Made by a program: the position numbers and the translations under genes. Positions 1 to 56,099 of a DNA stretch of 56,099 nt are shown here, in pieces; position 1 is the first letter of the stretch, and each line of letters opens with the position of its first letter. This stretch comes from Thermoanaerobacterales bacterium (GTDB taxonomy: Bacteria > Bacillota > Thermosediminibacteria > Thermosediminibacterales > Tepidanaerobacteraceae). The notes beneath the pieces are model-generated. The model was not told where the DNA came from. It made no database searches and was given only the letters and a program-made list of their open reading frames with translations. The stretch lies in contig DUMA01000041.1 of the NCBI GenBank assembly GCA_012840135.1, positions 1 to 56,099 on the forward strand, given 5' to 3'.

Positions 1-135
1 CAAGGAAACATGGATACGGGGCTTTATATCAAGGGCAGCCCTGAGTTTAAGTTAATAATACATTCTCATCCGCAATTTGATGGTGGGTCTTTTTCAAAAA
101 AAAACCTAAAAATACTTGACGCGATCGGAGCAAGT
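1..135 (+). pseudogene. 5' part of PAS/HATPase kinase gene, out of frame with the rest
   Basis: An open frame enters from the window edge and reads through MDTGLYIKGSPEF and FDGGSFSKKNLKILDAIGAS. It then loses sense, while another frame takes over with QVITLVEKARRQQS, which leads into a PAS-like stretch. The two pieces look like one protein broken by a small indel near 129-140; a run of nine A residues lies just upstream. The in-frame start of the downstream piece (TTG at 116) has no convincing ribosome site, which supports a broken upstream join. It may be a genuine frameshift or a sequencing error. The true 5' end is outside the window. Confidence 0.45.
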
Positions 136-862
136 AATTACTCTGGTGGAAAAAGCACGCAGGCAACAGAGCGGAGTGCGAGAAATACTCGAAGAAGCGC
201 AATCCGGCAAGATATATGATGTCTACTGTGTGCCTTCTGGCGATCAGGTCAGTGTTATCTTCTTTGATGTGACTGACATTCTCGAATATGAGAAAAGACA
301 GGAAGAACGAGTTCGAAACCTTTATCGTGAAGTGATCTATTCGGTAACACAGGGAAAACTCTTGCTGGTGGAACAAAAGGAAATTGAACTGTTGAAAACA
401 GGGGTATACATATCCAGTCACCCCATCCTTACGAAAACGGATGTAGCCAGCTGCCGCCGGCAGGTGCAGGAGGTACTGGAGTCTCGTCCCCTCCCGTCTA
501 AGGTTAGATATAACATATTGCTTGGCACCTCTGAAGCGGTTACCAATGTATTGAAACATGCGACAGAGGGACAAATGAGCCTTTATATGGTCGGTGATCA
601 TCTCCGAATTTTCGTGTCGGACAACGGAAGCGGCATAGACTTATCCGAACTTCCCAGGACAACTTTGATGGCCGGATATTCGACCAAGCACTCTGCGGGA
701 TGGGGGTTCTATTTACTTCTAAAGGTAATGGATCGCATTGTCCTGAGTACCAGTTCCCAGGGCACAACCATAATGTTAGAGATCAACTTAGTTGATGCAC
801 CTGAAAAGGCAGCTACTGACAATATTACGACTCTTAAAGAGGGGAATGTACATTATGCTTAA
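116..862 (+). CDS. PAS-linked RsbT/RsbW-like serine kinase (HATPase_c), 5' end doubtful
   Basis: This is probably an anti-sigma-factor-type kinase that phosphorylates the STAS protein encoded next door. Residues about 30-65 read as the end of a PAS domain (VIFFDVTDILEYEKRQ). Residues 110-230 form a GHKL ATPase domain: the N box has E140, N144 and H148, the G1 box DNGSGID is at 169-175, and GYSTK with a glycine-rich lid is near 188-198. The stop overlaps the start of the STAS gene by 8 bases, so the two are translationally coupled. The TTG start at 116 is only the first start in this frame. The real protein probably begins outside the window and is joined through a frameshift near 130. The HATPase assignment is firm; the target is inferred from the neighbours. 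Confidence 0.75.
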   Translation: MTRSEQVITLVEKARRQQSGVREILEEAQSGKIYDVYCVPSGDQVSVIFFDVTDILEYEKRQEERVRNLYREVIYSVTQGKLLLVEQKEIELLKTGVYISSHPILTKTDVASCRRQVQEVLESRPLPSKVRYNILLGTSEAVTNVLKHATEGQMSLYMVGDHLRIFVSDNGSGIDLSELPRTTLMAGYSTKHSAGWGFYLLLKVMDRIVLSTSSQGTTIMLEINLVDAPEKAATDNITTLKEGNVHYA

Positions 863-1169
863 CGTAAAATCCCGTCTGGAAGGAAAGACTGTAAGGCTCA
901 GTTTAGAAGGCATACTGGACATTTCCACCGTGGATACTTTTAACGGTCAGACGGAACAACTTTCCGGTATCTCTGAATTGGTCCTTGACATGGCTGGACT
1001 TGAATTCATCGATTCAACCGGGGTCGGTGCCATCCTTCAAGTCGTTCGCCTGTCACAGGAACGTGGTTTTACTGTCAGCCTCGAAAATGCCAATGAGAAT
1101 ATATCTGAACTTCTTAACACGGTGGGATTGTTTCAACTCATTGAGGCCTTGCGGAAAGGGGCTTTTTAA
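855..1169 (+). CDS. STAS-domain anti-sigma-factor antagonist
   Basis: A 104-residue single-domain STAS protein of the SpoIIAA/RsbV type. In such proteins a conserved serine is phosphorylated by the partner kinase and dephosphorylated by a PP2C phosphatase. The phosphorylation motif DSTG is at residues 53-56, inside the usual strand-loop-helix context (LEFIDSTGVGAIL). The start at 855 was chosen because MLNVKSRLEGK begins the STAS fold and a GAGGGG ribosome site sits at about 839-844; a longer frame upstream only overlaps the kinase gene. The gene lies between the kinase and the phosphatase, the classical three-part partner-switching layout. No sigma factor gene is visible nearby, so the output is unknown. 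Confidence 0.9.
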   Translation: MLNVKSRLEGKTVRLSLEGILDISTVDTFNGQTEQLSGISELVLDMAGLEFIDSTGVGAILQVVRLSQERGFTVSLENANENISELLNTVGLFQLIEALRKGAF

Positions 1170-1170
1170 G

Positions 1171-2592
1171 ATGAGGGCTTCAGTTCGTGTAAATTACATG
1201 GGTGTGTTTTTAGCGGTTGCCGGATTATTTGGAGCCTCCACGATTATTTTCAGCTGGCAGAAAACCTGGATGTATTTATTGTTATACTTAATTGGCCTGC
1301 TTTTGACTGAGTGGTTTTTTACAATTGGAATAGTTCAGGGGTTATCATTACTTCCTATTCTCGCCGGGATTATGGCTTTTCATTATCCGGTTGGTAAAGC
1401 ATCATTTATCATGCTGGCCGTTGCCGTCACACAGACCATTCTCCACCATGCGGAGACCTGGCGCCATTGGGTTTTCTGGCTTAAATGGGTGCTTTTGATC
1501 ATCGTTATTGGAATGATTAACTTGTTAACCGGCAATGTACCGTATGGTAGTCTTTCGTTTTACACCAGCGTAATCGCCTCGGTGGCTTCTTTGTACGGAA
1601 CATGGCTGCTCAGCAGCTATATGGTTAACAAGAAAGGAATTGAATGGAAGAATAGCGGGATATATTATGTATTTTTGCTTTCCCTTGGTGTGATATTGAT
1701 TTCTTTTTACCGGTTGGCGCCTTTTTTGATACTGGCCTGTTTATGTATTTTTTCTGTCAGCCTTCATGAGATAACAAGGGGGCTTCAGGAATTACAGAAG
1801 CGGTCTGATCAATTAGCCCATGAATTGAAGAATACCTTAAGAAGAGAAATACAGTTAGCCCAGCAAATTCAAAGCAAATTATTAAATACAGGAGTCCCGG
1901 AATTCGTGGGTGGACAGGTTGCGGGCACATCGATTGCTGCCTGCTCGATAGGGGGGGATTATTACGATTTCTGTATACTGAAGAACGGAAAACTCCGGAT
2001 CGTAATTGGGGATGTGATGGGCAAGGGAATTCCAGCAGCCATGTTGATGTTGTTAACAAGAAGTGCGTTTCGAAACGCAGCGGAAAAAGGGAGAGGTCCA
2101 GGAGAAACGCTGACTATCATGAACAGCATCTTGTACGATGACTTCAAAGCATTGGGTTCCTTTGTCACGGTTTTTTGCGCTGATTACGATCCGCAGTCAA
2201 AAATTCTTACTTATGCCAATGCGGGGCATAATCTCCCCCTGATTGTAAAAGGAAGGACAAGAAGCTGTGAACAGCTACCGGGGAAGGGAATCATGTTGGG
2301 AGGGATGCCTCATCAACAGTACCAGGAACATTCAATTCAATTGGATAATGATGATTACGTGTTTTTTTACACGGATGGGATTGTAGAAGCACGAAATGAA
2401 AAAGGGGAGGCTTTCCGTTTGGAGCGCCTGCGGCAAATTTTAGTCCAGTATGCGAATAGCCCGGCAACGGAAATTGAAGATCAAGTTTTCCAAAAGGTTA
2501 CAGACTTTACGAAAAATTTACCACAGAAGGATGATATCACAATGGTAGTGCTGAAAGTGGCCGATGATAACAAGCATCTGGCGGCTGTTTAA
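1171..2592 (+). CDS. Membrane-anchored PP2C-family phosphatase (SpoIIE/RsbU-like)
   Basis: A 473-residue protein. The N-terminal 200 residues carry about six to seven hydrophobic segments. A short coiled linker follows (LQKRSDQLAHELKNTL), then a PPM-type serine phosphatase domain from about residue 235 to the end. Expected motifs are visible: SIGGDYYDF, GDVMGKGIPAAMLM, YANAGHNLP, FFYTDGIVEARN and KDDITMVVLKV, which supply the metal-binding aspartates. It should dephosphorylate the STAS protein encoded directly upstream (1-base gap) in response to a membrane signal. The start at 1171 follows a GAAAGGGG stretch; the frame is open further upstream but that part overlaps the STAS gene. It has the SpoIIE-like arrangement of membrane domain plus PP2C, but is shorter than SpoIIE. 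Confidence 0.9.
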   Translation: MRASVRVNYMGVFLAVAGLFGASTIIFSWQKTWMYLLLYLIGLLLTEWFFTIGIVQGLSLLPILAGIMAFHYPVGKASFIMLAVAVTQTILHHAETWRHWVFWLKWVLLIIVIGMINLLTGNVPYGSLSFYTSVIASVASLYGTWLLSSYMVNKKGIEWKNSGIYYVFLLSLGVILISFYRLAPFLILACLCIFSVSLHEITRGLQELQKRSDQLAHELKNTLRREIQLAQQIQSKLLNTGVPEFVGGQVAGTSIAACSIGGDYYDFCILKNGKLRIVIGDVMGKGIPAAMLMLLTRSAFRNAAEKGRGPGETLTIMNSILYDDFKALGSFVTVFCADYDPQSKILTYANAGHNLPLIVKGRTRSCEQLPGKGIMLGGMPHQQYQEHSIQLDNDDYVFFYTDGIVEARNEKGEAFRLERLRQILVQYANSPATEIEDQVFQKVTDFTKNLPQKDDITMVVLKVADDNKHLAAV

Positions 2593-2610
2593 TCGCAGCT
2601 TTATTGTTCG

Positions 2611-2658
2611 CATCCCAGATCTTATTCGAAAAGACCTGGAAATGATAGTTTTTTTTAA
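2611..2658 (+). terminator. Possible terminator after the phosphatase gene
   Basis: CCAGATCTT and AAGACCTGG form a stem with one mismatch around a short loop (2611-2640). A run of eight T residues follows about ten bases later. This is weaker than a classical intrinsic terminator because of that spacing. Confidence 0.45.
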
Positions 2659-2715
2659 AGTGCTGGAAGTCCTGGAGACAACTCCCAATACTTAGCAGCA
2701 GGAGGTGAGTTCATT

Positions 2716-4566
2716 ATGAAAAAAGAAGAGACTACCCGGGGCTCACCCGAAGCAACGGCGAGCGCAGTAGACAATGCTTTTCCGGACGGAGAAGCGGTGG
2801 GTCCATATGCTTTTGTGAAACAGGGGTGCCTTGTTGTCCGACACCGACCAGAGGGACCTTACCCGGTGGTGGTACCTTGCCCAGGGGTAAGACTGATTGT
2901 TAACGGCCGGGAGTGCACCCAACCCACCCCCATATCCATGAAGGATACCGTGCGGGTGGAAACGGTGGAAGAGCGAAGAGAAGGGGAATGGTCTGTGACC
3001 GTTTCTTCCGATGGTCTACAAGCGATATTGCGAATGTGCCCTACGGTAGTAGTTCACCGGGAACTGCCTGATCTTCCGCCTGCCAGGATATTGCAACTGT
3101 CGGTAGTGGAGCGGGAAGAACGTCTTCCCCCGCTCACATGGGATGAACTATTGCAGGAGTTATCCCGGTTGGGGATTAATTATGGCATAGACTGGGAAGC
3201 ATGCTCTCGTAGTGTTGCATCCTGCGCTGAAGAGGAAGTGATTGTCGCCAGAGGTATTCCTGCAGAACCAGGAAAAGACGGCCGGGTAGAATTGCTTTTT
3301 TCCTCTAATCCCAGGGTACCGGTACTGGCGGAGGAAGATGAAACGGTAGATTTCCGGAAACGTTATGTTTTTACTTCGGTGGAGGCAGGAGAAATCCTTG
3401 CTGTCAAACACCCGCCTGAGCCGGGACATCCCGGCACCAGCGTCAAGGGTGAGGTAATTGTGCCGCCGTCGCCCCGGGACTTTATCCTTTCTGTAGGTGA
3501 AGGAGCGGTGCTTACCAGGGATGGTGAACGGGCTGTAGCGGCCCGGCCTGGACGTCCTGCAGCCTCCCGCTGGCGTAACACGGTGAAGGTAAGTGTATTA
3601 CCTGAGTTGGTGCATGATGGTGACGTAGACCTTTCTTCTGGTAACATTGTCTTTAAAGGAGATATCCTGATTGCCGGAAATGTGACAGAAAGAATGGCGG
3701 TAGAAGCGGGCGGGAATGTTAGGGTGGGAGGGTTGGTCGCCGGCGCGAGGGTTCAAGCCACGGGATCCATCCTGATCAGAGGGAATATCCTGTCATCGGT
3801 GGTAATCGCAGGAAGAGTTCCTGCTTTTCTAGAGCGGATGTTGCCGCAGGTTCATGCTTTAGCGGCAGGTTTGCAAGAAATGATCATGGCTATCCGGCAG
3901 TTACTGGGTCACCCGGCGTTCAAGCAGGGCGATCTTAAAGGCGGTATCGGCCCCCTGGTAAAGTTGCTGCTGGAGGGGAAGTTTCGCCATCTTCCTGCTG
4001 CCGCCAATACCTTCAAGAAAGAGGTTGAAACTATGCCGCCGGGAATGGCCGCTGAAAGCCTGGAAGAGTTTATTCGGGAAGTCGAACGGGCGCTGGTTCG
4101 TTCCCCTCTGGCAGTGCGTGACCTGCAGGAGATCGAAACATTGGCCCGACGAGCCGGGGAATGGGAACAGGACTTTGCGTTCTCGCCATCTGCAGAAAGT
4201 GATGTGGTGGCGTCAAGCGTCCACAATTCTACAGTTATAGCTACCGGCGATGTCCGGGTGGTGGGCAGCGGCTGTTATATTTCCCAGATTCAAGCTGGTA
4301 AGAAAGTGACTGTATCCGGGGTATTTCGCGGTGGCGAGATACAGGCTGGTGGGGATGTGCATGTGGGAGAGCTGGGGTCCAAAGGTGGAGCCACCACCAG
4401 GGTGGTGACTGGCCCAGCAGCCGTGGTTACCGTGGGATACGCCTTTGAAAACGCTTTGGTATTGGTGGGCGGGCGGGCTTACCGTTTTGATAAGGAGGAA
4501 AAAGACGTCCGATTGTGGTTGGATAAAGAAGGGAATCTGAGATCATCCTATGGAATTCCAGCTTGA
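2716..4566 (+). CDS. FapA family protein (DUF342)
   Basis: A 616-residue FapA/DUF342 protein. The N-terminal third is a mixed alpha/beta region (GIPAEPGKDGRVELLF and FTSVEAGEILAVKHPP are typical). It leads to a beta-helix made of repeating turns such as GDVDLSSGNIVFKGDILIAGNV, interrupted at residues about 375-495 by a helical insertion, then further beta turns (VIATGDVRVVGSGCYISQI). Members of this family have been linked to polar flagellar assembly or cell-surface control, but their biochemistry is not settled. No flagellar genes are in the window. A strong AGGAGGTGAG ribosome site lies 8 bases before the ATG. It is monocistronic here and follows the partner-switching genes, so a regulatory link is possible but unproven. 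Confidence 0.85.
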   Translation: MKKEETTRGSPEATASAVDNAFPDGEAVGPYAFVKQGCLVVRHRPEGPYPVVVPCPGVRLIVNGRECTQPTPISMKDTVRVETVEERREGEWSVTVSSDGLQAILRMCPTVVVHRELPDLPPARILQLSVVEREERLPPLTWDELLQELSRLGINYGIDWEACSRSVASCAEEEVIVARGIPAEPGKDGRVELLFSSNPRVPVLAEEDETVDFRKRYVFTSVEAGEILAVKHPPEPGHPGTSVKGEVIVPPSPRDFILSVGEGAVLTRDGERAVAARPGRPAASRWRNTVKVSVLPELVHDGDVDLSSGNIVFKGDILIAGNVTERMAVEAGGNVRVGGLVAGARVQATGSILIRGNILSSVVIAGRVPAFLERMLPQVHALAAGLQEMIMAIRQLLGHPAFKQGDLKGGIGPLVKLLLEGKFRHLPAAANTFKKEVETMPPGMAAESLEEFIREVERALVRSPLAVRDLQEIETLARRAGEWEQDFAFSPSAESDVVASSVHNSTVIATGDVRVVGSGCYISQIQAGKKVTVSGVFRGGEIQAGGDVHVGELGSKGGATTRVVTGPAAVVTVGYAFENALVLVGGRAYRFDKEEKDVRLWLDKEGNLRSSYGIPA

Positions 4567-4582
4567 TAAACTTCACGATTTA

Positions 4583-4935
4583 AACGGACCGTTGCAATAT
4601 AGATAACATACCGATTGGGGCCAGTAAGTAGCTCGCCCCTAATGTTGCAACAACTGGACTCATCTGGTATAGCCCTGCCAATTTCAAGCTCATCCCTGAA
4701 CCCTTTGGTGGCAATCAGGGCAGTCCAGGCGCCTTTGCTTTCAATTAAGGCATTTATTACTTATTGTACTGCCATGGACAATATAGTCCGCCTCTCTTAT
4801 AATGGCACTCCCCCTTTTTTAACAGCCTCCAGCACACCATCGGCAAAATTTTTGGGTGTGCTTGAAGCTTTTGTTATAATGAGCTCTCCCGTTTCTTTTG
4901 CAACATAATCGGTAAATGTTCCTCCGGAACATTAC
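4583..4935 (-). pseudogene. Decayed N-methylhydantoinase A / 5-oxoprolinase (HyuA) N-terminal fragment
   Basis: On the minus strand the translation gives GGTFTDYVAKETGELI, the hallmark N-terminal motif of HyuA-type hydantoinases. It then continues STPKNFADGVLEAVKK, a stop and a frame change, IVHGSTISNKCLIESKGAW and TALIATKGFRDELEIGRAI. These match the order of segments in the first ~90 residues of the family. Stops interrupt it at about 4805 and 4925, and no C-terminal 500-600 residues remain, so it is a dead fragment. The open frame on the opposite strand across this region is only its antisense shadow. From 4936 to 5160 I see no recognisable gene. Confidence 0.7.
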
Positions 4936-5160
4936 AGATTACCGACCAGAATCTGGCTATCGTCTACTACTGGGAAAGTTCAATATTTGCTACCTATATC
5001 GCGAGTCAGAACATTACCGTTTGCGTTCTGTCCTCACGATTACCTCGCCGATGAAGGGCCAAGGAGCAGGAAAGAGTTGTGCAGGCTGAAGCTTTGAAAG
5101 AAACATCTTCCGAGTGAGTTATTACTGCGATGATGTCAAGGCCACACTAAGGTGGGCTAC

Positions 5161-5189
5161 TTGAAAATTAATTAAAGTAAAAGTATAAT
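5161..5189 (+). promoter_or_regulatory. Sigma-A-type promoter for azlCD
   Basis: TTGAAA at 5161-5166 and TATAAT at 5184-5189 are separated by 17 bp. The predicted transcript starts near 5196 and has a leader of about 90 bases before azlC. Confidence 0.7.
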
Positions 5190-5286
5190 TTTAAATATAA
5201 GTTTACCGGCATGTATTCTGACATTTAATGTTGGGGATAGGAATAAACTTAACTGTGGCGTGGGAGTGAGGAAGGGTGCTTGACTG

Positions 5287-6045
5287 TTGAAAAGTTTAAA
5301 TGTGCCAACACACAGACAAACTACAGCCGTAAAAAAACGCGGTTCTGCGGATTTTTTCCATGGCCTCAGGCAGGGGATTCCAATTGCTCTCGGATACATT
5401 CCGGTGTCCTTTACGTTCGGACTTATGGCGGTCAATGGGGGAATACCGGTTTGGACCGCAATTTTAATATCTTTATCCAATCTTACATCGGCCGGGCAGT
5501 TTGCGGGCACAAATCTTATCATAGCCAATGCCTCACTTTTGGAGATTACTCTGACCACTTTTGTGGTAAATATTCGCTATATGCTGATGTCACTGTCGCT
5601 TTCACAGAAGGTGGCTCCACAAATGGCTTTTTTAAAGCGATGTATTATGGCCTTCGGGATAACCGACGAGACCTTTGCCATAGCCTCCCTGGAAAAAGGA
5701 GAAATCACATTTGGCTATTTTCTGGGGCTTGTCACATGCCCGTACTGGGGATGGGCTCTGGGCACCGCCCTGGGTGCATTGACATCTTCGGTGCTACCCA
5801 GGACGATTCAGAGTTCCATGGGAATTGCGCTGTACGCCATGTTTATAGCCCTTGTGGTCCCGGCGGCAAAAAAGTCAAGAGCCGCTTTTGTCGTCGCTAT
5901 CACCGCTATTTTCATCAGTTCTTTATTTCATTGGGCCCCATATTTTGCCCGCACGTCAGGAGGATGGAGTATCATTTTTGCAACCATCATAGCATCGGCG
6001 GTCGGTGCGTTCTTCTATCCCAGGGGGGATGATGAAATTGAGTAA
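5287..6045 (+). CDS. azlC: AzlC family branched-chain amino acid exporter, large subunit
   Basis: A 252-residue polytopic membrane protein. It matches the AzlC family (GLRQGIPIALGYIPVSFTFG near residue 27, then LTSAGQFAGTNLI and FVVNIRYMLMSLSLSQK), which pairs with AzlD to export branched-chain amino acids or analogues such as azaleucine. About six to seven membrane segments are visible. The TTG start at 5287 is preceded by GAGGAAGGG at about 5268-5276. The gene overlaps the following azlD by several codons, which implies translational coupling and a two-subunit transporter. Another open frame covers the same stretch (5280-6032), but its composition is not protein-like. Confidence 0.9.
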   Translation: MKSLNVPTHRQTTAVKKRGSADFFHGLRQGIPIALGYIPVSFTFGLMAVNGGIPVWTAILISLSNLTSAGQFAGTNLIIANASLLEITLTTFVVNIRYMLMSLSLSQKVAPQMAFLKRCIMAFGITDETFAIASLEKGEITFGYFLGLVTCPYWGWALGTALGALTSSVLPRTIQSSMGIALYAMFIALVVPAAKKSRAAFVVAITAIFISSLFHWAPYFARTSGGWSIIFATIIASAVGAFFYPRGDDEIE

Positions 6046-6343
6046 CACATTGATAGCAGTATTTTTGATGGCTGTCGTTACCTACATGCCGAGAGTGCTT
6101 CCCATTGCGGTATTCAAGAAAAAATTAAAATCGAGATTTTTGCGTTCTTTTTTATTTTATGTGCCTTATGCAGTATTGGGAGCCATGACCTTTCCCGGCA
6201 TTTTATATTCCACGGGAAACATATACTCTTCGGCCATCGGCATGGGCGCCGCTCTCATTTTGGCCTATTTTGAGCAGGGTCTTATGAAAGTGGCGATAGG
6301 GGCTATTTTGACGGTTTATATTAGCGTGACTTTGTTGAAATAA
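6029..6343 (+). CDS. azlD: AzlD family small subunit of branched-chain amino acid exporter
   Basis: A 104-residue membrane protein with three to four hydrophobic segments, matching AzlD (FLMAVVTYMPRVLPIAVF near the N-terminus, then FLFYVPYAVLGAMTFPG). It acts with AzlC. Two adjacent ATG codons at 6029 and 6032 are both possible starts. The AGGGGGG ribosome site directly upstream is tight, so 6032 may be the codon actually used. It overlaps the end of azlC by 17 bases. An intrinsic terminator follows immediately. Confidence 0.88.
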   Translation: MMKLSNTLIAVFLMAVVTYMPRVLPIAVFKKKLKSRFLRSFLFYVPYAVLGAMTFPGILYSTGNIYSSAIGMGAALILAYFEQGLMKVAIGAILTVYISVTLLK

Positions 6344-6347
6344 AAAA

Positions 6348-6384
6348 AGGCCGCTTTGGAAATTGAAAAGCGGCCTGAATTTTA
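6348..6384 (+). terminator. Intrinsic terminator after azlD
   Basis: AGGCCGCTTT pairs with AAAGCGGCCT around a 9-base loop and is followed by a T-rich stretch. Upstream A residues could make it work in both directions. Confidence 0.8.
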
Positions 6385-6668
6385 TATTGGTGTGGCCTGG
6401 CGACATACCATCCCAGACTGCTACCGGTGCGGGAATATGCTTCGGCGGGGGATTGATGAATTAAAAAGAAAATTACAAAATATTACCAGTCAAGGCGGTA
6501 AAATACAGCAGTCGACGACAGAACGAAGCTCGAGCATACTTAATTCCATGATAGTATTTAATATGAAAATCTAAAAACATTTTTCAGCATATAAAACCAT
6601 TCGGAGGACAGATTAAATATGTGAAGTTATATAGAATCAATTCCAATAAAAGAAAGAGGTGGATAGTA

Positions 6669-7010
6669 TTGCCAATTTTAAAACCGTTTTTTTGGGGAAT
6701 AGGAGCTGCAGTTCTGGCCTATATGGTTACCCCGAAGATTAAAAAAATGGCAAGGCCTGTAATAGTCAGGGGAATAAACAGCACCATGAGCCTGGCTGAA
6801 AAAGGCAAGGAGAAAGTAGAAGAATTAAAAGACCGCTGCAGGGAAAAAACACAGATCGTAGAACACGAAACGGAATCGGACTACGATACTACCATAGAGC
6901 AGATGAGCCAGGAGCAGGACCGTGCATTCCATGAAATAAATGAGATTAAGGATATGATATCCCGGCTTCAAAGTCAGATAAACGAGATTAGACAAAAAAT
7001 CCGGGAATAG
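6669..7010 (+). CDS. Small membrane-anchored coiled-coil protein of unknown function
   Basis: I do not recognise a named family. From the TTG at 6669 (AGAGGTGG ribosome site 6-7 bases upstream) the product is 113 residues: one hydrophobic segment near the N-terminus (FFWGIGAAVLAYMV), a basic stretch KIKKMARPVIVRG, then a long charged helix that ends in heptad-like repeats (IKDMISRLQSQINEIRQKI). This resembles small YtxH-like or magnetosome-independent membrane-anchored helical proteins, but only in general features. The frame is open back to 6621, but there is no ribosome site there. It is a single gene between two terminators. Confidence 0.6.
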   Translation: MPILKPFFWGIGAAVLAYMVTPKIKKMARPVIVRGINSTMSLAEKGKEKVEELKDRCREKTQIVEHETESDYDTTIEQMSQEQDRAFHEINEIKDMISRLQSQINEIRQKIRE

Positions 7011-7059
7011 ATTATTCCGGGCGGTAGATTTATATATTTACTCCAAGATTGAAATTTAA

Positions 7060-7084
7060 AGAGCTCCAGAGGCTCTATTTTTTT
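7060..7084 (+). terminator. Intrinsic terminator
   Basis: AGAGC and GCTCT form a short stem, followed by A and seven T residues. It lies between the small membrane protein gene and the convergent flavoprotein gene. Confidence 0.6.
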
Positions 7085-7135
7085 GTGTCAAAACATTCAG
7101 CATAATTTCAGACCTGATTAAAAAATGCTGAGCTA

Positions 7136-8377
7136 CTATCTGACGGCAGCATATTTGCCGGCTGTAAAACCCGAGGACCAGGCCCACTGCAGGTTAAAGC
7201 CGCCACATTCCCCGTCTATGTCCATGATTTCACCGGCGAAGAACAGTCCCTTTACCAACCGGGATTCCATAGTGCGGGGGTCGATGTCGGCGGTATCCAC
7301 ACCCCCGGCGGTAACCTGGGCACTGGGCCAGGATCTGGTGCCGGATATCCTGAACCTCCAGTCCGTAAGGATGCGGGCAATTTTTTGTACATCAGAGGAG
7401 GAAAGGGCTGATACGGGAGCATTTAAATCTTTTATACCGGCCTCTTTGAGCAAAACCCTGATGAGCCTCTTGTTAACGAGCCCCACCAGGCTGAACTCCA
7501 CGGTCTTTTCGGGCATATTTTTAAAGCGCCGGGAAAGCAATTCCACAAGTTCTTTGTGGGAGAAGTTATTGATGACCGTTACCTTGAGCACCGCCTCTTT
7601 TCCCTCCTGCAAAAGCTCACCGGCTTTTCTGCTCACCTGCAGTATGGGCGGCCCCGATACACCGTAGTTTGCAAAAAGGATGTCACCGCTGTCTTTTGCC
7701 ATAGATTTATTGCTGGACAGCACTTCTGCGGTGCCTATAATTTTTACGCCTTCGATCTGTTTAAAGAATTTTCCCTCCAGCTTTAACTGCACCAGAGCGG
7801 GGAAGATATCCGTTATTCTATGGCCCATCTGCCGCGAAAGCTCGTATCCGCTACCGTCAGAACCGGTGGAAGGCATGGCTTTTCCGCCGCAGGCCAGGAT
7901 CACCTTCTGGCCGCAAAAATGCTTTCCGTCTTCGGTTTCCAGTACAAAACAATTATCGGTCTTTCTCATTTTTTTCACGAAACAATTGCAGCAAATCTCG
8001 ACACCAAGGCGGTTCAGCTCATATAAAAGCACATCCAGCACACTGGAGGCCTGGTCCGACATGGGGAAGACCCTGCCGCCGTCTTCCACTTTGTGAGCGA
8101 TGCCCAGCTTTTCAAAAAAAGCTATGGTCTTTGAAACATCAAATTGAAAGAGAGCTCCGTATATGAATTTTGGGTTTTTACCGTGATAGTGCTCCGCATC
8201 GGTATAAATGTTGGTGAAATTACAGCGGCCGTTGCCGGTGGCAAGGATCTTTTTTCCCACCCGGGGGTTCCTTTCAAGGATAGCTACCCGGGCCCCATGC
8301 ATCCTGGCGGATATGGCTGCCATCATGCCCGCCGCTCCACCTCCCACCACCATCACCTCATATTTTTGCATGGACAT
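7136..8377 (-). CDS. BaiN/HI0933-family FAD-dependent oxidoreductase
   Basis: A 413-residue flavoprotein with an N-terminal dinucleotide-binding motif (VVGGGAAGMMAA, residues 10-21). NPRVGKKILATGNGRCNFTN is characteristic of the HI0933/YhiN/BaiN group, as are GSDGSGYELSRQMGH and the C-terminal FAD-contact segment GLFFAGEIMDIDGECGG with GFNLQWAWSSG. Some members reduce bile-acid dienones; the general substrate is unknown. Length matches the family. The ATG at 8377 has a GAAGGGAG site 9 bases upstream. It stands alone, convergent with the gene on its left. Confidence 0.9.
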   Translation of the reverse strand: MSMQKYEVMVVGGGAAGMMAAISARMHGARVAILERNPRVGKKILATGNGRCNFTNIYTDAEHYHGKNPKFIYGALFQFDVSKTIAFFEKLGIAHKVEDGGRVFPMSDQASSVLDVLLYELNRLGVEICCNCFVKKMRKTDNCFVLETEDGKHFCGQKVILACGGKAMPSTGSDGSGYELSRQMGHRITDIFPALVQLKLEGKFFKQIEGVKIIGTAEVLSSNKSMAKDSGDILFANYGVSGPPILQVSRKAGELLQEGKEAVLKVTVINNFSHKELVELLSRRFKNMPEKTVEFSLVGLVNKRLIRVLLKEAGIKDLNAPVSALSSSDVQKIARILTDWRFRISGTRSWPSAQVTAGGVDTADIDPRTMESRLVKGLFFAGEIMDIDGECGGFNLQWAWSSGFTAGKYAAVR

Positions 8378-8430
8378 TTAAAACGCTCCCTTCATAAAAA
8401 TCACAACATTCAATGGGTATCTCCACCTCT

Positions 8431-8656
8431 ACCAGGTTTAATTGGGGTACCTCTCGGACTGCTACAGCTTAATTGGGGACACTCCTCCGCTTACCCATAT
8501 ATCGGAAGCCGGATGTCAGAATTGGCAAATCCAGCTTAATCTGACCTCGGAAGACTGACCTCTGCTATAGGAGGTGCGCCCCCTTACCTAAGATGGGGAC
8601 ATTCCTCCGCCTCCCCCAGAGGAATACCCCAGAAAAGGAGGTGCGTCCCCTTACCT
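8431..8656. repeat. Cluster of short GC-rich palindromic (REP-like) repeats
   Basis: The 384-bp gap between divergent genes contains recurring units. TTAATTGGGG occurs at about 8438 and 8469, the latter continuing as GGGGACACTCCTCCGC. AGGAGGTGCGCCCCCTTACC lies at 8569-8588, GATGGGGACATTCCTCCGCC at 8592-8611, and AGGAGGTGCGTCCCCTTACC at 8636-8655. The GGAGG and CCTCC cores alternate in orientation, so successive units can fold into hairpins. This is the look of REP-type dispersed palindromes. No transposase is beside them. Confidence 0.6.
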
Positions 8657-8761
8657 ATTAATAATTTCCTCTTTCCCGAAATATATTTTACTAAAGAATA
8701 CTTGCTTTCGGAGGGGGTCTATCAGAATTATACCATTATGATTATGACTGGAGGAATCATT

Positions 8762-9439
8762 ATGGCAAATTCGGGGAAGACCAGATTTACGCTCCTTGCC
8801 ATTTCACGGCTTTACAACACCCGCATAAGCCTTGTGGGAGTTGATGAGAACAGGCGGTGGATAAGGCCTATGCCCATGTATCAGTCCGACCTCTATAACG
8901 GCGGGCAAAAGGTTTTCGAAATATTCGGGGTGACCGAGATCTGCTTGAATGACTGGTGGGGCACGGCTCCGCGGCCCGAGGACCGATTTTTTGTGAGAAA
9001 CGAACAGCAAATCCCATCTCTAATCAAGACATTAAGCGATGTGGAGAGAATGAGGCTGCTGCGCTCCCTTCTGGACTCATCGGTAGACTCCATATTCAGC
9101 CGGGGCAGGACCCTCGGGCTCATAAAACCTACCGTCAGGGAAGTCAATTTCCGGCGAAATCCTTACAATCCCATGGAATACGAAGCCCGATTCATATTCG
9201 AAGATGGCACTGCCGGTTTTGAACATAACTGGATGGCTACCGACCTTTTATGGCATCAAAAATTTCATGACTTCATCCGGGAAAACCCCGGCATGCTTTC
9301 GGCAAAATTAAAGGAGACAAAAGACATGCTTAACACCCGGGAAACATATTTTGTGGTGGGCCTTACCAGGATTTTTCTTGAAAATCCCGGACCCTACGGT
9401 GGCTGCTGGCCACAGGTGCTGGGGGTGTTAGTTTTGTAA
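8762..9439 (+). CDS. Uncharacterised protein, possibly dual-OB-type domain
   Basis: A 225-residue soluble protein with no signal peptide or membrane segment. The N-terminal half carries AISRLYNTRISLVGVDENRR followed by WIRPMP and a short beta-rich segment. This resembles the start of the dual OB-fold (DuOB-like) proteins, which also have an invariant W-I-R-P turn; the match is by eye and weak. The second half is charged and mixed (FIFEDGTAGFEHNWMATDLL, FVVGLTRIFLENPGPYGG). The ATG at 8762 is set by GGAGGA at 8751-8756. A strong terminator follows at 9473. DuOB proteins occur near nucleic-acid or defence genes, but no such genes adjoin this one. Confidence 0.5.
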   Translation: MANSGKTRFTLLAISRLYNTRISLVGVDENRRWIRPMPMYQSDLYNGGQKVFEIFGVTEICLNDWWGTAPRPEDRFFVRNEQQIPSLIKTLSDVERMRLLRSLLDSSVDSIFSRGRTLGLIKPTVREVNFRRNPYNPMEYEARFIFEDGTAGFEHNWMATDLLWHQKFHDFIRENPGMLSAKLKETKDMLNTRETYFVVGLTRIFLENPGPYGGCWPQVLGVLVL

Positions 9440-9472
9440 GATAGAGCGGTAAGCAGGTGAGGCGCTGGCCTA

Positions 9473-9507
9473 CCCTTGATGCAGACTGGCATCAGGGGTT
9501 ATTTTTT
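9473..9507 (+). terminator. Intrinsic terminator
   Basis: CCCTTGATGC pairs with GCATCAGGGG (one G-T pair) around a 6-base loop, followed by TTATTTTTT. It separates the uncharacterised gene from the selenoprotein transcription unit. Confidence 0.85.
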
Positions 9508-9540
9508 AATGAAAAATTAGTATAAAAATATAAATACTCA

Positions 9541-9569
9541 TTGACAGCGAAAAAAATTAATAGTATAAT
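9541..9569 (+). promoter_or_regulatory. Consensus sigma-A promoter of the selenoprotein gene
   Basis: TTGACA at 9541-9546 and TATAAT at 9564-9569, both perfect consensus hexamers, have a 17-bp spacer. The expected start is near 9576, about 20 bases before the ATG. Confidence 0.85.
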
Positions 9570-9595
9570 AAAATCAACAAACGGAGGTGAAGAGA

Positions 9596-9883
9596 ATGGC
9601 AAATATAGAAATAGATGAAAAGGCTAAAAAATACATTCGGGATAGGAACAATGATACCATCACCATTAAGCTGGAGCGCTACGGCGGCGGTTGAGCAGGC
9701 TGCACCTATATGCCTGCCGTGTACGTAGGCGCACCTGCTGATACCAATGAATACACTCTAACAGAAGTAGACGGCGTAAAAGTATATATCAGCCCCTTTG
9801 TCAGCACAGAAAAAGGGCTCAAGATATTCCTCTCGGGCTTCGGTATGTTCAAGGGCCTGGCGGTGGCACCGCTGAGCTACTAG
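9596..9883 (+). CDS. HesB-like / CC-Se-motif-type selenoprotein (in-frame UGA at codon 33)
   Basis: The frame begins at an ATG behind GGAGGTGAAGAG and reads MANIEIDEKAKKYIRDRNND then TITIKLERYGGG. It meets TGA at 9692-9694 and continues as AGCTYMPAVYVGAPADTNEY to a TAG at 9881-9883, giving 95 residues if UGA is selenocysteine. The sequence after the UGA is clearly protein-like (VDGVKVYISPFVSTEKGLKI). The GGGU-A-G-C context resembles the small HesB-like/CC-Se selenoprotein family found in anaerobic Firmicutes, whose function is unknown. A perfect 6-bp hairpin sits directly after the UGA. The unit has its own consensus promoter and is convergent with the triple-HTH regulator, 6 bases apart. A nonsense pseudogene is the alternative, but promoter, ribosome site and codon integrity argue against it. 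Confidence 0.8.
9692..9717 (+). promoter_or_regulatory. Candidate bacterial SECIS element
   Basis: Immediately after the UGA, GCAGGC (9695-9700) and GCCTGC (9712-9717) form a perfect 6-bp stem around an 11-base loop beginning UGCACC. The position directly 3' of the UGA, with a G early in the loop, fits bacterial SECIS elements read by SelB. The UGA-to-loop distance is shorter than in the best studied examples, so the exact fold is uncertain. Confidence 0.55.
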
Positions 9884-9889
9884 TTTGAA

Positions 9890-10660
9890 TCAGGACTTCC
9901 GGTGTTCCTTATAAAGCTGTATGAACTTCAGGATGAAACTGAACTCTTCAGCCGTGCAGTCTGCCACCAGCTCCAGGACGGAGCGGACTTTCGGGTCTAA
10001 AAAAAGTTCTTTTAAAGCCGGGTTCATGGGCTTGAATAACGATGATATTTCATCATCGTCCGCCACGAAGTAGCATGGTGAAAGCGAGAGCGCCGATGCA
10101 ATCTTTTCCAGAGTCTTTATGGAAGGTTCCACCCTGCCGCTTTCGATCTGACCGATGAGGCCCGTGGACACACCGGCTTTTGCGGCCAGTTCCGCCTGGG
10201 TGAGATCCCGTTCCCGCCGGATCTTCTTTATCTTGTATCCCACATGGCTGGTGGAGGATATCAGATCTTCCGGGCAAACTTCCAGAGCCCGGGCGATAGT
10301 CCTCAAAGTGGACACCGCCGGCAGCACCTTGCCCTTCTCTATATGGCAGAGATAGGCTGCGGAAATGCCGGCCTTTTCCGCCAGCTGAGATTGGGAAAGG
10401 CCTTTTTTCTGGCGCAGGAGGGTTATCTTTTCACCGAGAGCCGTGGGACCGGAGGTAATGGTATCTGCTTCGGGGAAAAAACCTTCTTTTGAAACGTTTA
10501 AGGCTGAAGCCAGCTTGTCTATGGTTTCGAGAGATGGCTGCTTTTTGCCCCGCTCAATTTCGCTCAGGTAAGAAACCGAAAGTTCAGCCTGCCGGGCAAG
10601 CTCCTGTAGCGACAAATTGCGCTTGCGACGAAAGCTGCGGATCAATCTGCCGTCTATCAT
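9890..10660 (-). CDS. XRE-family transcriptional regulator with three tandem helix-turn-helix domains
   Basis: A 256-residue protein made of three consecutive Cro/C1-type HTH domains at about residues 5-60, 76-132 and 142-198. Each contains the L-x-Q-x-E-L-A and S-x-x-Y-L-S/G-x-I-E-x-G pattern (LSVSYLSEIERGKKQPS, ISAAYLCHIEKGKVLP, VSTGLIGQIESGRVEPS). A helical tail of about 55 residues follows. Most XRE regulators have one such domain. The ATG at 10660 is preferred over the one at 10666 because AAAGGA then lies 9 bases upstream. A long perfect inverted repeat in its promoter region is a likely autoregulatory operator. The target genes are unknown; the convergent selenoprotein gene and the thioredoxin gene flank it. 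Confidence 0.88.
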   Translation of the reverse strand: MIDGRLIRSFRRKRNLSLQELARQAELSVSYLSEIERGKKQPSLETIDKLASALNVSKEGFFPEADTITSGPTALGEKITLLRQKKGLSQSQLAEKAGISAAYLCHIEKGKVLPAVSTLRTIARALEVCPEDLISSTSHVGYKIKKIRRERDLTQAELAAKAGVSTGLIGQIESGRVEPSIKTLEKIASALSLSPCYFVADDDEISSLFKPMNPALKELFLDPKVRSVLELVADCTAEEFSFILKFIQLYKEHRKS

Positions 10661-10728
10661 AAGCATACATCCTTTCGAGAGCTAGTAATTTATTGGAAAA
10701 GTAGTTTATCATAGTTTAACATAATTAT

Positions 10729-10755
10729 ATATACTATAAATCAATTATAGTATAT
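10729..10755. promoter_or_regulatory. Perfect 11-bp inverted repeat, candidate operator
   Basis: ATATACTATAA (10729-10739) and TTATAGTATAT (10745-10755) are exact reverse complements with a 5-base spacer. They lie in the 276-bp AT-rich region between the divergent XRE regulator and thioredoxin genes, about 70 bp before the regulator start. TAGTTTA is also repeated just beside it (10701-10718). The layout suggests dimer binding, most simply by the XRE protein itself. Confidence 0.55.
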
Positions 10756-10936
10756 TAAAACTCCAGGGTCAATTTTAAAAATCGTCATTTTTTGATAACC
10801 GATTGAAAAACTTATTAGTGAAAGTGAAATAATAAAAAAGACATACCATCAGCGACGCGTTTCTCACCTAAATCAAATTTAAGAAAGGCCCCACGGGGGC
10901 GAAAATCTTAAAATTAAACTAAAGGAGGATTTCATA

Positions 10937-11251
10937 ATGAAACCGATAACCGTCACCGATGAGAATTTTGAGCAGGAAGTACTTCAGGCCGAGGGTAAAG
11001 TCCTGGTGGATATGTGGGCACCCTGGTGCGGCCCATGCCGCATGATGGGTCCCGTAGTGGAAGAGATCGCCGCTGAATACGAGGGCACCCTCAAGGTATG
11101 CAAGCTGGATGTGGATGAAAACCCGCAAACGGCAGCCCGCTACGGGATAATGAGTATCCCCACACTCCTGGTGTTTGAAAACGGCCAGGTGGTAAATAAG
11201 CTTGTGGGCTTCAGGCCAAAGCGCGACCTTCTTGCAGAAATCGGCATATAG
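10937..11251 (+). CDS. trxA: Thioredoxin
   Basis: A 104-residue thioredoxin, the cytoplasmic disulfide reductant. The active site WCGPC has its cysteines at residues 31 and 34, the preceding segment VLVDMWAP is typical, and the cis-proline is in SIPTLL (Pro75). AAAGGAGG lies 9 bases before the ATG. Upstream is a GC hairpin (GGCCCCACGGGGGC, about 10886-10899) in the leader, and an intrinsic terminator follows, so the gene is a single unit. No thioredoxin reductase is adjacent. Redox partnership with the nearby selenoprotein is conceivable from position only. Confidence 0.95.
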
Positions 11252-11265
11252 TCTTTCGAAAATAA

Positions 11266-11303
11266 AAACAAAAACCCTGCCCTCCGGCGGGGCTTTTGTT
11301 TTT
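11266..11303 (+). terminator. Intrinsic terminator after thioredoxin
   Basis: A GC-rich hairpin (CTGCCCTCCGGCGGGGC) is flanked by A-rich and T-rich arms (AAAACAAAAACC and CTTTTGTTTTT), the pattern of a bidirectional terminator. Confidence 0.75.
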
Positions 11304-11362
11304 GCGGTATACGGCACTGAAAACTGAACATCCGAGACTTCGAATTTAAACAATGGATAATG

Positions 11363-11391
11363 TTGATAATAATTAGTAATAGTAATATAAT
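11363..11391 (+). promoter_or_regulatory. Sigma-A promoter of the OYE gene
   Basis: TTGATA at 11363-11368 and TATAAT at 11386-11391 are separated by 17 bp. A small inverted repeat, TACCA-TTTGT-TGGTA (11405-11419), lies just after the expected transcription start and could be an operator. Confidence 0.7.
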
Positions 11392-11479
11392 AAAAACAGC
11401 ATTTTACCATTTGTTGGTATACAGTAGATCTATATGTTTAAATTTTGTTCATCAAAATTAAATTAAGAGGTGACAGAAC

Positions 11480-12505
11480 GTGAGCAAACTGTTCGAGGAG
11501 TTTTCTTTGAAGGGCCTAAAACTTAAAAACCGCATCATGATGTCCCCCATGTGCATGTATTCGGCCGGCGATGACGGAAAGCCCAACGATTGGCATTTCG
11601 TCCATTATGCCACGCGAGCTGTAGGAGGCGTGGGGCTCATCATGCAGGAGGCCACTGCTGTGGAAAGGAGGGGCAGGATCAGCGCCAACGACCTGGGACT
11701 CTGGGAGGATTCTCAGATAGAACCCCTGAAAAGGATAGTAGATTTTGTCCATTCCATGGGGTGCAGGATGGGGGTGCAGCTGGCCCATGCGGGAAGAAAG
11801 TGCGGCGTAAAGGGCGAAAGGATCGTGGCTCCTTCCAGCATGAACTGGAGTGAAGAATACCCGGTGCCGGCAGAACTTTCGAAGGATGAAATAAAAGACA
11901 TTGTCAGAGCTTTCGGCCTTGCAGCAAAAAGGGCCGTGAAAGCAGGCTACGATACCGTGGAAGTACATGCAGCCCATGGATACCTGCTTCATGAATTTCT
12001 TTCGCCCTTGTCCAACAGGAGGGATGATGAATACGGCGGTTCCAGAGAAAACAGGGTCAGGTTTCTGAAAGAGGTTTTGATGGAAGTCCGCTCCGCCATT
12101 CCCGAAAGCATGCCCCTTTTCGTGAGGCTGTCTGCCACCGACTTTATGGAGGGCGGCCTTGATATAAATGAAACCATTGAAATAGTAAAGATGATTAAAG
12201 ACCTGGTGGACATAGTCGATACCAGTGCCGGAGGCCTTCTCTCTCCAAAGCTGGAACTTTTCCCGGGATACCAGATAAATTATTCGGAGGCCGTGAAAAG
12301 AACTACCGGCATTCCCACCGCAGCCGTAGGCCTCATCACCACCCCGGAACTGGCAGAAGAGGTCATAGGCAACAAAAGGGCGGACCTGGTGGCTCTGGGA
12401 AGGGTCATGCTTCGCCAGCCTTACTGGCCCATGTATGCAGCCCATGTATTGAAAGAGGATATCCCGGTTCCCGAGCAGTACTTGAGGGGAAAGTACAGAA
12501 TTTGA
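11480..12505 (+). CDS. NADH:flavin oxidoreductase, NamA/YqjM-type old yellow enzyme
   Basis: A 341-residue FMN-dependent ene-reductase. It opens with the family's NRIMMSPMCMYSA, which contains the redox-tuning cysteine (Cys25) typical of the YqjM/NamA thermophilic-like subclass. It also has WHFVHYATRAVGGVGLIMQE, the His pair in EVHAAHGYLLHEFLSP, and the C-terminal phosphate-binding segment LVALGRVMLRQPYWP. Such enzymes reduce activated C=C bonds with NADPH. Length is normal and there is no Fe-S/FAD extension of the 2,4-dienoyl-CoA reductase type. The GTG start follows AAGAGGTGAC. The gene has its own promoter and stands alone. Confidence 0.92.
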   Translation: MSKLFEEFSLKGLKLKNRIMMSPMCMYSAGDDGKPNDWHFVHYATRAVGGVGLIMQEATAVERRGRISANDLGLWEDSQIEPLKRIVDFVHSMGCRMGVQLAHAGRKCGVKGERIVAPSSMNWSEEYPVPAELSKDEIKDIVRAFGLAAKRAVKAGYDTVEVHAAHGYLLHEFLSPLSNRRDDEYGGSRENRVRFLKEVLMEVRSAIPESMPLFVRLSATDFMEGGLDINETIEIVKMIKDLVDIVDTSAGGLLSPKLELFPGYQINYSEAVKRTTGIPTAAVGLITTPELAEEVIGNKRADLVALGRVMLRQPYWPMYAAHVLKEDIPVPEQYLRGKYRI

Positions 12506-12557
12506 TAATTTGTAAAGGGGGCAAACCCTTGCTGACCCTTTAAACCCTGATTAAAAG

Positions 12558-12718
12558 GAGATTACTATTTTGCATAATTAATGAGAATTCTTCAATATAT
12601 CTTTAAAAGCTTCATCAATTGCTTCCAGCGGATAGACCCTGGAGATAATAGCTCGAGGGTCTATCTCTTTTTTTTTCAACCACTTAATTACTTGAGGATC
12701 CTTTTATCAATCAAATCC
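12558..12718 (-). pseudogene. C-terminal remnant of a zinc-type alcohol dehydrogenase
   Basis: On the minus strand the translation reads DPQVIKWLKKKEIDPRAIIS then RVYPLEAIDEAFKDILKN, a stop, and LCKIVI. This is the usual end of medium-chain alcohol/polyol dehydrogenases (substrate lobe helix, P-L-E-x-I-x-E-A-F, then K-V-x-I). Stops precede it and there is no N-terminal part, so it is dead. The rest of the 434-bp gap (12506-12939) is AT-rich with no other recognisable gene; a plausible promoter for the GntR gene lies near 12843-12878. Confidence 0.65.
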
Positions 12719-12939
12719 ATTTTTCTGGAATTTATTAGTTTCACTGATTTCATTTTTATCCTCACTTTTTGATTTTTAATAGTAGTTTCTTTTTAAGAAT
12801 TTCTTAATTAATTAAAAAACCTTTTAAAAAAATTTTTTCGGGTTGAAGGAAAATGCAAAAATATATAGAATATATAATAATAGATTTTAGATTTAAAATC
12901 GACAACAGAAAATTAAAAATCATAAAAGGAAGGGACTAA

Positions 12940-13626
12940 ATGAACGCAGAATTTGAATTTTTTCAGTCAAATACTCTGGTGGATATGGCATATAAGGAAA
13001 TAAAAAAGGATATAACCTTAAACACCTTAAAACCCGGGCAGAAAATAATACTTCGGGATCTGTGCGAAAGATACGGCATCAGTGAGACCCCAATCAAACA
13101 GGCGTTAAATAGACTTCTGATGGAAGGCCTTATCGAAAGCGCTCCGAGAAAGAGCATGAGGGTAAAAAGGATTAAACTGGAGGAAATTGATGAGCTGCTG
13201 GAAATAAGATTGATGATAGAAACTTTTTATGTAAACAGGATCCTTCAGACTTTGAAAAGTAACCCAGAGATAAAGGAAAAGTTTTTAAAAAATTTGGAGG
13301 AGCACAGGAAAGTTGTGGAAAATATTGAAGGCCTGAATGATTTTTACAGGCATCTATCATTGGACCAGGAATTTCATCAAATCTATATCGAGTGCTCTGA
13401 TAATAAAAAAGTGCTGCAAATATATAACAACCTCGGGACGCATATTTATATGTATCACGTCTATTGGAAACAGGGCAAAGCCCGGATGAAAGAGGCATTT
13501 CAGGAGCACAAGGCTATTTTCGATGCTTTGGTGATATTTGATGAAAATAAGTTGTTAGAAATGGTAAAAAAACATATATATAACACAAAACAGGATATAC
13601 AACAAATATGGGAAAAACAAGTATAA
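12940..13626 (+). CDS. GntR-family transcriptional regulator, FCD subgroup
   Basis: A 228-residue regulator. Residues about 15-80 form a winged helix (ITLNTLKPGQKIILRDLCER and YGISETPIKQALNRLLMEGL). The rest is a helical FCD effector domain (HLSLDQEFHQIYIECS, EHKAIFDALVIFDENKLLEMVKKHI). FCD regulators commonly bind sugar acids or other organic acids and control the adjacent catabolic operon. It precedes the Nramp-type gene and the ketogluconate-type enzymes, so it is the probable local regulator. The ribosome site is AAAAGGAAGGG. A hairpin with an 8-bp stem (13644-13663) follows the stop. Confidence 0.9.
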   Translation: MNAEFEFFQSNTLVDMAYKEIKKDITLNTLKPGQKIILRDLCERYGISETPIKQALNRLLMEGLIESAPRKSMRVKRIKLEEIDELLEIRLMIETFYVNRILQTLKSNPEIKEKFLKNLEEHRKVVENIEGLNDFYRHLSLDQEFHQIYIECSDNKKVLQIYNNLGTHIYMYHVYWKQGKARMKEAFQEHKAIFDALVIFDENKLLEMVKKHIYNTKQDIQQIWEKQV

Positions 13627-13643
13627 ATATTATTCAAACCAAA

Positions 13644-13663
13644 AAAGTTGAGTTATCAACTTT
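13644..13663 (+). terminator. Hairpin after the GntR gene
   Basis: AAAGTTGA and TCAACTTT form a perfect 8-bp stem with a GTTA loop. There is no T run after it, so termination is uncertain. Confidence 0.4.
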
Positions 13664-13674
13664 AGATGATAATC

Positions 13675-13781
13675 TGATGGGGGGGTTAGCATGTAAATTT
13701 GTTATAAAAAGAAGTTCAAGGCCGTTTGACTATCGCTGGTAAATGCTGGGGGGGGTTAGCATGTAAAATTATTATAAAAAG
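13675..13781 (+). repeat. Two direct repeats of about 37 bp before the Nramp gene
   Basis: One copy at 13675-13711 and one at 13744-13781 share a G-run of 7-8, then TTAGCATGTAAA, then TTATAAAAAG, with few differences; the copies start about 69 bp apart. They lie in the 200-bp gap between the GntR and transporter genes. Duplicated operator or promoter sites are the simplest reading. Confidence 0.6.
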
Positions 13782-13829
13782 CGGTGTTTTCACACATCTG
13801 GAAATAAAAATCTAAAGGGAGGTAGTTTT

Positions 13830-15275
13830 GTGGTTAACGAGGAATTAATAAGATATCCCGAGGTAGATGAACGATTAAAACGAGGTAAGTTTACAGATTT
13901 GCTTGCTTTTTTGGGTCCGGGATTAATACTGGCTTCAGCATCTATTGGTAGTGGAGAGGTATTTTTCTCAGCAAGAGGCGGAGCTATATTCCAATATATA
14001 TTTTTATGGACATTCTTATTAGGCATTATTATGAAGGGTGTTATAATTTATTCTGGGACAAGATATATAACGATTACAGGTGAACATCCGTTAACCAGAT
14101 TTGGCGAGGTATTTCCTGGCCCTAAAAACTGGTTCCCAACTTTGATCGGTTTTTTCGCTGTTATTTCGTTTCCAAGTTGGGCTTCAGGGTTTGCATTATT
14201 TCTGGGACAGTGGAGCACATGGGTGTTTGGTTTCGGGGATCAGAAGATATGGGCAACTTTTTGGCTATTAGTCGTCACAATACTCGCTTTTATTACAATG
14301 TATGATATTGTAGAAAAGTTCCAAACCGGTGTTGTTGCGATTATGGTGCTTTTTGTGATAATTGCAGTATTTGTTTCACATCCAGATTGGTTGGGGGTAC
14401 TGGCAGGATTAGTGCCAAGAATACCTTCAGGATACGAGCCGTGGATTATTGAGAAATATCCTGATATTGCGAGTAAAAGGATACCCCTTGAAGTAATAAC
14501 TTATTTAGGCGCGTTGGGCGGAGGGATTTATGATTATTTTGGATATTTAGGACTTTATAGAGAAAAGAAATGGGGTTTACTTGGCAACCCAAATATTAAT
14601 GAAATTCAAGAACGGCTGTTAATGCTAAAAAAGAGCGAGAAAATACCTTTGCCTGAAGATAATAATGAAGAGATAGAAAAAGCTAAGTTATGGAGTAAAG
14701 CTCCGCTAGCCGATGCCATCTCATCTTTTGGTTCAGTATTTATCTTATCTGCAGTGTTTATGATATTGGGCGCTGTTATACTAAACCCGCAGCATTTAAT
14801 TCCGACTGACACAAAAATAATGCAATATCAAGTGCAGTTTTTTACTATGATTAGTCCCATTCTTGTTTACCTTTATCAGCTGGGTATTTTCTGCGCCTTT
14901 TTCGGTACAATGCAGGCAGTCAGTTCACAACTTTATGTTTACACATTATATGAGAGCTTTACACCACTGCTTAGAAATGTTAAATGGTGGAATATAAATG
15001 CTGCAAAAATTATTGAAGTGCTTTGGTATAGTGGTGGAGGTATTTTACTTATCTGGACAGGCATCAATTTCACTACTGCTGTATCATTTGGTTCATTAAT
15101 TGGTGGAGTTCTTGGATGTGGTATATGGGCTATTGCAATGATGTATATAGATAGAAAGATGCTTCCAAAAGCTTATCAAATGAGTTCCGCTCTCTATACT
15201 GCAGTGGGGATTTCGGGGTTTGTCATGACTGCCATGGGAATTGTGGGTGTTTTGCAGTTCTTCCATATAATATAG
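13830..15275 (+). CDS. Nramp-family transporter, atypical member
   Basis: A 481-residue polytopic protein with about eleven hydrophobic segments. The first segment reads FLGPGLILASASIGSGEVFF. This aligns with the Nramp TM1 region, but the canonical metal-binding D-P-G-N is replaced by S-I-G-S-G-E. The TM6-like segment IFCAFFGTMQAVSSQLYVYT lacks the usual M-P-H. Such divergent members may not carry Mn or Fe; magnesium or organic substrates are possible. It is the only transporter near the sugar-acid enzymes downstream, so import of the pathway substrate or a cofactor is an untested idea. The GTG start follows AAAGGGAGG. Confidence 0.8.
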   Translation: MVNEELIRYPEVDERLKRGKFTDLLAFLGPGLILASASIGSGEVFFSARGGAIFQYIFLWTFLLGIIMKGVIIYSGTRYITITGEHPLTRFGEVFPGPKNWFPTLIGFFAVISFPSWASGFALFLGQWSTWVFGFGDQKIWATFWLLVVTILAFITMYDIVEKFQTGVVAIMVLFVIIAVFVSHPDWLGVLAGLVPRIPSGYEPWIIEKYPDIASKRIPLEVITYLGALGGGIYDYFGYLGLYREKKWGLLGNPNINEIQERLLMLKKSEKIPLPEDNNEEIEKAKLWSKAPLADAISSFGSVFILSAVFMILGAVILNPQHLIPTDTKIMQYQVQFFTMISPILVYLYQLGIFCAFFGTMQAVSSQLYVYTLYESFTPLLRNVKWWNINAAKIIEVLWYSGGGILLIWTGINFTTAVSFGSLIGGVLGCGIWAIAMMYIDRKMLPKAYQMSSALYTAVGISGFVMTAMGIVGVLQFFHII

Positions 15276-15340
15276 GGAGTACGTATAAAAAGCTGGTTTT
15301 AAAAAGAGTTTTAAAGTTCCGAAAGAGTGCGGAGAAAATA

Positions 15341-15383
15341 TTTGAGAGGGCAAATTTTCAAAAACAAAATTTGCTCTCTCAAA
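15341..15383. terminator. Long hairpin after the transporter gene
   Basis: An 18-base arm at 15341-15358 (TTTGAGAGGGCAAATTTT) pairs with 15366-15383, with one G-T pair and a 7-base loop. No T run follows on the + strand. It probably marks the end of the transcript or protects the 3' end. Confidence 0.55.
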
Positions 15384-15497
15384 ACTACGATAAAACAAAA
15401 CAGAAAAATAAAAAACATGTCACTGCGTTCCATATTTATTTTATCATAAATACCATTTCTCTTAAATTTTCATTAGAGAGTACAGGGGGGATAGATT

Positions 15498-15923
15498 ATG
15501 AAAGAACGAGCATATTTGCTCTCCGCCATTTCATTTCATATATTGTCAATTTTAAATTTTACCAGGCACAATTATATGTGGTCAGTTTTATTTTTGGCAG
15601 CAGGGATTTTTTATGTGTGGAAAATTCTTTGTAAGTTTCGCTTACGTAAAAACAATAATTACTTTATTATAAAAGATAAAATTCAAAAAAAAGAAGTTTT
15701 AGAAGATATTAAGCATACATTAAGTATTTACAGAAAAACCGCAGCAAGGATTAAATTTTTTTCCATAATAGGGTGGGGATTAATAATTTTCTTTGGATTT
15801 TACAATATACAATTTTCGATAGCTTGTTCAATAATTATGCTATTTTTCATTTATAAATATTATTATTATCACAAAGTAATAGCATTAATAGAAAATGGAA
15901 TAAAAAAAGTTAATACAACTTAA
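15498..15923 (+). CDS. Small hypothetical membrane protein
   Basis: I do not recognise a family. The 141-residue product has four hydrophobic stretches in two pairs (AYLLSAISFHILSILNF with MWSVLFLAAGIFYVWKIL, then FFSIIGWGLIIFFGFYNI with FSIACSIIMLFFIYKYYYY). A basic cytoplasmic linker separates the pairs. It is very AT-rich compared with neighbouring genes, which may point to recent acquisition. A G-rich ribosome site (GGGGGGAT) lies before the ATG. From 15924 to 16165 nothing is recognisable apart from the AAAGGAGG of the next gene. Confidence 0.6.
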   Translation: MKERAYLLSAISFHILSILNFTRHNYMWSVLFLAAGIFYVWKILCKFRLRKNNNYFIIKDKIQKKEVLEDIKHTLSIYRKTAARIKFFSIIGWGLIIFFGFYNIQFSIACSIIMLFFIYKYYYYHKVIALIENGIKKVNTT

Positions 15924-16165
15924 GCAACAAATAGAAATAAACTTTACTAGAAGTAACCTATAAACATTCTCAATGAGCTTACAATATTTCGTAGAAGACC
16001 TTCCCGGGCAGCCCATACTTTTAAATCATTGAAAGTCTAGTTAAAAAGCTTGAAGCCATCCTGAATCTCGGATAAACAACGACCTTAGAAAAGACCAGTT
16101 AATTTTAAAATTAAACGAATATAATTTTTGAAAATCTAATTTCATAACTAAAGGAGGATTTAATT

Positions 16166-17182
16166 GTGCAGGCTCTAGTTTATAAAGGTCCTAAAACAAT
16201 ATACGTGGAATCTATGAATATACCTGAAGTAAAAAGAGGTGAGGCGCTGGTAAGAGTATTTTATGCAGGTATTTGTGGATCTGATATGCATATTTATCAT
16301 GGAGTTCATCCTAGAGCAAAAGCTCCTCTTATTATGGGTCATGAATTTTGTGGAGAAGTGGTAGATATTAATGATGAAGACAATAATGTAAAAATTGGAG
16401 ATATGGTGGTGCCAGAACCATTATTGTTCTGCGGCAAGTGTCATGCATGCTTGACTGGTAATTACCATGTTTGCTATAACCTCGGCCTGTTAGGAATTGA
16501 TAGGGATGGCGGCTTTGCTGAATATGCTGCAGTTCCGGTTTCGAAACTGCATAAGATACCAAAAGATATGTCTAAGGTAGATGCAGCAATAATAGAACCG
16601 GTAGCGGTGGCTGTTCATACAGTTCGAATGTCGCGTTTAAAGATTGGTGACGATGTAGTAATAATGGGGGCTGGTCCTATAGGTACATTAGTGGCAGAAG
16701 CTTGCAAAACAGCAGGAGCTAAACAAATTATTATGACTGATGTCAAAGAAGATCGCATTCAAAAAGCCAGAGAAAGAGATTTTATGGTTATTAATTCTTT
16801 AAAAGAGAATCTCGTTGAAAAAATAATGGATCTTACAAACGGTAAGGGTGCAGATATAGTTTTTGATGTTGCTGGAGTTGAAGCAACTGCCGCAATAGAT
16901 ACTAAGCTTGTGAGAGTAAGAGGCCAGATAGTAGTTGTTGCCGTTTTTAATGATCCTCCACGAGTAAATTATCGGGATGTTAGCTTTAAAGAAATAGATA
17001 TTGTGGGAGTGCGTGTGTATAATTTCGAGGATTATGATATGGCAATAAATTTGGTATATAATAAAAAAATTAATGTTAGCAATATAGTGACCCATATTTT
17101 TAATTTAGATGAGGGTGAAAAAGGATTTAAGGTAATGGAATCAGGAAATGGTATGAAAGTTTTATTTAAGCTCAACGATTGA
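16166..17182 (+). CDS. Zinc-dependent medium-chain alcohol dehydrogenase (L-idonate/threonine dehydrogenase-like)
   Basis: A 338-residue MDR enzyme. Catalytic zinc ligands are Cys37 (ICGSD) and His59-Glu60 (GHEFCGEVV). Structural zinc is held by Cys89, 92, 95 and 103 (CGKCHACLTGNYHVC). The Rossmann motif is VIMGAGPIGTLVAEA. It oxidises a secondary alcohol with NAD(P)+. Together with the following reductase, kinase and 6-phosphogluconate dehydrogenase, oxidation of L-idonate or a related aldonate at C5 is the best guess; 2,3-butanediol or threonine are alternatives. The GTG start follows AAAGGAGG. It is first of a tight five-gene run in the same direction. Confidence 0.85.
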   Translation: MQALVYKGPKTIYVESMNIPEVKRGEALVRVFYAGICGSDMHIYHGVHPRAKAPLIMGHEFCGEVVDINDEDNNVKIGDMVVPEPLLFCGKCHACLTGNYHVCYNLGLLGIDRDGGFAEYAAVPVSKLHKIPKDMSKVDAAIIEPVAVAVHTVRMSRLKIGDDVVIMGAGPIGTLVAEACKTAGAKQIIMTDVKEDRIQKARERDFMVINSLKENLVEKIMDLTNGKGADIVFDVAGVEATAAIDTKLVRVRGQIVVVAVFNDPPRVNYRDVSFKEIDIVGVRVYNFEDYDMAINLVYNKKINVSNIVTHIFNLDEGEKGFKVMESGNGMKVLFKLND

Positions 17183-17215
17183 ATAAACTAAATTGGGAGA
17201 AGGGAGAAAAACAAA

Positions 17216-17971
17216 ATGGAATTATTTGACTTAACAGGTAAAGTGGCAATAGTTACAGGAGGAAGCCAGGGAAATGGCCAGGCCATCGCATATGGTCTTG
17301 CTCAGGCTGGAGCCGATGTGGCGGTGGTCGATATAAACCCTATGGATAAAACCAGAGAAATGGTCGAAAATACAGGGAAAAAATGCCTCACAATAAAAGC
17401 TGACCTGTATAATATCCATGAGGCCAAGTCGAAGATCATCGAGACCACCATGAGCGAGTTCGGAAGAATCGACATACTGGTCAATAACGCCGGCATCCAG
17501 AGAAGAAATCCGGCCATGATTTTTACAGAAAAGGACTGGGACGACGTTATACAGATAAATCTTAAAGCTGTCTTCATTTTGAGCCAGGCAGTGGCGCCCA
17601 TAATGCAGAAAAACGGTTGGGGAAAGATCATCAATATGGCCTCGATGCTGTCGTTTCAGGGCGGGTTATATGTGCCGGCCTACGCTGCCAGCAAAGGAGG
17701 AGTTGCCCAGCTTACAAAAGCTTTTGCCAATGAATGGGCGAAATATGGAATCAATGTAAATGCCATAGCTCCGGGATATATAGACACTAGCATGAATACG
17801 GCTCTGATAGCTGATAAAGAGCGCAACAGGCAGATACTGGAGCGGATCCCTGCCGGCCGCTGGGGAGAGCCTGCAGATCTTATCGGTGGAGCTATATTTC
17901 TCGCATCGCATGCTTCCGATTATGTAAACGGTCATATTTTATGCATCGATGGAGGATGGATGGCCAGGTGA
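17216..17971 (+). CDS. SDR-family oxidoreductase, gluconate 5-dehydrogenase / KduD-like
   Basis: A 251-residue classical short-chain dehydrogenase. The cofactor motif TGGSQGNG is at residues 14-21, NNAG near 90-93, and the catalytic Ser143, Tyr156 and Lys160 (YAASK) are present. LFDLTGKVAIVTG and the C-terminal ILCIDGGWMAR match the KduD/IdnO group, which interconverts 5-ketogluconate and gluconate or acts on 2-deoxygluconate/ketouronates. It lies 34 bp after the zinc dehydrogenase with a GGGAGAAGGGAG site, so the pair could carry out idonate to 5-ketogluconate to gluconate. Exact substrate is inferred. Confidence 0.88.
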   Translation: MELFDLTGKVAIVTGGSQGNGQAIAYGLAQAGADVAVVDINPMDKTREMVENTGKKCLTIKADLYNIHEAKSKIIETTMSEFGRIDILVNNAGIQRRNPAMIFTEKDWDDVIQINLKAVFILSQAVAPIMQKNGWGKIINMASMLSFQGGLYVPAYAASKGGVAQLTKAFANEWAKYGINVNAIAPGYIDTSMNTALIADKERNRQILERIPAGRWGEPADLIGGAIFLASHASDYVNGHILCIDGGWMAR

Positions 17972-18100
17972 TATTACTTTCCCCGGCGGTGATAACTGCT
18001 CTACTCCAGCTGGCCGGGCGGTGGGTTATATATTTTAACATGTTGCTTTCATTTCCGCTTGGGTATTGAACATGGGCATTTGGTTAAAAATATGAATCGT

Positions 18101-18145
18101 TTCGGGCGCATTCCAGAGGTTGCAGTTCGCGACTGTGCGCCCGAA
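18101..18145. repeat. GC-rich inverted repeat before the hydroxyacid dehydrogenase gene
   Basis: TTCGGGCGCA (18101-18110) and TGCGCCCGAA (18136-18145) are perfect reverse complements. Inside, directly against the right arm, CAGT-TCGCG-ACTG forms a second small hairpin. The 200-bp gap is otherwise without a gene. It could be an RNA processing or attenuation structure splitting the operon, or an operator. Confidence 0.5.
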
Positions 18146-18172
18146 TAGTATTTTCCATGAAAAGGAGAAGGT

Positions 18173-19135
18173 TTGGTACAAGTGAAAAACACATTTAAAG
18201 TTCTTATCACGCCGCGCTCTTTCGGGAAAAGCAGCAGCAAGCCACTGGAACTGTTGAAAGAGAAGGGATATGAAGTTATCCTGAATCCTTACGGAAGGAT
18301 CATGTCCCGTGAAGAGATGATGACACATATAGTGGATGTGGACGGCATAATAATCGGAGTGGACCCCCTGGACCGTGAAATCCTAAAAAGGGCGACCAGT
18401 TTGAAGGCCATATCCAAATACGGAGTGGGGACTGACAACATTGATATGGAATATGCCAAAAAGAAGGATATACCGGTTATGCGAGCCGTTGGCGCCAACG
18501 CCGACGCCGTGGCCGACTTTGCCATGGCCCTGATGCTGGCCGTCGCACGAAGGATAGTGACCGTAGACGCCGGGTGCAGGAAACTCTGCTGGGATAAAAT
18601 CACCACCATAGAAATGTACGGCAAGACCCTGGGGCTGATCGGCCTTGGAAGCATAGGCAAGAGAGTGGCCAGGAGAGCATCGGGTTTTGACATGAAGGTG
18701 CTGGCTTTTGATACGTTCAGGGATGAGACTTACGCTGAGGAGAACGGTATAAAATACGTATCTTTAGAAGAGCTTTTAAAAGAATCAGACTTCATCAGCA
18801 TACATCTTCCTTTGACTGAAAACACGAGGAATTTAATAAGTTATAAGCAATTTGAGATGATGAAGCATAGGGCTGTGCTGGTAAATACCGCCAGGGGCGG
18901 AATTGTAGATGAGAACGCTCTTTTATGGGCATTGAAACAAAAAAGGATATGGGGGGCGGGAATCGATGTTTTTGAAAAAGAACCCCCGGAAAACAGTGAA
19001 CTATTAAACCTAGATAATATCGTCATCGGCTCCCATTGTGCGGCGTCGACTTATGAGGCCATTGACAAAATGGGAATGATGGCAGCCCTCAATTTGGTAG
19101 AGTGTCTGGAAGGCAAAAAGTTTCCTGCAGATTGA
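18173..19135 (+). CDS. D-2-hydroxyacid dehydrogenase (phosphoglycerate dehydrogenase / 2-ketogluconate reductase-like)
   Basis: A 320-residue NAD(P)-dependent D-isomer 2-hydroxyacid dehydrogenase. The dinucleotide-binding motif GLGSIG is at 157-162. The catalytic segments are NTARGGIVDENAL (Arg), the acidic FEKEPPEN region and GSHCAAST (His). It resembles SerA catalytic cores but lacks the ACT domain, and no serine genes adjoin it. Given the gluconate-type neighbours, reduction of 2-ketogluconate or another 2-oxoaldonate is likely. The TTG at 18173 has AGGAG 5 bases upstream; a GTG three codons later is an alternative start. Confidence 0.85.
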   Translation: MVQVKNTFKVLITPRSFGKSSSKPLELLKEKGYEVILNPYGRIMSREEMMTHIVDVDGIIIGVDPLDREILKRATSLKAISKYGVGTDNIDMEYAKKKDIPVMRAVGANADAVADFAMALMLAVARRIVTVDAGCRKLCWDKITTIEMYGKTLGLIGLGSIGKRVARRASGFDMKVLAFDTFRDETYAEENGIKYVSLEELLKESDFISIHLPLTENTRNLISYKQFEMMKHRAVLVNTARGGIVDENALLWALKQKRIWGAGIDVFEKEPPENSELLNLDNIVIGSHCAASTYEAIDKMGMMAALNLVECLEGKKFPAD

Positions 19136-19187
19136 ATCAACAATTAATTAATATAGTGAAGGAAGCATTTTATAAGGAGAAGACAGC

Positions 19188-20624
19188 ATGAACATTCTGG
19201 CTATAGAAATAAGCACATCATCCGCCAAGGCTCTGCTGTACTCATCGGAAAAAGGCGTCAGGGCGGTGGAGAGCATGCCCTTTCCGGTGGATTCCTGCGA
19301 TATCATGTCACAGGAACCCGAAGGCATATATAATGCATTAAAAAAATGTATTTTAAAAATAGTAAACCGCTTGCAAGAGCCGGTGGATGCCGTTGGAATT
19401 TCCACCACGTGGCACAGCATATTGTTTTTGGATAAAAAACACATGCCTCTGGGAAGGATATACACCTGGGCGCATAACAGGGCCGGCATGGCTGCGGAGC
19501 GCTATAGGGAAGATTCTGATTTTAAGCGGTGGTATTATAACCGCACGGGCTGCATGGTCCACAGCACTTATCCTCTGTGGCAGTATATATACTTCAGAGA
19601 TACCCATTCCCTTGTATACAGCGAAAAACCTTACATTTCCTCCCAGCAAACGTTTATATTTGAAAAACTCACGGGCGAGTTTGCCGTGTCAAAAACTACT
19701 GCGTCAGGTTCGGGTTTTTTAAGCATTCATAAATTGACATGGGATGAGGATTTACTGGATTTTGCAGGAATCAGTGAAGAGCAGCTGCCCGCTTTAAAGG
19801 ACCCGTTTTATGCGGCGCCTTTAAAGGAGGAAGCGGCTGAGGAGCTTGGTCTTCCACCGGGCATTCCGGTGGTTATCGGAGGCGCCGACGGTGCCATGAA
19901 TCAGATCGGTGACGGCGCAGTGAGAAACGGTTTCATGACCTTTTCGGTGGGGACCAGCGGAGCCGTCCGCATGGTGACTGAAAAACCTCTGCTTCCCGAA
20001 CAACCTTCCACATGGTGTTACTATCTGGGGGAAGGGATGTGGATAGCCGGAGCCGCTACTGCTGGTGCCTGCAACTGCATTGAATGGTTTATAAAGAGCT
20101 ACAGCGCGACGGGAAAGCTAAGCTACGATGACCTGGAAAAAAGACTGTACTCGGTGGAAAGGGACGGCGCTCCCATCTTTTTGCCGTTTTTGTACGGGGA
20201 GCGGTGTCCGGGATGGCGCGACAACCGCTCGGGAGGATTTTTCCATCTGAGCGCCAGGCACGGCCTGGAAGATATGTATTATGCGATATTGGAAGGAGTC
20301 TTGTTCAATCTTTATCACTGCTACAGGATTCTGACCCGGGAAATGGGCAAGCCTTCAAGAATTATAATTTCTGGAGGCATCGAACACTCTCCGGAATGGC
20401 TACAGATGGCTGCGGATATTTTCCAGACAGAACTGGCGGTGTCACAGGTTCAGCACGCTTCCCTTCTGGGAACGGCAATCCTGACGTTGAAAGCTCTGGG
20501 GCGGATATCCGAACTTCAGGACCATCGCCCTGATCCGCAAAAGATAATATTTCCCGATAAGGTTAAGAAAGATTTGTACCACCGGCGCTTTGAAAAATAT
20601 TTGGAGATTTATAATAAATTCTAG
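19188..20624 (+). CDS. FGGY-family carbohydrate kinase, gluconokinase-like
   Basis: A 478-residue sugar kinase of the FGGY fold. The N-terminal ATPase phosphate motif is ILAIEISTSSAKALLY. Mid-protein there is GGADGAMNQIGDGAVRNG followed by FSVGTSGAVR, and the second ATP motif is IIISGGIEHSPEWLQMAADI. Segments such as LPFLYGERCPGWRDN fit GntK/XylB-type gluconokinases. It would phosphorylate gluconate, and the next gene, 6-phosphogluconate dehydrogenase, would use the product. The ribosome site AAGGAGAAG precedes the ATG. Confidence 0.88.
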   Translation: MNILAIEISTSSAKALLYSSEKGVRAVESMPFPVDSCDIMSQEPEGIYNALKKCILKIVNRLQEPVDAVGISTTWHSILFLDKKHMPLGRIYTWAHNRAGMAAERYREDSDFKRWYYNRTGCMVHSTYPLWQYIYFRDTHSLVYSEKPYISSQQTFIFEKLTGEFAVSKTTASGSGFLSIHKLTWDEDLLDFAGISEEQLPALKDPFYAAPLKEEAAEELGLPPGIPVVIGGADGAMNQIGDGAVRNGFMTFSVGTSGAVRMVTEKPLLPEQPSTWCYYLGEGMWIAGAATAGACNCIEWFIKSYSATGKLSYDDLEKRLYSVERDGAPIFLPFLYGERCPGWRDNRSGGFFHLSARHGLEDMYYAILEGVLFNLYHCYRILTREMGKPSRIIISGGIEHSPEWLQMAADIFQTELAVSQVQHASLLGTAILTLKALGRISELQDHRPDPQKIIFPDKVKKDLYHRRFEKYLEIYNKF

Positions 20625-20661
20625 AGAGTAATTAAAATTTTTCCCATTAGGAGGGAGTCCA

Positions 20662-21555
20662 TTGAAAGTTGGTCTGGTAGGAATAGGGAAAATGGGGTAT
20701 AACCTGGCCCTGAATTTTCTGTCGAAAGGGTACAACCCCGTCATTTATGACATTAATAAGGACCGCATGGAGGAACTGGCTAAAGAGGGAGCCGTTCCTG
20801 CTGAAAGCATTGTCGACTTAGTCGCCAAACTGAACAGGCCAAGGATAATTTTTTTGATGGTGCCCGCAGGAAGGCCTACGGATGATGTAATAGACCAGCT
20901 GGTCCAGCATCTGGAACCGGACGACATAATAGCGGACTGCGGCAATTCTTACTATAAAGATTCCATGTCCCGGGCAGAAAGGCTCGGCAGGATTGGCATC
21001 AAATTTTTAGACTGCGGCATAAGCGGAGGAATTGAAGGCGCACGAAACGGCGTATGTGCCATGATAGGAGGAGATAAAGAGGTTTTTAAAGTCTGTGAGA
21101 AGATTTTTGAAGATATATCTGTACCTCATGGATATTTATATACCGGCAGGTCGGGCAGCGGCCATTTCTGCAAGATGATTCACAACGGAATAGAATACGG
21201 CATGATGCAGGCCATGGCGGAAGGCTTTGAACTGCTTTATAAAAGTCAATTCCATTTCGAACTGGACAGAGTGGCCGATGTGTGGAATCACGGGTCTGTC
21301 ATAAGGGGCTGGCTCATGGAATTGCTGGGGTCTGCCCTGCGGGAAAATAAAAATCTTGAAAATATAAAAGGAATAATACATTCCACGGGAGAAGGCAGAT
21401 GGACCGTTGAAACGGCCCTGGAGATGGGGGTGCCGGTCCCCGTCATTTCGCTTTCGCTGATGATACGCTACAGGTCTCTGGAAAGCGATACCTTCTCCGG
21501 AAAGGTAGTGGCGGCGCTGAGGAACAAGTTCGGCGGCCATCGGATCGAAAAATAA
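20662..21555 (+). CDS. gnd: 6-phosphogluconate dehydrogenase (decarboxylating), short NAD-type
   Basis: A 297-residue enzyme that converts 6-phosphogluconate to ribulose 5-phosphate and CO2. The Rossmann start is VGLVGIGKMGYNLA. The substrate loop is DCGISGGIEGARNGVCAMIG and the catalytic Lys/Asn segment is SGSGHFCKMIHNGIEYGMMQ. The ~300-residue length marks the YqeC/GndA-like short class, often NAD-dependent. The TTG start is set by AGGAGGGAG at 20649-20657. As the last gene of the run it explains the preceding kinase and closes a route from sugar acids into the pentose phosphate pathway. Confidence 0.93.
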   Translation: MKVGLVGIGKMGYNLALNFLSKGYNPVIYDINKDRMEELAKEGAVPAESIVDLVAKLNRPRIIFLMVPAGRPTDDVIDQLVQHLEPDDIIADCGNSYYKDSMSRAERLGRIGIKFLDCGISGGIEGARNGVCAMIGGDKEVFKVCEKIFEDISVPHGYLYTGRSGSGHFCKMIHNGIEYGMMQAMAEGFELLYKSQFHFELDRVADVWNHGSVIRGWLMELLGSALRENKNLENIKGIIHSTGEGRWTVETALEMGVPVPVISLSLMIRYRSLESDTFSGKVVAALRNKFGGHRIEK

Positions 21556-21679
21556 GAGACATTGAAAATTTATTCCAACAAATTTATATTACCGCAAGCT
21601 CGTTGAAATACTGATAATTATAAGATGTTTCAATATAAACGGGTAATCATACCCTTTCAGACCGTTGACAAACTCAATT

Positions 21680-21785
21680 AGCCCGCATGTATTATGGAGC
21701 GGGACTAGTGTCGCTCAGCCGTCGGCAGCTCTGCTGCCGCAAACGGCGTGCGAGCGTGTCCGTAGCGGAATAATACATGCGGGCT
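21680..21785. repeat. 106-bp long imperfect palindrome
   Basis: Outer arms AGCCCGCATGTATTAT (21680-21695) and its exact complement (21770-21785) are 16 bp. Inside are further matched segments: AGCGG/GGAC near 21698-21704 with GTCC/AGCGG at 21758-21767, GCTC/GAGC, GCCGT/ACGGC, and a central CGGCAGC-TCT-GCTGCCG hairpin (21723-21739). Nearly the whole element folds on itself. Small GGGTA/TACCC hairpins flank it on both sides (21641 and 21803). No coding capacity. It could be a MITE-like or REP-type element, or a strong RNA structure. Confidence 0.65.
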
Positions 21786-21800
21786 TTGTCTATTAAGTTG

Positions 21801-21828
21801 AAGGGTAATTATACCCTTTTTATTTTTT
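21801..21828 (+). terminator. Intrinsic terminator before the zinc transporter promoter
   Basis: AAGGGTA-ATTA-TACCCTT forms a 7-bp stem, followed by TTTATTTTTT. Confidence 0.75.
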
Positions 21829-21843
21829 ATACCGTGGTATGAT

Positions 21844-21872
21844 TTGACATATTAAAATATAGAATATATAAT
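21844..21872 (+). promoter_or_regulatory. Consensus sigma-A promoter of the zinc ABC operon
   Basis: TTGACA (21844-21849) and TATAAT (21867-21872) have a 17-bp spacer. Transcription should start near 21879, so any translation start before that is excluded and a leader of about 145 bases precedes the ATPase gene. TGCAAATGCAAATAAGTTGCAA at 21879-21899 repeats TGCAAA three times and may be an operator. Confidence 0.8.
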
Positions 21873-22023
21873 GAAAATGCAAATGCAAATAAGTTGCAAA
21901 GAGATTATACGGGTGAAATTTAATCCATATTTTTTTAAATTGCCAAAGGTCATATTCCGCCGCCTTTATGAATCGGCAACGAGTGACGACAAACAAATAA
22001 AAATCGTAAAAGAAGGTTTACTT

Positions 22024-22836
22024 ATGATTGCGGGAGAAGTAAATCTTAAAAGTAATGTGAACACTGGCAAAATATATCAAAAAAATCCTTTTGCGGCTGA
22101 AGTTGTAAAACTTATCGATGTCACTTTTTCTTACAACGGTACTCCGGTGCTGGAGGGGGTCAGCCTTTCCGTGAAAGCCGGGGATTTTCTGGCTCTCATA
22201 GGCCCCAATGGCGCTGCCAAATCTACCCTCCTGAAGCTCATGGTGGGACTTTTAAAACCCGGGACTGGTGAAATTAGGCTTTTCGGCCAGGATGTGAGGC
22301 GCTTTCGAGAATGGGGGAAAATAGGGTACATGTCTCAGCAGGCCGCCCATGTCAACACGGCCTTCCCAGCCACGGTGGAGGAAGTGGTGTCGTCGGGCTT
22401 TTACAGCGGCTTCGGTAGGCTTTTTGATGGCAAAAAGAGGCGGGAGGCGGTGGAGCGCGCCGTGGATCTTGCCGGGATAGCGGGACTTTCCCACCGCCTC
22501 ATCGGCGAACTTTCCGGTGGCCAGAGGCAGAAAGTTTTTCTGGCAAAAGCTCTGGTTAAGAAGCCCCAGGTTCTGTTTCTGGATGAGCCCACTACAGGCA
22601 TTGATGCGGCTTCCCAGCAGGAGTTTTACAGGCTTCTCATGGACCTGAATCGGCATGAGGGTATTACTGTGATCATCGTGACCCATGATATAGGAGCTGC
22701 CTTTGATAAGGCAGGCAAGATCGGTTGTGTGCGGGATAAAAAGGTCTATATACATGATAATACCGATGAAGTCACCGAAGAACATATTGCTGAAGTTCTG
22801 GGCTACAGGATTCCCTCCAGACAAAAAATATTGTGA
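22024..22836 (+). CDS. Zinc/manganese-type ABC transporter ATP-binding protein
   Basis: A 270-residue ATPase of the ZnuC/MntB group that powers metal uptake with the permease downstream. Walker A is at residues 60-68 and reads GPNGAAKST, with Ala in place of the usual third Gly. The signature LSGGQ is at 163-167, Walker B is VLFLDEP, and the switch His is in IVTHD. The start at 22024 is chosen because the promoter excludes the first in-frame ATG at 21871 and AGAAGG lies upstream. No substrate-binding protein gene is in the cluster. The Fur-type gene two positions downstream suggests Zur control. Confidence 0.87.
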   Translation: MIAGEVNLKSNVNTGKIYQKNPFAAEVVKLIDVTFSYNGTPVLEGVSLSVKAGDFLALIGPNGAAKSTLLKLMVGLLKPGTGEIRLFGQDVRRFREWGKIGYMSQQAAHVNTAFPATVEEVVSSGFYSGFGRLFDGKKRREAVERAVDLAGIAGLSHRLIGELSGGQRQKVFLAKALVKKPQVLFLDEPTTGIDAASQQEFYRLLMDLNRHEGITVIIVTHDIGAAFDKAGKIGCVRDKKVYIHDNTDEVTEEHIAEVLGYRIPSRQKIL

Positions 22837-22992
22837 TGCACAGGCTGATCCCCTGAGGGGGATAGCCCGATGCCGTGATGTATCTGTAGCTTTTGGAAGA
22901 AAAGGCATGGCAAATAAAGGGAATTTTCGAGCCGCAGATTCCGACTCAATCCTACATCTCGCATCAGACATCTGCCCCCGGGAGGAAAATGC

Positions 22993-23802
22993 ATGTATAT
23001 TTTTACTTTCGATTTTATGCAGAGAGCTTTCATTGCAGGCATAATTACGGCGGTGCTGGTATCCGCCATGGGAGTGTTTGTGGTTTTAAGGCGCATGTCC
23101 CTGGTAGGCGACAGCCTTTCCCATGTGGCCCTTTCAGGTGTGGCAGCGGGGATGCTCTTCGGGTTTTATCCTTTTTACGGCGCCCTTGCATTTGCGGCTC
23201 TGGCGGCGCTTTTTATTGAAGCCATCCGGAAGGCTTTCAGCAAGTATGCAGAAGTGGCCCTGGCGGTGGTGATGTCCGGAGGCATGGGCCTGGCGGTGGT
23301 ATTGATAAGCCTCGGCAAATCCTTCAATGCGGACCTTTTCTCATATCTTTTCGGAAGCCTGGTGGCGGTATCCCCTTCAGATGTACGGGTCATATCCACC
23401 GTGGGATTTTTCATACTCCTGTCTCTGGCGGTGCTTTACCGGGAACTTTTTTCCGTAACTTTTGATGAGGAAGCAGCCCGGCTCTCGGGGATAGCGGTGG
23501 GAGCCGTAAATACATATTTCACGCTGCTTGTCGCTCTGGCGGTGGCCCTTTCGATCAGGGTGGTTGGAGCACTGCTGGTTTCGGCCCTTATGGTGATTCC
23601 GGCCGCTGTAAGCATGCAGATCGCCAGGAGCTTCAAAGCCACCTTCGCTGTAGCCGTAGGAGTGGCCGTCCTTTCCGTAGTTTCAGGACTCTTTATTTCC
23701 TTCGCATTCGATGTGGCCCCCGGCGGCACCATAGTACTCATAGCCGCAGCAATTTTGACGGTTGTGCTTATAATAAAAGGTTTTAGAGGCAAGCTAACAT
23801 AA
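22993..23802 (+). CDS. Zinc/manganese-type ABC transporter permease
   Basis: A 269-residue permease of the ZnuB/ABC-3 family with seven to eight membrane segments. It starts FMQRAFIAGIITAVLVSAMG, followed by VVLRRMSLVGDSLSHVALSG, the conserved cytoplasmic loop of this family. It also has GALLVSALMVIPAAVSMQIA near the end. It forms the channel for the ATPase encoded upstream. The 156-bp gap between the two holds only a small GATCCCC/GGGGGAT hairpin and no gene. GGGAGGAAAATGC supplies the ribosome site. Confidence 0.93.
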   Translation: MYIFTFDFMQRAFIAGIITAVLVSAMGVFVVLRRMSLVGDSLSHVALSGVAAGMLFGFYPFYGALAFAALAALFIEAIRKAFSKYAEVALAVVMSGGMGLAVVLISLGKSFNADLFSYLFGSLVAVSPSDVRVISTVGFFILLSLAVLYRELFSVTFDEEAARLSGIAVGAVNTYFTLLVALAVALSIRVVGALLVSALMVIPAAVSMQIARSFKATFAVAVGVAVLSVVSGLFISFAFDVAPGGTIVLIAAAILTVVLIIKGFRGKLT

Positions 23803-23864
23803 ATCGAAAGATATCAATTTAAGCCGGCAGACATATCCTGCCGAATGTGATGGGAGCAGATTTG

Positions 23865-24290
23865 ATGGATATCGATGAGATTCTGAAACAAAAACAATTG
23901 AAAATCACCCCCCAGCGCAGGGCAATACTTACTGTGCTCGAAAGATCCGAGTCGGTTTTGAGCGCCCAGGAGGTTTTCAGAGAGGTGCAGGAGCTTTTGC
24001 CCGGCACCAACTTTTCCACCATATACAGGAACCTTGATACCCTTCTTTCCAGAGGGCTTTTATGCCGCATCCCCCGGGAAAACGGCGGTGATCTGTACGC
24101 AATACGGCGAGAGAGCGGCCATCACCACCATGTCATATGTAAAGCCTGCGGAGCATCGTTTTCCATGGATTTTTGCCCCATGGAGGCTCTGGAGCGGGAA
24201 CTTAAAAAACAGGGCTTTGACCCGACGGAACACCGATTTGAGGTGTACGGGTACTGCAATAAGTGCAGAAGTTCAAAATGTGATAAATGA
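23865..24290 (+). CDS. zur: Fur-family metalloregulator, probably Zur
   Basis: A 141-residue Fur-type repressor. The N-terminal winged helix includes ITPQRRAILTVLERSESVLS and FSTIYRNLDTLLSRGLL. The sensor region contains GHHHHVICKACG and C-terminal CNKC, giving the two C-x2-C structural zinc pairs. Adjacent zinc transporter genes argue for zinc sensing. The ATG at 23865 with GGGAG 8-9 bases upstream is preferred over the GTG at 23847. A small CGGCAG/CTGCCG hairpin (about 23825-23843) lies just before it. Confidence 0.88.
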   Translation: MDIDEILKQKQLKITPQRRAILTVLERSESVLSAQEVFREVQELLPGTNFSTIYRNLDTLLSRGLLCRIPRENGGDLYAIRRESGHHHHVICKACGASFSMDFCPMEALERELKKQGFDPTEHRFEVYGYCNKCRSSKCDK

Positions 24291-24318
24291 ACCGTCTTAA
24301 AAAATTGTATTATGGAAA

Positions 24319-24347
24319 TTGACGTAAATTTCAAAACATGATATAGT
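24319..24347 (+). promoter_or_regulatory. Sigma-A promoter of the ornithine-cyclodeaminase-family gene
   Basis: TTGACG (24319-24324) and TATAGT (24342-24347) with a 17-bp spacer. The -10 hexamer is part of the left arm of the terminator hairpin that ends the preceding operon. Confidence 0.7.
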
Positions 24348-24374
24348 AGTTACTGGGGGTAACTGCTATTTTTT
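24344..24374 (+). terminator. Intrinsic terminator of the zinc operon, overlapping the next promoter
   Basis: TAGTAGTTAC (24344-24353) pairs with GTAACTGCTA (24359-24368), one T-G pair, around TGGGG; six T residues follow. Transcripts from upstream would terminate here. RNA started at the overlapping promoter contains only the right arm. Confidence 0.75.
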
Positions 24375-24452
24375 AATTCGGAATATATTTTCAGAGATGG
24401 TGGCGTTTTGGAAACTACACAGGAGTAGTTAATAGAAAAAGGAGGTTTTGTG

Positions 24453-25442
24453 ATGCTCTTATTGACGAAAGAAGACATTAAAAAGGTATTTTCTATGAAG
24501 GAAGCCATTGAAGCCGACAAGCAGGCTTTCAGCATGTATTCCCAGGGCAAAAGCACAGTGCCGCTCAGAGTAAATATCAACGTTCCAAAATATCAGGGTC
24601 AGACCCTTTATATGCCGGCATATGTAGATGACCTGGATAGCGGCGGAGTCAAGATAGTATCGGTGTTTCCAGGCAATATAGAAAAAGGGATGACCTCGGT
24701 GCAGGCTACCATGGTGCTTGTAAATGAAGAGACCGGAGAAGTATGTTCCATTCTGGACGGGACTTACCTTACCCAGCTTCGAACAGGAGCCGCTCAGGGA
24801 GCCGCCACGGATATTCTGGCAAGAAAAGATTCAAAAGTTGGAGCGCTTTTCGGTACCGGGGGACAGGCTGCAACACAACTGGAAGCCATGCTGACGGCGA
24901 GAAACCTGGAAAGAGTTTATGTTTTTGATATAAATAAAAAGAGGGCGGCAGAATTTGCAGCAAAAATGCAAAGCGAGCTTGCGTGCTATGGTGCTGAAAT
25001 TGTTGCAAATGAAGACGTTGAAGAAGTCCTGCCTCTGGCTGATGTTATAACCGCCGTAACCACATCGAAAAGGCCGGTCTTTGATGGTCGGCTTGTGAAG
25101 GAAGGTGCCCATGTCAACGGCGTTGGTGCCTATACTCCCGACATGCAGGAACTCGACGAATATATAGTAAAGAGAGCTGACAGAGTTTATGTGGATTCAA
25201 AGGAAGCGGTCCTGGCGGAAGCGGGCGATTTCATAATACCCATGAAGAAAGGCATCATTGACCGGGACAGGATAAATGGGGAACTGGGAGAAGTAATAGC
25301 GGGTATAGTGCCCGGAAGGCAGAGCGAAAAAGAAATAACCCTGTTTAAGACCGTAGGAATTGCGGTGCAGGATGTGGTCACGGCTCATAAAATTTACAAA
25401 AAAGCCCTGGAGCAGGGTGTAGGAAGGCAGATTCAATTTTAG
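24453..25442 (+). CDS. Ornithine cyclodeaminase / mu-crystallin family NAD(P)-dependent enzyme
   Basis: A 329-residue member of the OCD/mu-crystallin family. Substrate-side residues lie in VPLRVNINVPKYQGQTLYMP and GTYLTQLRTGAAQGAATD. The dinucleotide motif is GALFGTGGQAATQLEAM, and DSKEAVLAEAGDF is typical of the C-terminal region. Members include ornithine cyclodeaminase, alanine dehydrogenase and ketimine reductases, and sequence alone does not settle which. ATG 24453 (GGAGG 7 bases upstream) is preferred to GTG 24450. It has its own promoter, and the next unit is the tryptophan T-box. Confidence 0.87.
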   Translation: MLLLTKEDIKKVFSMKEAIEADKQAFSMYSQGKSTVPLRVNINVPKYQGQTLYMPAYVDDLDSGGVKIVSVFPGNIEKGMTSVQATMVLVNEETGEVCSILDGTYLTQLRTGAAQGAATDILARKDSKVGALFGTGGQAATQLEAMLTARNLERVYVFDINKKRAAEFAAKMQSELACYGAEIVANEDVEEVLPLADVITAVTTSKRPVFDGRLVKEGAHVNGVGAYTPDMQELDEYIVKRADRVYVDSKEAVLAEAGDFIIPMKKGIIDRDRINGELGEVIAGIVPGRQSEKEITLFKTVGIAVQDVVTAHKIYKKALEQGVGRQIQF

Positions 25443-25483
25443 GATACCCCTTAAAAATAGTTATGTTTTTTCTATAAACCCTA

Positions 25484-25512
25484 TTGCACTTTTTAAAAAG
25501 ATGTGGTAATAT
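25484..25512 (+). promoter_or_regulatory. Promoter of the T-box/trpB transcription unit
   Basis: TTGCAC (25484-25489) and TAATAT (25507-25512) are separated by 17 bp, about 28 bp before the start of the T-box stem I. Confidence 0.65.
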
Positions 25513-25540
25513 AATTACAACAAATTGACGGTTTAAATTT

Positions 25541-25874
25541 GATGATGGGGAAGAGTAACCTCGATGGAAGGTCAAAGAGAGCCGCCGCTGGTGGGAGTGC
25601 GGTACCGGAAGTCAGGGCGAATGGGCCCCGGAAAAGATGCGGCGAAAGCTATAAGTAGCCGTATACGGCAGGTCCCCCGTTAGCATAGGGACAGGATATC
25701 GCAGTTTTGCCGTATCCGGAAGAGAGGGTTTTGCATTAGGTGGCAGCAGGGCACTTTATCCTAAGGGTAAAGTGCTTTTTTGATAATTAAGGGCGTCAGA
25801 GGCCAAATGTAAAGCCAAAATGGGTGGCACCGCGGATAAGCATCCGTCCCTTACTATGGGATGGATGCTTTTTA
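25541..25874 (+). ncRNA. T-box riboswitch, tryptophan-specific
   Basis: The leader has all main T-box parts. Stem I carries GGGGAAGAGTAA, AGAGAGCCGCCGC and GGTGGGAGTGCGGT. A candidate specifier is GAATGG with UGG (Trp) at 25622-25624. The conserved antiterminator sequence GGGTGGCACCGCGG is at 25822-25835. The final terminator GCATCCGTCCC/GGGATGGATGC plus T5 is at 25840-25874. Uncharged tRNA-Trp should favour the antiterminator and switch on trpB and probably trpP. The specifier agrees with the downstream gene. An additional terminator lies inside the leader. The 150 bp between the T-box and trpB hold only the hairpin at 25943. Confidence 0.92.
25751..25781 (+). terminator. Extra intrinsic terminator inside the T-box leader
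   Basis: GCACTTTA and TAAAGTGC form a perfect 8-bp stem with a 9-base loop, followed by six T residues. This is upstream of the T-box antiterminator. A T-box-like GGTGGCAGCAGGG directly precedes it (25739-25751), hinting at a second, degenerate antiterminator/terminator pair. Confidence 0.7.
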
Positions 25875-25942
25875 ATTTGGACAAAAATAGGCAGGCCTGG
25901 AGGTGTTGCCTTTGACATGAAAGCAGAAATTGTTTTTTAAAA

Positions 25943-25971
25943 GAAGGCAATCTTTCAAAAGCATTGCCTTC
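25943..25971 (+). other. 9-bp hairpin between T-box and trpB
   Basis: GAAGGCAAT (25943-25951) and ATTGCCTTC (25963-25971) form a perfect stem with an 11-base loop. There is no T run, so it is not a clear terminator. Its role is unknown. Confidence 0.45.
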
Positions 25972-26024
25972 ATAAAAGATGTATGGCAACCATGGATGGA
26001 AAATTATTATGAGGAGTGAGATGA

Positions 26025-27374
26025 ATGGACGAAATTAAGATACTTTTGACCGAAAAGGAAATCCCGACCCACTGGTACAACATCCAGGCTGACATGCCCA
26101 ACCCCCTGCAGCCGCCCATCAGCCCCAGGACCGGCGATGTTATGGCTCCGGAGGAACTGAAGGTTATCTTTCCGGAAGATTTGTTAAAACAGGAGATGTC
26201 TCGCGAAAGATTTATAGAGATCCCCGATGAGGTCCGGGAAATTTACCGGCTGTGGAGGCCGTCGCCGCTCTTTCGCGCCCGGAGGCTGGAAAAGGCCCTG
26301 GATACTCCTGCCAGAATATACTTTAAACACGAAGGAGTAAGCCCTGCCGGCAGCCACAAGCTGAACACCGCCGTGCCGCAGGCCTATTACAACAAAAAAG
26401 CAGGCATTAAAAGGCTTTCCACCGAGACCGGCGCCGGGCAGTGGGGCAGCGCATTGGCCATGGCCTGCAGCTTTTTCGGCCTGGAGTGCACCGTTTATAT
26501 GGTAAAAGTCAGCTTCCAGCAGAAGCCTTACCGGAGGTCCATGATGCAGTTATTCGGAGCGGAGGTCATACCCAGTCCCAGCGACAGGACCGAGGCAGGC
26601 AGGGCCGTGCTGGCAAAGGACCCTGACTCTACAGGTAGCCTGGGCATAGCCATCAGCGAAGCCGTGGAAGATGCGGTAAAGCATGGTGATACCAATTACG
26701 CCCTGGGGAGCGTCCTGAACCATGTGGTGCTCCATCAGACGGTCATAGGTCAGGAGGCTAAGAAACAGATGGAGAAGGCGGGATATTACCCCGATGTGGT
26801 CATTGCCTGTTCTGGCGGCGGCAGCAATTTCAGCGGCCTGGCCATGCCCTTTGTACACGACAAGATAAAAGATGGCAAAAAGACCCGCATCGTAGCAGTG
26901 GAACCCACCGCATGCCCCAGCCTCACAAGAGGAAAATTCACCTATGATTACGGCGATACGGCACATCTAACCCCGAAGATGATGATGTATACTCTGGGCA
27001 GCGAGTTCGTACCCCCGGGAATCCATGCCGGCGGCCTCAGGTACCACGGCGCATCCCCGATACAGAGCCAGCTCCTGCATGACGGTTTGATCGAAGCAAA
27101 GGCTTACGGCCAGCTGGCTGTATTTGAAGCCGCCAAACTGTTTGCCAGGAGCGAAGGCATAATCCCCGCTCCCGAATCCTCCCATGCCATAAGGGCGGCC
27201 ATAGACGAAGCCCTGGCGGCCAAGGAAGCCGGAGAAGCAAGAACCATCCTGTTCTGCCTCAGCGGCCACGGTCACTTTGACATGAGCGCCTACGATGCCT
27301 ACCTCTCCGGAAAGCTGACAGATTCAAGCCTTTCCGAGGAGACATTACAAGAACTCATAAACGCCCTGCCTTAA
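26025..27374 (+). CDS. trpB: Tryptophan synthase beta chain, TrpB2 type
   Basis: A 449-residue PLP enzyme that joins indole and serine to make tryptophan. The PLP lysine is Lys112 in [15 protein letters not shown]. The PLP-phosphate loop is [10 protein letters not shown], and [14 protein letters not shown] is characteristic. The ~450-residue length and the N-terminal [19 protein letters not shown] mark the TrpB2 subclass of thermophiles and archaea, which can act without TrpA. No trpA or other trp genes are adjacent, so it may use free indole. The T-box with a UGG specifier and the transporter downstream support a tryptophan-supply role. Ribosome site GAGGAG. Confidence 0.93.
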
Positions 27375-27412
27375 TGTGTCACGAGTGTCACGGGGACGGT
27401 TCCTTTGACACA
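27375..27412. repeat. Dispersed palindromic repeat
   Basis: TGTGTCA (27375-27381) and TGACACA (27406-27412) enclose CGAGTGTCACGGGGACGGTTCC, written here in two parts: CGAGTGTCACGG and GGACGGTTCC. The GGGACGGTTC core recurs at 55862-55871 beside the group II intron. It has the character of a dispersed REP-like palindrome. Confidence 0.5.
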
Positions 27413-27428
27413 TAAAGTTACAAAAAAT

Positions 27429-27461
27429 GGGCGGCAGATGAAATTATTCTATCTGTCGCCC
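27429..27461 (+). other. Stable 11-bp hairpin before trpP
   Basis: GGGCGGCAGAT (27429-27439) pairs with ATCTGTCGCCC (27451-27461) with one G-T pair, around an 11-base loop. It lies 40 bp before trpP. With no T run it may be a processing or partial-termination structure that sets the trpB to trpP ratio. Confidence 0.5.
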
Positions 27462-27503
27462 TGGATAAACTTTAAACAAAAAATTTTTTAAGGAGGAATT
27501 TCC

Positions 27504-28013
27504 ATGAAACTGAAAGATATGGTATTAACCGCACTGCTTTTATCAATAGGTCTGGTGCTCCACCAGATCACCCCGCCTATCGTGGGCGGCATGAAGCCCA
27601 ATTTTCTGCTAGCGATGCTTTTTGTAGCCCTTTACATCAACAACAGTCCGAAGAATGCCTTCCTGGCTGGCGTCATCGGCGGCACCTTCGCTGCCCTCAC
27701 CACCAGCTTTCCCGGCGGGCAGGTGGCCAACTTCTTTGAAGAAATCATCACAGCCTTCGTGGTATCATTCCTCATAAAGCTCACGGCAAAACTTTCCCCC
27801 CATATATCGGTGCCTTTAGTAGGATTCCTGGGGACCGTGGAAAGCGGTACGGTGTTTCTCACCATTGCTCTGCTGGTAGTGGGCAGCCTTCCGGTGGCTT
27901 TCCCGGTGCTGTTCGTGACAGTAGTACTCCCCGCTGCAGCCATCAACACCTTCGTGACATACATCTGCTACAATGTGGTATTCTCGGCAAGAAGGGTGAT
28001 GAAGAAAGCATAA
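27504..28013 (+). CDS. trpP: Tryptophan transporter, TrpP family
   Basis: A 169-residue membrane protein with five to six hydrophobic segments. It matches TrpP (VLTALLLSIGLVLHQITPPI, then GGMKPNFLLAMLFVAL and PGGQVANFFEEIITAFVV). This is the tryptophan uptake protein often under TRAP or T-box control in Firmicutes. It follows trpB and the T-box, so both synthesis from indole and import would respond to tRNA-Trp charging. AAGGAGGAA precedes the ATG. Confidence 0.93.
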   Translation: MKLKDMVLTALLLSIGLVLHQITPPIVGGMKPNFLLAMLFVALYINNSPKNAFLAGVIGGTFAALTTSFPGGQVANFFEEIITAFVVSFLIKLTAKLSPHISVPLVGFLGTVESGTVFLTIALLVVGSLPVAFPVLFVTVVLPAAAINTFVTYICYNVVFSARRVMKKA

Positions 28014-28103
28014 GGATATTTGAGCAAAGAGTATAAATATAAAAATGACAATATACTTATAAAGCCTGAAATCTTATAGCTAGCATTATATTGTTTGAAA
28101 ATG

Positions 28104-28130
28104 AAAAGAGGGGTAAAATCCCCTCTTTTT
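28104..28130. terminator. Bidirectional intrinsic terminator after trpP
   Basis: AAAAGAGGGG and CCCCTCTTTT form a perfect 10-bp stem with a TAAAAT loop, with T residues following. The other ~280 bp of the gap up to 28312 are AT-rich and contain no gene. Confidence 0.85.
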
Positions 28131-28257
28131 ATGCTTTTATTTAAATTCAAAAAACAACTTGAGCCATTTTAATTTTTGGACAATAGATGTTAAGTTTGAT
28201 AGTAATTAACATATTACAATTTTACGCAGTTTATAAAAATTAAATATAACTATAAGA

Positions 28258-28287
28258 GGACGCCATAGTAAAACGCGTCTTTTTTTA
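28258..28287 (+). terminator. Second terminator-like hairpin
   Basis: GACGC and GCGTC around a 12-base loop, followed by seven T residues, lie 25 bp before the end of the convergent tex gene. Confidence 0.55.
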
Positions 28288-28312
28288 TCTAATTACAAAC
28301 CTGTTATAAGTT

Positions 28313-30427
28313 TTACACCCCCTTCATCGTCAGGCTTATTCTGTTTCTCCCCGGTTCCACCGAGAGCACCTTTACCTTTACCGTATCCCCGATATTTACC
28401 ACGTCAAAAGGCGAGCGCACGAAGCTTTCCGAAAGCTCGGATATGTGGCAAAGGCCGTCCTGGTGGACTCCTATGTCGATAAATGCACCGAAATCCGTTA
28501 TGTTACGCACGGTGCCGTAGAGCACCATGCCGGGCTTTAGGTCTTTGAGTTCCAGCACGTCGGTGCGGAATACGGGCGGGGGAAGCTCCTCCCTTGGGTC
28601 CCGGCCGGGCTTTTTGAGCTCGGAAAGTATATCCTTTAATGTGGGCACGCCGGTGCCCAGGTCTTTTGCCATCCTTTCTATTTCATCTTCTGAGAAAGCC
28701 TTTGGCCTGAGCTCCTGAAGCGGATATTTTTCCATCACCCTTTCGGCTATATCATAGCTTTCAGGATGGACGGCGGTATTGTCCAGGATATTGTCGCTTT
28801 CGGGGATCCTGAGAAAGCCGGCACACTGCTGAAAAGCTTTCGGGCCCAGCTTTGGGACCTTTAGAAGTTCTTTTCTGGACCTGAAAACACCGTTTTCTTC
28901 GCGGTATCTAACAATATTTTCCGCAATAGTGGCATTTATTCCGCTCACATATTTTAAAAGGGAGAAAGAGGCGGTATTCACATCGACTCCAACACTGTTT
29001 ACACAATCCTCCACCACTCCGGAGAGTTTTTCCGAAAGCTTTTTCTGGTTTACATCGTGCTGATACTGCCCCACGCCCAGGGCCTTGGGATCTATCTTTA
29101 CCAGTTCTGCCAGAGGGTCCAGCAGGCGGCGGGCGATGGATACGGCGCCCCGGTAGGATACATCCAAATCCGGGAATTCCTTTGTGGCCAGCTCCGAGGC
29201 CGAATATACCGAGGCTCCGGATTCGCTCACCACCACATAGGATACAGGCCTTTTTATTTCCTTTATGAGTTCGCTCAAAAATTTCTCGCTTTCCCTGGAT
29301 GCCGTGCCGTTGCCCAGAGATATCACGTCCACCCCGTATTTTTCGATGAGGGCTTTGAGCTCCCTTCCGGCTTCTTCCACCTTATTCTGCGGCGGCGTTG
29401 GGTAGCACACCGCATGAGCCAGCAGTTTCCCGGATGAATCTATGACCACCACCTTGCACCCGGTCCGGTAGGCGGGGTCAAATCCCATGATGACCCTGTT
29501 TTTTACGGGCGGCTGCAGCAACAAATTCTTGAGATTTTTCGCAAAGATGTTCAAGGCCTTTTCCTCGGCCTTTTCGGTAAGCATGTTGCGGATTTCCCGC
29601 TCGATAGAGGGCTCGATCAGCCGCTTATAGGCATCTTCAGCAGCCCTTTCCATGAGTTGTCCGGTTTGGGAATTTTTCTTTATGTATTTTGACTTTATTA
29701 TATTTAAAATTTCTTCTTCGGGAGCTTCGATCTTAACTTGTAGAAAATCTTCCCTCTCACCGCGATTTATGGCTAAAATCCGGTGGGATACGATTTTTGC
29801 CGCGGGCTCCCGGAAGTCGTAGTACATGGAATATGTGGACACTTCATCTTTTAATCCTGTGCTCCGCACCGTACCCTTTTTCCAGGTAAAATCCCTTATG
29901 ATTTTCCTGAGTTCAGCATCGTCGGATATTTCTTCGGCTATTATATCCAGAGCCCCATCCAGAGCCTCTTCGGCGCTTGCCACACCTTTTTCCGGGTCCA
30001 CGAAGGCCGAAGCATCTTCCGGACCGATAGGTGCATCCTGGGCCAGCACCCTTTGCGCCAGAGGTTCCAGCCCCTTCTCCCTGGCGATGGTAGCCCGGGT
30101 CCGCCGCTTGGGCCTGAAGGGCCTGTATATATCTTCCACTTCCTGCAGGGTATCCGCCCGGGAAAGGCTTTCCCGGATCTCTGGAGTGAGTTTGCCCATC
30201 TCTTCCAGGAGTCTTGATACCTCCGCCTTCCGTTCTTCAAGGCTTCTCAGGTACGACAACCTTTCGGAAAGGTTCCGGAGCTGTTCGTCTGTCAGGCCCC
30301 CGGTGGCTTCCTTGCGGTAGCGGGCTATGAAGGGCACGGTGTTGCCTTCGTCCAGCAGGTTTGCTGCTGCAATTATTTGATTTTCCCTGATACTAAGTTC
30401 TTGCGCCAGTCTTTTGAAAATATCCAT
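28313..30427 (-). CDS. tex: Tex-family RNA-binding transcription accessory protein
   Basis: A 704-residue Tex protein. The N-terminal helical part contains NTVPFIARYRKEATGGLTDE. An RNase-H-like YqgF domain has GFDPAYRTGCKVVVID. Helix-hairpin-helix segments follow (ISGINATIAENIVRYREENG and VPKLGPKAFQQCAGFLRI). A C-terminal S1 domain covers about residues 630-700 (GMVLYGTVRNITDFGAFIDI and HQDGLCHISELSESFV). It binds nucleic acid and affects transcription or RNA metabolism. The start at 30427 (GGGAGGATGTT upstream) is preferred; the frame is open further but that part is not conserved-looking. It is divergent from the aco operon. Confidence 0.95.
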   Translation of the reverse strand: MDIFKRLAQELSIRENQIIAAANLLDEGNTVPFIARYRKEATGGLTDEQLRNLSERLSYLRSLEERKAEVSRLLEEMGKLTPEIRESLSRADTLQEVEDIYRPFRPKRRTRATIAREKGLEPLAQRVLAQDAPIGPEDASAFVDPEKGVASAEEALDGALDIIAEEISDDAELRKIIRDFTWKKGTVRSTGLKDEVSTYSMYYDFREPAAKIVSHRILAINRGEREDFLQVKIEAPEEEILNIIKSKYIKKNSQTGQLMERAAEDAYKRLIEPSIEREIRNMLTEKAEEKALNIFAKNLKNLLLQPPVKNRVIMGFDPAYRTGCKVVVIDSSGKLLAHAVCYPTPPQNKVEEAGRELKALIEKYGVDVISLGNGTASRESEKFLSELIKEIKRPVSYVVVSESGASVYSASELATKEFPDLDVSYRGAVSIARRLLDPLAELVKIDPKALGVGQYQHDVNQKKLSEKLSGVVEDCVNSVGVDVNTASFSLLKYVSGINATIAENIVRYREENGVFRSRKELLKVPKLGPKAFQQCAGFLRIPESDNILDNTAVHPESYDIAERVMEKYPLQELRPKAFSEDEIERMAKDLGTGVPTLKDILSELKKPGRDPREELPPPVFRTDVLELKDLKPGMVLYGTVRNITDFGAFIDIGVHQDGLCHISELSESFVRSPFDVVNIGDTVKVKVLSVEPGRNRISLTMKGV

Positions 30428-30557
30428 AACATCCTCCCGGTCAAATTCAAAAGTATTAATTCCTATTTTATACCAAGTTGTATTTTGCTTCAAATCAAAA
30501 TTACAAACACCTTGCCGGCCTGAATATGCAACGATGTTCAGCAACGATTTTCTGTGA

Positions 30558-30573
30558 TGCTACAGTTGTAGCA
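30558..30573. promoter_or_regulatory. Candidate enhancer (UAS) for the AcoR-type activator
   Basis: TGCTACA-GT-TGTAGCA is a perfect 7-bp inverted repeat about 100 bp upstream of the sigma-54 promoter. That is the normal distance for a bacterial enhancer-binding protein. A direct repeat of GCAACGAT (about 30528 and 30541) lies next to it. Confidence 0.6.
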
Positions 30574-30671
30574 AGACAATTGGTGCGTGCAACAAATATA
30601 TCCCGATGCAAGTTCAGGGGAATATGCGGATCTTTGCGGCATTGAAGGAGGTGTTAGGGAGGGCGATGATA

Positions 30672-30687
30672 TGGTACACGTTTTGCT
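30672..30687 (+). promoter_or_regulatory. Sigma-54 (-24/-12) promoter of the aco operon
   Basis: TGGTAC-ACGTT-TTGCT matches the sigma-54 consensus, with GG and GC exactly 10 bases apart. The expected start is near 30698, about 40 bases before the first gene. The matching activator gene lies at the other end of the cluster. No other gene was seen in the 312-bp gap. Confidence 0.8.
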
Positions 30688-30739
30688 AAAAAAATCAGTA
30701 AAGGTTTAAAAAAATTATTGCAAAAAGGGAGGTAAGTAT

Positions 30740-31702
30740 ATGAATCTTACAAAAGACCAAATGCTCAATCTTTATGAGACCATGGTCAAGATCAGGGAAT
30801 TCGAGGAAAAGGCCAAGGAATTGATGCTGGGTGGCAAACTGGCGGGGTTTTTGCACCTTTATTGCGGAGAAGAAGCCATAGCCGCAGGCGTCTGTGCGAA
30901 TCTTAACGACAAAGACTGTATTACAAGCACCCACCGTGGGCATGGACATATTATTGCCAAAGGCGGAGATATAAACAGAATGATGGCGGAACTCCACGGC
31001 AAGGCTACCGGCTATTGCAAAGGGAAAAGTGGTTCCATGCATATCGCCGACCTTGATATCGGCATAGTGGGTGCCAATGGCATAGTCGGAGCCGGCCTGC
31101 CCATTGCAGTCGGCGTAGCCTTTGCGCTGAGATACAAGAAAATGGATAATGTGGTGGTGGCTTTCTTTGGCGATGGCGCATCCAACCGCGGCACGTTTCA
31201 TGAAGCTCTGAACATGGCGTCTGTTTTGAATCTGCCCGTCGTGTTCATTTGCGAAAACAACCATTTCGGCATGTCTACTCCCCAGAGCGTGCACCAGAAA
31301 ATAAAGGATATCTCCGTCAGGGGAACAGCTTATGATATTCCAGGCAAGACTGTTGACGGCAATGACGTGCTGGCTGTCCATGAAGCTGCGGCGGAAGCTA
31401 TCGGCAGAGCAAGAAAAGGTGGGGGTCCCTCTTTAATTGAATGCAAGACCTGGCGGCATTACGGCCATTTCATAGGTGATCCCGAGCCCTACAAGGACCC
31501 CGAAGAACAGAAAAAATGGCTGGCCACAGACCCCATTCCCAGGTTTGCAAAATATCTTATTGAATCGAATTATGCTATCCAGGCAGACCTGGATGCCATT
31601 AAAAACAGCGTGCGAGAAAAGATAGAAGCCGCGGTAAGGTATGCCCAATCCAGTCCAGATCCTTTGCCGGAAGATATTTATTCCGATGTCTATGCAGGTT
31701 AA
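30740..31702 (+). CDS. acoA: Acetoin/2-oxoacid dehydrogenase E1 component, alpha subunit
   Basis: A 320-residue thiamine-diphosphate enzyme subunit. The ThDP/Mg motif runs from FFGDGASNRGTFHEALNMAS to PVVFICENN. HLYCGEEAIAAGVCANL, STHRGHGHIIAKGGD and GKSGSMHIADLDIGIVGANG are typical of AcoA/PdhA-like subunits. With the beta subunit it cleaves acetoin (or decarboxylates a 2-oxoacid) and passes the two-carbon unit to E2. The ~320-residue size, sigma-54 promoter and AcoR-like regulator favour acetoin. It is the first gene of the operon, with ribosome site GGGAGGTAAG. Confidence 0.9.
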   Translation: MNLTKDQMLNLYETMVKIREFEEKAKELMLGGKLAGFLHLYCGEEAIAAGVCANLNDKDCITSTHRGHGHIIAKGGDINRMMAELHGKATGYCKGKSGSMHIADLDIGIVGANGIVGAGLPIAVGVAFALRYKKMDNVVVAFFGDGASNRGTFHEALNMASVLNLPVVFICENNHFGMSTPQSVHQKIKDISVRGTAYDIPGKTVDGNDVLAVHEAAAEAIGRARKGGGPSLIECKTWRHYGHFIGDPEPYKDPEEQKKWLATDPIPRFAKYLIESNYAIQADLDAIKNSVREKIEAAVRYAQSSPDPLPEDIYSDVYAG

Positions 31703-31733
31703 TTTAAATTTTACAGAGAAGGGGATGAAGATA

Positions 31734-32705
31734 ATGGCAAAAAAGACTTATATTGAGGCAATAAGAGAGACGCAGAGCGCAGAAATGCAGAGAGATCCTG
31801 ATGTCTTTATAGCCGGGGAAGATGTGGGCGTAATGGGAAGCGCTTTTGGTCAAACTGCGGGGCTTTTGAAAGAATTCGGTATGCAGCGTGTTGTGGATAC
31901 TCCGATCAGCGAGTCCGCCATCATTGGACTTGGCGTGGGTGCCGCTGCCATGGGACTCAGGCCGATTCTGGTCATTGATTTTATCGATTTCATGGCCGTC
32001 TGCATGGATGAGGTTTTAAACCAGGCCTCCAAACTCAGATATATGCTGGGAGGCCAGGTTAAAATTCCTCTGGTAATCCGCAGCCAGATCGGGGCCGGCA
32101 TCGGTGCCGCCGCACAACACTCCCAGAGTCTGGAAGCCTTTTTCACTCACATGCCCGGTATGAAGACTGTAGCGGCTGCTACCCCGGCAGACGTCAAGGG
32201 TCTGCTCACCGCAGCCATCCGCGACGACAACCCTGTTTTATTCATCGAGCACAAAACGTTGGCAAGGTTTGAGGGGGAGGTGCCGGAGAACGATTATGTC
32301 ATACCCTTTGGCAAGGCGGATATTAAACGCGCCGGGTCTGACGTGACGATAGTCTCCTGGTCGGCCATGGTCCATAAATGCCTGGCGGCGGCAGAATCTC
32401 TTTCCAAAGAAGGTATTGATGCGGAAGTTATAGATATTCGTTCACTGATACCGCTGGACAGGGAATGCATCTTGAATTCTGTAGGTAAAACCGGGAAACT
32501 TGTTATCGTCCATGAAGCGGTCGAAACCTCGGGCTATGGTGCCGAAATTGCAGCCATGGTGGCGGATCAGGGCTTTGATCTTTTAGATGCACCTATTAAG
32601 AGGGTTGCTGCCCCGTTTACTCCGGTTCCGTTCAGCCCCGTGCTGGAAAAGGAATGGGTGGTTAACGAAGAAAAGATCATCAACGCCGTAAAATCGTTGT
32701 TTTAG
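31734..32705 (+). CDS. acoB: Acetoin/2-oxoacid dehydrogenase E1 component, beta subunit
   Basis: A 323-residue beta subunit. It has GEDVGVMGSAFGQTAGLLKE, TPISESAIIGLGVGAAAMGL, the FIDFMAVCMDEVLNQASKLR segment, HSQSLEAFFTHMPGMKTVAA and the C-terminal transketolase-type domain (VIDIRSLIPLDRE). It completes the alpha2-beta2 E1 with the upstream gene. The ATG at 31734 follows GAGAAGGGGATG; the longer open frame overlaps the alpha gene. Spacing is 31 bp from acoA. Confidence 0.92.
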   Translation: MAKKTYIEAIRETQSAEMQRDPDVFIAGEDVGVMGSAFGQTAGLLKEFGMQRVVDTPISESAIIGLGVGAAAMGLRPILVIDFIDFMAVCMDEVLNQASKLRYMLGGQVKIPLVIRSQIGAGIGAAAQHSQSLEAFFTHMPGMKTVAAATPADVKGLLTAAIRDDNPVLFIEHKTLARFEGEVPENDYVIPFGKADIKRAGSDVTIVSWSAMVHKCLAAAESLSKEGIDAEVIDIRSLIPLDRECILNSVGKTGKLVIVHEAVETSGYGAEIAAMVADQGFDLLDAPIKRVAAPFTPVPFSPVLEKEWVVNEEKIINAVKSLF

Positions 32706-32751
32706 AAAAATCATATAAGATAAGTGAAAAATGTGATGGGGAGTGAAACCA

Positions 32752-33993
32752 GTGGCCATAGAAATCGTCATGCCCAAATTAGGATTAACGATGACAAAGG
32801 GAACCGTAGAAAAATGGCTAAAAAAGGAAGGAGATTTAGTTCAAAAAGGTGATAGCCTGCTGGAGATAAGCACTGAAAAGCTAACCAACACTGTCGAATC
32901 TCCAGGCGATGGGATACTGCTGAAGATTGTGGCTGAGGAGGGTGCGGAGCTTCCTATCGGCACGGTTCTGGGATTTATCGGGGAGGCAGGAGAGCATATA
33001 GATGTGGCTGGCAAAGTAAATATGCCGAAGATGAACAATTCTTTAGAGGCATCTTCGGGACCTGAAAAGCAGGAAGGCAATGAAGAAAATAATGATTCTG
33101 GATTCGGGAAAAAGGTTAAGATATCCCCAGCTGCCCTTAATTTAGCCAGAGATTTAAATATAGACTACACCCTTGTTGTTGGAACCGGCCCGGGCGGCAG
33201 GATTACCAGGGAAGACGTAAAAAGATATGTGGAGCAGATGCAGACTGGGAAGGTGGAAAAACAGGATAATGCAACGGTATCCGATATCAAGGCGCCTGTT
33301 TCTTTTGAAGAAATCCCCTATGCCGGCTTGAGAAAGGTTATTGGGGAGAAAATGAGCAGGAGCTGGACCTTGGCTGCAAAGGTTACGGCACACGTCAGTG
33401 CTGATGTTTCCAAGCTTTTACAACTGAGGACGATGATCAATGAGGATCTAGAGAATGAGGAAGACAGGATTTCCATTACCGAAATGCTGGTAAAACTTGT
33501 TGCAAAGGCTCTGGAAATTAAGCCGATGATTAATGTATCTCTGGAAGGAGACAGCATTAAGGTGATGAAGGACATCAACATCGGAGTGGCTGTGGCTCTG
33601 GAAAACGGTCTGGTGGTTCCCGTAGTCAGGAATGCCGACAAAAAAGGCCTTTATCAGTTGAGCAAAGAGGTCAAGGAACTGGTCCGAAAGGCCAGGGAAG
33701 GTAGACTGAGTTTGGATGAAATGAGCGGCGGCACGTTTACAATTACCAATCTGGGCACATATGGTTCGGTGGATTATTTTACTCCCATAATCAACCAGCC
33801 CGAGTCGGCTATTCTCGGCATTGGCAGGATCGCGGAAGCACCGATGGTGATAAATGGACAGATTGTGGCACGACCGATGATGGGCCTGTCCCTGTCTTTT
33901 GACCACAGGCTCATCGATGGAGCACCTGCTGCTGAATTTATGGCGGTGCTGCTGCGCATCATCGCCAATCCTTTTAGGGCAATTCTAAGATGA
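32752..33993 (+). CDS. acoC: Dihydrolipoamide acyltransferase E2 component
   Basis: A 413-residue E2. The lipoyl domain is at 1-75 with lipoyl-lysine Lys43 in EISTEKLTNTVES. A linker leads to a peripheral-subunit-binding domain near 120-160 (KISPAALNLARDLNIDYTLV and GPGGRITREDVKRYV). The catalytic domain ends with FDHRLIDGAPAAEF, carrying the active-site His and Asp. It transfers the acetyl group to CoA. A start at the GTG 32752 puts GGGGAG 8 bases upstream; the GTG at 32743 is an alternative. A single lipoyl domain is usual for Gram-positive complexes. Confidence 0.92.
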   Translation: MAIEIVMPKLGLTMTKGTVEKWLKKEGDLVQKGDSLLEISTEKLTNTVESPGDGILLKIVAEEGAELPIGTVLGFIGEAGEHIDVAGKVNMPKMNNSLEASSGPEKQEGNEENNDSGFGKKVKISPAALNLARDLNIDYTLVVGTGPGGRITREDVKRYVEQMQTGKVEKQDNATVSDIKAPVSFEEIPYAGLRKVIGEKMSRSWTLAAKVTAHVSADVSKLLQLRTMINEDLENEEDRISITEMLVKLVAKALEIKPMINVSLEGDSIKVMKDINIGVAVALENGLVVPVVRNADKKGLYQLSKEVKELVRKAREGRLSLDEMSGGTFTITNLGTYGSVDYFTPIINQPESAILGIGRIAEAPMVINGQIVARPMMGLSLSFDHRLIDGAPAAEFMAVLLRIIANPFRAILR

Positions 33994-34028
33994 AAGTGAA
34001 CCTGCTACGAATTAAGGAGACGGGATAT

Positions 34029-35426
34029 ATGAACAAACATGTGATAGTTATAGGTGGAGGCCCCGGCGGCTATGTAGCGGCAATAAGGGCGGCACAGCTC
34101 GGTGACCAGGTTGACCTTGTAGACAGCGGCTCTTTGGGAGGAACATGTCTGAATGCGGGCTGCATTCCAACCAAAACTCTTCTTCACACAGCACAACTTT
34201 GCCAGGCAGTAAAGAAAGAAGCCGAAAGTGGCCTTGTGGTTGACAATATCAGAATTGATTGGAATACACTCCAAAAGCATAAAACATATGTGGTGAGCCA
34301 TCTGGCAAAAGGGATAGCCGGACTTTTAAAGGCAAATAATGTGACAGTTCATCAGGGACGGGCGGTACTCCAGCAAAACGGGGCTGTGCGCATTGAGGGT
34401 GAAAAAACTGCTGTAATGAATGCGGACATTATAATTATGGCGGTGGGATCTGCACCGGTAAAGCTTAAAGTTCCCGGCGCGGACCTGCCGGAGGTAATCG
34501 ACAGCACAGAAGCCCTGAGTCTTGAAAAGTTGCCTGAATCATTGGTAATTGTCGGCGGTGGCGTGATCGGGACGGAATTGGCGGCGCTTTACAATGCACT
34601 GGGGACCAAAGTGACCGTACTGGAAATGATGCCCCGGATATTATATCCCCTGGACGGTCAAATAGCCGCACTGTTGAGAGAATTATTAAGCAAAGAAGGT
34701 ATTTTGTTTTTTACCAGTTCCAAGCTGATGGAGATCAGAAAGACTGGAAAAGCACTGGCAGTTAGATTTACGGTTCAAGACTGTGAAAAAGAAATTGCCT
34801 GCGAAAAGGTGCTTGTTGCAGTGGGACGCAAGCCGAACACAGAGAATCTGGGCCTGGAAGCATTGGGAATTAAAACTGAAAAAGGTGCAATTATAGTAGA
34901 TCAGCACTTTGTCACAAGCATTCCCTGGATTTATGCTGTCGGCGACTGCAATGGCAATAACATGCTTGCCCATGCGGCTTCTGCTCAGGGCATAGCGGCA
35001 GTGGAACATGCTCACGGGAAAAGGGTTGCTTATAGGAGCGATGTTGTACCTAAATGTATATACACTAACCCGGAGGTGGCGAGTGTAGGCTTGACTGAAG
35101 ATCAGGTCAAAAGTCAGGGGATACCGTACAAAGTTGGTCTTTTTCCGCTGGCCGGCAATGGGAAATCGCTGATCGAAGGATGCAAAACCGGTTTGATCAA
35201 GATTATTGCCGATGCAAGATACGGGGAAATCCTGGGAGCCCATCTAATGGGCCCCCGCGTTACCGAAATAATCGGTGAAATAGCTCTGGCCATGACTATG
35301 GAAGCCACAGCCCAGGACTTGCTTTCCACAATACATCCACATCCGTCAGTCAGCGAAGCTCTGGCAGAAGCCGCCCATGGCGTTTTTGGGAATCCGATAC
35401 ATTGGCCACCTGTGAAAAATATCTAA
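34029..35426 (+). CDS. lpdA: Dihydrolipoyl dehydrogenase E3 component
   Basis: A 465-residue flavoprotein that reoxidises dihydrolipoyl E2. It has FAD motif VIGGGPGGYVAAIRAAQLG and redox cysteines 40 and 45 in GGTCLNAGCIPTKTLL. The NAD motif is IVGGGVIGTELAAL, and IYAVGDCNGNNMLAHAAS and the C-terminal catalytic HPHPSVSEALAEA are present. There is no extra N-terminal lipoyl domain. The start at 34029 has AAGGAGA 9 bases upstream; it follows the E2 stop by 35 bp. Confidence 0.95.
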   Translation: MNKHVIVIGGGPGGYVAAIRAAQLGDQVDLVDSGSLGGTCLNAGCIPTKTLLHTAQLCQAVKKEAESGLVVDNIRIDWNTLQKHKTYVVSHLAKGIAGLLKANNVTVHQGRAVLQQNGAVRIEGEKTAVMNADIIIMAVGSAPVKLKVPGADLPEVIDSTEALSLEKLPESLVIVGGGVIGTELAALYNALGTKVTVLEMMPRILYPLDGQIAALLRELLSKEGILFFTSSKLMEIRKTGKALAVRFTVQDCEKEIACEKVLVAVGRKPNTENLGLEALGIKTEKGAIIVDQHFVTSIPWIYAVGDCNGNNMLAHAASAQGIAAVEHAHGKRVAYRSDVVPKCIYTNPEVASVGLTEDQVKSQGIPYKVGLFPLAGNGKSLIEGCKTGLIKIIADARYGEILGAHLMGPRVTEIIGEIALAMTMEATAQDLLSTIHPHPSVSEALAEAAHGVFGNPIHWPPVKNI

Positions 35427-35513
35427 GATCATAATTCCAAAATGGATATTTAAACCAAATAAAAAACTGCCGAATTTAAGAAGTGAAAATTTTATAGGAA
35501 GAGGAGGGCTTAC

Positions 35514-37394
35514 ATGCTGAAAGGTGGCTATATGGGTAAAATCCTGCGGGTGAATTTGACAACCCAAACATATGCTGAAGAAAATACAACGGAAGAACTT
35601 GCCAGCAATTTTATCGGTGGTGCGGGATTGGGTATTAAATACTTGTTTGATGAAGTTCCGGCAGGGGCTGATGCTCTGGGCCAAGATAACAAGCTTATCT
35701 TTGCTCCCGGTCCACTGACCGGCACTTCGGCGCCCTGCGCCAGCCGCATGGCCGTAGTGGCAAAATCTCCTTTAACTTCTGCCGTAGGGATGTGCACCAC
35801 CGGCGGCTATTTTCCTGCAGAACTCAAATTTGCCGGATACGATGCGCTGATAATCGAGGGAAAGGCCGAAAGACCCGTTTACCTGTGGATTAACGAAGGG
35901 AAAGTAAGTTTCCGCAGGGCAGAGAAGTTGTGGGGAACAAATACATTCGACTGCCAGCAATTGATAAAAGATGAACTTGGTGACCAGAACATTCGGATCT
36001 CGTGCATCGGGCCTGCCGGTGAACTTCAATCCAGGATAGCATGTATAATTAATGAAAGAAGAGCTGCTGGCAGAAAGGGCCTGGGCGCTGTAATGGGCGC
36101 CAAAAATCTTAAGGCCATAGCTGTAAGAGGACATAAAACCGTCCCCGTAGCCTGCGAAAATGACTACAGAGAAGCCAGATCCCGCATGCTAAAGACCATG
36201 AAAGAAAGTCCGGTGCTTTATTCTGCTTTTGCCAATACTGGCACCCCCATGGTGGTGGAAGCGACCTGGGGCCTGGGAATTTTTGCAACGAGAAATTGGT
36301 CGGCTACGGGAGAATGGAATCCCGTCGAGAAACTGGGAATCAAGGCGAACAACTCCAGGAAGATAGGCAAAGAACATTGCTACAATTGCCCCGTCGCCTG
36401 CAGTCAGCTTAAGCTTGCAAGAGAAGGGATCTATACCGGTTCGCTTTCGGTACCCGAATTTGAAACCATTTATGCCTTCGGAGGTCAAACCGGAGTGGAT
36501 AATTTGGACAGCATCATTGCAGCCGATCGCCTGTGCGATGAGCTGGGCCTGGACAGCATATCCACCGGCGTGGCCATCGGATTTGCGATGGAGCTTTATG
36601 AAAAAGAGGTACTGACAAAAAATGATACCGACGGAATTGAATTGAATTTTGGGAATCATGAAGCCATGTTCAAACTTGTTTCAAAGATCGGCTATCGTAA
36701 AGGATTTGGCGCTCTGCTGGCCGATGGGGTAAAATGTGCAGCAGAAAAAATAGGGGGGAATGCGGAAAAATATGCAATGCATGTAAAGGGATTGGAACTG
36801 CCCGGATATGATGTGCGGGGAGCAAAGGCGCACGGTCTGAATTATGCCACATCATATACCGGAGCCGATCACAACAGGGGATATGTTTTTCAGGAAATAT
36901 TCGGCATCCCCGAGCCGGAAGCTGTGGACCGCTTTGCCTATGAAGGTAAAGGCAGGTTAACCAAATGGAACCAGGATATTCGGACTGCCACATGTGATTG
37001 TCCGACTATGTGCGCCTTTTTGCTGGATATGGCTTTCCCGGCGAATGCCGCTCAGAACAGCGCCGACATGCTCAGCAGCCTTACAGGGCTGAATTTTACA
37101 CCGCAGGAAATTGAGAAGATCGGCGAAAGGGTAAACAATCTGGCGCGGGCTTTTAATGTGAGGGAGGGTTTTACCAGAAAGGATGACAATCTTCCGGAGA
37201 GAATTCTCACGGAACCGTTAAAAGAAGGCGGCTCTAAGGGACATTACATTTCCCGAACGGAGTTGGAAAAGATGCTGGATGAGTATTATTACGAGAGAGG
37301 CTGGAGTGCAGAAGGGGTGCCTACCAGGCGAAAACTACTTGATCTGGGTTTGAAAAATGCCGCTGAAGAGCTTGAAAAAATGGGAGTTTTGTAA
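35514..37394 (+). CDS. Tungsten-type aldehyde:ferredoxin oxidoreductase family protein
   Basis: A 626-residue AOR-family enzyme. The N-terminal beta domain reads MGKILRVNLTTQTYAEEN. Pterin-binding segments include FAPGPLTGTSAPCASRMAVV and GMCTTGGYFPAELKFAGYDA, and NERRAAGRKGLGAVMGAKNL is characteristic. Iron-sulfur ligands are Cys289, Cys292 and Cys296 (CYNCPVAC) plus one of Cys494/496/500. It oxidises aldehydes to acids with ferredoxin. Downstream of an acetoin-type complex, acetaldehyde is the natural candidate. GAGGAGGG precedes the ATG; an internal start at 35532 (MGKILRV) is possible. Confidence 0.93.
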   Translation: MLKGGYMGKILRVNLTTQTYAEENTTEELASNFIGGAGLGIKYLFDEVPAGADALGQDNKLIFAPGPLTGTSAPCASRMAVVAKSPLTSAVGMCTTGGYFPAELKFAGYDALIIEGKAERPVYLWINEGKVSFRRAEKLWGTNTFDCQQLIKDELGDQNIRISCIGPAGELQSRIACIINERRAAGRKGLGAVMGAKNLKAIAVRGHKTVPVACENDYREARSRMLKTMKESPVLYSAFANTGTPMVVEATWGLGIFATRNWSATGEWNPVEKLGIKANNSRKIGKEHCYNCPVACSQLKLAREGIYTGSLSVPEFETIYAFGGQTGVDNLDSIIAADRLCDELGLDSISTGVAIGFAMELYEKEVLTKNDTDGIELNFGNHEAMFKLVSKIGYRKGFGALLADGVKCAAEKIGGNAEKYAMHVKGLELPGYDVRGAKAHGLNYATSYTGADHNRGYVFQEIFGIPEPEAVDRFAYEGKGRLTKWNQDIRTATCDCPTMCAFLLDMAFPANAAQNSADMLSSLTGLNFTPQEIEKIGERVNNLARAFNVREGFTRKDDNLPERILTEPLKEGGSKGHYISRTELEKMLDEYYYERGWSAEGVPTRRKLLDLGLKNAAEELEKMGVL

Positions 37395-37395
37395 A

Positions 37396-37695
37396 ATGAT
37401 TTCGGTCAAAGTAAAAGCCATAATGGATATAGCCGATTTATTCGGATGCAATGAACAGGTTGTTTCATTGCCGGAAGGCTCCAAGCTAAGTGACCTTTTA
37501 GATGCCCTGGGGAGAAAATACGGGCAGGCCTTTGCCGAAATTCTCAGTAAAATATATAAGAATGAAAAAGAAAAGCATAACCGGGATCTGCATTTGTTTT
37601 TAAACGGCAGAAACATTGTTTTTCTTGAAGGGCTTGAGACCAAACTGAACGATGGTGATGAACTGTTCTTTCTTTCTCCTGTCGGCGGGGGGTGA
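37396..37695 (+). CDS. MoaD/ThiS-type small sulfur-carrier protein
   Basis: A 99-residue beta-grasp protein ending in SPVGGG; the C-terminal Gly-Gly is the activation site for thiocarboxylate formation. VSLPEGSKLSDLLDALGRKY and FLEGLETKLNDGDELFFL fit MoaD. It begins one base after the stop of the AOR gene, so the two are translationally coupled. MoaD-like proteins beside AOR genes probably serve synthesis of the tungstopterin cofactor. The ATG at 37396 is preferred over an upstream in-frame ATG that lies inside the AOR gene. Confidence 0.88.
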   Translation: MISVKVKAIMDIADLFGCNEQVVSLPEGSKLSDLLDALGRKYGQAFAEILSKIYKNEKEKHNRDLHLFLNGRNIVFLEGLETKLNDGDELFFLSPVGGG

Positions 37696-37780
37696 TTGCA
37701 TATCATTAAATGATGATCATTTTGCCTGAATCACACCTTTTCTCGGTTCTTTGCCCAATATAATTCAGGGAGGTGTCCTC

Positions 37781-38983
37781 ATGAAAAAAGCTTGGGCTGT
37801 GATGTGGTCGGTTTATCTTGCAAGCATAGTGGTGGTGATAAATCAATTCAAAGTTCCTCCGGTCCTGCAGGTAATTATGGAACAGCTCAATGTCGACATG
37901 GCTGTAGCCGGATGGCTGATGTCGATCTTTGCACTGGCAGGAATCATACTGGCCATCCCGGCAGCCTTTATTCTGGATAGATTTGGTCCGAAGATAAGCG
38001 GTCTTATAGCACTGGCGTGTACTATCCTGGGCAGTGTCATTGGAGGGTTGGCATCAGGTCCGGCTGTGCTGTTATTTGGACGCTGCATAGAAGGCATAGG
38101 TTTGGGCCTGATAGGCGTTGCGGCACCTGCCGTCATTGCCATGTGGTTTCAGCCCCAGGAAATGGGTCTGCCCATGGGGATCTGGGCGACGTGGGTACCC
38201 GTGGGTAGTTCCATAGTTTTTAATATAGCAAGCCCGCTGGAATCTTCCTTCGGCTGGAGAAGCATATGGTGGTTCGGCGCGGTTCTGGGATTGATAGCTT
38301 TTATTGTATATGGCTTAGTCGTAACCAAACCGGATAGTTCAAGGAGCGGACCCAGTACACTGAAAAATGCTGCTGCAAGAGCATCTTTTGCGGAAGGATT
38401 CAGGACACTTAACATATGGCTTCTGGCCATAGGGTTTGCCGGGCTGATGTTCAGCGTGGGAAGCATCAGCACCTGGACACCGGCTTATTTTAATCAGGTC
38501 TTCGGAATAGATGCAAAGATTGCCAATTTTTATACCAGTTTAATATTCATGATAAATATTTTCGGAAATATTACTGCAGGGTGGCTTCTGGGGAAGGTTA
38601 AGAACCGAAATTCGGTGCTGGTCGTAGCCGTTCTACTGTCAACCATACTGTATCCGCTTGGCTTCAGGTTAAATTCTCAAAGCAATATACTGCCTTACAT
38701 TATAACATTGGGGGTGATACCGGCATTTATTCCCACAACTATTTTTACGCTGGCTCCTGAAAGCATGCCCGCTCCGGAACTGGGAGGGCTGGCGATGGGA
38801 ATTGTTAATTTAGGAAGTAACTTCGGCTCCATGATAGGGCCACCCATAGTGGGCAGTGCCGTAAAATCAGGAGGCGGGTGGGCTTCGGGCAGCTACCCGA
38901 TACTGGTTATAATGCTCATCGCACTGGCAGCTTCCATAATTTTTGCAAAAGTAAAGACGACCCGATCAAGCATATCCGCTTGA
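37781..38983 (+). CDS. MFS transporter (NNP/CynX-like)
   Basis: A 400-residue, twelve-segment major facilitator transporter. It has the loop 2-3 motif DRFGPKISGLIALACTILGS, GRCIEGIGLGLIGVAAPAVI in TM4-5, and a central loop around residue 200. It resembles cyanate/nitrate-type or oxalate:formate-like MFS carriers, and substrate cannot be read from sequence. Position in the operon suggests uptake of the catabolised compound or export of a product acid. GGGAGGTG precedes the ATG at 37781. Confidence 0.85.
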   Translation: MKKAWAVMWSVYLASIVVVINQFKVPPVLQVIMEQLNVDMAVAGWLMSIFALAGIILAIPAAFILDRFGPKISGLIALACTILGSVIGGLASGPAVLLFGRCIEGIGLGLIGVAAPAVIAMWFQPQEMGLPMGIWATWVPVGSSIVFNIASPLESSFGWRSIWWFGAVLGLIAFIVYGLVVTKPDSSRSGPSTLKNAAARASFAEGFRTLNIWLLAIGFAGLMFSVGSISTWTPAYFNQVFGIDAKIANFYTSLIFMINIFGNITAGWLLGKVKNRNSVLVVAVLLSTILYPLGFRLNSQSNILPYIITLGVIPAFIPTTIFTLAPESMPAPELGGLAMGIVNLGSNFGSMIGPPIVGSAVKSGGGWASGSYPILVIMLIALAASIIFAKVKTTRSSISA

Positions 38984-39046
38984 TAGCCTTCACGCATGGA
39001 GTTTTGCAACCTGGAGTCTTTTAATTATTGAAGGGAGGACATAAAG

Positions 39047-39544
39047 ATGCAAAAACCTGTTTTTACAAAACTGCTTCAGATTTGTGTGGTAGTCGATGAC
39101 ATCGACGCCTATATGAAAAAATATAATGATGAATACGGAATAGGACCGTGGATTGTGCTGAATTTCAATAAGGATACTGTAAGTGATATGACGGTTTACG
39201 GTAAAAGAGTGGACTACTCCATGAAGCTGGCACTGTGTGACTTTTTCAACGTCCAGTTGGAATTGATACAACCTACCGATGACAGAAGCATCTATGCGGA
39301 GTTTCTCAAAAAGAACGGTCCGGGCCTGCATCATGTAGCCTTTGATACCCAGAGCTATGCTCAGACCATGAAGGATCTGGCAAGCAGAGGCTTCAGCGAA
39401 ATACAGGGCGGAACCGATTCGGGCGGCATGCATTTTTCCTATGTGGACCTGACAAAGGATCTGGGCATGATAGTGGAACTTTATGATCGCCCTGATGATT
39501 TTGTACCTCCACCTCCCGAAAGAACATACCCGCCGGAGAAATAA
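39047..39544 (+). CDS. VOC-superfamily (glyoxalase/epimerase-like) protein
   Basis: A 165-residue vicinal-oxygen-chelate protein with two beta-alpha-beta-beta-beta modules. The first is LLQICVVVDDIDAYMKKY, and the second begins GPGLHHVAFDTQSYAQTMKD and ends LGMIVELYDRP. Likely metal ligands are a Gln/His in the first strand, His in LHHVAF and Glu in VELYD. It resembles methylmalonyl-CoA epimerase and lactoylglutathione lyase relatives. Epimerisation or isomerisation of the operon substrate (for instance acetoin or diacetyl stereoisomers) is a guess. Ribosome site GAAGGGAGGA. Confidence 0.82.
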   Translation: MQKPVFTKLLQICVVVDDIDAYMKKYNDEYGIGPWIVLNFNKDTVSDMTVYGKRVDYSMKLALCDFFNVQLELIQPTDDRSIYAEFLKKNGPGLHHVAFDTQSYAQTMKDLASRGFSEIQGGTDSGGMHFSYVDLTKDLGMIVELYDRPDDFVPPPPERTYPPEK

Positions 39545-39559
39545 CTTTTGGTTTATCAG

Positions 39560-39592
39560 AATAGGAGGCGGTGATCGAACCGACCTCCTATT
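39560..39592. terminator. Terminator-like hairpin after the aco operon
   Basis: AATAGGAGGCGGT (39560-39572) pairs with ACCG and CCTCCTATT (one bulged A) around a 6-base loop. The T run is weak, but the hairpin is strong and ends the operon before acoR. Confidence 0.65.
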
Positions 39593-39778
39593 TGTATAAA
39601 GAATGATATAATGAAGATTTTTGTTTTATATTGATTTATCTTAACATATGCATTAAAATTATTTTATAAGAATATTAATAAAAATATAAAGACTAGCACT
39701 TTGTAAGTTTAATAATGAATCCCGTTCTTTTGCATGACTCAAGTTATGAAACAGTAAGTTTAGAGGGTGGATGTTCGT

Positions 39779-41749
39779 ATGAAATGGTCGAATGAGCAGG
39801 AAACTTACATCCGGATGGTCTACAAAGACTGGGAGAATTTTATTGCTTCAGGTAAAACTGAAGGACTGACGGTTCGACCTGAGATATTGGAGTCATGGCG
39901 ACGTTGTTACAGTATTGGCGTCCCATACAACCTGTGGGCATCCCCCACCGTCATGGATGATGATCAACTTCGGCAGGAGAAGGATTTGAATCGTGATCTG
40001 ATCGAGGCCGCATCACCGCTGGTGAAGGAAATAAGCAACCTGCTGTACGGAACGGGCCAGGTAATAGTTTTGTGCAATGCCAAGACTATTATCCTTGAGA
40101 TAGCAGGAGATCCTGTCGCCTTTCAGGATGCTGCGAGCGTGAACCTGTTGCCCGGCAGCGGCATAGGCGAATCATATCACGGCACGACTGGAGTGGCCCT
40201 TGCTATGGCGAAAAAGGGCCCGGCTACTATTCTGGCCACAGAGCATTATTGTACCGGTCCCAAAGACTGGGCCTGCGTAGCGACCCCCATTATGAGCGGA
40301 AACTCGGACAATGTAGTTGGCGCATTGGCACTTACTGGACGATATATGGATATGAATAAACATAGTCTGGGCTTAATCGTTTCGGCGGCTAAAGCTATCG
40401 AAAACCAGCTTCTTGAGCAGCACCTGCGCTATCGTGCCATTTTGTTGAAGGAGTTTATGGAAAGTATTCTGCGAAAGACTGCGGATGTGATAATAGCTGT
40501 TGATGCCAACGGGCAGGTTGTCGATGCTTCGACCCAGAGCCACCCTGTCCTATCCGGCCTGCCGCATAGCTTGCACCTGGTCCCTTCCGCAGAACAAAAG
40601 GTGAGATCCATCCTTGTCAATCCCTCACAAGCCAGAACGCGGGTAGATAGAGTGGATATTTTGGACGGCAGAAGTTATACTTTTACATATAATCCGATCT
40701 TCTACAATCAAACACTGTGCGGTATACTGCTTAATATTTATGGCCCCGCACACAACCCTATAAATTTAAAGCCTTTTGATGCGGGTCAGAAATATGTAAA
40801 GCAGGAGCTGACACGGCTGAAATCATGTGAGCTTGTTGGAAATTCACCGGCTTTTACCCGCGTAATCGATATGGCCTTGCGTGCTGCATCGAGTGATTCA
40901 ACCGTGCTGATACAGGGTGAAACTGGCGTGGGTAAGGAAGGAATAGCCAGGACCATTCATATGTCGAGTCACAGGGGTCAGGGTCCCTTCATCGCCGTTA
41001 ACTGCGGCGGACTACCGAGGGATTTGATTGCGGGAGAATTGTTCGGCTATGCACCGGGAGCCTTTACCGGGGCCTCGGCACACGGCAATATAGGAAAATT
41101 TGAGGCGGCAAATGGCGGCACACTTTTTTTGGATGAAGTAGGGGAACTTTCCCTGGAAGCTCAAGCATACCTGCTCAGAGTTTTAGAGGAAAGAGAAATT
41201 GTCCGCCTGGGAAGCAACAGGCCCGTATCTGTTGATGTCAGGATTATTGCTGCTACAAACAGCAACCTTGCTCAGCTTGTTCGCAAAGGTCGTTTTCGAG
41301 AGGATCTGTATTTCCGCCTGAATGTGATCGAAATCAATGTTCCACCGCTGCGTGAAAGACCTGAAGATTTACCTGTACTGATAGCCCATTTCATGTCAAA
41401 ATATGGAATAAACGGATTGAGCGTTAGTAATGAAACAATAAAAACCCTCGCGCTGTACCCCTGGCCCGGTAACATCCGGGAGCTGAGGAATGTGATTCAA
41501 AGGGCGGCAACCATGGGATGGGATGTAGAGGAAACATTGTTGCAGTATGTAAAACCTTATTTAAAAGAACCTGCACATCATACTTGCGAACCGGAAAAAG
41601 AAATGGAAGTAGACCCGATTATCAGGACCCTGCAGATAAATGGCGGTAACGTCACCAGGGCAGCCTACGAACTGGGAGTAGCCCGCAGCACCATCTACCG
41701 TCATTTAAAGAAGAACAAAGTCAGGTTCAACCGTAAAATAGAACAGTAA
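39779..41749 (+). CDS. acoR: Sigma-54-dependent enhancer-binding activator, AcoR-like
   Basis: A 656-residue activator. The N-terminal ~320 residues contain a GAF-type sensor (LLPGSGIGESYHGTTGVALA) and a PAS-like region. The AAA+ domain has Walker A at 380-387 (GETGVGKE) and the sigma-54 contact GAFTGA at 427-432. Walker B is TLFLDEVGELS, and the C-terminal Fis-type HTH is NVTRAAYELGVARSTIYRHL. It should bind upstream of the sigma-54 promoter at 30672. The ATG at 39779 is chosen because GAGGGTGG lies 8 bases upstream; a GTG at 39767 falls inside that site. The 5' gap contains a TATAAT at 39607. Confidence 0.93.
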   Translation: MKWSNEQETYIRMVYKDWENFIASGKTEGLTVRPEILESWRRCYSIGVPYNLWASPTVMDDDQLRQEKDLNRDLIEAASPLVKEISNLLYGTGQVIVLCNAKTIILEIAGDPVAFQDAASVNLLPGSGIGESYHGTTGVALAMAKKGPATILATEHYCTGPKDWACVATPIMSGNSDNVVGALALTGRYMDMNKHSLGLIVSAAKAIENQLLEQHLRYRAILLKEFMESILRKTADVIIAVDANGQVVDASTQSHPVLSGLPHSLHLVPSAEQKVRSILVNPSQARTRVDRVDILDGRSYTFTYNPIFYNQTLCGILLNIYGPAHNPINLKPFDAGQKYVKQELTRLKSCELVGNSPAFTRVIDMALRAASSDSTVLIQGETGVGKEGIARTIHMSSHRGQGPFIAVNCGGLPRDLIAGELFGYAPGAFTGASAHGNIGKFEAANGGTLFLDEVGELSLEAQAYLLRVLEEREIVRLGSNRPVSVDVRIIAATNSNLAQLVRKGRFREDLYFRLNVIEINVPPLRERPEDLPVLIAHFMSKYGINGLSVSNETIKTLALYPWPGNIRELRNVIQRAATMGWDVEETLLQYVKPYLKEPAHHTCEPEKEMEVDPIIRTLQINGGNVTRAAYELGVARSTIYRHLKKNKVRFNRKIEQ

Positions 41750-41832
41750 TTAAAACTCATCTAATGGGTGCCGTTGGATATATGTTGATGGGGTTTTGCT
41801 GTTACGTCATGCTTTGCATTGCCGCAAATGTA

Positions 41833-41863
41833 AAGGGGCTACTCCACTCCGGGGTAGCCCCTT
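41833..41863. terminator. Bidirectional intrinsic terminator
   Basis: AAGGGGCTAC (41833-41842) and GTAGCCCCTT (41854-41863) form a perfect 10-bp stem between two convergent genes. Confidence 0.8.
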
Positions 41864-41871
41864 GAACTGTA

Positions 41872-42894
41872 TTACAGCTTCAGTTTCAAGCCCTTGCCCT
41901 GCTCAATGGCTCTGTTAAATATTTCTCTTGCCATTACCACATCACATACAGCCATTCCTATGTTGCTGCATACGATAAGCTGGTCGGCATCATCTCTTCC
42001 CTTTTTAGACCCGGCAATAATTTCTCCGGTTTCACAGTAGATGTCTGGAAGTCCGTCGGGGAAATATCCCATTTCTGCAAAAAGCTTATGCTCGTCTATG
42101 CTGTCCACTATATATTTGTCTGCCATCCTGGGGATTTCGGGATCCCAGAAGGTGTTCAAGTCACAGGGCAGAATAGTCTGACCTTTGGATACCCATTCCT
42201 TCTTGACTACCGACAGGGGTTCACGGATTATAAGTGTGGCCGAACTCATTACCTCACATCTCTTGGCCAATTCTTCGGGGCCGTTTGCCTTTATGATTTC
42301 CGCATCCACTTCAGGCTGCAACTCTTCCACCAGCTTATCCATGACTTCTTTTCGGATATCGTAAACGTAAATTTTCTTTAAGTTTTTCAGGGTGTGTCCT
42401 ATGAATCTCACATGTCCGATGCCCTGAACGCCGCAACCGAACATACCGAAGGTTTCCGCATCAGGATGAAGTGCTGCTGCTGCCAGCGCAGTGACAGCAG
42501 GAGTCCTCATGGCTGTCAACCAGACGCAATCCATCACGGCAATGGGGCATCCTGATAAAATATCGTTTAGAATCAAAAGGCCTGTAGTCTGGGGAAGGTT
42601 GAATTTGACCGGATTGTTGGGATAACATTCTATCCATTTTGCGCCGACGGCGTTTTTAGAGGGCACATATGCCGGCATGGCATGGAAAAAGACCTCGGGC
42701 AAGGGATGAACACCGATTTTTGCTGGCATCTCGTAATTTTTGGTGCCATGGGCTATCAGGGCGTCCCGGGTGAGACTGATAACATCATCAATACTGATGC
42801 CGACATTCATACAGTCGCTTTGAGTTAAATAAAGCACCTCTTTACCGATATCAATATGTTTGGATATCCATTCCCTGTCTTCATTTACGTTCAT
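41872..42894 (-). CDS. Ornithine cyclodeaminase-family enzyme under sigma-54 control
   Basis: A 340-residue OCD/mu-crystallin family protein. It has VGAKWIECYPNNPVKFNLPQ in the substrate region, MRTPAVTALAAAALHPDAET, the dinucleotide motif GMFGCGVQGIGHVRFIG, and ETGEIIAGSKKGRDDADQLI near the end. It differs from the homologue at 24453 and is longer at the N-terminus. Some close-looking proteins carry the label tyramine oxidase subunit B, but function is not established. A sigma-54 promoter lies 49 bp upstream, and the divergent activator gene is its obvious regulator. Ribosome site AAAGGAGA. Confidence 0.87.
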   Translation of the reverse strand: MNVNEDREWISKHIDIGKEVLYLTQSDCMNVGISIDDVISLTRDALIAHGTKNYEMPAKIGVHPLPEVFFHAMPAYVPSKNAVGAKWIECYPNNPVKFNLPQTTGLLILNDILSGCPIAVMDCVWLTAMRTPAVTALAAAALHPDAETFGMFGCGVQGIGHVRFIGHTLKNLKKIYVYDIRKEVMDKLVEELQPEVDAEIIKANGPEELAKRCEVMSSATLIIREPLSVVKKEWVSKGQTILPCDLNTFWDPEIPRMADKYIVDSIDEHKLFAEMGYFPDGLPDIYCETGEIIAGSKKGRDDADQLIVCSNIGMAVCDVVMAREIFNRAIEQGKGLKLKL

Positions 42895-42942
42895 TATCAG
42901 ATTCTCCTTTCTTTTGAAGTAATTATTTTCACATTTTTAATA

Positions 42943-42958
42943 TGCAATAGACGTACCA
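42943..42958 (-). promoter_or_regulatory. Sigma-54 promoter of the OCD-family gene
   Basis: On the minus strand TGGTAC-GTCTA-TTGCA matches the -24/-12 consensus with exact 10-base spacing between GG and GC. Predicted start is near 42931. TTTGCA repeats at about 43053-43068 are possible upstream activator sites. Confidence 0.8.
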
Positions 42959-43102
42959 ATATAGCTTATATTTTAGAAACACTAAAAAACCCCATCCATT
43001 TTTTAAAAATAGAAAAATATTGAAACAATCCGCAAAAATATGATAAAATTAATTTGCAGTTTTTTGCACTTGAACTATTTATTTCATCACAGGGGAGATG
43101 CT

Positions 43103-44596
43103 ATGGATAAGGCAGATCTGATGAAAAACAGTCCCTTCTATAAAAAAAATATACAACCGGACCGGTACGGCGAAAGCGACTGGGTACAGGAAAAAATGTA
43201 TGAGAAAATCATATATTCAATGGATGAGGGAGTTCATGGCATCGATGCCCAGGGCATTTTGCGCATTTTTAATCCGGCTCAGGAAAAGCTGGATGGATGC
43301 AGGGCGTGTGATGTCTTGGGAAAACATGTCACCGAAGTCTATAAACTCGACTGGCATAGCAGTCTGCTGCTAAAGGTTTTAAAAGAGGGAAGGCCCATCC
43401 TAAATTATCATCAGACATACAACACCATGGCGGGTAAGGTCGTGGACATAATATGCAGTGTGTTTCCCATATATCAGGATGGGAAAGTCGCAGGTTCTGT
43501 GGCCATAACCCGGGATTTCACGGATTTTCGCAACATGGCAGAAAGGTTATTGGACATGCAGGAAAGTTTGGCCATTAGAAACCCGCAGCGGTCGAGAAAG
43601 ATTATAGAAGTCAATGAAATCAAGAGTTTTAGGCAAATGGTGGGCAACAACCGGCGCTTGAAGGAAGCGGTGAGACTGGGGGAGGGGGCATCAAAGACCG
43701 ATTCTCCGGTTTTCATATACGGTGAAACCGGTGTGGGCAAAGAAATATTTGCTCGAAGCATTCATGAACAGGGAAAGCGTGCAAAAGGGCCGTTTCTGAC
43801 CATTAACTGTGCCGCCATTCCCGAATCTTTATTGGAGGGAATCCTTTTCGGCACAGAGAAGGGTGCTTTCACCGGGGCGGTATCCAGAAAAGGTCTTCTG
43901 GAACAGGCTTATGGCGGTACGCTTCTTCTTGATGAAATAAACTCCATGCCGCTTGCCCTTCAAGCAAAACTCTTACGTGTGCTCGAAGAAAAAAAGGTAC
44001 GGCGTTTGGGGGGAAACGAGGAACACGAAATAGATGTCCGTATAATCAGCAGTTGCAATGTGGAGCCCATGGAGGCCATCGTCGCCCGGCAGTTAAGGGA
44101 TGATTTGTTCTACAGGCTTGCCGTAGTATACATTTATATACCCCCGCTTCGGGAGAGGATGGATGACCTTGAAAGCCTCACACGGCATTTTATAGAGGTT
44201 ATGAACATTCAATTCGGTAAAAATGTAAAGGGACTTTCGCCGGAGGTAAAGCAGGCCTTTTTTAGATATGACTGGCCCGGCAACATAAGGCAGTTAAAGA
44301 ATTGCATCGAGGGGGCTATGAATGCGGTAGCTGTGGATGAACCCTTAATTTTGCCGCACCATATCCCTGAGTATCTGAGGATGTTTCCGCAGCAAAATAA
44401 ATACCCGTCGGCTCCAAAACCGGAGTATTCGGTTGGGCAAAACATTTTTGCAGAGATAGAAGAAATGGAAAAGCAAAAAATAATCGAAGCTCTAAAACAA
44501 ACTAAAGCAAATATCACCAAAGCAGCCGTCCTATTAGGTATTAGCCGGCAAAATCTGCAGTATCGACTTAAAAAATATAAAATTGAGCGTTCGTAA
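43103..44596 (+). CDS. PAS-containing sigma-54-dependent activator
   Basis: A 497-residue enhancer-binding protein. A single PAS sensor spans about residues 30-145 (IYSMDEGVHGIDAQGILRIF and GSVAITRDFTDFRNMAE). The AAA+ domain follows with Walker A GETGVGKE at 207-214, GAFTGA at 254-259 and LLLDEINSMPLALQAKLL. The Fis-type HTH is NITKAAVLLGISRQNLQYRL. This is the RocR-like layout that often controls amino-acid catabolism. It is divergent from the OCD gene, which has a sigma-54 promoter. The ATG at 43103 follows AGGGGAG. Confidence 0.92.
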   Translation: MDKADLMKNSPFYKKNIQPDRYGESDWVQEKMYEKIIYSMDEGVHGIDAQGILRIFNPAQEKLDGCRACDVLGKHVTEVYKLDWHSSLLLKVLKEGRPILNYHQTYNTMAGKVVDIICSVFPIYQDGKVAGSVAITRDFTDFRNMAERLLDMQESLAIRNPQRSRKIIEVNEIKSFRQMVGNNRRLKEAVRLGEGASKTDSPVFIYGETGVGKEIFARSIHEQGKRAKGPFLTINCAAIPESLLEGILFGTEKGAFTGAVSRKGLLEQAYGGTLLLDEINSMPLALQAKLLRVLEEKKVRRLGGNEEHEIDVRIISSCNVEPMEAIVARQLRDDLFYRLAVVYIYIPPLRERMDDLESLTRHFIEVMNIQFGKNVKGLSPEVKQAFFRYDWPGNIRQLKNCIEGAMNAVAVDEPLILPHHIPEYLRMFPQQNKYPSAPKPEYSVGQNIFAEIEEMEKQKIIEALKQTKANITKAAVLLGISRQNLQYRLKKYKIERS

Positions 44597-44691
44597 AAGA
44601 AGGGAATTATATATCTTTTATATTTTCATGAAACTATGATATAATTGAGACGAATTAAAGACAGAGCGATGAAATGTTTTCGAAGATGATG

Positions 44692-44750
44692 GCGGGCCTT
44701 CCAGGCTCTGGGTCTTTTGCTCACGTCGAGATCTCAAGGGGATGGCCCGC
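44692..44750 (+). other. Structured leader before the S4-domain gene
   Basis: GCGGGCC (44692-44698) and GGCCCGC (44744-44750) are exact complements. CAGAGC (44662) also matches GCTCTG (44705). A TATAAT at 44640-44645 could start a transcript carrying this leader. Function unknown. Confidence 0.4.
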
Positions 44751-44792
44751 ATATAATATATAGTAAACTTCAAAATGTTAAGGATGGGTGGC

Positions 44793-45557
44793 ATGATGGA
44801 TCATACTGATGAAAAGATGCTGGAGGCAAAGATAAGGGACCTGTTCACTATAGCCCGGAAAAACCGGGAGCACCGGGCTTCCAATTTTCTAGATCCGGGG
44901 CAGCAGAAAATGGCTGAAGGAGTGGCCCGAATCTTTCCGGACATGGCTTTTCATTTTGACGGTGGATACGGAGAGGCCGAAAGAAGAATCATGGTAGTTT
45001 GTCCGGAGTTTTTAAAGGAGGAACCCTTCCATGCGCCCCTGGGCGCCCTCAGGATGACCCCCAAAGACCCCGACGAACACCCGGGCCACCGGGATTTTCT
45101 GGGAGCCGTACTGGGGCTTGGCATCTCCAGGGAGAAGGTGGGTGACATACTGGTCACAAAAACCGGAGCCGATGTCATCGTAAAACAGGAGATAACGGAA
45201 TACATCGGGCTAAATCTCCTGAAGGTGGGAAGCACTCCGGTACTGGTGGAAGAAATATCTCTCAAGGAACTACTCAAGCCCGAGAGGTCTTACAAAGAAA
45301 TGAAGAGCACCGTGGCGTCCCTGCGCCTTGACGCCATCGCCAGCCTGGCCTTCGGCATATCCCGCTCCAAAATGGCCCCCTTTATAAAAGGAGAGAATAT
45401 CAGGCTGAACTTCAGAGTTGTCAAAGACCCTTCCACCCCGGTGAAGGAGGGTGATGTCATATCTGCATCCCGCCTGGGCAGGGCAAAGGTGGTGGAAGTA
45501 GGCGGCCAGAGCAAGAAGGGAAGAATCTATGTCAGGGTACACAGGTATATTTCATGA
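44793..45557 (+). CDS. ylmH: YlmH-type S4-domain RNA-binding protein
   Basis: A 254-residue protein of the YlmH family. An N-terminal domain is followed by RMTPKDPDEHPGHRDFLGAV with LGISREKVGDILV. The C-terminal S4 domain is about 175-250 (LRLDAIASLAFGISRSKMAP, VKEGDVISASRLGRAKV). YlmH binds ribosomal subunits and takes part in ribosome rescue in Bacillus. It is usually in the division cluster with sepF and divIVA; here it stands apart. The start at 44793 is a choice between two adjacent ATGs with a weak GGATGGGTGG site. Confidence 0.88.
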   Translation: MMDHTDEKMLEAKIRDLFTIARKNREHRASNFLDPGQQKMAEGVARIFPDMAFHFDGGYGEAERRIMVVCPEFLKEEPFHAPLGALRMTPKDPDEHPGHRDFLGAVLGLGISREKVGDILVTKTGADVIVKQEITEYIGLNLLKVGSTPVLVEEISLKELLKPERSYKEMKSTVASLRLDAIASLAFGISRSKMAPFIKGENIRLNFRVVKDPSTPVKEGDVISASRLGRAKVVEVGGQSKKGRIYVRVHRYIS

Positions 45558-45627
45558 TTTTTCAAGAATAATTTTTTTCAGGAAGGAACATCCTAAAAAA
45601 TGTGATTTTTGACGGAGGGGCTGTCAA

Positions 45628-46272
45628 ATGTTTTACTCGATAGCGAAAGCCCTATCTTTTTTAATCTTTAAATTGACCGGAGGCATCGAGATATATGGTG
45701 CCGAACGGCTGCCCAAAAAAGGGCCCCTGATTATTGTGTCAAACCACCAGAGCCTGATAGACCCCTTTGTGCTGGTGACCTGCATCCCGATGAGGATAGT
45801 TTTCTTTGCGGCGGCTTACCTTTTTAAGATCCCTGTGGTAAGACAGGTCCTGACCTGGGGAGGTGCCATACCGGTCCACGGTGAAAAGGGAGACTTCGGC
45901 AGTTTTAAAAAGGCCCTGGAAGTGCTGCAAAAGGGCGGTGTCATAGGACTTTTCCCCGAAGGAGGGGTAAGCCCCGACGGAAACCTCCGGCCTTTTATGC
46001 AGGGATGGGCATATCTTGCCGCAAAGTCCGGAGCACAGGTTTTGCCCGTGGCCATCCGGGGAAGCCGCAATGTCCTGCCGGTGGGAAGTTTCATCCTCCG
46101 CCGGGGCAGGATCACTTTAAACATAGGAGAGGTGATGACCTTTTCCGGACAGGGAAAAGTAAGCCGGGAGGATATGGCAAAGATGAATGAGAAGCTGGAC
46201 AAAGAGTTCAAGCAGCTATTCAGCGCGCAATTTAACGGGAGGATTTTTAATGGAGCAAGTAAAAGCATATGA
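45628..46272 (+). CDS. plsC: 1-acyl-sn-glycerol-3-phosphate acyltransferase
   Basis: A 214-residue PlsC/LPLAT acyltransferase with an N-terminal hydrophobic segment. The catalytic H-x4-D is His40-Asp45 in NHQSLIDPF. The acceptor motif is FPEGGVSPDGNLRPF, and VLPVAIRGSRNVLP follows. It makes phosphatidic acid at the membrane. It overlaps the next gene by 23 bases, so the pair is co-translated. GACGGAGG precedes the ATG. Confidence 0.92.
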   Translation: MFYSIAKALSFLIFKLTGGIEIYGAERLPKKGPLIIVSNHQSLIDPFVLVTCIPMRIVFFAAAYLFKIPVVRQVLTWGGAIPVHGEKGDFGSFKKALEVLQKGGVIGLFPEGGVSPDGNLRPFMQGWAYLAAKSGAQVLPVAIRGSRNVLPVGSFILRRGRITLNIGEVMTFSGQGKVSREDMAKMNEKLDKEFKQLFSAQFNGRIFNGASKSI

Positions 46273-47242
46273 TACAAATATCCCTGCAGCGGAAGTTGCG
46301 GTAAATTCCACAATACCTTTCAGGGATTCCGGCAGCGGCAGGCCCCGCATCGCCCTTACCCTGGGCGGCGGAGGAGCCAGGGGATTGGCCCACATAGGAG
46401 TGTTAAAAGTTCTGGTTACCGAGGGCATCCCTGTGGACTTTGTAACCGGGGCCAGCATGGGAGCCGTCATAGGGGGCGCCTTTGCAGCCGGGTTTCCTGT
46501 AGAGGAAATGGAGCAGATAGCCTTAAAAACCGGTATAAAAAAGATGCTCTCCTGGGCGGATTTTATATGGCCCCGGCGGGGCCTGGTGGCCGGGGACAGG
46601 GTGGAGAAAAATTATGAACAAATTACCTTCGGCAAGAACTTCGATGAGCTTGACATCCCTTCCACCTTTGTGGCCACAGACATAGATACCGGAGAGGAAG
46701 TAAGGCTCAGCTCCGGGAAAGTGGCAAGGGCCCTCAGAGCCAGCACCGCGGTGCCGGGCATTTTCAACCCCGTGTATATGGACGGCCGGAGGCTGGTGGA
46801 CGGCTCCATAGCCGCATCGGTGCCGGTATCCGCAGCCTTTTCCATGGGCGCCGATGTGGTCATCGCCCTGGATGTGAGAAGTGATGTGGATGCCACCGAA
46901 AAACTCATGCGCATAAAAAACTGGTGGAACAAAAAGAAAAACTCCAGAAAAGTTTCGTATCTTGCCCTTTCCGGAGGCTTTGTCTTAAAATATGTAGAGC
47001 CGGTGCTGCCTGAAAGCATCAGCTTTGTGGCAAAGACCCTGGAATTTTGCAAGAAAAAAGGCGATGACTATGAGCTTTACAAAGATACTGCCGGTTCCGA
47101 AGGACAAAATCGCAGTATGATTGCCATAAAGCCCAGGGTGAGCCACATAAAATGGTTCCAATTCTATAAGGCAAAGGAATGCATCGCAGCAGGCGAAAAA
47201 GCGGCGGAAGAAGCCCTGAGGGATCTTGAAAAGATAATATAG
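46250..47242 (+). CDS. Patatin-like phospholipase family protein
   Basis: A 330-residue patatin-type serine hydrolase. The oxyanion loop is GGGGARG at 39-45, the nucleophile Ser69 lies in GASMG, and the catalytic Asp is in RLVDGSIAASVPV. It lacks membrane or beta-barrel parts and is likely cytoplasmic or membrane-associated. Co-translation with plsC suggests a shared role in lipid turnover or quality control. GGGAGGA lies 7 bases before the ATG at 46250; the open frame upstream overlaps plsC. Confidence 0.92.
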   Translation: MEQVKAYDTNIPAAEVAVNSTIPFRDSGSGRPRIALTLGGGGARGLAHIGVLKVLVTEGIPVDFVTGASMGAVIGGAFAAGFPVEEMEQIALKTGIKKMLSWADFIWPRRGLVAGDRVEKNYEQITFGKNFDELDIPSTFVATDIDTGEEVRLSSGKVARALRASTAVPGIFNPVYMDGRRLVDGSIAASVPVSAAFSMGADVVIALDVRSDVDATEKLMRIKNWWNKKKNSRKVSYLALSGGFVLKYVEPVLPESISFVAKTLEFCKKKGDDYELYKDTAGSEGQNRSMIAIKPRVSHIKWFQFYKAKECIAAGEKAAEEALRDLEKII

Positions 47243-47274
47243 GTGCCAGACCCTCACTTTTTTACTTCTGCATC

Positions 47275-48426
47275 TTACACACAGGCCGGTTCATACACCA
47301 GTTCTCCCGTCTCATATCTGCGGAGATTCAATATTTCAATGGGCAAGTGGCATTTGCCTTCAGTGATAAGCTCCGCCAGCAGCAAACCTATGATGGGGCC
47401 CATCTGGAAGCCGTGCCCGCTCCAGCCCAGGTCTAGATAAAAACCCTCCACAGGTGTCTTGCCTATGATGGCCTGGGAATCAGGAGTCATATCATAAAGC
47501 CCCGCCCAGTGCCTCACAATGCGCACATTCTTTATGGCCGGCAGGTGAAAAACGAATTTTTTCACCGCATCCTCCAGAAAACGCCAGCTGGCATCGGTAT
47601 TAAACTCTTTTGGTTCATGCTCCGGGTCCCCCACCCCCATGAGAATAGTGCCATTGGGGTTTTGCTTAAAATAGGTGCCGTGCTGGGACGAAAGCACCAT
47701 GCAGGGCAGAAAATATTCCACAGGCTCTGTCACAAAAATCTGGTGCCGCTCTGGATAAACCGGCACATCCAGGCCCACCATAGCAGAAAGTCGCCTGCCG
47801 TAAGCCCCGGCGCAGTTTACTATTACCGGAGTATCTATGGTACCCGCTGTGGTGCGGACCCTGAAATTTCCGAAAGATAAAATCTCTATTCCTGTGACCT
47901 CGGTATATGTATTTATATCCACGCCCAGCTTCCTGGCTGCGGCCGCGTAGGCATATGTTACCTGGAAGGGATTGGCGTGGCCGTCCCTGGGGTTAAACGA
48001 CCCTCCCACCACCCCTTCAATGTTAAGCTTCGGCACTATGTCCTTGATTTCCTCGGGGCTTAAAAAGCGCGAGTCTTTTATGCCCAGGCTGTTTTGAAGT
48101 TTTATGTTTTGCATGAGCTGCTCCGCCTGGGATTCGCTGTAGGCAAGCCATATGTAGCCCCCGTGGGTTATCTCCAGGCTCCTGTCCCACCCCAGTTCCT
48201 CATCCAGATTTTCCAGTATCTCCATGCCTTCTTTCATGAGCAGGCAGTTTATCTCGGTACCGAACTGGTGCCTGATGCCGGCGGCGCACCTGCCCGTGGC
48301 TCCGCTGGCGATATAGTCTTTCTCCAGAAGCACCACATCCCTCATGCCCTTTCTGGCAAGGTTGTAAGCCACGGAACACCCGTGAACCCCTCCGCCAATG
48401 ACTACAGCCTGGGCTGTATTTTTCAT
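47275..48426 (-). CDS. DAO-family FAD-dependent oxidoreductase (glycine/sarcosine oxidase-like)
   Basis: A 383-residue D-amino-acid-oxidase superfamily flavoprotein. The N-terminal motif is AVVIGGGVHGCSVAYNLARK. GATGRCAAGIRHQFGTEIN and YPERHQIFVTEP are typical of sarcosine oxidase beta/glycine oxidase-like proteins, as is the C-terminal YLDLGWSGHGFQMGPIIG. It probably dehydrogenates a secondary or N-methyl amine. It is convergent with the patatin gene (33-bp gap). Its promoter region carries a perfect palindrome and a larger inverted repeat, so it is probably repressor-controlled. The ribosome site AGGGAGGCG precedes the ATG. Confidence 0.9.
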   Translation of the reverse strand: MKNTAQAVVIGGGVHGCSVAYNLARKGMRDVVLLEKDYIASGATGRCAAGIRHQFGTEINCLLMKEGMEILENLDEELGWDRSLEITHGGYIWLAYSESQAEQLMQNIKLQNSLGIKDSRFLSPEEIKDIVPKLNIEGVVGGSFNPRDGHANPFQVTYAYAAAARKLGVDINTYTEVTGIEILSFGNFRVRTTAGTIDTPVIVNCAGAYGRRLSAMVGLDVPVYPERHQIFVTEPVEYFLPCMVLSSQHGTYFKQNPNGTILMGVGDPEHEPKEFNTDASWRFLEDAVKKFVFHLPAIKNVRIVRHWAGLYDMTPDSQAIIGKTPVEGFYLDLGWSGHGFQMGPIIGLLLAELITEGKCHLPIEILNLRRYETGELVYEPACV

Positions 48427-48446
48427 GGATTGCGCCTCCCTGAAAT

Positions 48447-48490
48447 AATGTTGTAATGTACATTAGTCATTATTTAGATTATACAACATT
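48447..48490. promoter_or_regulatory. Operator-like palindromes at the DAO-family promoter
   Basis: TAATGTACATTA (48454-48465) is a perfect 12-bp palindrome just downstream of the expected start. AATGTTGTA (48447-48455) and TACAACATT (48482-48490) form a second, wider inverted repeat that reaches the -10 box. Both are consistent with repressor binding. Confidence 0.55.
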
Positions 48491-48506
48491 TACAATAGAG
48501 AGTAAA
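48478..48506 (-). promoter_or_regulatory. Sigma-A promoter of the DAO-family gene
   Basis: On the minus strand TTTACT (48506-48501) and TATAAT (48483-48478) are separated by 17 bp. Confidence 0.65.
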
Positions 48507-48719
48507 TTGAAATTGTTAAATATTAAATAAAAAAGCATGTAAATTTCGAAAGATAGTAATCGATACAATAACCTGCAAATAGGTACTGGCAGCAGAGTTA
48601 GTGCAGGTGATTGAAAATTTTTTTATTTATGAAGGAATAAACCCGAACCATATAGAATAAATATTCAAAGTTCGCTTAAATACTCTATTTTTTATAAATT
48701 AATCAAGGGGGATTTTTAC

Positions 48720-49874
48720 ATGAAAATAATCGTTCTTGGCGGTGGGCTGGTGGGCGGTGTCATTGCAAAGGACCTGGCAAAAGACGGCGACCTTGAGGTC
48801 ACCGTGGCCGACATTAACGGCGAAACCCTGCAAAATCTACAAAAGCAGGCACCCGTGAAAGCCCGCCAGGCGGACCTTTCCAAACCGGGGCTTATAAAGG
48901 AATTGGTTTCGGACTACAACATGGTGGTGGGGGCCGTTCCGGGATTCCTTGGGCTTTCCATGGCACGGCAGGTGATAGAAGCCGGCAAAAACCTGGTGGA
49001 CATCTCCTTCGCTCCGGAAGATTATATGGAGCTGGACGGGCTGGCACGGGAAAAAGGAGTCACGGCTCTGGTGGACTGCGGAGTGGCTCCGGGCATGAGC
49101 AATATCCTGGTGAGCTACCTGGCCGGCTGCCTTGATGAAGCTCAAAGTGCCGAGATACTGGTAGGGGGACTCCCCCAGGTCCGGTACTGGCCCTATGAAT
49201 ATAAAATAGTTTTTTCCGCCATAGACGTCATAGAGGAATACACCCGGCCCGTGCGCCTGGTGGAAAACGGCAGGGTGGTGGAAAAACCTGCCCTGTCGGA
49301 CCTGGAGCTTATTGACTTTCCCGGCATAGGCACTCTGGAAGCCTTCAACACCGACGGCCTCAGGAGCCTCATACATACCATGAACATCCCCAACATGAAG
49401 GAAAGGACCCTGAGGTTTCCCGGCCATGCCGAGAAAATGAGGATGCTCCGGGAGACGGGCTTTTTCAGCCAGGAACCCATGGAAATCAATGGTGCTGCCA
49501 TCCGGCCCATCGATTTTACCGCAAAACTGCTCTTTCCGTTGTGGAAATTGAAAGAGGGAGAAAAGGATTTTACCGTCATGAGGGTGGAAGTCAAGGGGAA
49601 AAAAGATGGTAAGGAAGCAAGCCTTTCTTATAATCTGGTAGACTACTTTGACGAAAACACCGGCACCACTTCCATGGCCAGGTGCACCGGATTTACCTGT
49701 GCCATCATGGCCAGGATGGTGGCAAGGGGAGAATTCAGGCACTCCGGAATCTGTCCGCCGGAATATGTGGGGCAGAACCCCGATGTATTCCGAAGACTTT
49801 TGGAAGAATTGGAAAAGCGGGGAGTAAAATACGTGCCGGATAAACCTCAAAAAAATAGTAATTCCGCAGTCTAA
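48720..49874 (+). CDS. Saccharopine dehydrogenase-like NAD(P)-binding protein
   Basis: A 384-residue protein with an N-terminal Rossmann motif (IIVLGGGLVGGVIAKDLAKD). It also has KARQADLSKPGLIKELVSDY, VDCGVAPGMSNILVSYLAG and the C-terminal domain of the LYS9/saccharopine reductase type. The family includes saccharopine, carboxynorspermidine and opine-type dehydrogenases, plus lysine 6-dehydrogenase; the compact ~380-residue size fits the last. It is divergent from the DAO-family gene, 293 bp away, suggesting a shared amino-acid theme. The ribosome site is AAGGGGGA. Confidence 0.85.
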   Translation: MKIIVLGGGLVGGVIAKDLAKDGDLEVTVADINGETLQNLQKQAPVKARQADLSKPGLIKELVSDYNMVVGAVPGFLGLSMARQVIEAGKNLVDISFAPEDYMELDGLAREKGVTALVDCGVAPGMSNILVSYLAGCLDEAQSAEILVGGLPQVRYWPYEYKIVFSAIDVIEEYTRPVRLVENGRVVEKPALSDLELIDFPGIGTLEAFNTDGLRSLIHTMNIPNMKERTLRFPGHAEKMRMLRETGFFSQEPMEINGAAIRPIDFTAKLLFPLWKLKEGEKDFTVMRVEVKGKKDGKEASLSYNLVDYFDENTGTTSMARCTGFTCAIMARMVARGEFRHSGICPPEYVGQNPDVFRRLLEELEKRGVKYVPDKPQKNSNSAV

Positions 49875-49904
49875 TTAAAGCCGTTAAGAAGAAACCCTGG
49901 AACC

Positions 49905-50026
49905 AATTCGGCATATCCGGCAGTATCCAGCACCTGTCAGGCCATGCAGACATCCGAGTACATCATTGCCATAAACAAAGACCCCGATGCCAGTATATTC
50001 AAAGTGGCGGACCTGGGCATAGTTTC
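49905..50026 (+). pseudogene. C-terminal remnant of electron-transfer flavoprotein alpha subunit (etfA)
   Basis: One frame reads FGISGSIQHLSG, then after a one-base shift another reads MQTSEYIIAINKDPDASIFK and VADLGIV. Together these are the FAD-binding end of EtfA (G-I-S-G-A-I-Q-H, then I-A-I-N-K-D-P). Only about 40 residues remain and they are frameshifted. The following stretch to about 50129 (SAGPEDVSAKILKRERNQ then TFPDGVSVIVK and a stop) is an open tail I cannot assign. The rest of the 384-bp gap has no gene. Confidence 0.75.
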
Positions 50027-50258
50027 TCTGGTTTTGCGACTCCGCCGGCCCCGAGGATGTATCGGCAAAGATCCTGAAAAGAGAACGCAACCAGACCTTC
50101 CCCGACGGGGTGTCGGTAATAGTGAAATAATATAGTATCCAATATCCTTGCTTTGTTGTATAGATTAAAATATAATTATGCTTGACAAATAATAATTTGT
50201 TTATAACCATAAAAAACCTTTAACATACCCAATTTTACAATATAAATGGGGGATAAAG

Positions 50259-51965
50259 GTGAAAAAAATTCCTTACGGCATATCCAATTTTCAGGTACTA
50301 AGAGAAAAAAATTATATCTACGTTGATAAAACAAAATACATTGAGATCCTTGAGAATGAAGCACCGTACCAATTTTTTGTAAGGCCCAGGAGATTTGGTA
50401 AAAGCCTTTTTCTATCAATGCTGGAGAACTATTATGACATTCTAAAAAAAGATATTTTCCAATCCCTATTCGGTGACCTTTATATTGGACAAAATCCTAC
50501 CCCTGAAAGAAACTTATATATGGTTTTGCCTCTAAGTTTTGCCGGACTTGTGACCAGCGAAGGCAAAGATAGATTCATCAAAAGTTTTGATGACAATATA
50601 ATAGCTGCAGTCAGAGATTTTTTGAAAAAATACAGCTACATCCTGGGCGACGACAACATGCCGGAGGGGATAACCGGCGCCGAAATGGCGATCCGCCATG
50701 TCATATATGAGACGGCGAGGGCAGATAGAAAGCTTTTTATCCTAATAGATGAATATGATAATTTTGCAAATGACCTGATAGGAAGTGGTGACAGGGAGCT
50801 TTATTATGAACTTCTATCAAGCGAAGGCTATGTCAGAAGTTTCTTTAAAACCATCAAAGACGGTACAACAAAAAGTGTTTCCAGGATATTTATGACAGGC
50901 GTAAGTCCTATAATGCTCGATGATTTAACCAGCGGGTTCAATATAACCAAGAATTTGACCATGTATCCCAATTTAAATGAGATGTTGGGATTTACATTGC
51001 ATGAACTTGAAACCATCATCAGCGAGATAGGGCTCGATTCAAAGTTAGATAAACAGACGTTGCTGGATGACCTGGAGCTTTATTATAACGGATATCTCTT
51101 CTCCGAAGATGCAAAACAGAGGCTCTATAACACCAATATGGTGCTATATTTTCTTGATTATCTCAGCCGATTTCAAAAATACCCGAAAAATATCCTGGAT
51201 TTGAATATAAGGACTGATTACAAAAAGATTGAGTCACTGGCCTTCAATTTTGAAGATCAGGCATTGATTCAAAAACTTATTGTTGAAAGTAATGTAGAAA
51301 CAGATCTGACCGAAAGATTTAACCTGGAATACATGTATTCAAATAAGCAGAATCTAATGTCCATTTTATACTACATAGGCATGCTAACCATTGAAAAGGC
51401 CGTACCCGGCAAATATATCATGAAGATACCCAATTACGCCATACGCACCATATACTGGGATTACTTTCTTGATAAACTTGTTCAAAACAAAGAAATAAAA
51501 GAAGCAAACAGTAATTTAACATCGGCGATAGACGAGATGGCTGTGGAAGGCAAAATCCGGCTATTTCAAGCTTATATAAAACGAGTCCTTGCCATGCTTT
51601 CAAACAGGGATCTGATGGGTTTTGATGAAAGATACATCAAAATCATTTTAATGACACTCTTCCATCAGAATGGCTACTACATAGTAAACAGCGAGTATGA
51701 AGTTGAGCACGGTTATGTAGATATTTACCTTTCCAAAAACCGTGCCTATGCCGATTATATAAAATATGAGTGGATTATTGAACTGAAATATATAAAAGAA
51801 AATGAAAGAAATAAATATGAAGAAGTTAAAACAAAAGCAATAGAGCAGCTAAAACGCTACGCCGCAAGCGATAAAATCAAACATAGAATAGATCCGAACA
51901 GATTAAAAAAATTACTCATTATAATCATTGGGAAAAAGGATGTATTCACACAAGAGGTGTCATAA
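50259..51965 (+). CDS. AAA-ATPase-like protein with PD-(D/E)XK-type C-terminus
   Basis: A 568-residue member of the AAA-ATPase_like/DUF1703 group. It starts PYGISNFQVLREKNYIYVDK, has a P-loop-like RPRRFGKSL at 42-50, and has a Walker B-like LFILIDEYDNF near 170. The C-terminal 120 residues resemble a PD-(D/E)XK nuclease fold (HGYVDIYLSKN, then WIIELKYIKE). These proteins are multi-copy in anaerobes such as Clostridia and Bacteroides. Their function is unknown, with mobility or defence suggested. It lies between an etfA fragment and a dead transposase, a rearranged region. The gene itself is intact. The start follows ATGGGGGATAAAG. Confidence 0.85.
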   Translation: MKKIPYGISNFQVLREKNYIYVDKTKYIEILENEAPYQFFVRPRRFGKSLFLSMLENYYDILKKDIFQSLFGDLYIGQNPTPERNLYMVLPLSFAGLVTSEGKDRFIKSFDDNIIAAVRDFLKKYSYILGDDNMPEGITGAEMAIRHVIYETARADRKLFILIDEYDNFANDLIGSGDRELYYELLSSEGYVRSFFKTIKDGTTKSVSRIFMTGVSPIMLDDLTSGFNITKNLTMYPNLNEMLGFTLHELETIISEIGLDSKLDKQTLLDDLELYYNGYLFSEDAKQRLYNTNMVLYFLDYLSRFQKYPKNILDLNIRTDYKKIESLAFNFEDQALIQKLIVESNVETDLTERFNLEYMYSNKQNLMSILYYIGMLTIEKAVPGKYIMKIPNYAIRTIYWDYFLDKLVQNKEIKEANSNLTSAIDEMAVEGKIRLFQAYIKRVLAMLSNRDLMGFDERYIKIILMTLFHQNGYYIVNSEYEVEHGYVDIYLSKNRAYADYIKYEWIIELKYIKENERNKYEEVKTKAIEQLKRYAASDKIKHRIDPNRLKKLLIIIIGKKDVFTQEVS

Positions 51966-52189
51966 TCAAATGATGAGACCATGAAAGCCATAAGAGATAT
52001 AGCCCGTTCACTCCACTAAAAACTTGAACCCTTGAAGTTTTCCGTCAACATACCCGTGATTTGGGTATGTTTTGTTTTATAACACATATTCCGCACACCC
52101 CTTTTAAATATAAATAAACATTTTTTAAAAACATCTTAAAAAATTTTTCAAAAACAGCCAAATTGGTAAAAAATGGACTGTACTTTTTT

Positions 52190-53170
52190 CAGAATTGTTG
52201 CATTATGATAACTGGTGATGTTATGATAAACAAAATGAAAATATTCAACGCAGGCCCGGCACCAGTTATCTCCGCCATATGGGAGCAACTAAATATCGGG
52301 AAAAACCTGGATAAACCTGGATAAACTCTTACCCTGGGATGCTTCCCAGTGCAAATTATCCCCCTAAGAATAAAAGCTCTGGTCATAAACATCCTTGCAA
52401 CAAGATCACCCCTTTATTTAGTCGGCAGATTTTACCTTTACCAGGATCTTGCCAACCTCTTTGGTAAAGGAGTCCTTTTGCAAGATTTAAATGATGACTG
52501 CCTTGCAAGAGCATTAGATAAACTTGCCCGGATCTAAAACAGCTAAAAATAGGCCTGTGTGTAAATCAAGATGGTATACCGGTATTAGGGCAGCCTTTAG
52601 ATGGAAATAAAGATGATAAAACCTGGAACAATGAATTTATCGATGTCCTGGCAAAAGACCTTGATAAAATTGACTAAACATCCCTCATCTATGTAGCAGA
52701 TTCGGCTCTAATAACAAAAGATAACCTAAAAAAGATGAACTATGCAAAACACTTAAAAAAGAAACTCGAGAATTAAGCTCAAGAGAGTTTTTCTGCAAAG
52801 CCGATGCTCAAAAGCAAATAGAGCTTTTCAAAAAAGATCATGATAATGATTTTTACCCATTGGACTTTCAAGTAATTGAAAGAACAAACCCTGATGATAT
52901 TTTAAAAGAGTATAAAAATCAAACGAACTGTAGAGACATCCTTTAGATTTTTAAAGAGCCCCATCTTTCTTAATGCCATATATTTAAAGAAGGAAAGCCG
53001 AATAGAAGCTTTGTGTTATGTCCTCTTTCTTGCTCTTTTCATCTACCGAAACAAGGCCCCGAGGTGAGAGATTTGGGCACCTTATCATACAGTCAGCTTT
53101 TCTGATGATACACAGGCTTCTCTTCCTGCAGGGAATTTGGTTTAAAGTAATCCTTCCGGGCTCCATAGGC
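52190..53170 (+). pseudogene. Decayed IS1634-like transposase
   Basis: Successive frames encode NKMKIFNAGPAPVISAIWEQ, then SPLRIKALVINILATRSPLY and LFGKGVLLQDLNDDCLARAL. Next come GLCVNQDGIPVLGQPLDGNK, IYVADSALITKDNLKKM and, near 52960-53050, SRIEALCYVLFLALFIYRNK. This order (DDE core with D-S-A-L, then the E-A-x-x-Y-x-L helix) fits IS1634-family DDE transposases. At least five stops or frameshifts break it. No terminal repeats were found. The region 51966-52190 is AT-rich with no gene, and the forward frame at 53018-53443 is an out-of-frame shadow of this remnant. Confidence 0.7.
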
Positions 53171-53285
53171 ATTGCAATTAAAAATAGAAATATGGAGTAC
53201 ATAGATATTTTTGTAAAGAACGGCAGGAATTACGATAAAGATGTAGAATATAAAAATACATTATTAAAAATAAAAATGAATCGAA

Positions 53286-53375
53286 TGCTGGGGGAGCTTC
53301 ATCCGAGGCTGAGAGGGGATTCGTTCCCGACCCCTGAACCTGGTCAGGATAATGCCTGCGTAGGAAAGCATGAAA
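53286..53375 (+). ncRNA. TPP (thiamine pyrophosphate) riboswitch
   Basis: The conserved THI-box parts are visible: GGGGGAGCTTC, GGCTGAGAGGGG, CGACCCCTGAACCTGGTCAG, and GATAATGCCTGCGTAGGAAA. It precedes an intrinsic terminator and thiD, so binding of TPP should switch off the whole thi operon. Confidence 0.97.
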
Positions 53376-53410
53376 GCGCCTTACACAGGGTGCTTTTAAT
53401 ATTTAAAGAC

Positions 53411-53441
53411 AATCCACCTGAGCAGGTGGATTTAATTTTTT
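53411..53441 (+). terminator. Riboswitch-controlled terminator
   Basis: AATCCACCT and AGGTGGATT form a 9-bp stem with a GAGC loop, then TAATTTTTT. It ends just before the AGGAGGTGGG ribosome site of thiD. Confidence 0.88.
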
Positions 53442-53456
53442 AGGAGGTGGGAGATT

Positions 53457-54236
53457 ATGAAATTGGCGCTTACCATAGCCGGTTCGGATTCCGGAGGGGG
53501 AGCTGGTATTCAGGCGGATCTGAAGACTTTTTCTGCCCACGGGGTTTTCGGCATGAGCGTGATCACGTCCATTACTGCGCAAAACACCGTAGGAGTCCTT
53601 GGAATAGAAGATGTAAGCCCGAGCATGGTGGCATTACAGATGAAGGCGGTGTTTGAAGACCTTTATCCCGACGCAGTTAAGATAGGCATGGTGTCAAACA
53701 AGGAAATAATAGAAGCGGTGGCAGAAGGGCTCGAGTGCTACAAGCCTGCCAATGTAGTGCTGGACCCGGTAATGATTTCAAAGACCGGCAGCCAGTTGCT
53801 AAAGCCCGAAGCAATAAAGGCTCTGAAGGAAAAACTTATTCCCTTGAGCACGGTCGTGACTCCGAATCTTATGGAGGCTGGGGAACTGAGTGACGTGGAG
53901 ATTAAAGATAAAAAAGACATGAAAGAGGCCGCAAGGAAGATATTTGCTATGGGAGCAAAAGCGGTGATAGTGAAGGGCGGCCACCTGACGGGTGATGCAG
54001 CGGATATACTGTATGACGGAAATGATTTCATTGAGCTTATTTCTGAAAGGATAGATACAGAGAACACCCATGGCACAGGGTGTACATTTTCTTCAGCCAT
54101 TGCAGCCAACCTGGCTCTGGGGTATAATCTGGCGGATTCGGCAAGAAAGGCCAAAGAATACATAACAGGTGCTATACGGCATGCACTGGATATAGGGAAG
54201 GGTGTAGGGCCTACTAACCATTTCTGGAACTTGTAA
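53457..54236 (+). CDS. thiD: Hydroxymethylpyrimidine/phosphomethylpyrimidine kinase
   Basis: A 259-residue ribokinase-fold enzyme that phosphorylates HMP and HMP-P for thiamine synthesis. It has ALTIAGSDSGGGAGIQADLK at the N-terminus, DAVKIGMVSN, VVLDPVMISKTGSQLL, VTPNLMEAGEL, and the catalytic anion-hole segment THGTGCTFSSAIAANLALG. It is the first gene of the operon behind the TPP riboswitch. AGGAGGTGGG lies 7 bases before the ATG. Confidence 0.96.
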   Translation: MKLALTIAGSDSGGGAGIQADLKTFSAHGVFGMSVITSITAQNTVGVLGIEDVSPSMVALQMKAVFEDLYPDAVKIGMVSNKEIIEAVAEGLECYKPANVVLDPVMISKTGSQLLKPEAIKALKEKLIPLSTVVTPNLMEAGELSDVEIKDKKDMKEAARKIFAMGAKAVIVKGGHLTGDAADILYDGNDFIELISERIDTENTHGTGCTFSSAIAANLALGYNLADSARKAKEYITGAIRHALDIGKGVGPTNHFWNL

Positions 54237-54252
54237 GCCGGAGGTGACGGAT

Positions 54253-54369
54253 GTGAACATTAAGCTTTCTTTTCAGAGCATATTTATGCTGTGGTTCGGG
54301 GCGGCGGTGTCCATGGCTGAGATAATGACGGGGGCCCTTTATGCCCCCATGGGTTTAACGTATTTTTGA
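54253..54369 (+). pseudogene. cytX: Truncated cytX (hydroxymethylpyrimidine permease) N-terminus
   Basis: A GTG behind GGAGGTG opens a 38-residue frame: MNIKLSFQSIFMLWFGAAVS then MAEIMTGALYAPMGLTYF and a stop. The first ~33 residues match the start of CytX, the NCS1-type HMP transporter usually found in thiamin operons (L-W-F-G-A-A-x-S-x-A-E-I-x-T-G-x-L-x-A-P-x-G). The remaining ~350 residues are missing, and thiE follows 15 bases later. An internal deletion is the simplest explanation. The stub keeps its ribosome site and could be translated as a one-helix peptide. Confidence 0.8.
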
Positions 54370-54383
54370 ATGGAGGTGATAAG

Positions 54384-55022
54384 ATGGATTACAGACTCTA
54401 TGCGGTCACCGACCGCTCGTATTTGGATGGCATGGATCTCGTAACTGCCGTGGAACTTGCCATAAAGGGTGGTGCCACCATAATCCAGCTGAGGGAAAAA
54501 TACATTTCCGGCAGAGAGTTTTACGAGCTGGCAATGGAAATAAGACAGGTAACAAAGCGGTACAACATTCCCTTGATAATCAACGACAGGGTGGATATTG
54601 CCCTGGCGGTAAATGCCGACGGAGTGCACGTGGGCCAGGAAGATATCCCTGCCAATGTCGTGAGGCGGATAATAGGCCCCGGCAAGATACTTGGCGTTTC
54701 GGCAAAAACTGTAGACGAGGCGCAGAAAGCCGAAAAGGACGGAGCGGATTATCTTGGCGTGGGGGCGGTATTTCCCACACCCACAAAGCCCGAGTCGGAG
54801 GCCATAGGCGTTGGGGAGGTAAAAAGAATCAAAGAGGCTGTAAAAATCCCTGTAGTCGCCATCGGTGGGATTACAAGGGAAAATGCTTATGAAATAATTC
54901 GCGAAGCGGGGGTGGACGGCATATCATCCGTATCCGCCGTCTTTGCAGGTGACATTGAGAAAAATACCAGCCTGCTCATAGAAGAAATAGTGCGGGCGAT
55001 AAATGATAGGAGGCGTCGATGA
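54384..55022 (+). CDS. thiE: Thiamine phosphate synthase
   Basis: A 212-residue TIM barrel that joins HMP-PP and HET-P. Motifs include [28 protein letters not shown] (diphosphate binding), [54 protein letters not shown] and [15 protein letters not shown]. The ATG at 54384 has GGAGGTG at 54372-54378. The stop overlaps thiM in ATGA. Confidence 0.96.
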
Positions 55023-55816
55023 TGTTTGAAGAGCTTTTGACGAGGTTGAGAGAGAAAAAACCTTTGGTGCACCATATAACAAATATGGTCACTGTAAATG
55101 ATTGTGCCAATGTAACGCTGGCGATAGGGGCGCTGCCCGTCATGGCTCATGCGCCGGAGGAAGTGGAAGAGATGGCAAAGGCGGCTCAGGCGCTGGTTTT
55201 AAACATCGGCACACTGACCAGGGAACAGGTAGATGCCATGATTCTGGCGGGAAAAGCCGCCAATTCCCTCGGGATACCCGTGATACTGGATCCTGTAGGA
55301 GCCGGCGCCACGGGTTTGAGGAGCCATAGCGCCGGAAGGATACTGGATGAGGTAAAGATATCCGTGGTGAAAGGGAACAGCGCGGAGATTGGCATTCTTG
55401 CGGGGAGAGGAGGAAAAATAAGGGGAGTGGAATCGGCCGAAGCAGCCGCAAACATGGCAGAAGCTGCCTTGGAGCTTGCCGTCAAATACGGTGCTGTGGC
55501 GGCAGTGTCGGGCGCAACCGATATTATAACTGACGGGAAAAGAATTGCTTTTGTGGATAACGGCCATCCCATGATGGGGACCATCACGGGCACAGGCTGC
55601 ATGTTGTCATCGGTGGTCGCAAGTTTCTGCGGAGTGGAGCAGGACAGCTTCAAAGCAGCGGTAGCAGCCTTTGTGTGCTTTGGCCTTGCCGGCGAACTGG
55701 CCGCATCTTGTCCAGAGGTAAAGGGCCCGGCTAGCTTTAAAACGGCTTTTTTTGACGAGATTTACAATCTGACAGAAGAAAAGTTGAGATTGGGGGAAAA
55801 GTTAAGAATAGAATAA
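55019..55816 (+). CDS. thiM: Hydroxyethylthiazole kinase
   Basis: A 265-residue kinase that phosphorylates hydroxyethylthiazole. It has [63 protein letters not shown] and the anion-hole [17 protein letters not shown]. With ThiD and ThiE this gives a salvage set that makes TMP from exogenous HMP and thiazole; de novo thiC and thiG are not in the window. ATG at 55019 overlaps the thiE stop; the adjacent ATG at 55022 is an equal alternative behind AGGAGG. Confidence 0.95.
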
Positions 55817-55872
55817 GAAGTAATGGTGCCGCCAGGAATTTTCAAGCCGAATTTTCAAGCTGGGACGGTTCT

Positions 55873-56099
55873 GTGCGCCTCGTGGCGCACAGTATATAGC
55901 AGATAAAACTGCATGGTAAGGCCTAGCCAGCCACCATTACCTAGCCTTGGGGCCGATGAGCAACCTAAGGCCTAAGCGTAGGCAAGGGAAGTAGTAGGCC
56001 GAAATCGAAAGATGAAGGTGATAGCCCCGAAATCCCCAGAACTGGGAAGGCCCATGCCTTAGAACCAGCAGAAGGCAACACCTACTTTATCGTCAAGGC
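55873..56099 (+). ncRNA. Probable group II intron, 5' part (continues beyond the window)
   Basis: From GTGCGCC at 55873 the sequence is dense in helices and free of genes. GTGCGCC-TCGT-GGCGCAC opens it, and later blocks such as GAGCAACCTAAGGCCTAAGC, GCAAGGGAAGTAGTAGGC and AAGGTGATAGCCCCGAAATC resemble domain I of bacterial group II introns, which begin GUGYG. The intron-encoded protein and 3' end would lie outside the window. Upstream GGGACGGTTCT would be the exon-binding site, and its core also occurs in the repeat at 27392-27401. From 55817 to 55872 there is no gene. Confidence 0.65.

Follow-up and report, generated by a model that had tools for sequence, protein, structure and literature searches.

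A-type Fe-S carriers of the IscA/SufA group are defined by three conserved cysteines, including a C-terminal CGC. The HesB-like selenoprotein (TIGR01911) is of the HesB/IscA type and carries its selenocysteine (Sec) in a UxG motif, UxGP. The family NF041239, 'CC/Se motif family (seleno)protein', is included in a 2026 review of prokaryotic selenoproteins as a high-confidence prediction, where the entry reads 'hypothetical protein predicted in Moorella thermoacetica', with the motif CxxU and one Sec only (PMC13188914, Table 1). The gene described below belongs to this already catalogued family and, since NCBI has a curated model for it, does not lie outside existing annotation knowledge.

The window, meaning the whole stretch of 56,099 nucleotides that was analysed, comes from a genome of 3.18 Mb with a completeness of 99.4% (G000). 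The locus has the following features:

9472–9509, plus strand: intrinsic terminator of the upstream gene (8762–9439), with an 11-pair stem, a 6-nt loop and a T-run
9541–9569, plus strand: promoter TTGACAGCGAAA...TATAAT with a 17-nt spacer, 12/12 hexamer matches
9583–9589, plus strand: Shine-Dalgarno sequence GGAGGTG, assigned from the sequence
9596–9883, plus strand: predicted selenoprotein gene with UGA as Sec at codon 33, 95 residues, NF041239, UxxC subtype (GGGUAGC)
9692–9694, plus strand: putative Sec codon UGA (Sec33), assigned from a Sec/Cys column invariant in 39 sequences and from the tRNA-Sec in the genome
9695–9717, plus strand: hairpin directly after the UGA, present, not conserved, its 3′ arm overlapping the 5′ arm of the next feature
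9713–9729, plus strand: predicted SECIS hairpin CCUGC-CGUGUAC-GUAGG, assigned from pairing and covariation, the RNAalifold consensus and a peak of synonymous conservation
9890–10666, minus strand: convergent regulator with three HTH_3 (XRE) domains, conserved neighbour
10937–11251, plus strand: thioredoxin, conserved neighbour

The reading frame runs from ATG 9596 through 32 sense codons to TGA 9692–9694 and then through 62 sense codons to TAG 9881–9883. This arrangement, the Shine-Dalgarno sequence, the TTGACA/17/TATAAT promoter and the upstream terminator had all been described in the original prediction, and each was found in place. Translation with Sec at the TGA gives MANIEIDEKAKKYIRDRNNDTITIKLERYGGGUAGCTYMPAVYVGAPADTNEYTLTEVDGVKVYISPFVSTEKGLKIFLSGFGMFKGLAVAPLSY. 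An ORF listing with standard stops contains only 9710–9883 (57 residues). A gene that standard callers would trim to this fragment is almost certainly an intact selenoprotein gene in which UGA codon 33 is decoded as Sec, and its SECIS can now be placed.

The guess that the protein belongs to the CC/Se-motif family is exactly what the NCBIfam profile search returned. NF041239 scored 93.3 bits, where the cut-off is 40, with residues 3–91 corresponding to positions 2–89 of the 91-position profile. Searching with the downstream peptide brought up two Thermoanaerobacterales MAGs and one Tepidanaerobacteraceae MAG as named relatives. The alignment proposed earlier as a check of position 33 has Sec or Cys in this column in 39 of 39 sequences; nearly all Sec-form relatives have their TGA at this codon, and most Cys forms have CC. 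The motif itself varies among relatives and takes the forms GGGU-AGC (as in the window gene), GGGU-CG, CxxU-AG, C-U and CC (the Cys forms). In L057 and L065, both of them remote homologues, the site holds neither Sec nor Cys.

The machinery for Sec incorporation is encoded contiguously in the source genome (G000:C1:25414–29912), all four genes lying on the same strand:

C1:25414–25504: selC
C1:25578–27449: selB
C1:27470–28840: selA
C1:28989–29912: selD, with one in-frame TGA (Sec-containing)

ARAGORN also detects a tRNA-Sec with the anticodon TCA in the genome. The original prediction had named these four genes as the ones to look for, and its central claim, that codon 33 is Sec, is supported both by their presence side by side and by the Sec or Cys of the aligned homologues.

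The family NF041239 was found in 57 of 149 related genomes, most copies having exactly one TGA, and selA scored above the cut-off in 56 of the 57 holders. The exception, G004, carries a decayed copy in which ATA replaces the start codon and the frame is broken. In the taxonomic family of the source genome, an intact copy was found in 5/5 genomes that have selA and in 0/8 that lack it, where the gene is gone or decayed (Fisher p 0.0008, a nominal value since the genomes are related). Genome completeness ranges from 68 to 99%, which makes single absences weaker than the overall pattern. That sister genomes without selA have lost the gene amounts to a natural test of its dependence on Sec. In several genomes without the gene, the promoter now adjoins the 3′ end of the regulator gene. 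Relatives without selA (L093, L096 and L098–L101) lack the selenoprotein gene and have kept its promoter beside the regulator gene.

The hairpin that would direct Sec insertion had originally been placed directly after the TGA. A perfect 6-bp hairpin does exist there (GCAGGC, 9695–9700, with GCCTGC, 9712–9717), but it is not conserved: only 68% of cells are paired across 26 sequences, covariation does not rise above the level of shuffles, and the region folds no better than shuffled sequences (z 0.35). It was rejected as the SECIS. The hairpin at 9713–9729 is paired in 130/130 cells across 26/26 relatives, with 12 compensatory cells at two pairs; the covarying positions belong to conserved codons, and the proportion of paired cells is therefore partly due to coding constraint. 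Sliding the pairing by one to three columns lowers it to 42% or less, and RNAalifold independently chooses the same hairpin. The two hairpins share sequence and are mutually exclusive.

Since the stem lies in conserved codons, synonymous codons were compared as well. The same codon is kept in 71% of synonymous pairs at codons 40–45 against 42% elsewhere, the peak of conservation extends over codons 37–45, and among 90 windows of six codons the best is the one beginning at codon 37. GTG encodes Val42 in 29/29 sequences. The published bacterial SECIS model specifies a stem of 4–16 bp, a loop of 3–9 nt with a G among its first two positions, a distance of 16–37 nt after the UGA and an MFE threshold of −7.5 kcal/mol. 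The 9713–9729 hairpin agrees with it in stem length, loop size, loop G and spacing: the stem has 5 bp (short; 6 in the consensus), including one G-U pair, and the 7-nt loop CGUGUAC, with G in position 2, starts 23 nt after the UGA. An Rfam scan of 8500–11500 gave no SECIS family match, only sub-threshold chance hits. The SECIS is most likely the 9713–9729 hairpin and not the one adjoining the UGA. SelB and tRNA-Sec would decode UGA codon 33 under the direction of this element, located inside the coding sequence. Comparison among relatives and their genomes gives good support for Sec decoding, the position of the SECIS, the fold (as a model) and dependence on the Sec machinery.

Relatives belonging to two families keep the order of selenoprotein gene, triple-HTH regulator and thioredoxin; in L019 and L020, which represent a third and distant family, the thioredoxin gene directly follows the selenoprotein gene. 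This conserved link is a concrete starting point for working out what the CC/Se motif family does, listed in the review only as a predicted selenoprotein. On the other side of the gene, window positions 8762–9439 encode a 225-residue protein that had no Pfam or NCBIfam match; its gene also adjoins the selenoprotein gene in L039 and L074.

Of 29 sequences, 18 have a TTGACAGCGAAA-type motif upstream of the orthologous gene. The full TTGACAGCGAAA-N-TATAAT pattern was found in 22 of 61 relatives, at one or two sites per genome, and the reversed control gave 0 matches. Among relatives (L079–L106) it also precedes NapH-like ferredoxin-type membrane proteins, a thioredoxin-glutaredoxin protein and a ferredoxin, and the genes behind it form a candidate redox regulon. 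In three more distant orthologues (L027, L034 and L036), TTTCGC stands upstream of the −35 box instead. Another gene behind the same promoter (L090, G027:C110) encodes an FmdB-like small protein with an in-frame TGA near the C-terminus (GSPFGUG), possibly another selenoprotein.

The AlphaFold2 model of the window protein has a pLDDT of 91. Comparison with Foldseek and VIA-align gave IscA (Z 8.8) and SufA (Z 8.2) as the top folds, with unrelated folds at 2.8 or lower; the IscA structure 1r94 is matched with Z 8.8 and an rmsd of 3.0 over 89 residues. A PDB sequence search with the family profile gave nothing relevant, though the fold search gives IscA/SufA. The IscA/SufA/ErpA profiles match weakly (SufA, 18.6 bits against a cut-off of 136.2; TIGR00049, 18.3 against 58.8), and Pfam Fe-S_biosyn, at 16.3 bits, does not reach its cut-off of 26.3. 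We take Sec33 to stand at the place of the first IscA ligand Cys, going by the shared G-[CU]-x-G motif and not by a computed superposition. The protein has Sec33 and a single cysteine, Cys36, and its C-terminus (...GLAVAPLSY) has no CGC, which is also missing in the aligned Sec relatives.

Both the biochemical role and the partnership with thioredoxin are what we infer from these features. A selenol/thiol redox protein is preferred over an Fe-S scaffold because there is only one Cys and no C-terminal CGC. A thioredoxin-linked role of the UxxC motif, as opposed to that of a three-cysteine scaffold, has about an even chance of being correct. Sec33 and Cys36 would form a selenenylsulfide, the neighbouring thioredoxin would reduce it, and the protein would act in thiol or chalcogen redox handling.

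The main rival to the redox role accepts Sec insertion and makes the protein an IscA-type carrier of Fe-S clusters or metal, bound through Sec33 and Cys36, perhaps between the subunits of a dimer. The predicted fold and the weak profile matches are in line with it, as is the occurrence of the same promoter before Fe-S proteins in relatives. It has to contend with the missing CGC and with a conserved neighbour that is a thioredoxin, and we consider it possible but rather doubtful.

A true stop at the TGA would imply either a recent nonsense mutation in a pseudogene or two small genes, of 32 codons and of 57 codons from ATG 9710. An ORF from ATG 9710 to 9883 does exist, and an open 62-codon frame by itself has a chance of about 2.6%. 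However, relatives with the Sec form almost all have TGA at this very codon, the two halves form a single predicted IscA-type domain, and the distribution of the family tracks selA. Purifying selection is similar on both sides of the TGA, dN/dS against the closest relative being about 0.09 after it and 0.11 before it. A chance origin of the frame is excluded because of the homology (E 7e-27) and this low dN/dS after the TGA. Both the pseudogene and the two-gene variants were rejected on the relatives' TGA and the selection downstream, and a true stop is very improbable.

Reading of the UGA as Trp or Cys, through code reassignment or near-cognate read-through, could appeal to the Cys found at the site in some homologues, but it is extremely unlikely: the code is standard, because TGA is the ordinary stop of 14 of the 48 long ORFs of the window, and reassignment was rejected on this ground; none of the aligned homologues has Trp at the site; the genome has a complete Sec operon, tRNA-Sec included; and a conserved SECIS follows the UGA.

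The source genome contains a paralogue of the same family outside the window (G000:C38:60305–60592; L041, L110), with TGATGA at the position of the CC motif. Such a copy was found in 11 genomes, the source genome and ten others (relatives L042–L051 and L116). One covarying SECIS was found for the two adjacent UGAs, its structure having been fitted after the data were seen. By the closest family model, the copy of the source genome scores 34 bits, below the cut-off, and two other copies pass. Aldehyde ferredoxin oxidoreductase (AOR) is a tungsten-enzyme family. In the taxonomic family and order of the window, the TGATGA copy mostly lies between genes for AOR and a ThiS-like protein and a [FeFe]-hydrogenase-like gene; in G014, too, a divergent copy comes after an AOR gene. 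The paralogue is probably a Sec-Sec protein, made with two UGAs and one SECIS within an AOR/ThiS-like/[FeFe]-hydrogenase-like cluster, in which case the window gene would represent the UxxC variant within a variously recoded family. If this is true, the active-site Cys pair of the family is recoded as UxxC, UC, CU, CxxU, UU and CC, and how a single SECIS can act on two adjacent UGAs becomes a question of its own. A search confined to the open-access literature, with most subscription journals outside its scope, turned up no bacterial case of adjacent Sec codons.

Compared with known systems, the window protein is closest to NF041239, to which it is a full-length match of the same size with a single Sec. 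The motif given in the review is CxxU, whereas the window protein has UxxC (GGGUAGC), with Cys at +3 and not at −3 or +1. With IscA/SufA/ErpA, it shares the predicted fold and presumably has Sec33 where these have their first ligand Cys, but it has a single Cys, no C-terminal CGC and scores far below the curated cut-offs. The HesB-like selenoprotein resembles it in being of the HesB/IscA type, with its Sec in a UxG motif; the window protein, however, has UAGC and no UxGP, and TIGR01911 is absent from its NCBIfam matches at E up to 1. Thioredoxin-type UxxC selenoproteins have the UxxC motif in common with the window protein, the gene of which lies near a thioredoxin gene, but its predicted fold is IscA-like and not thioredoxin-like.
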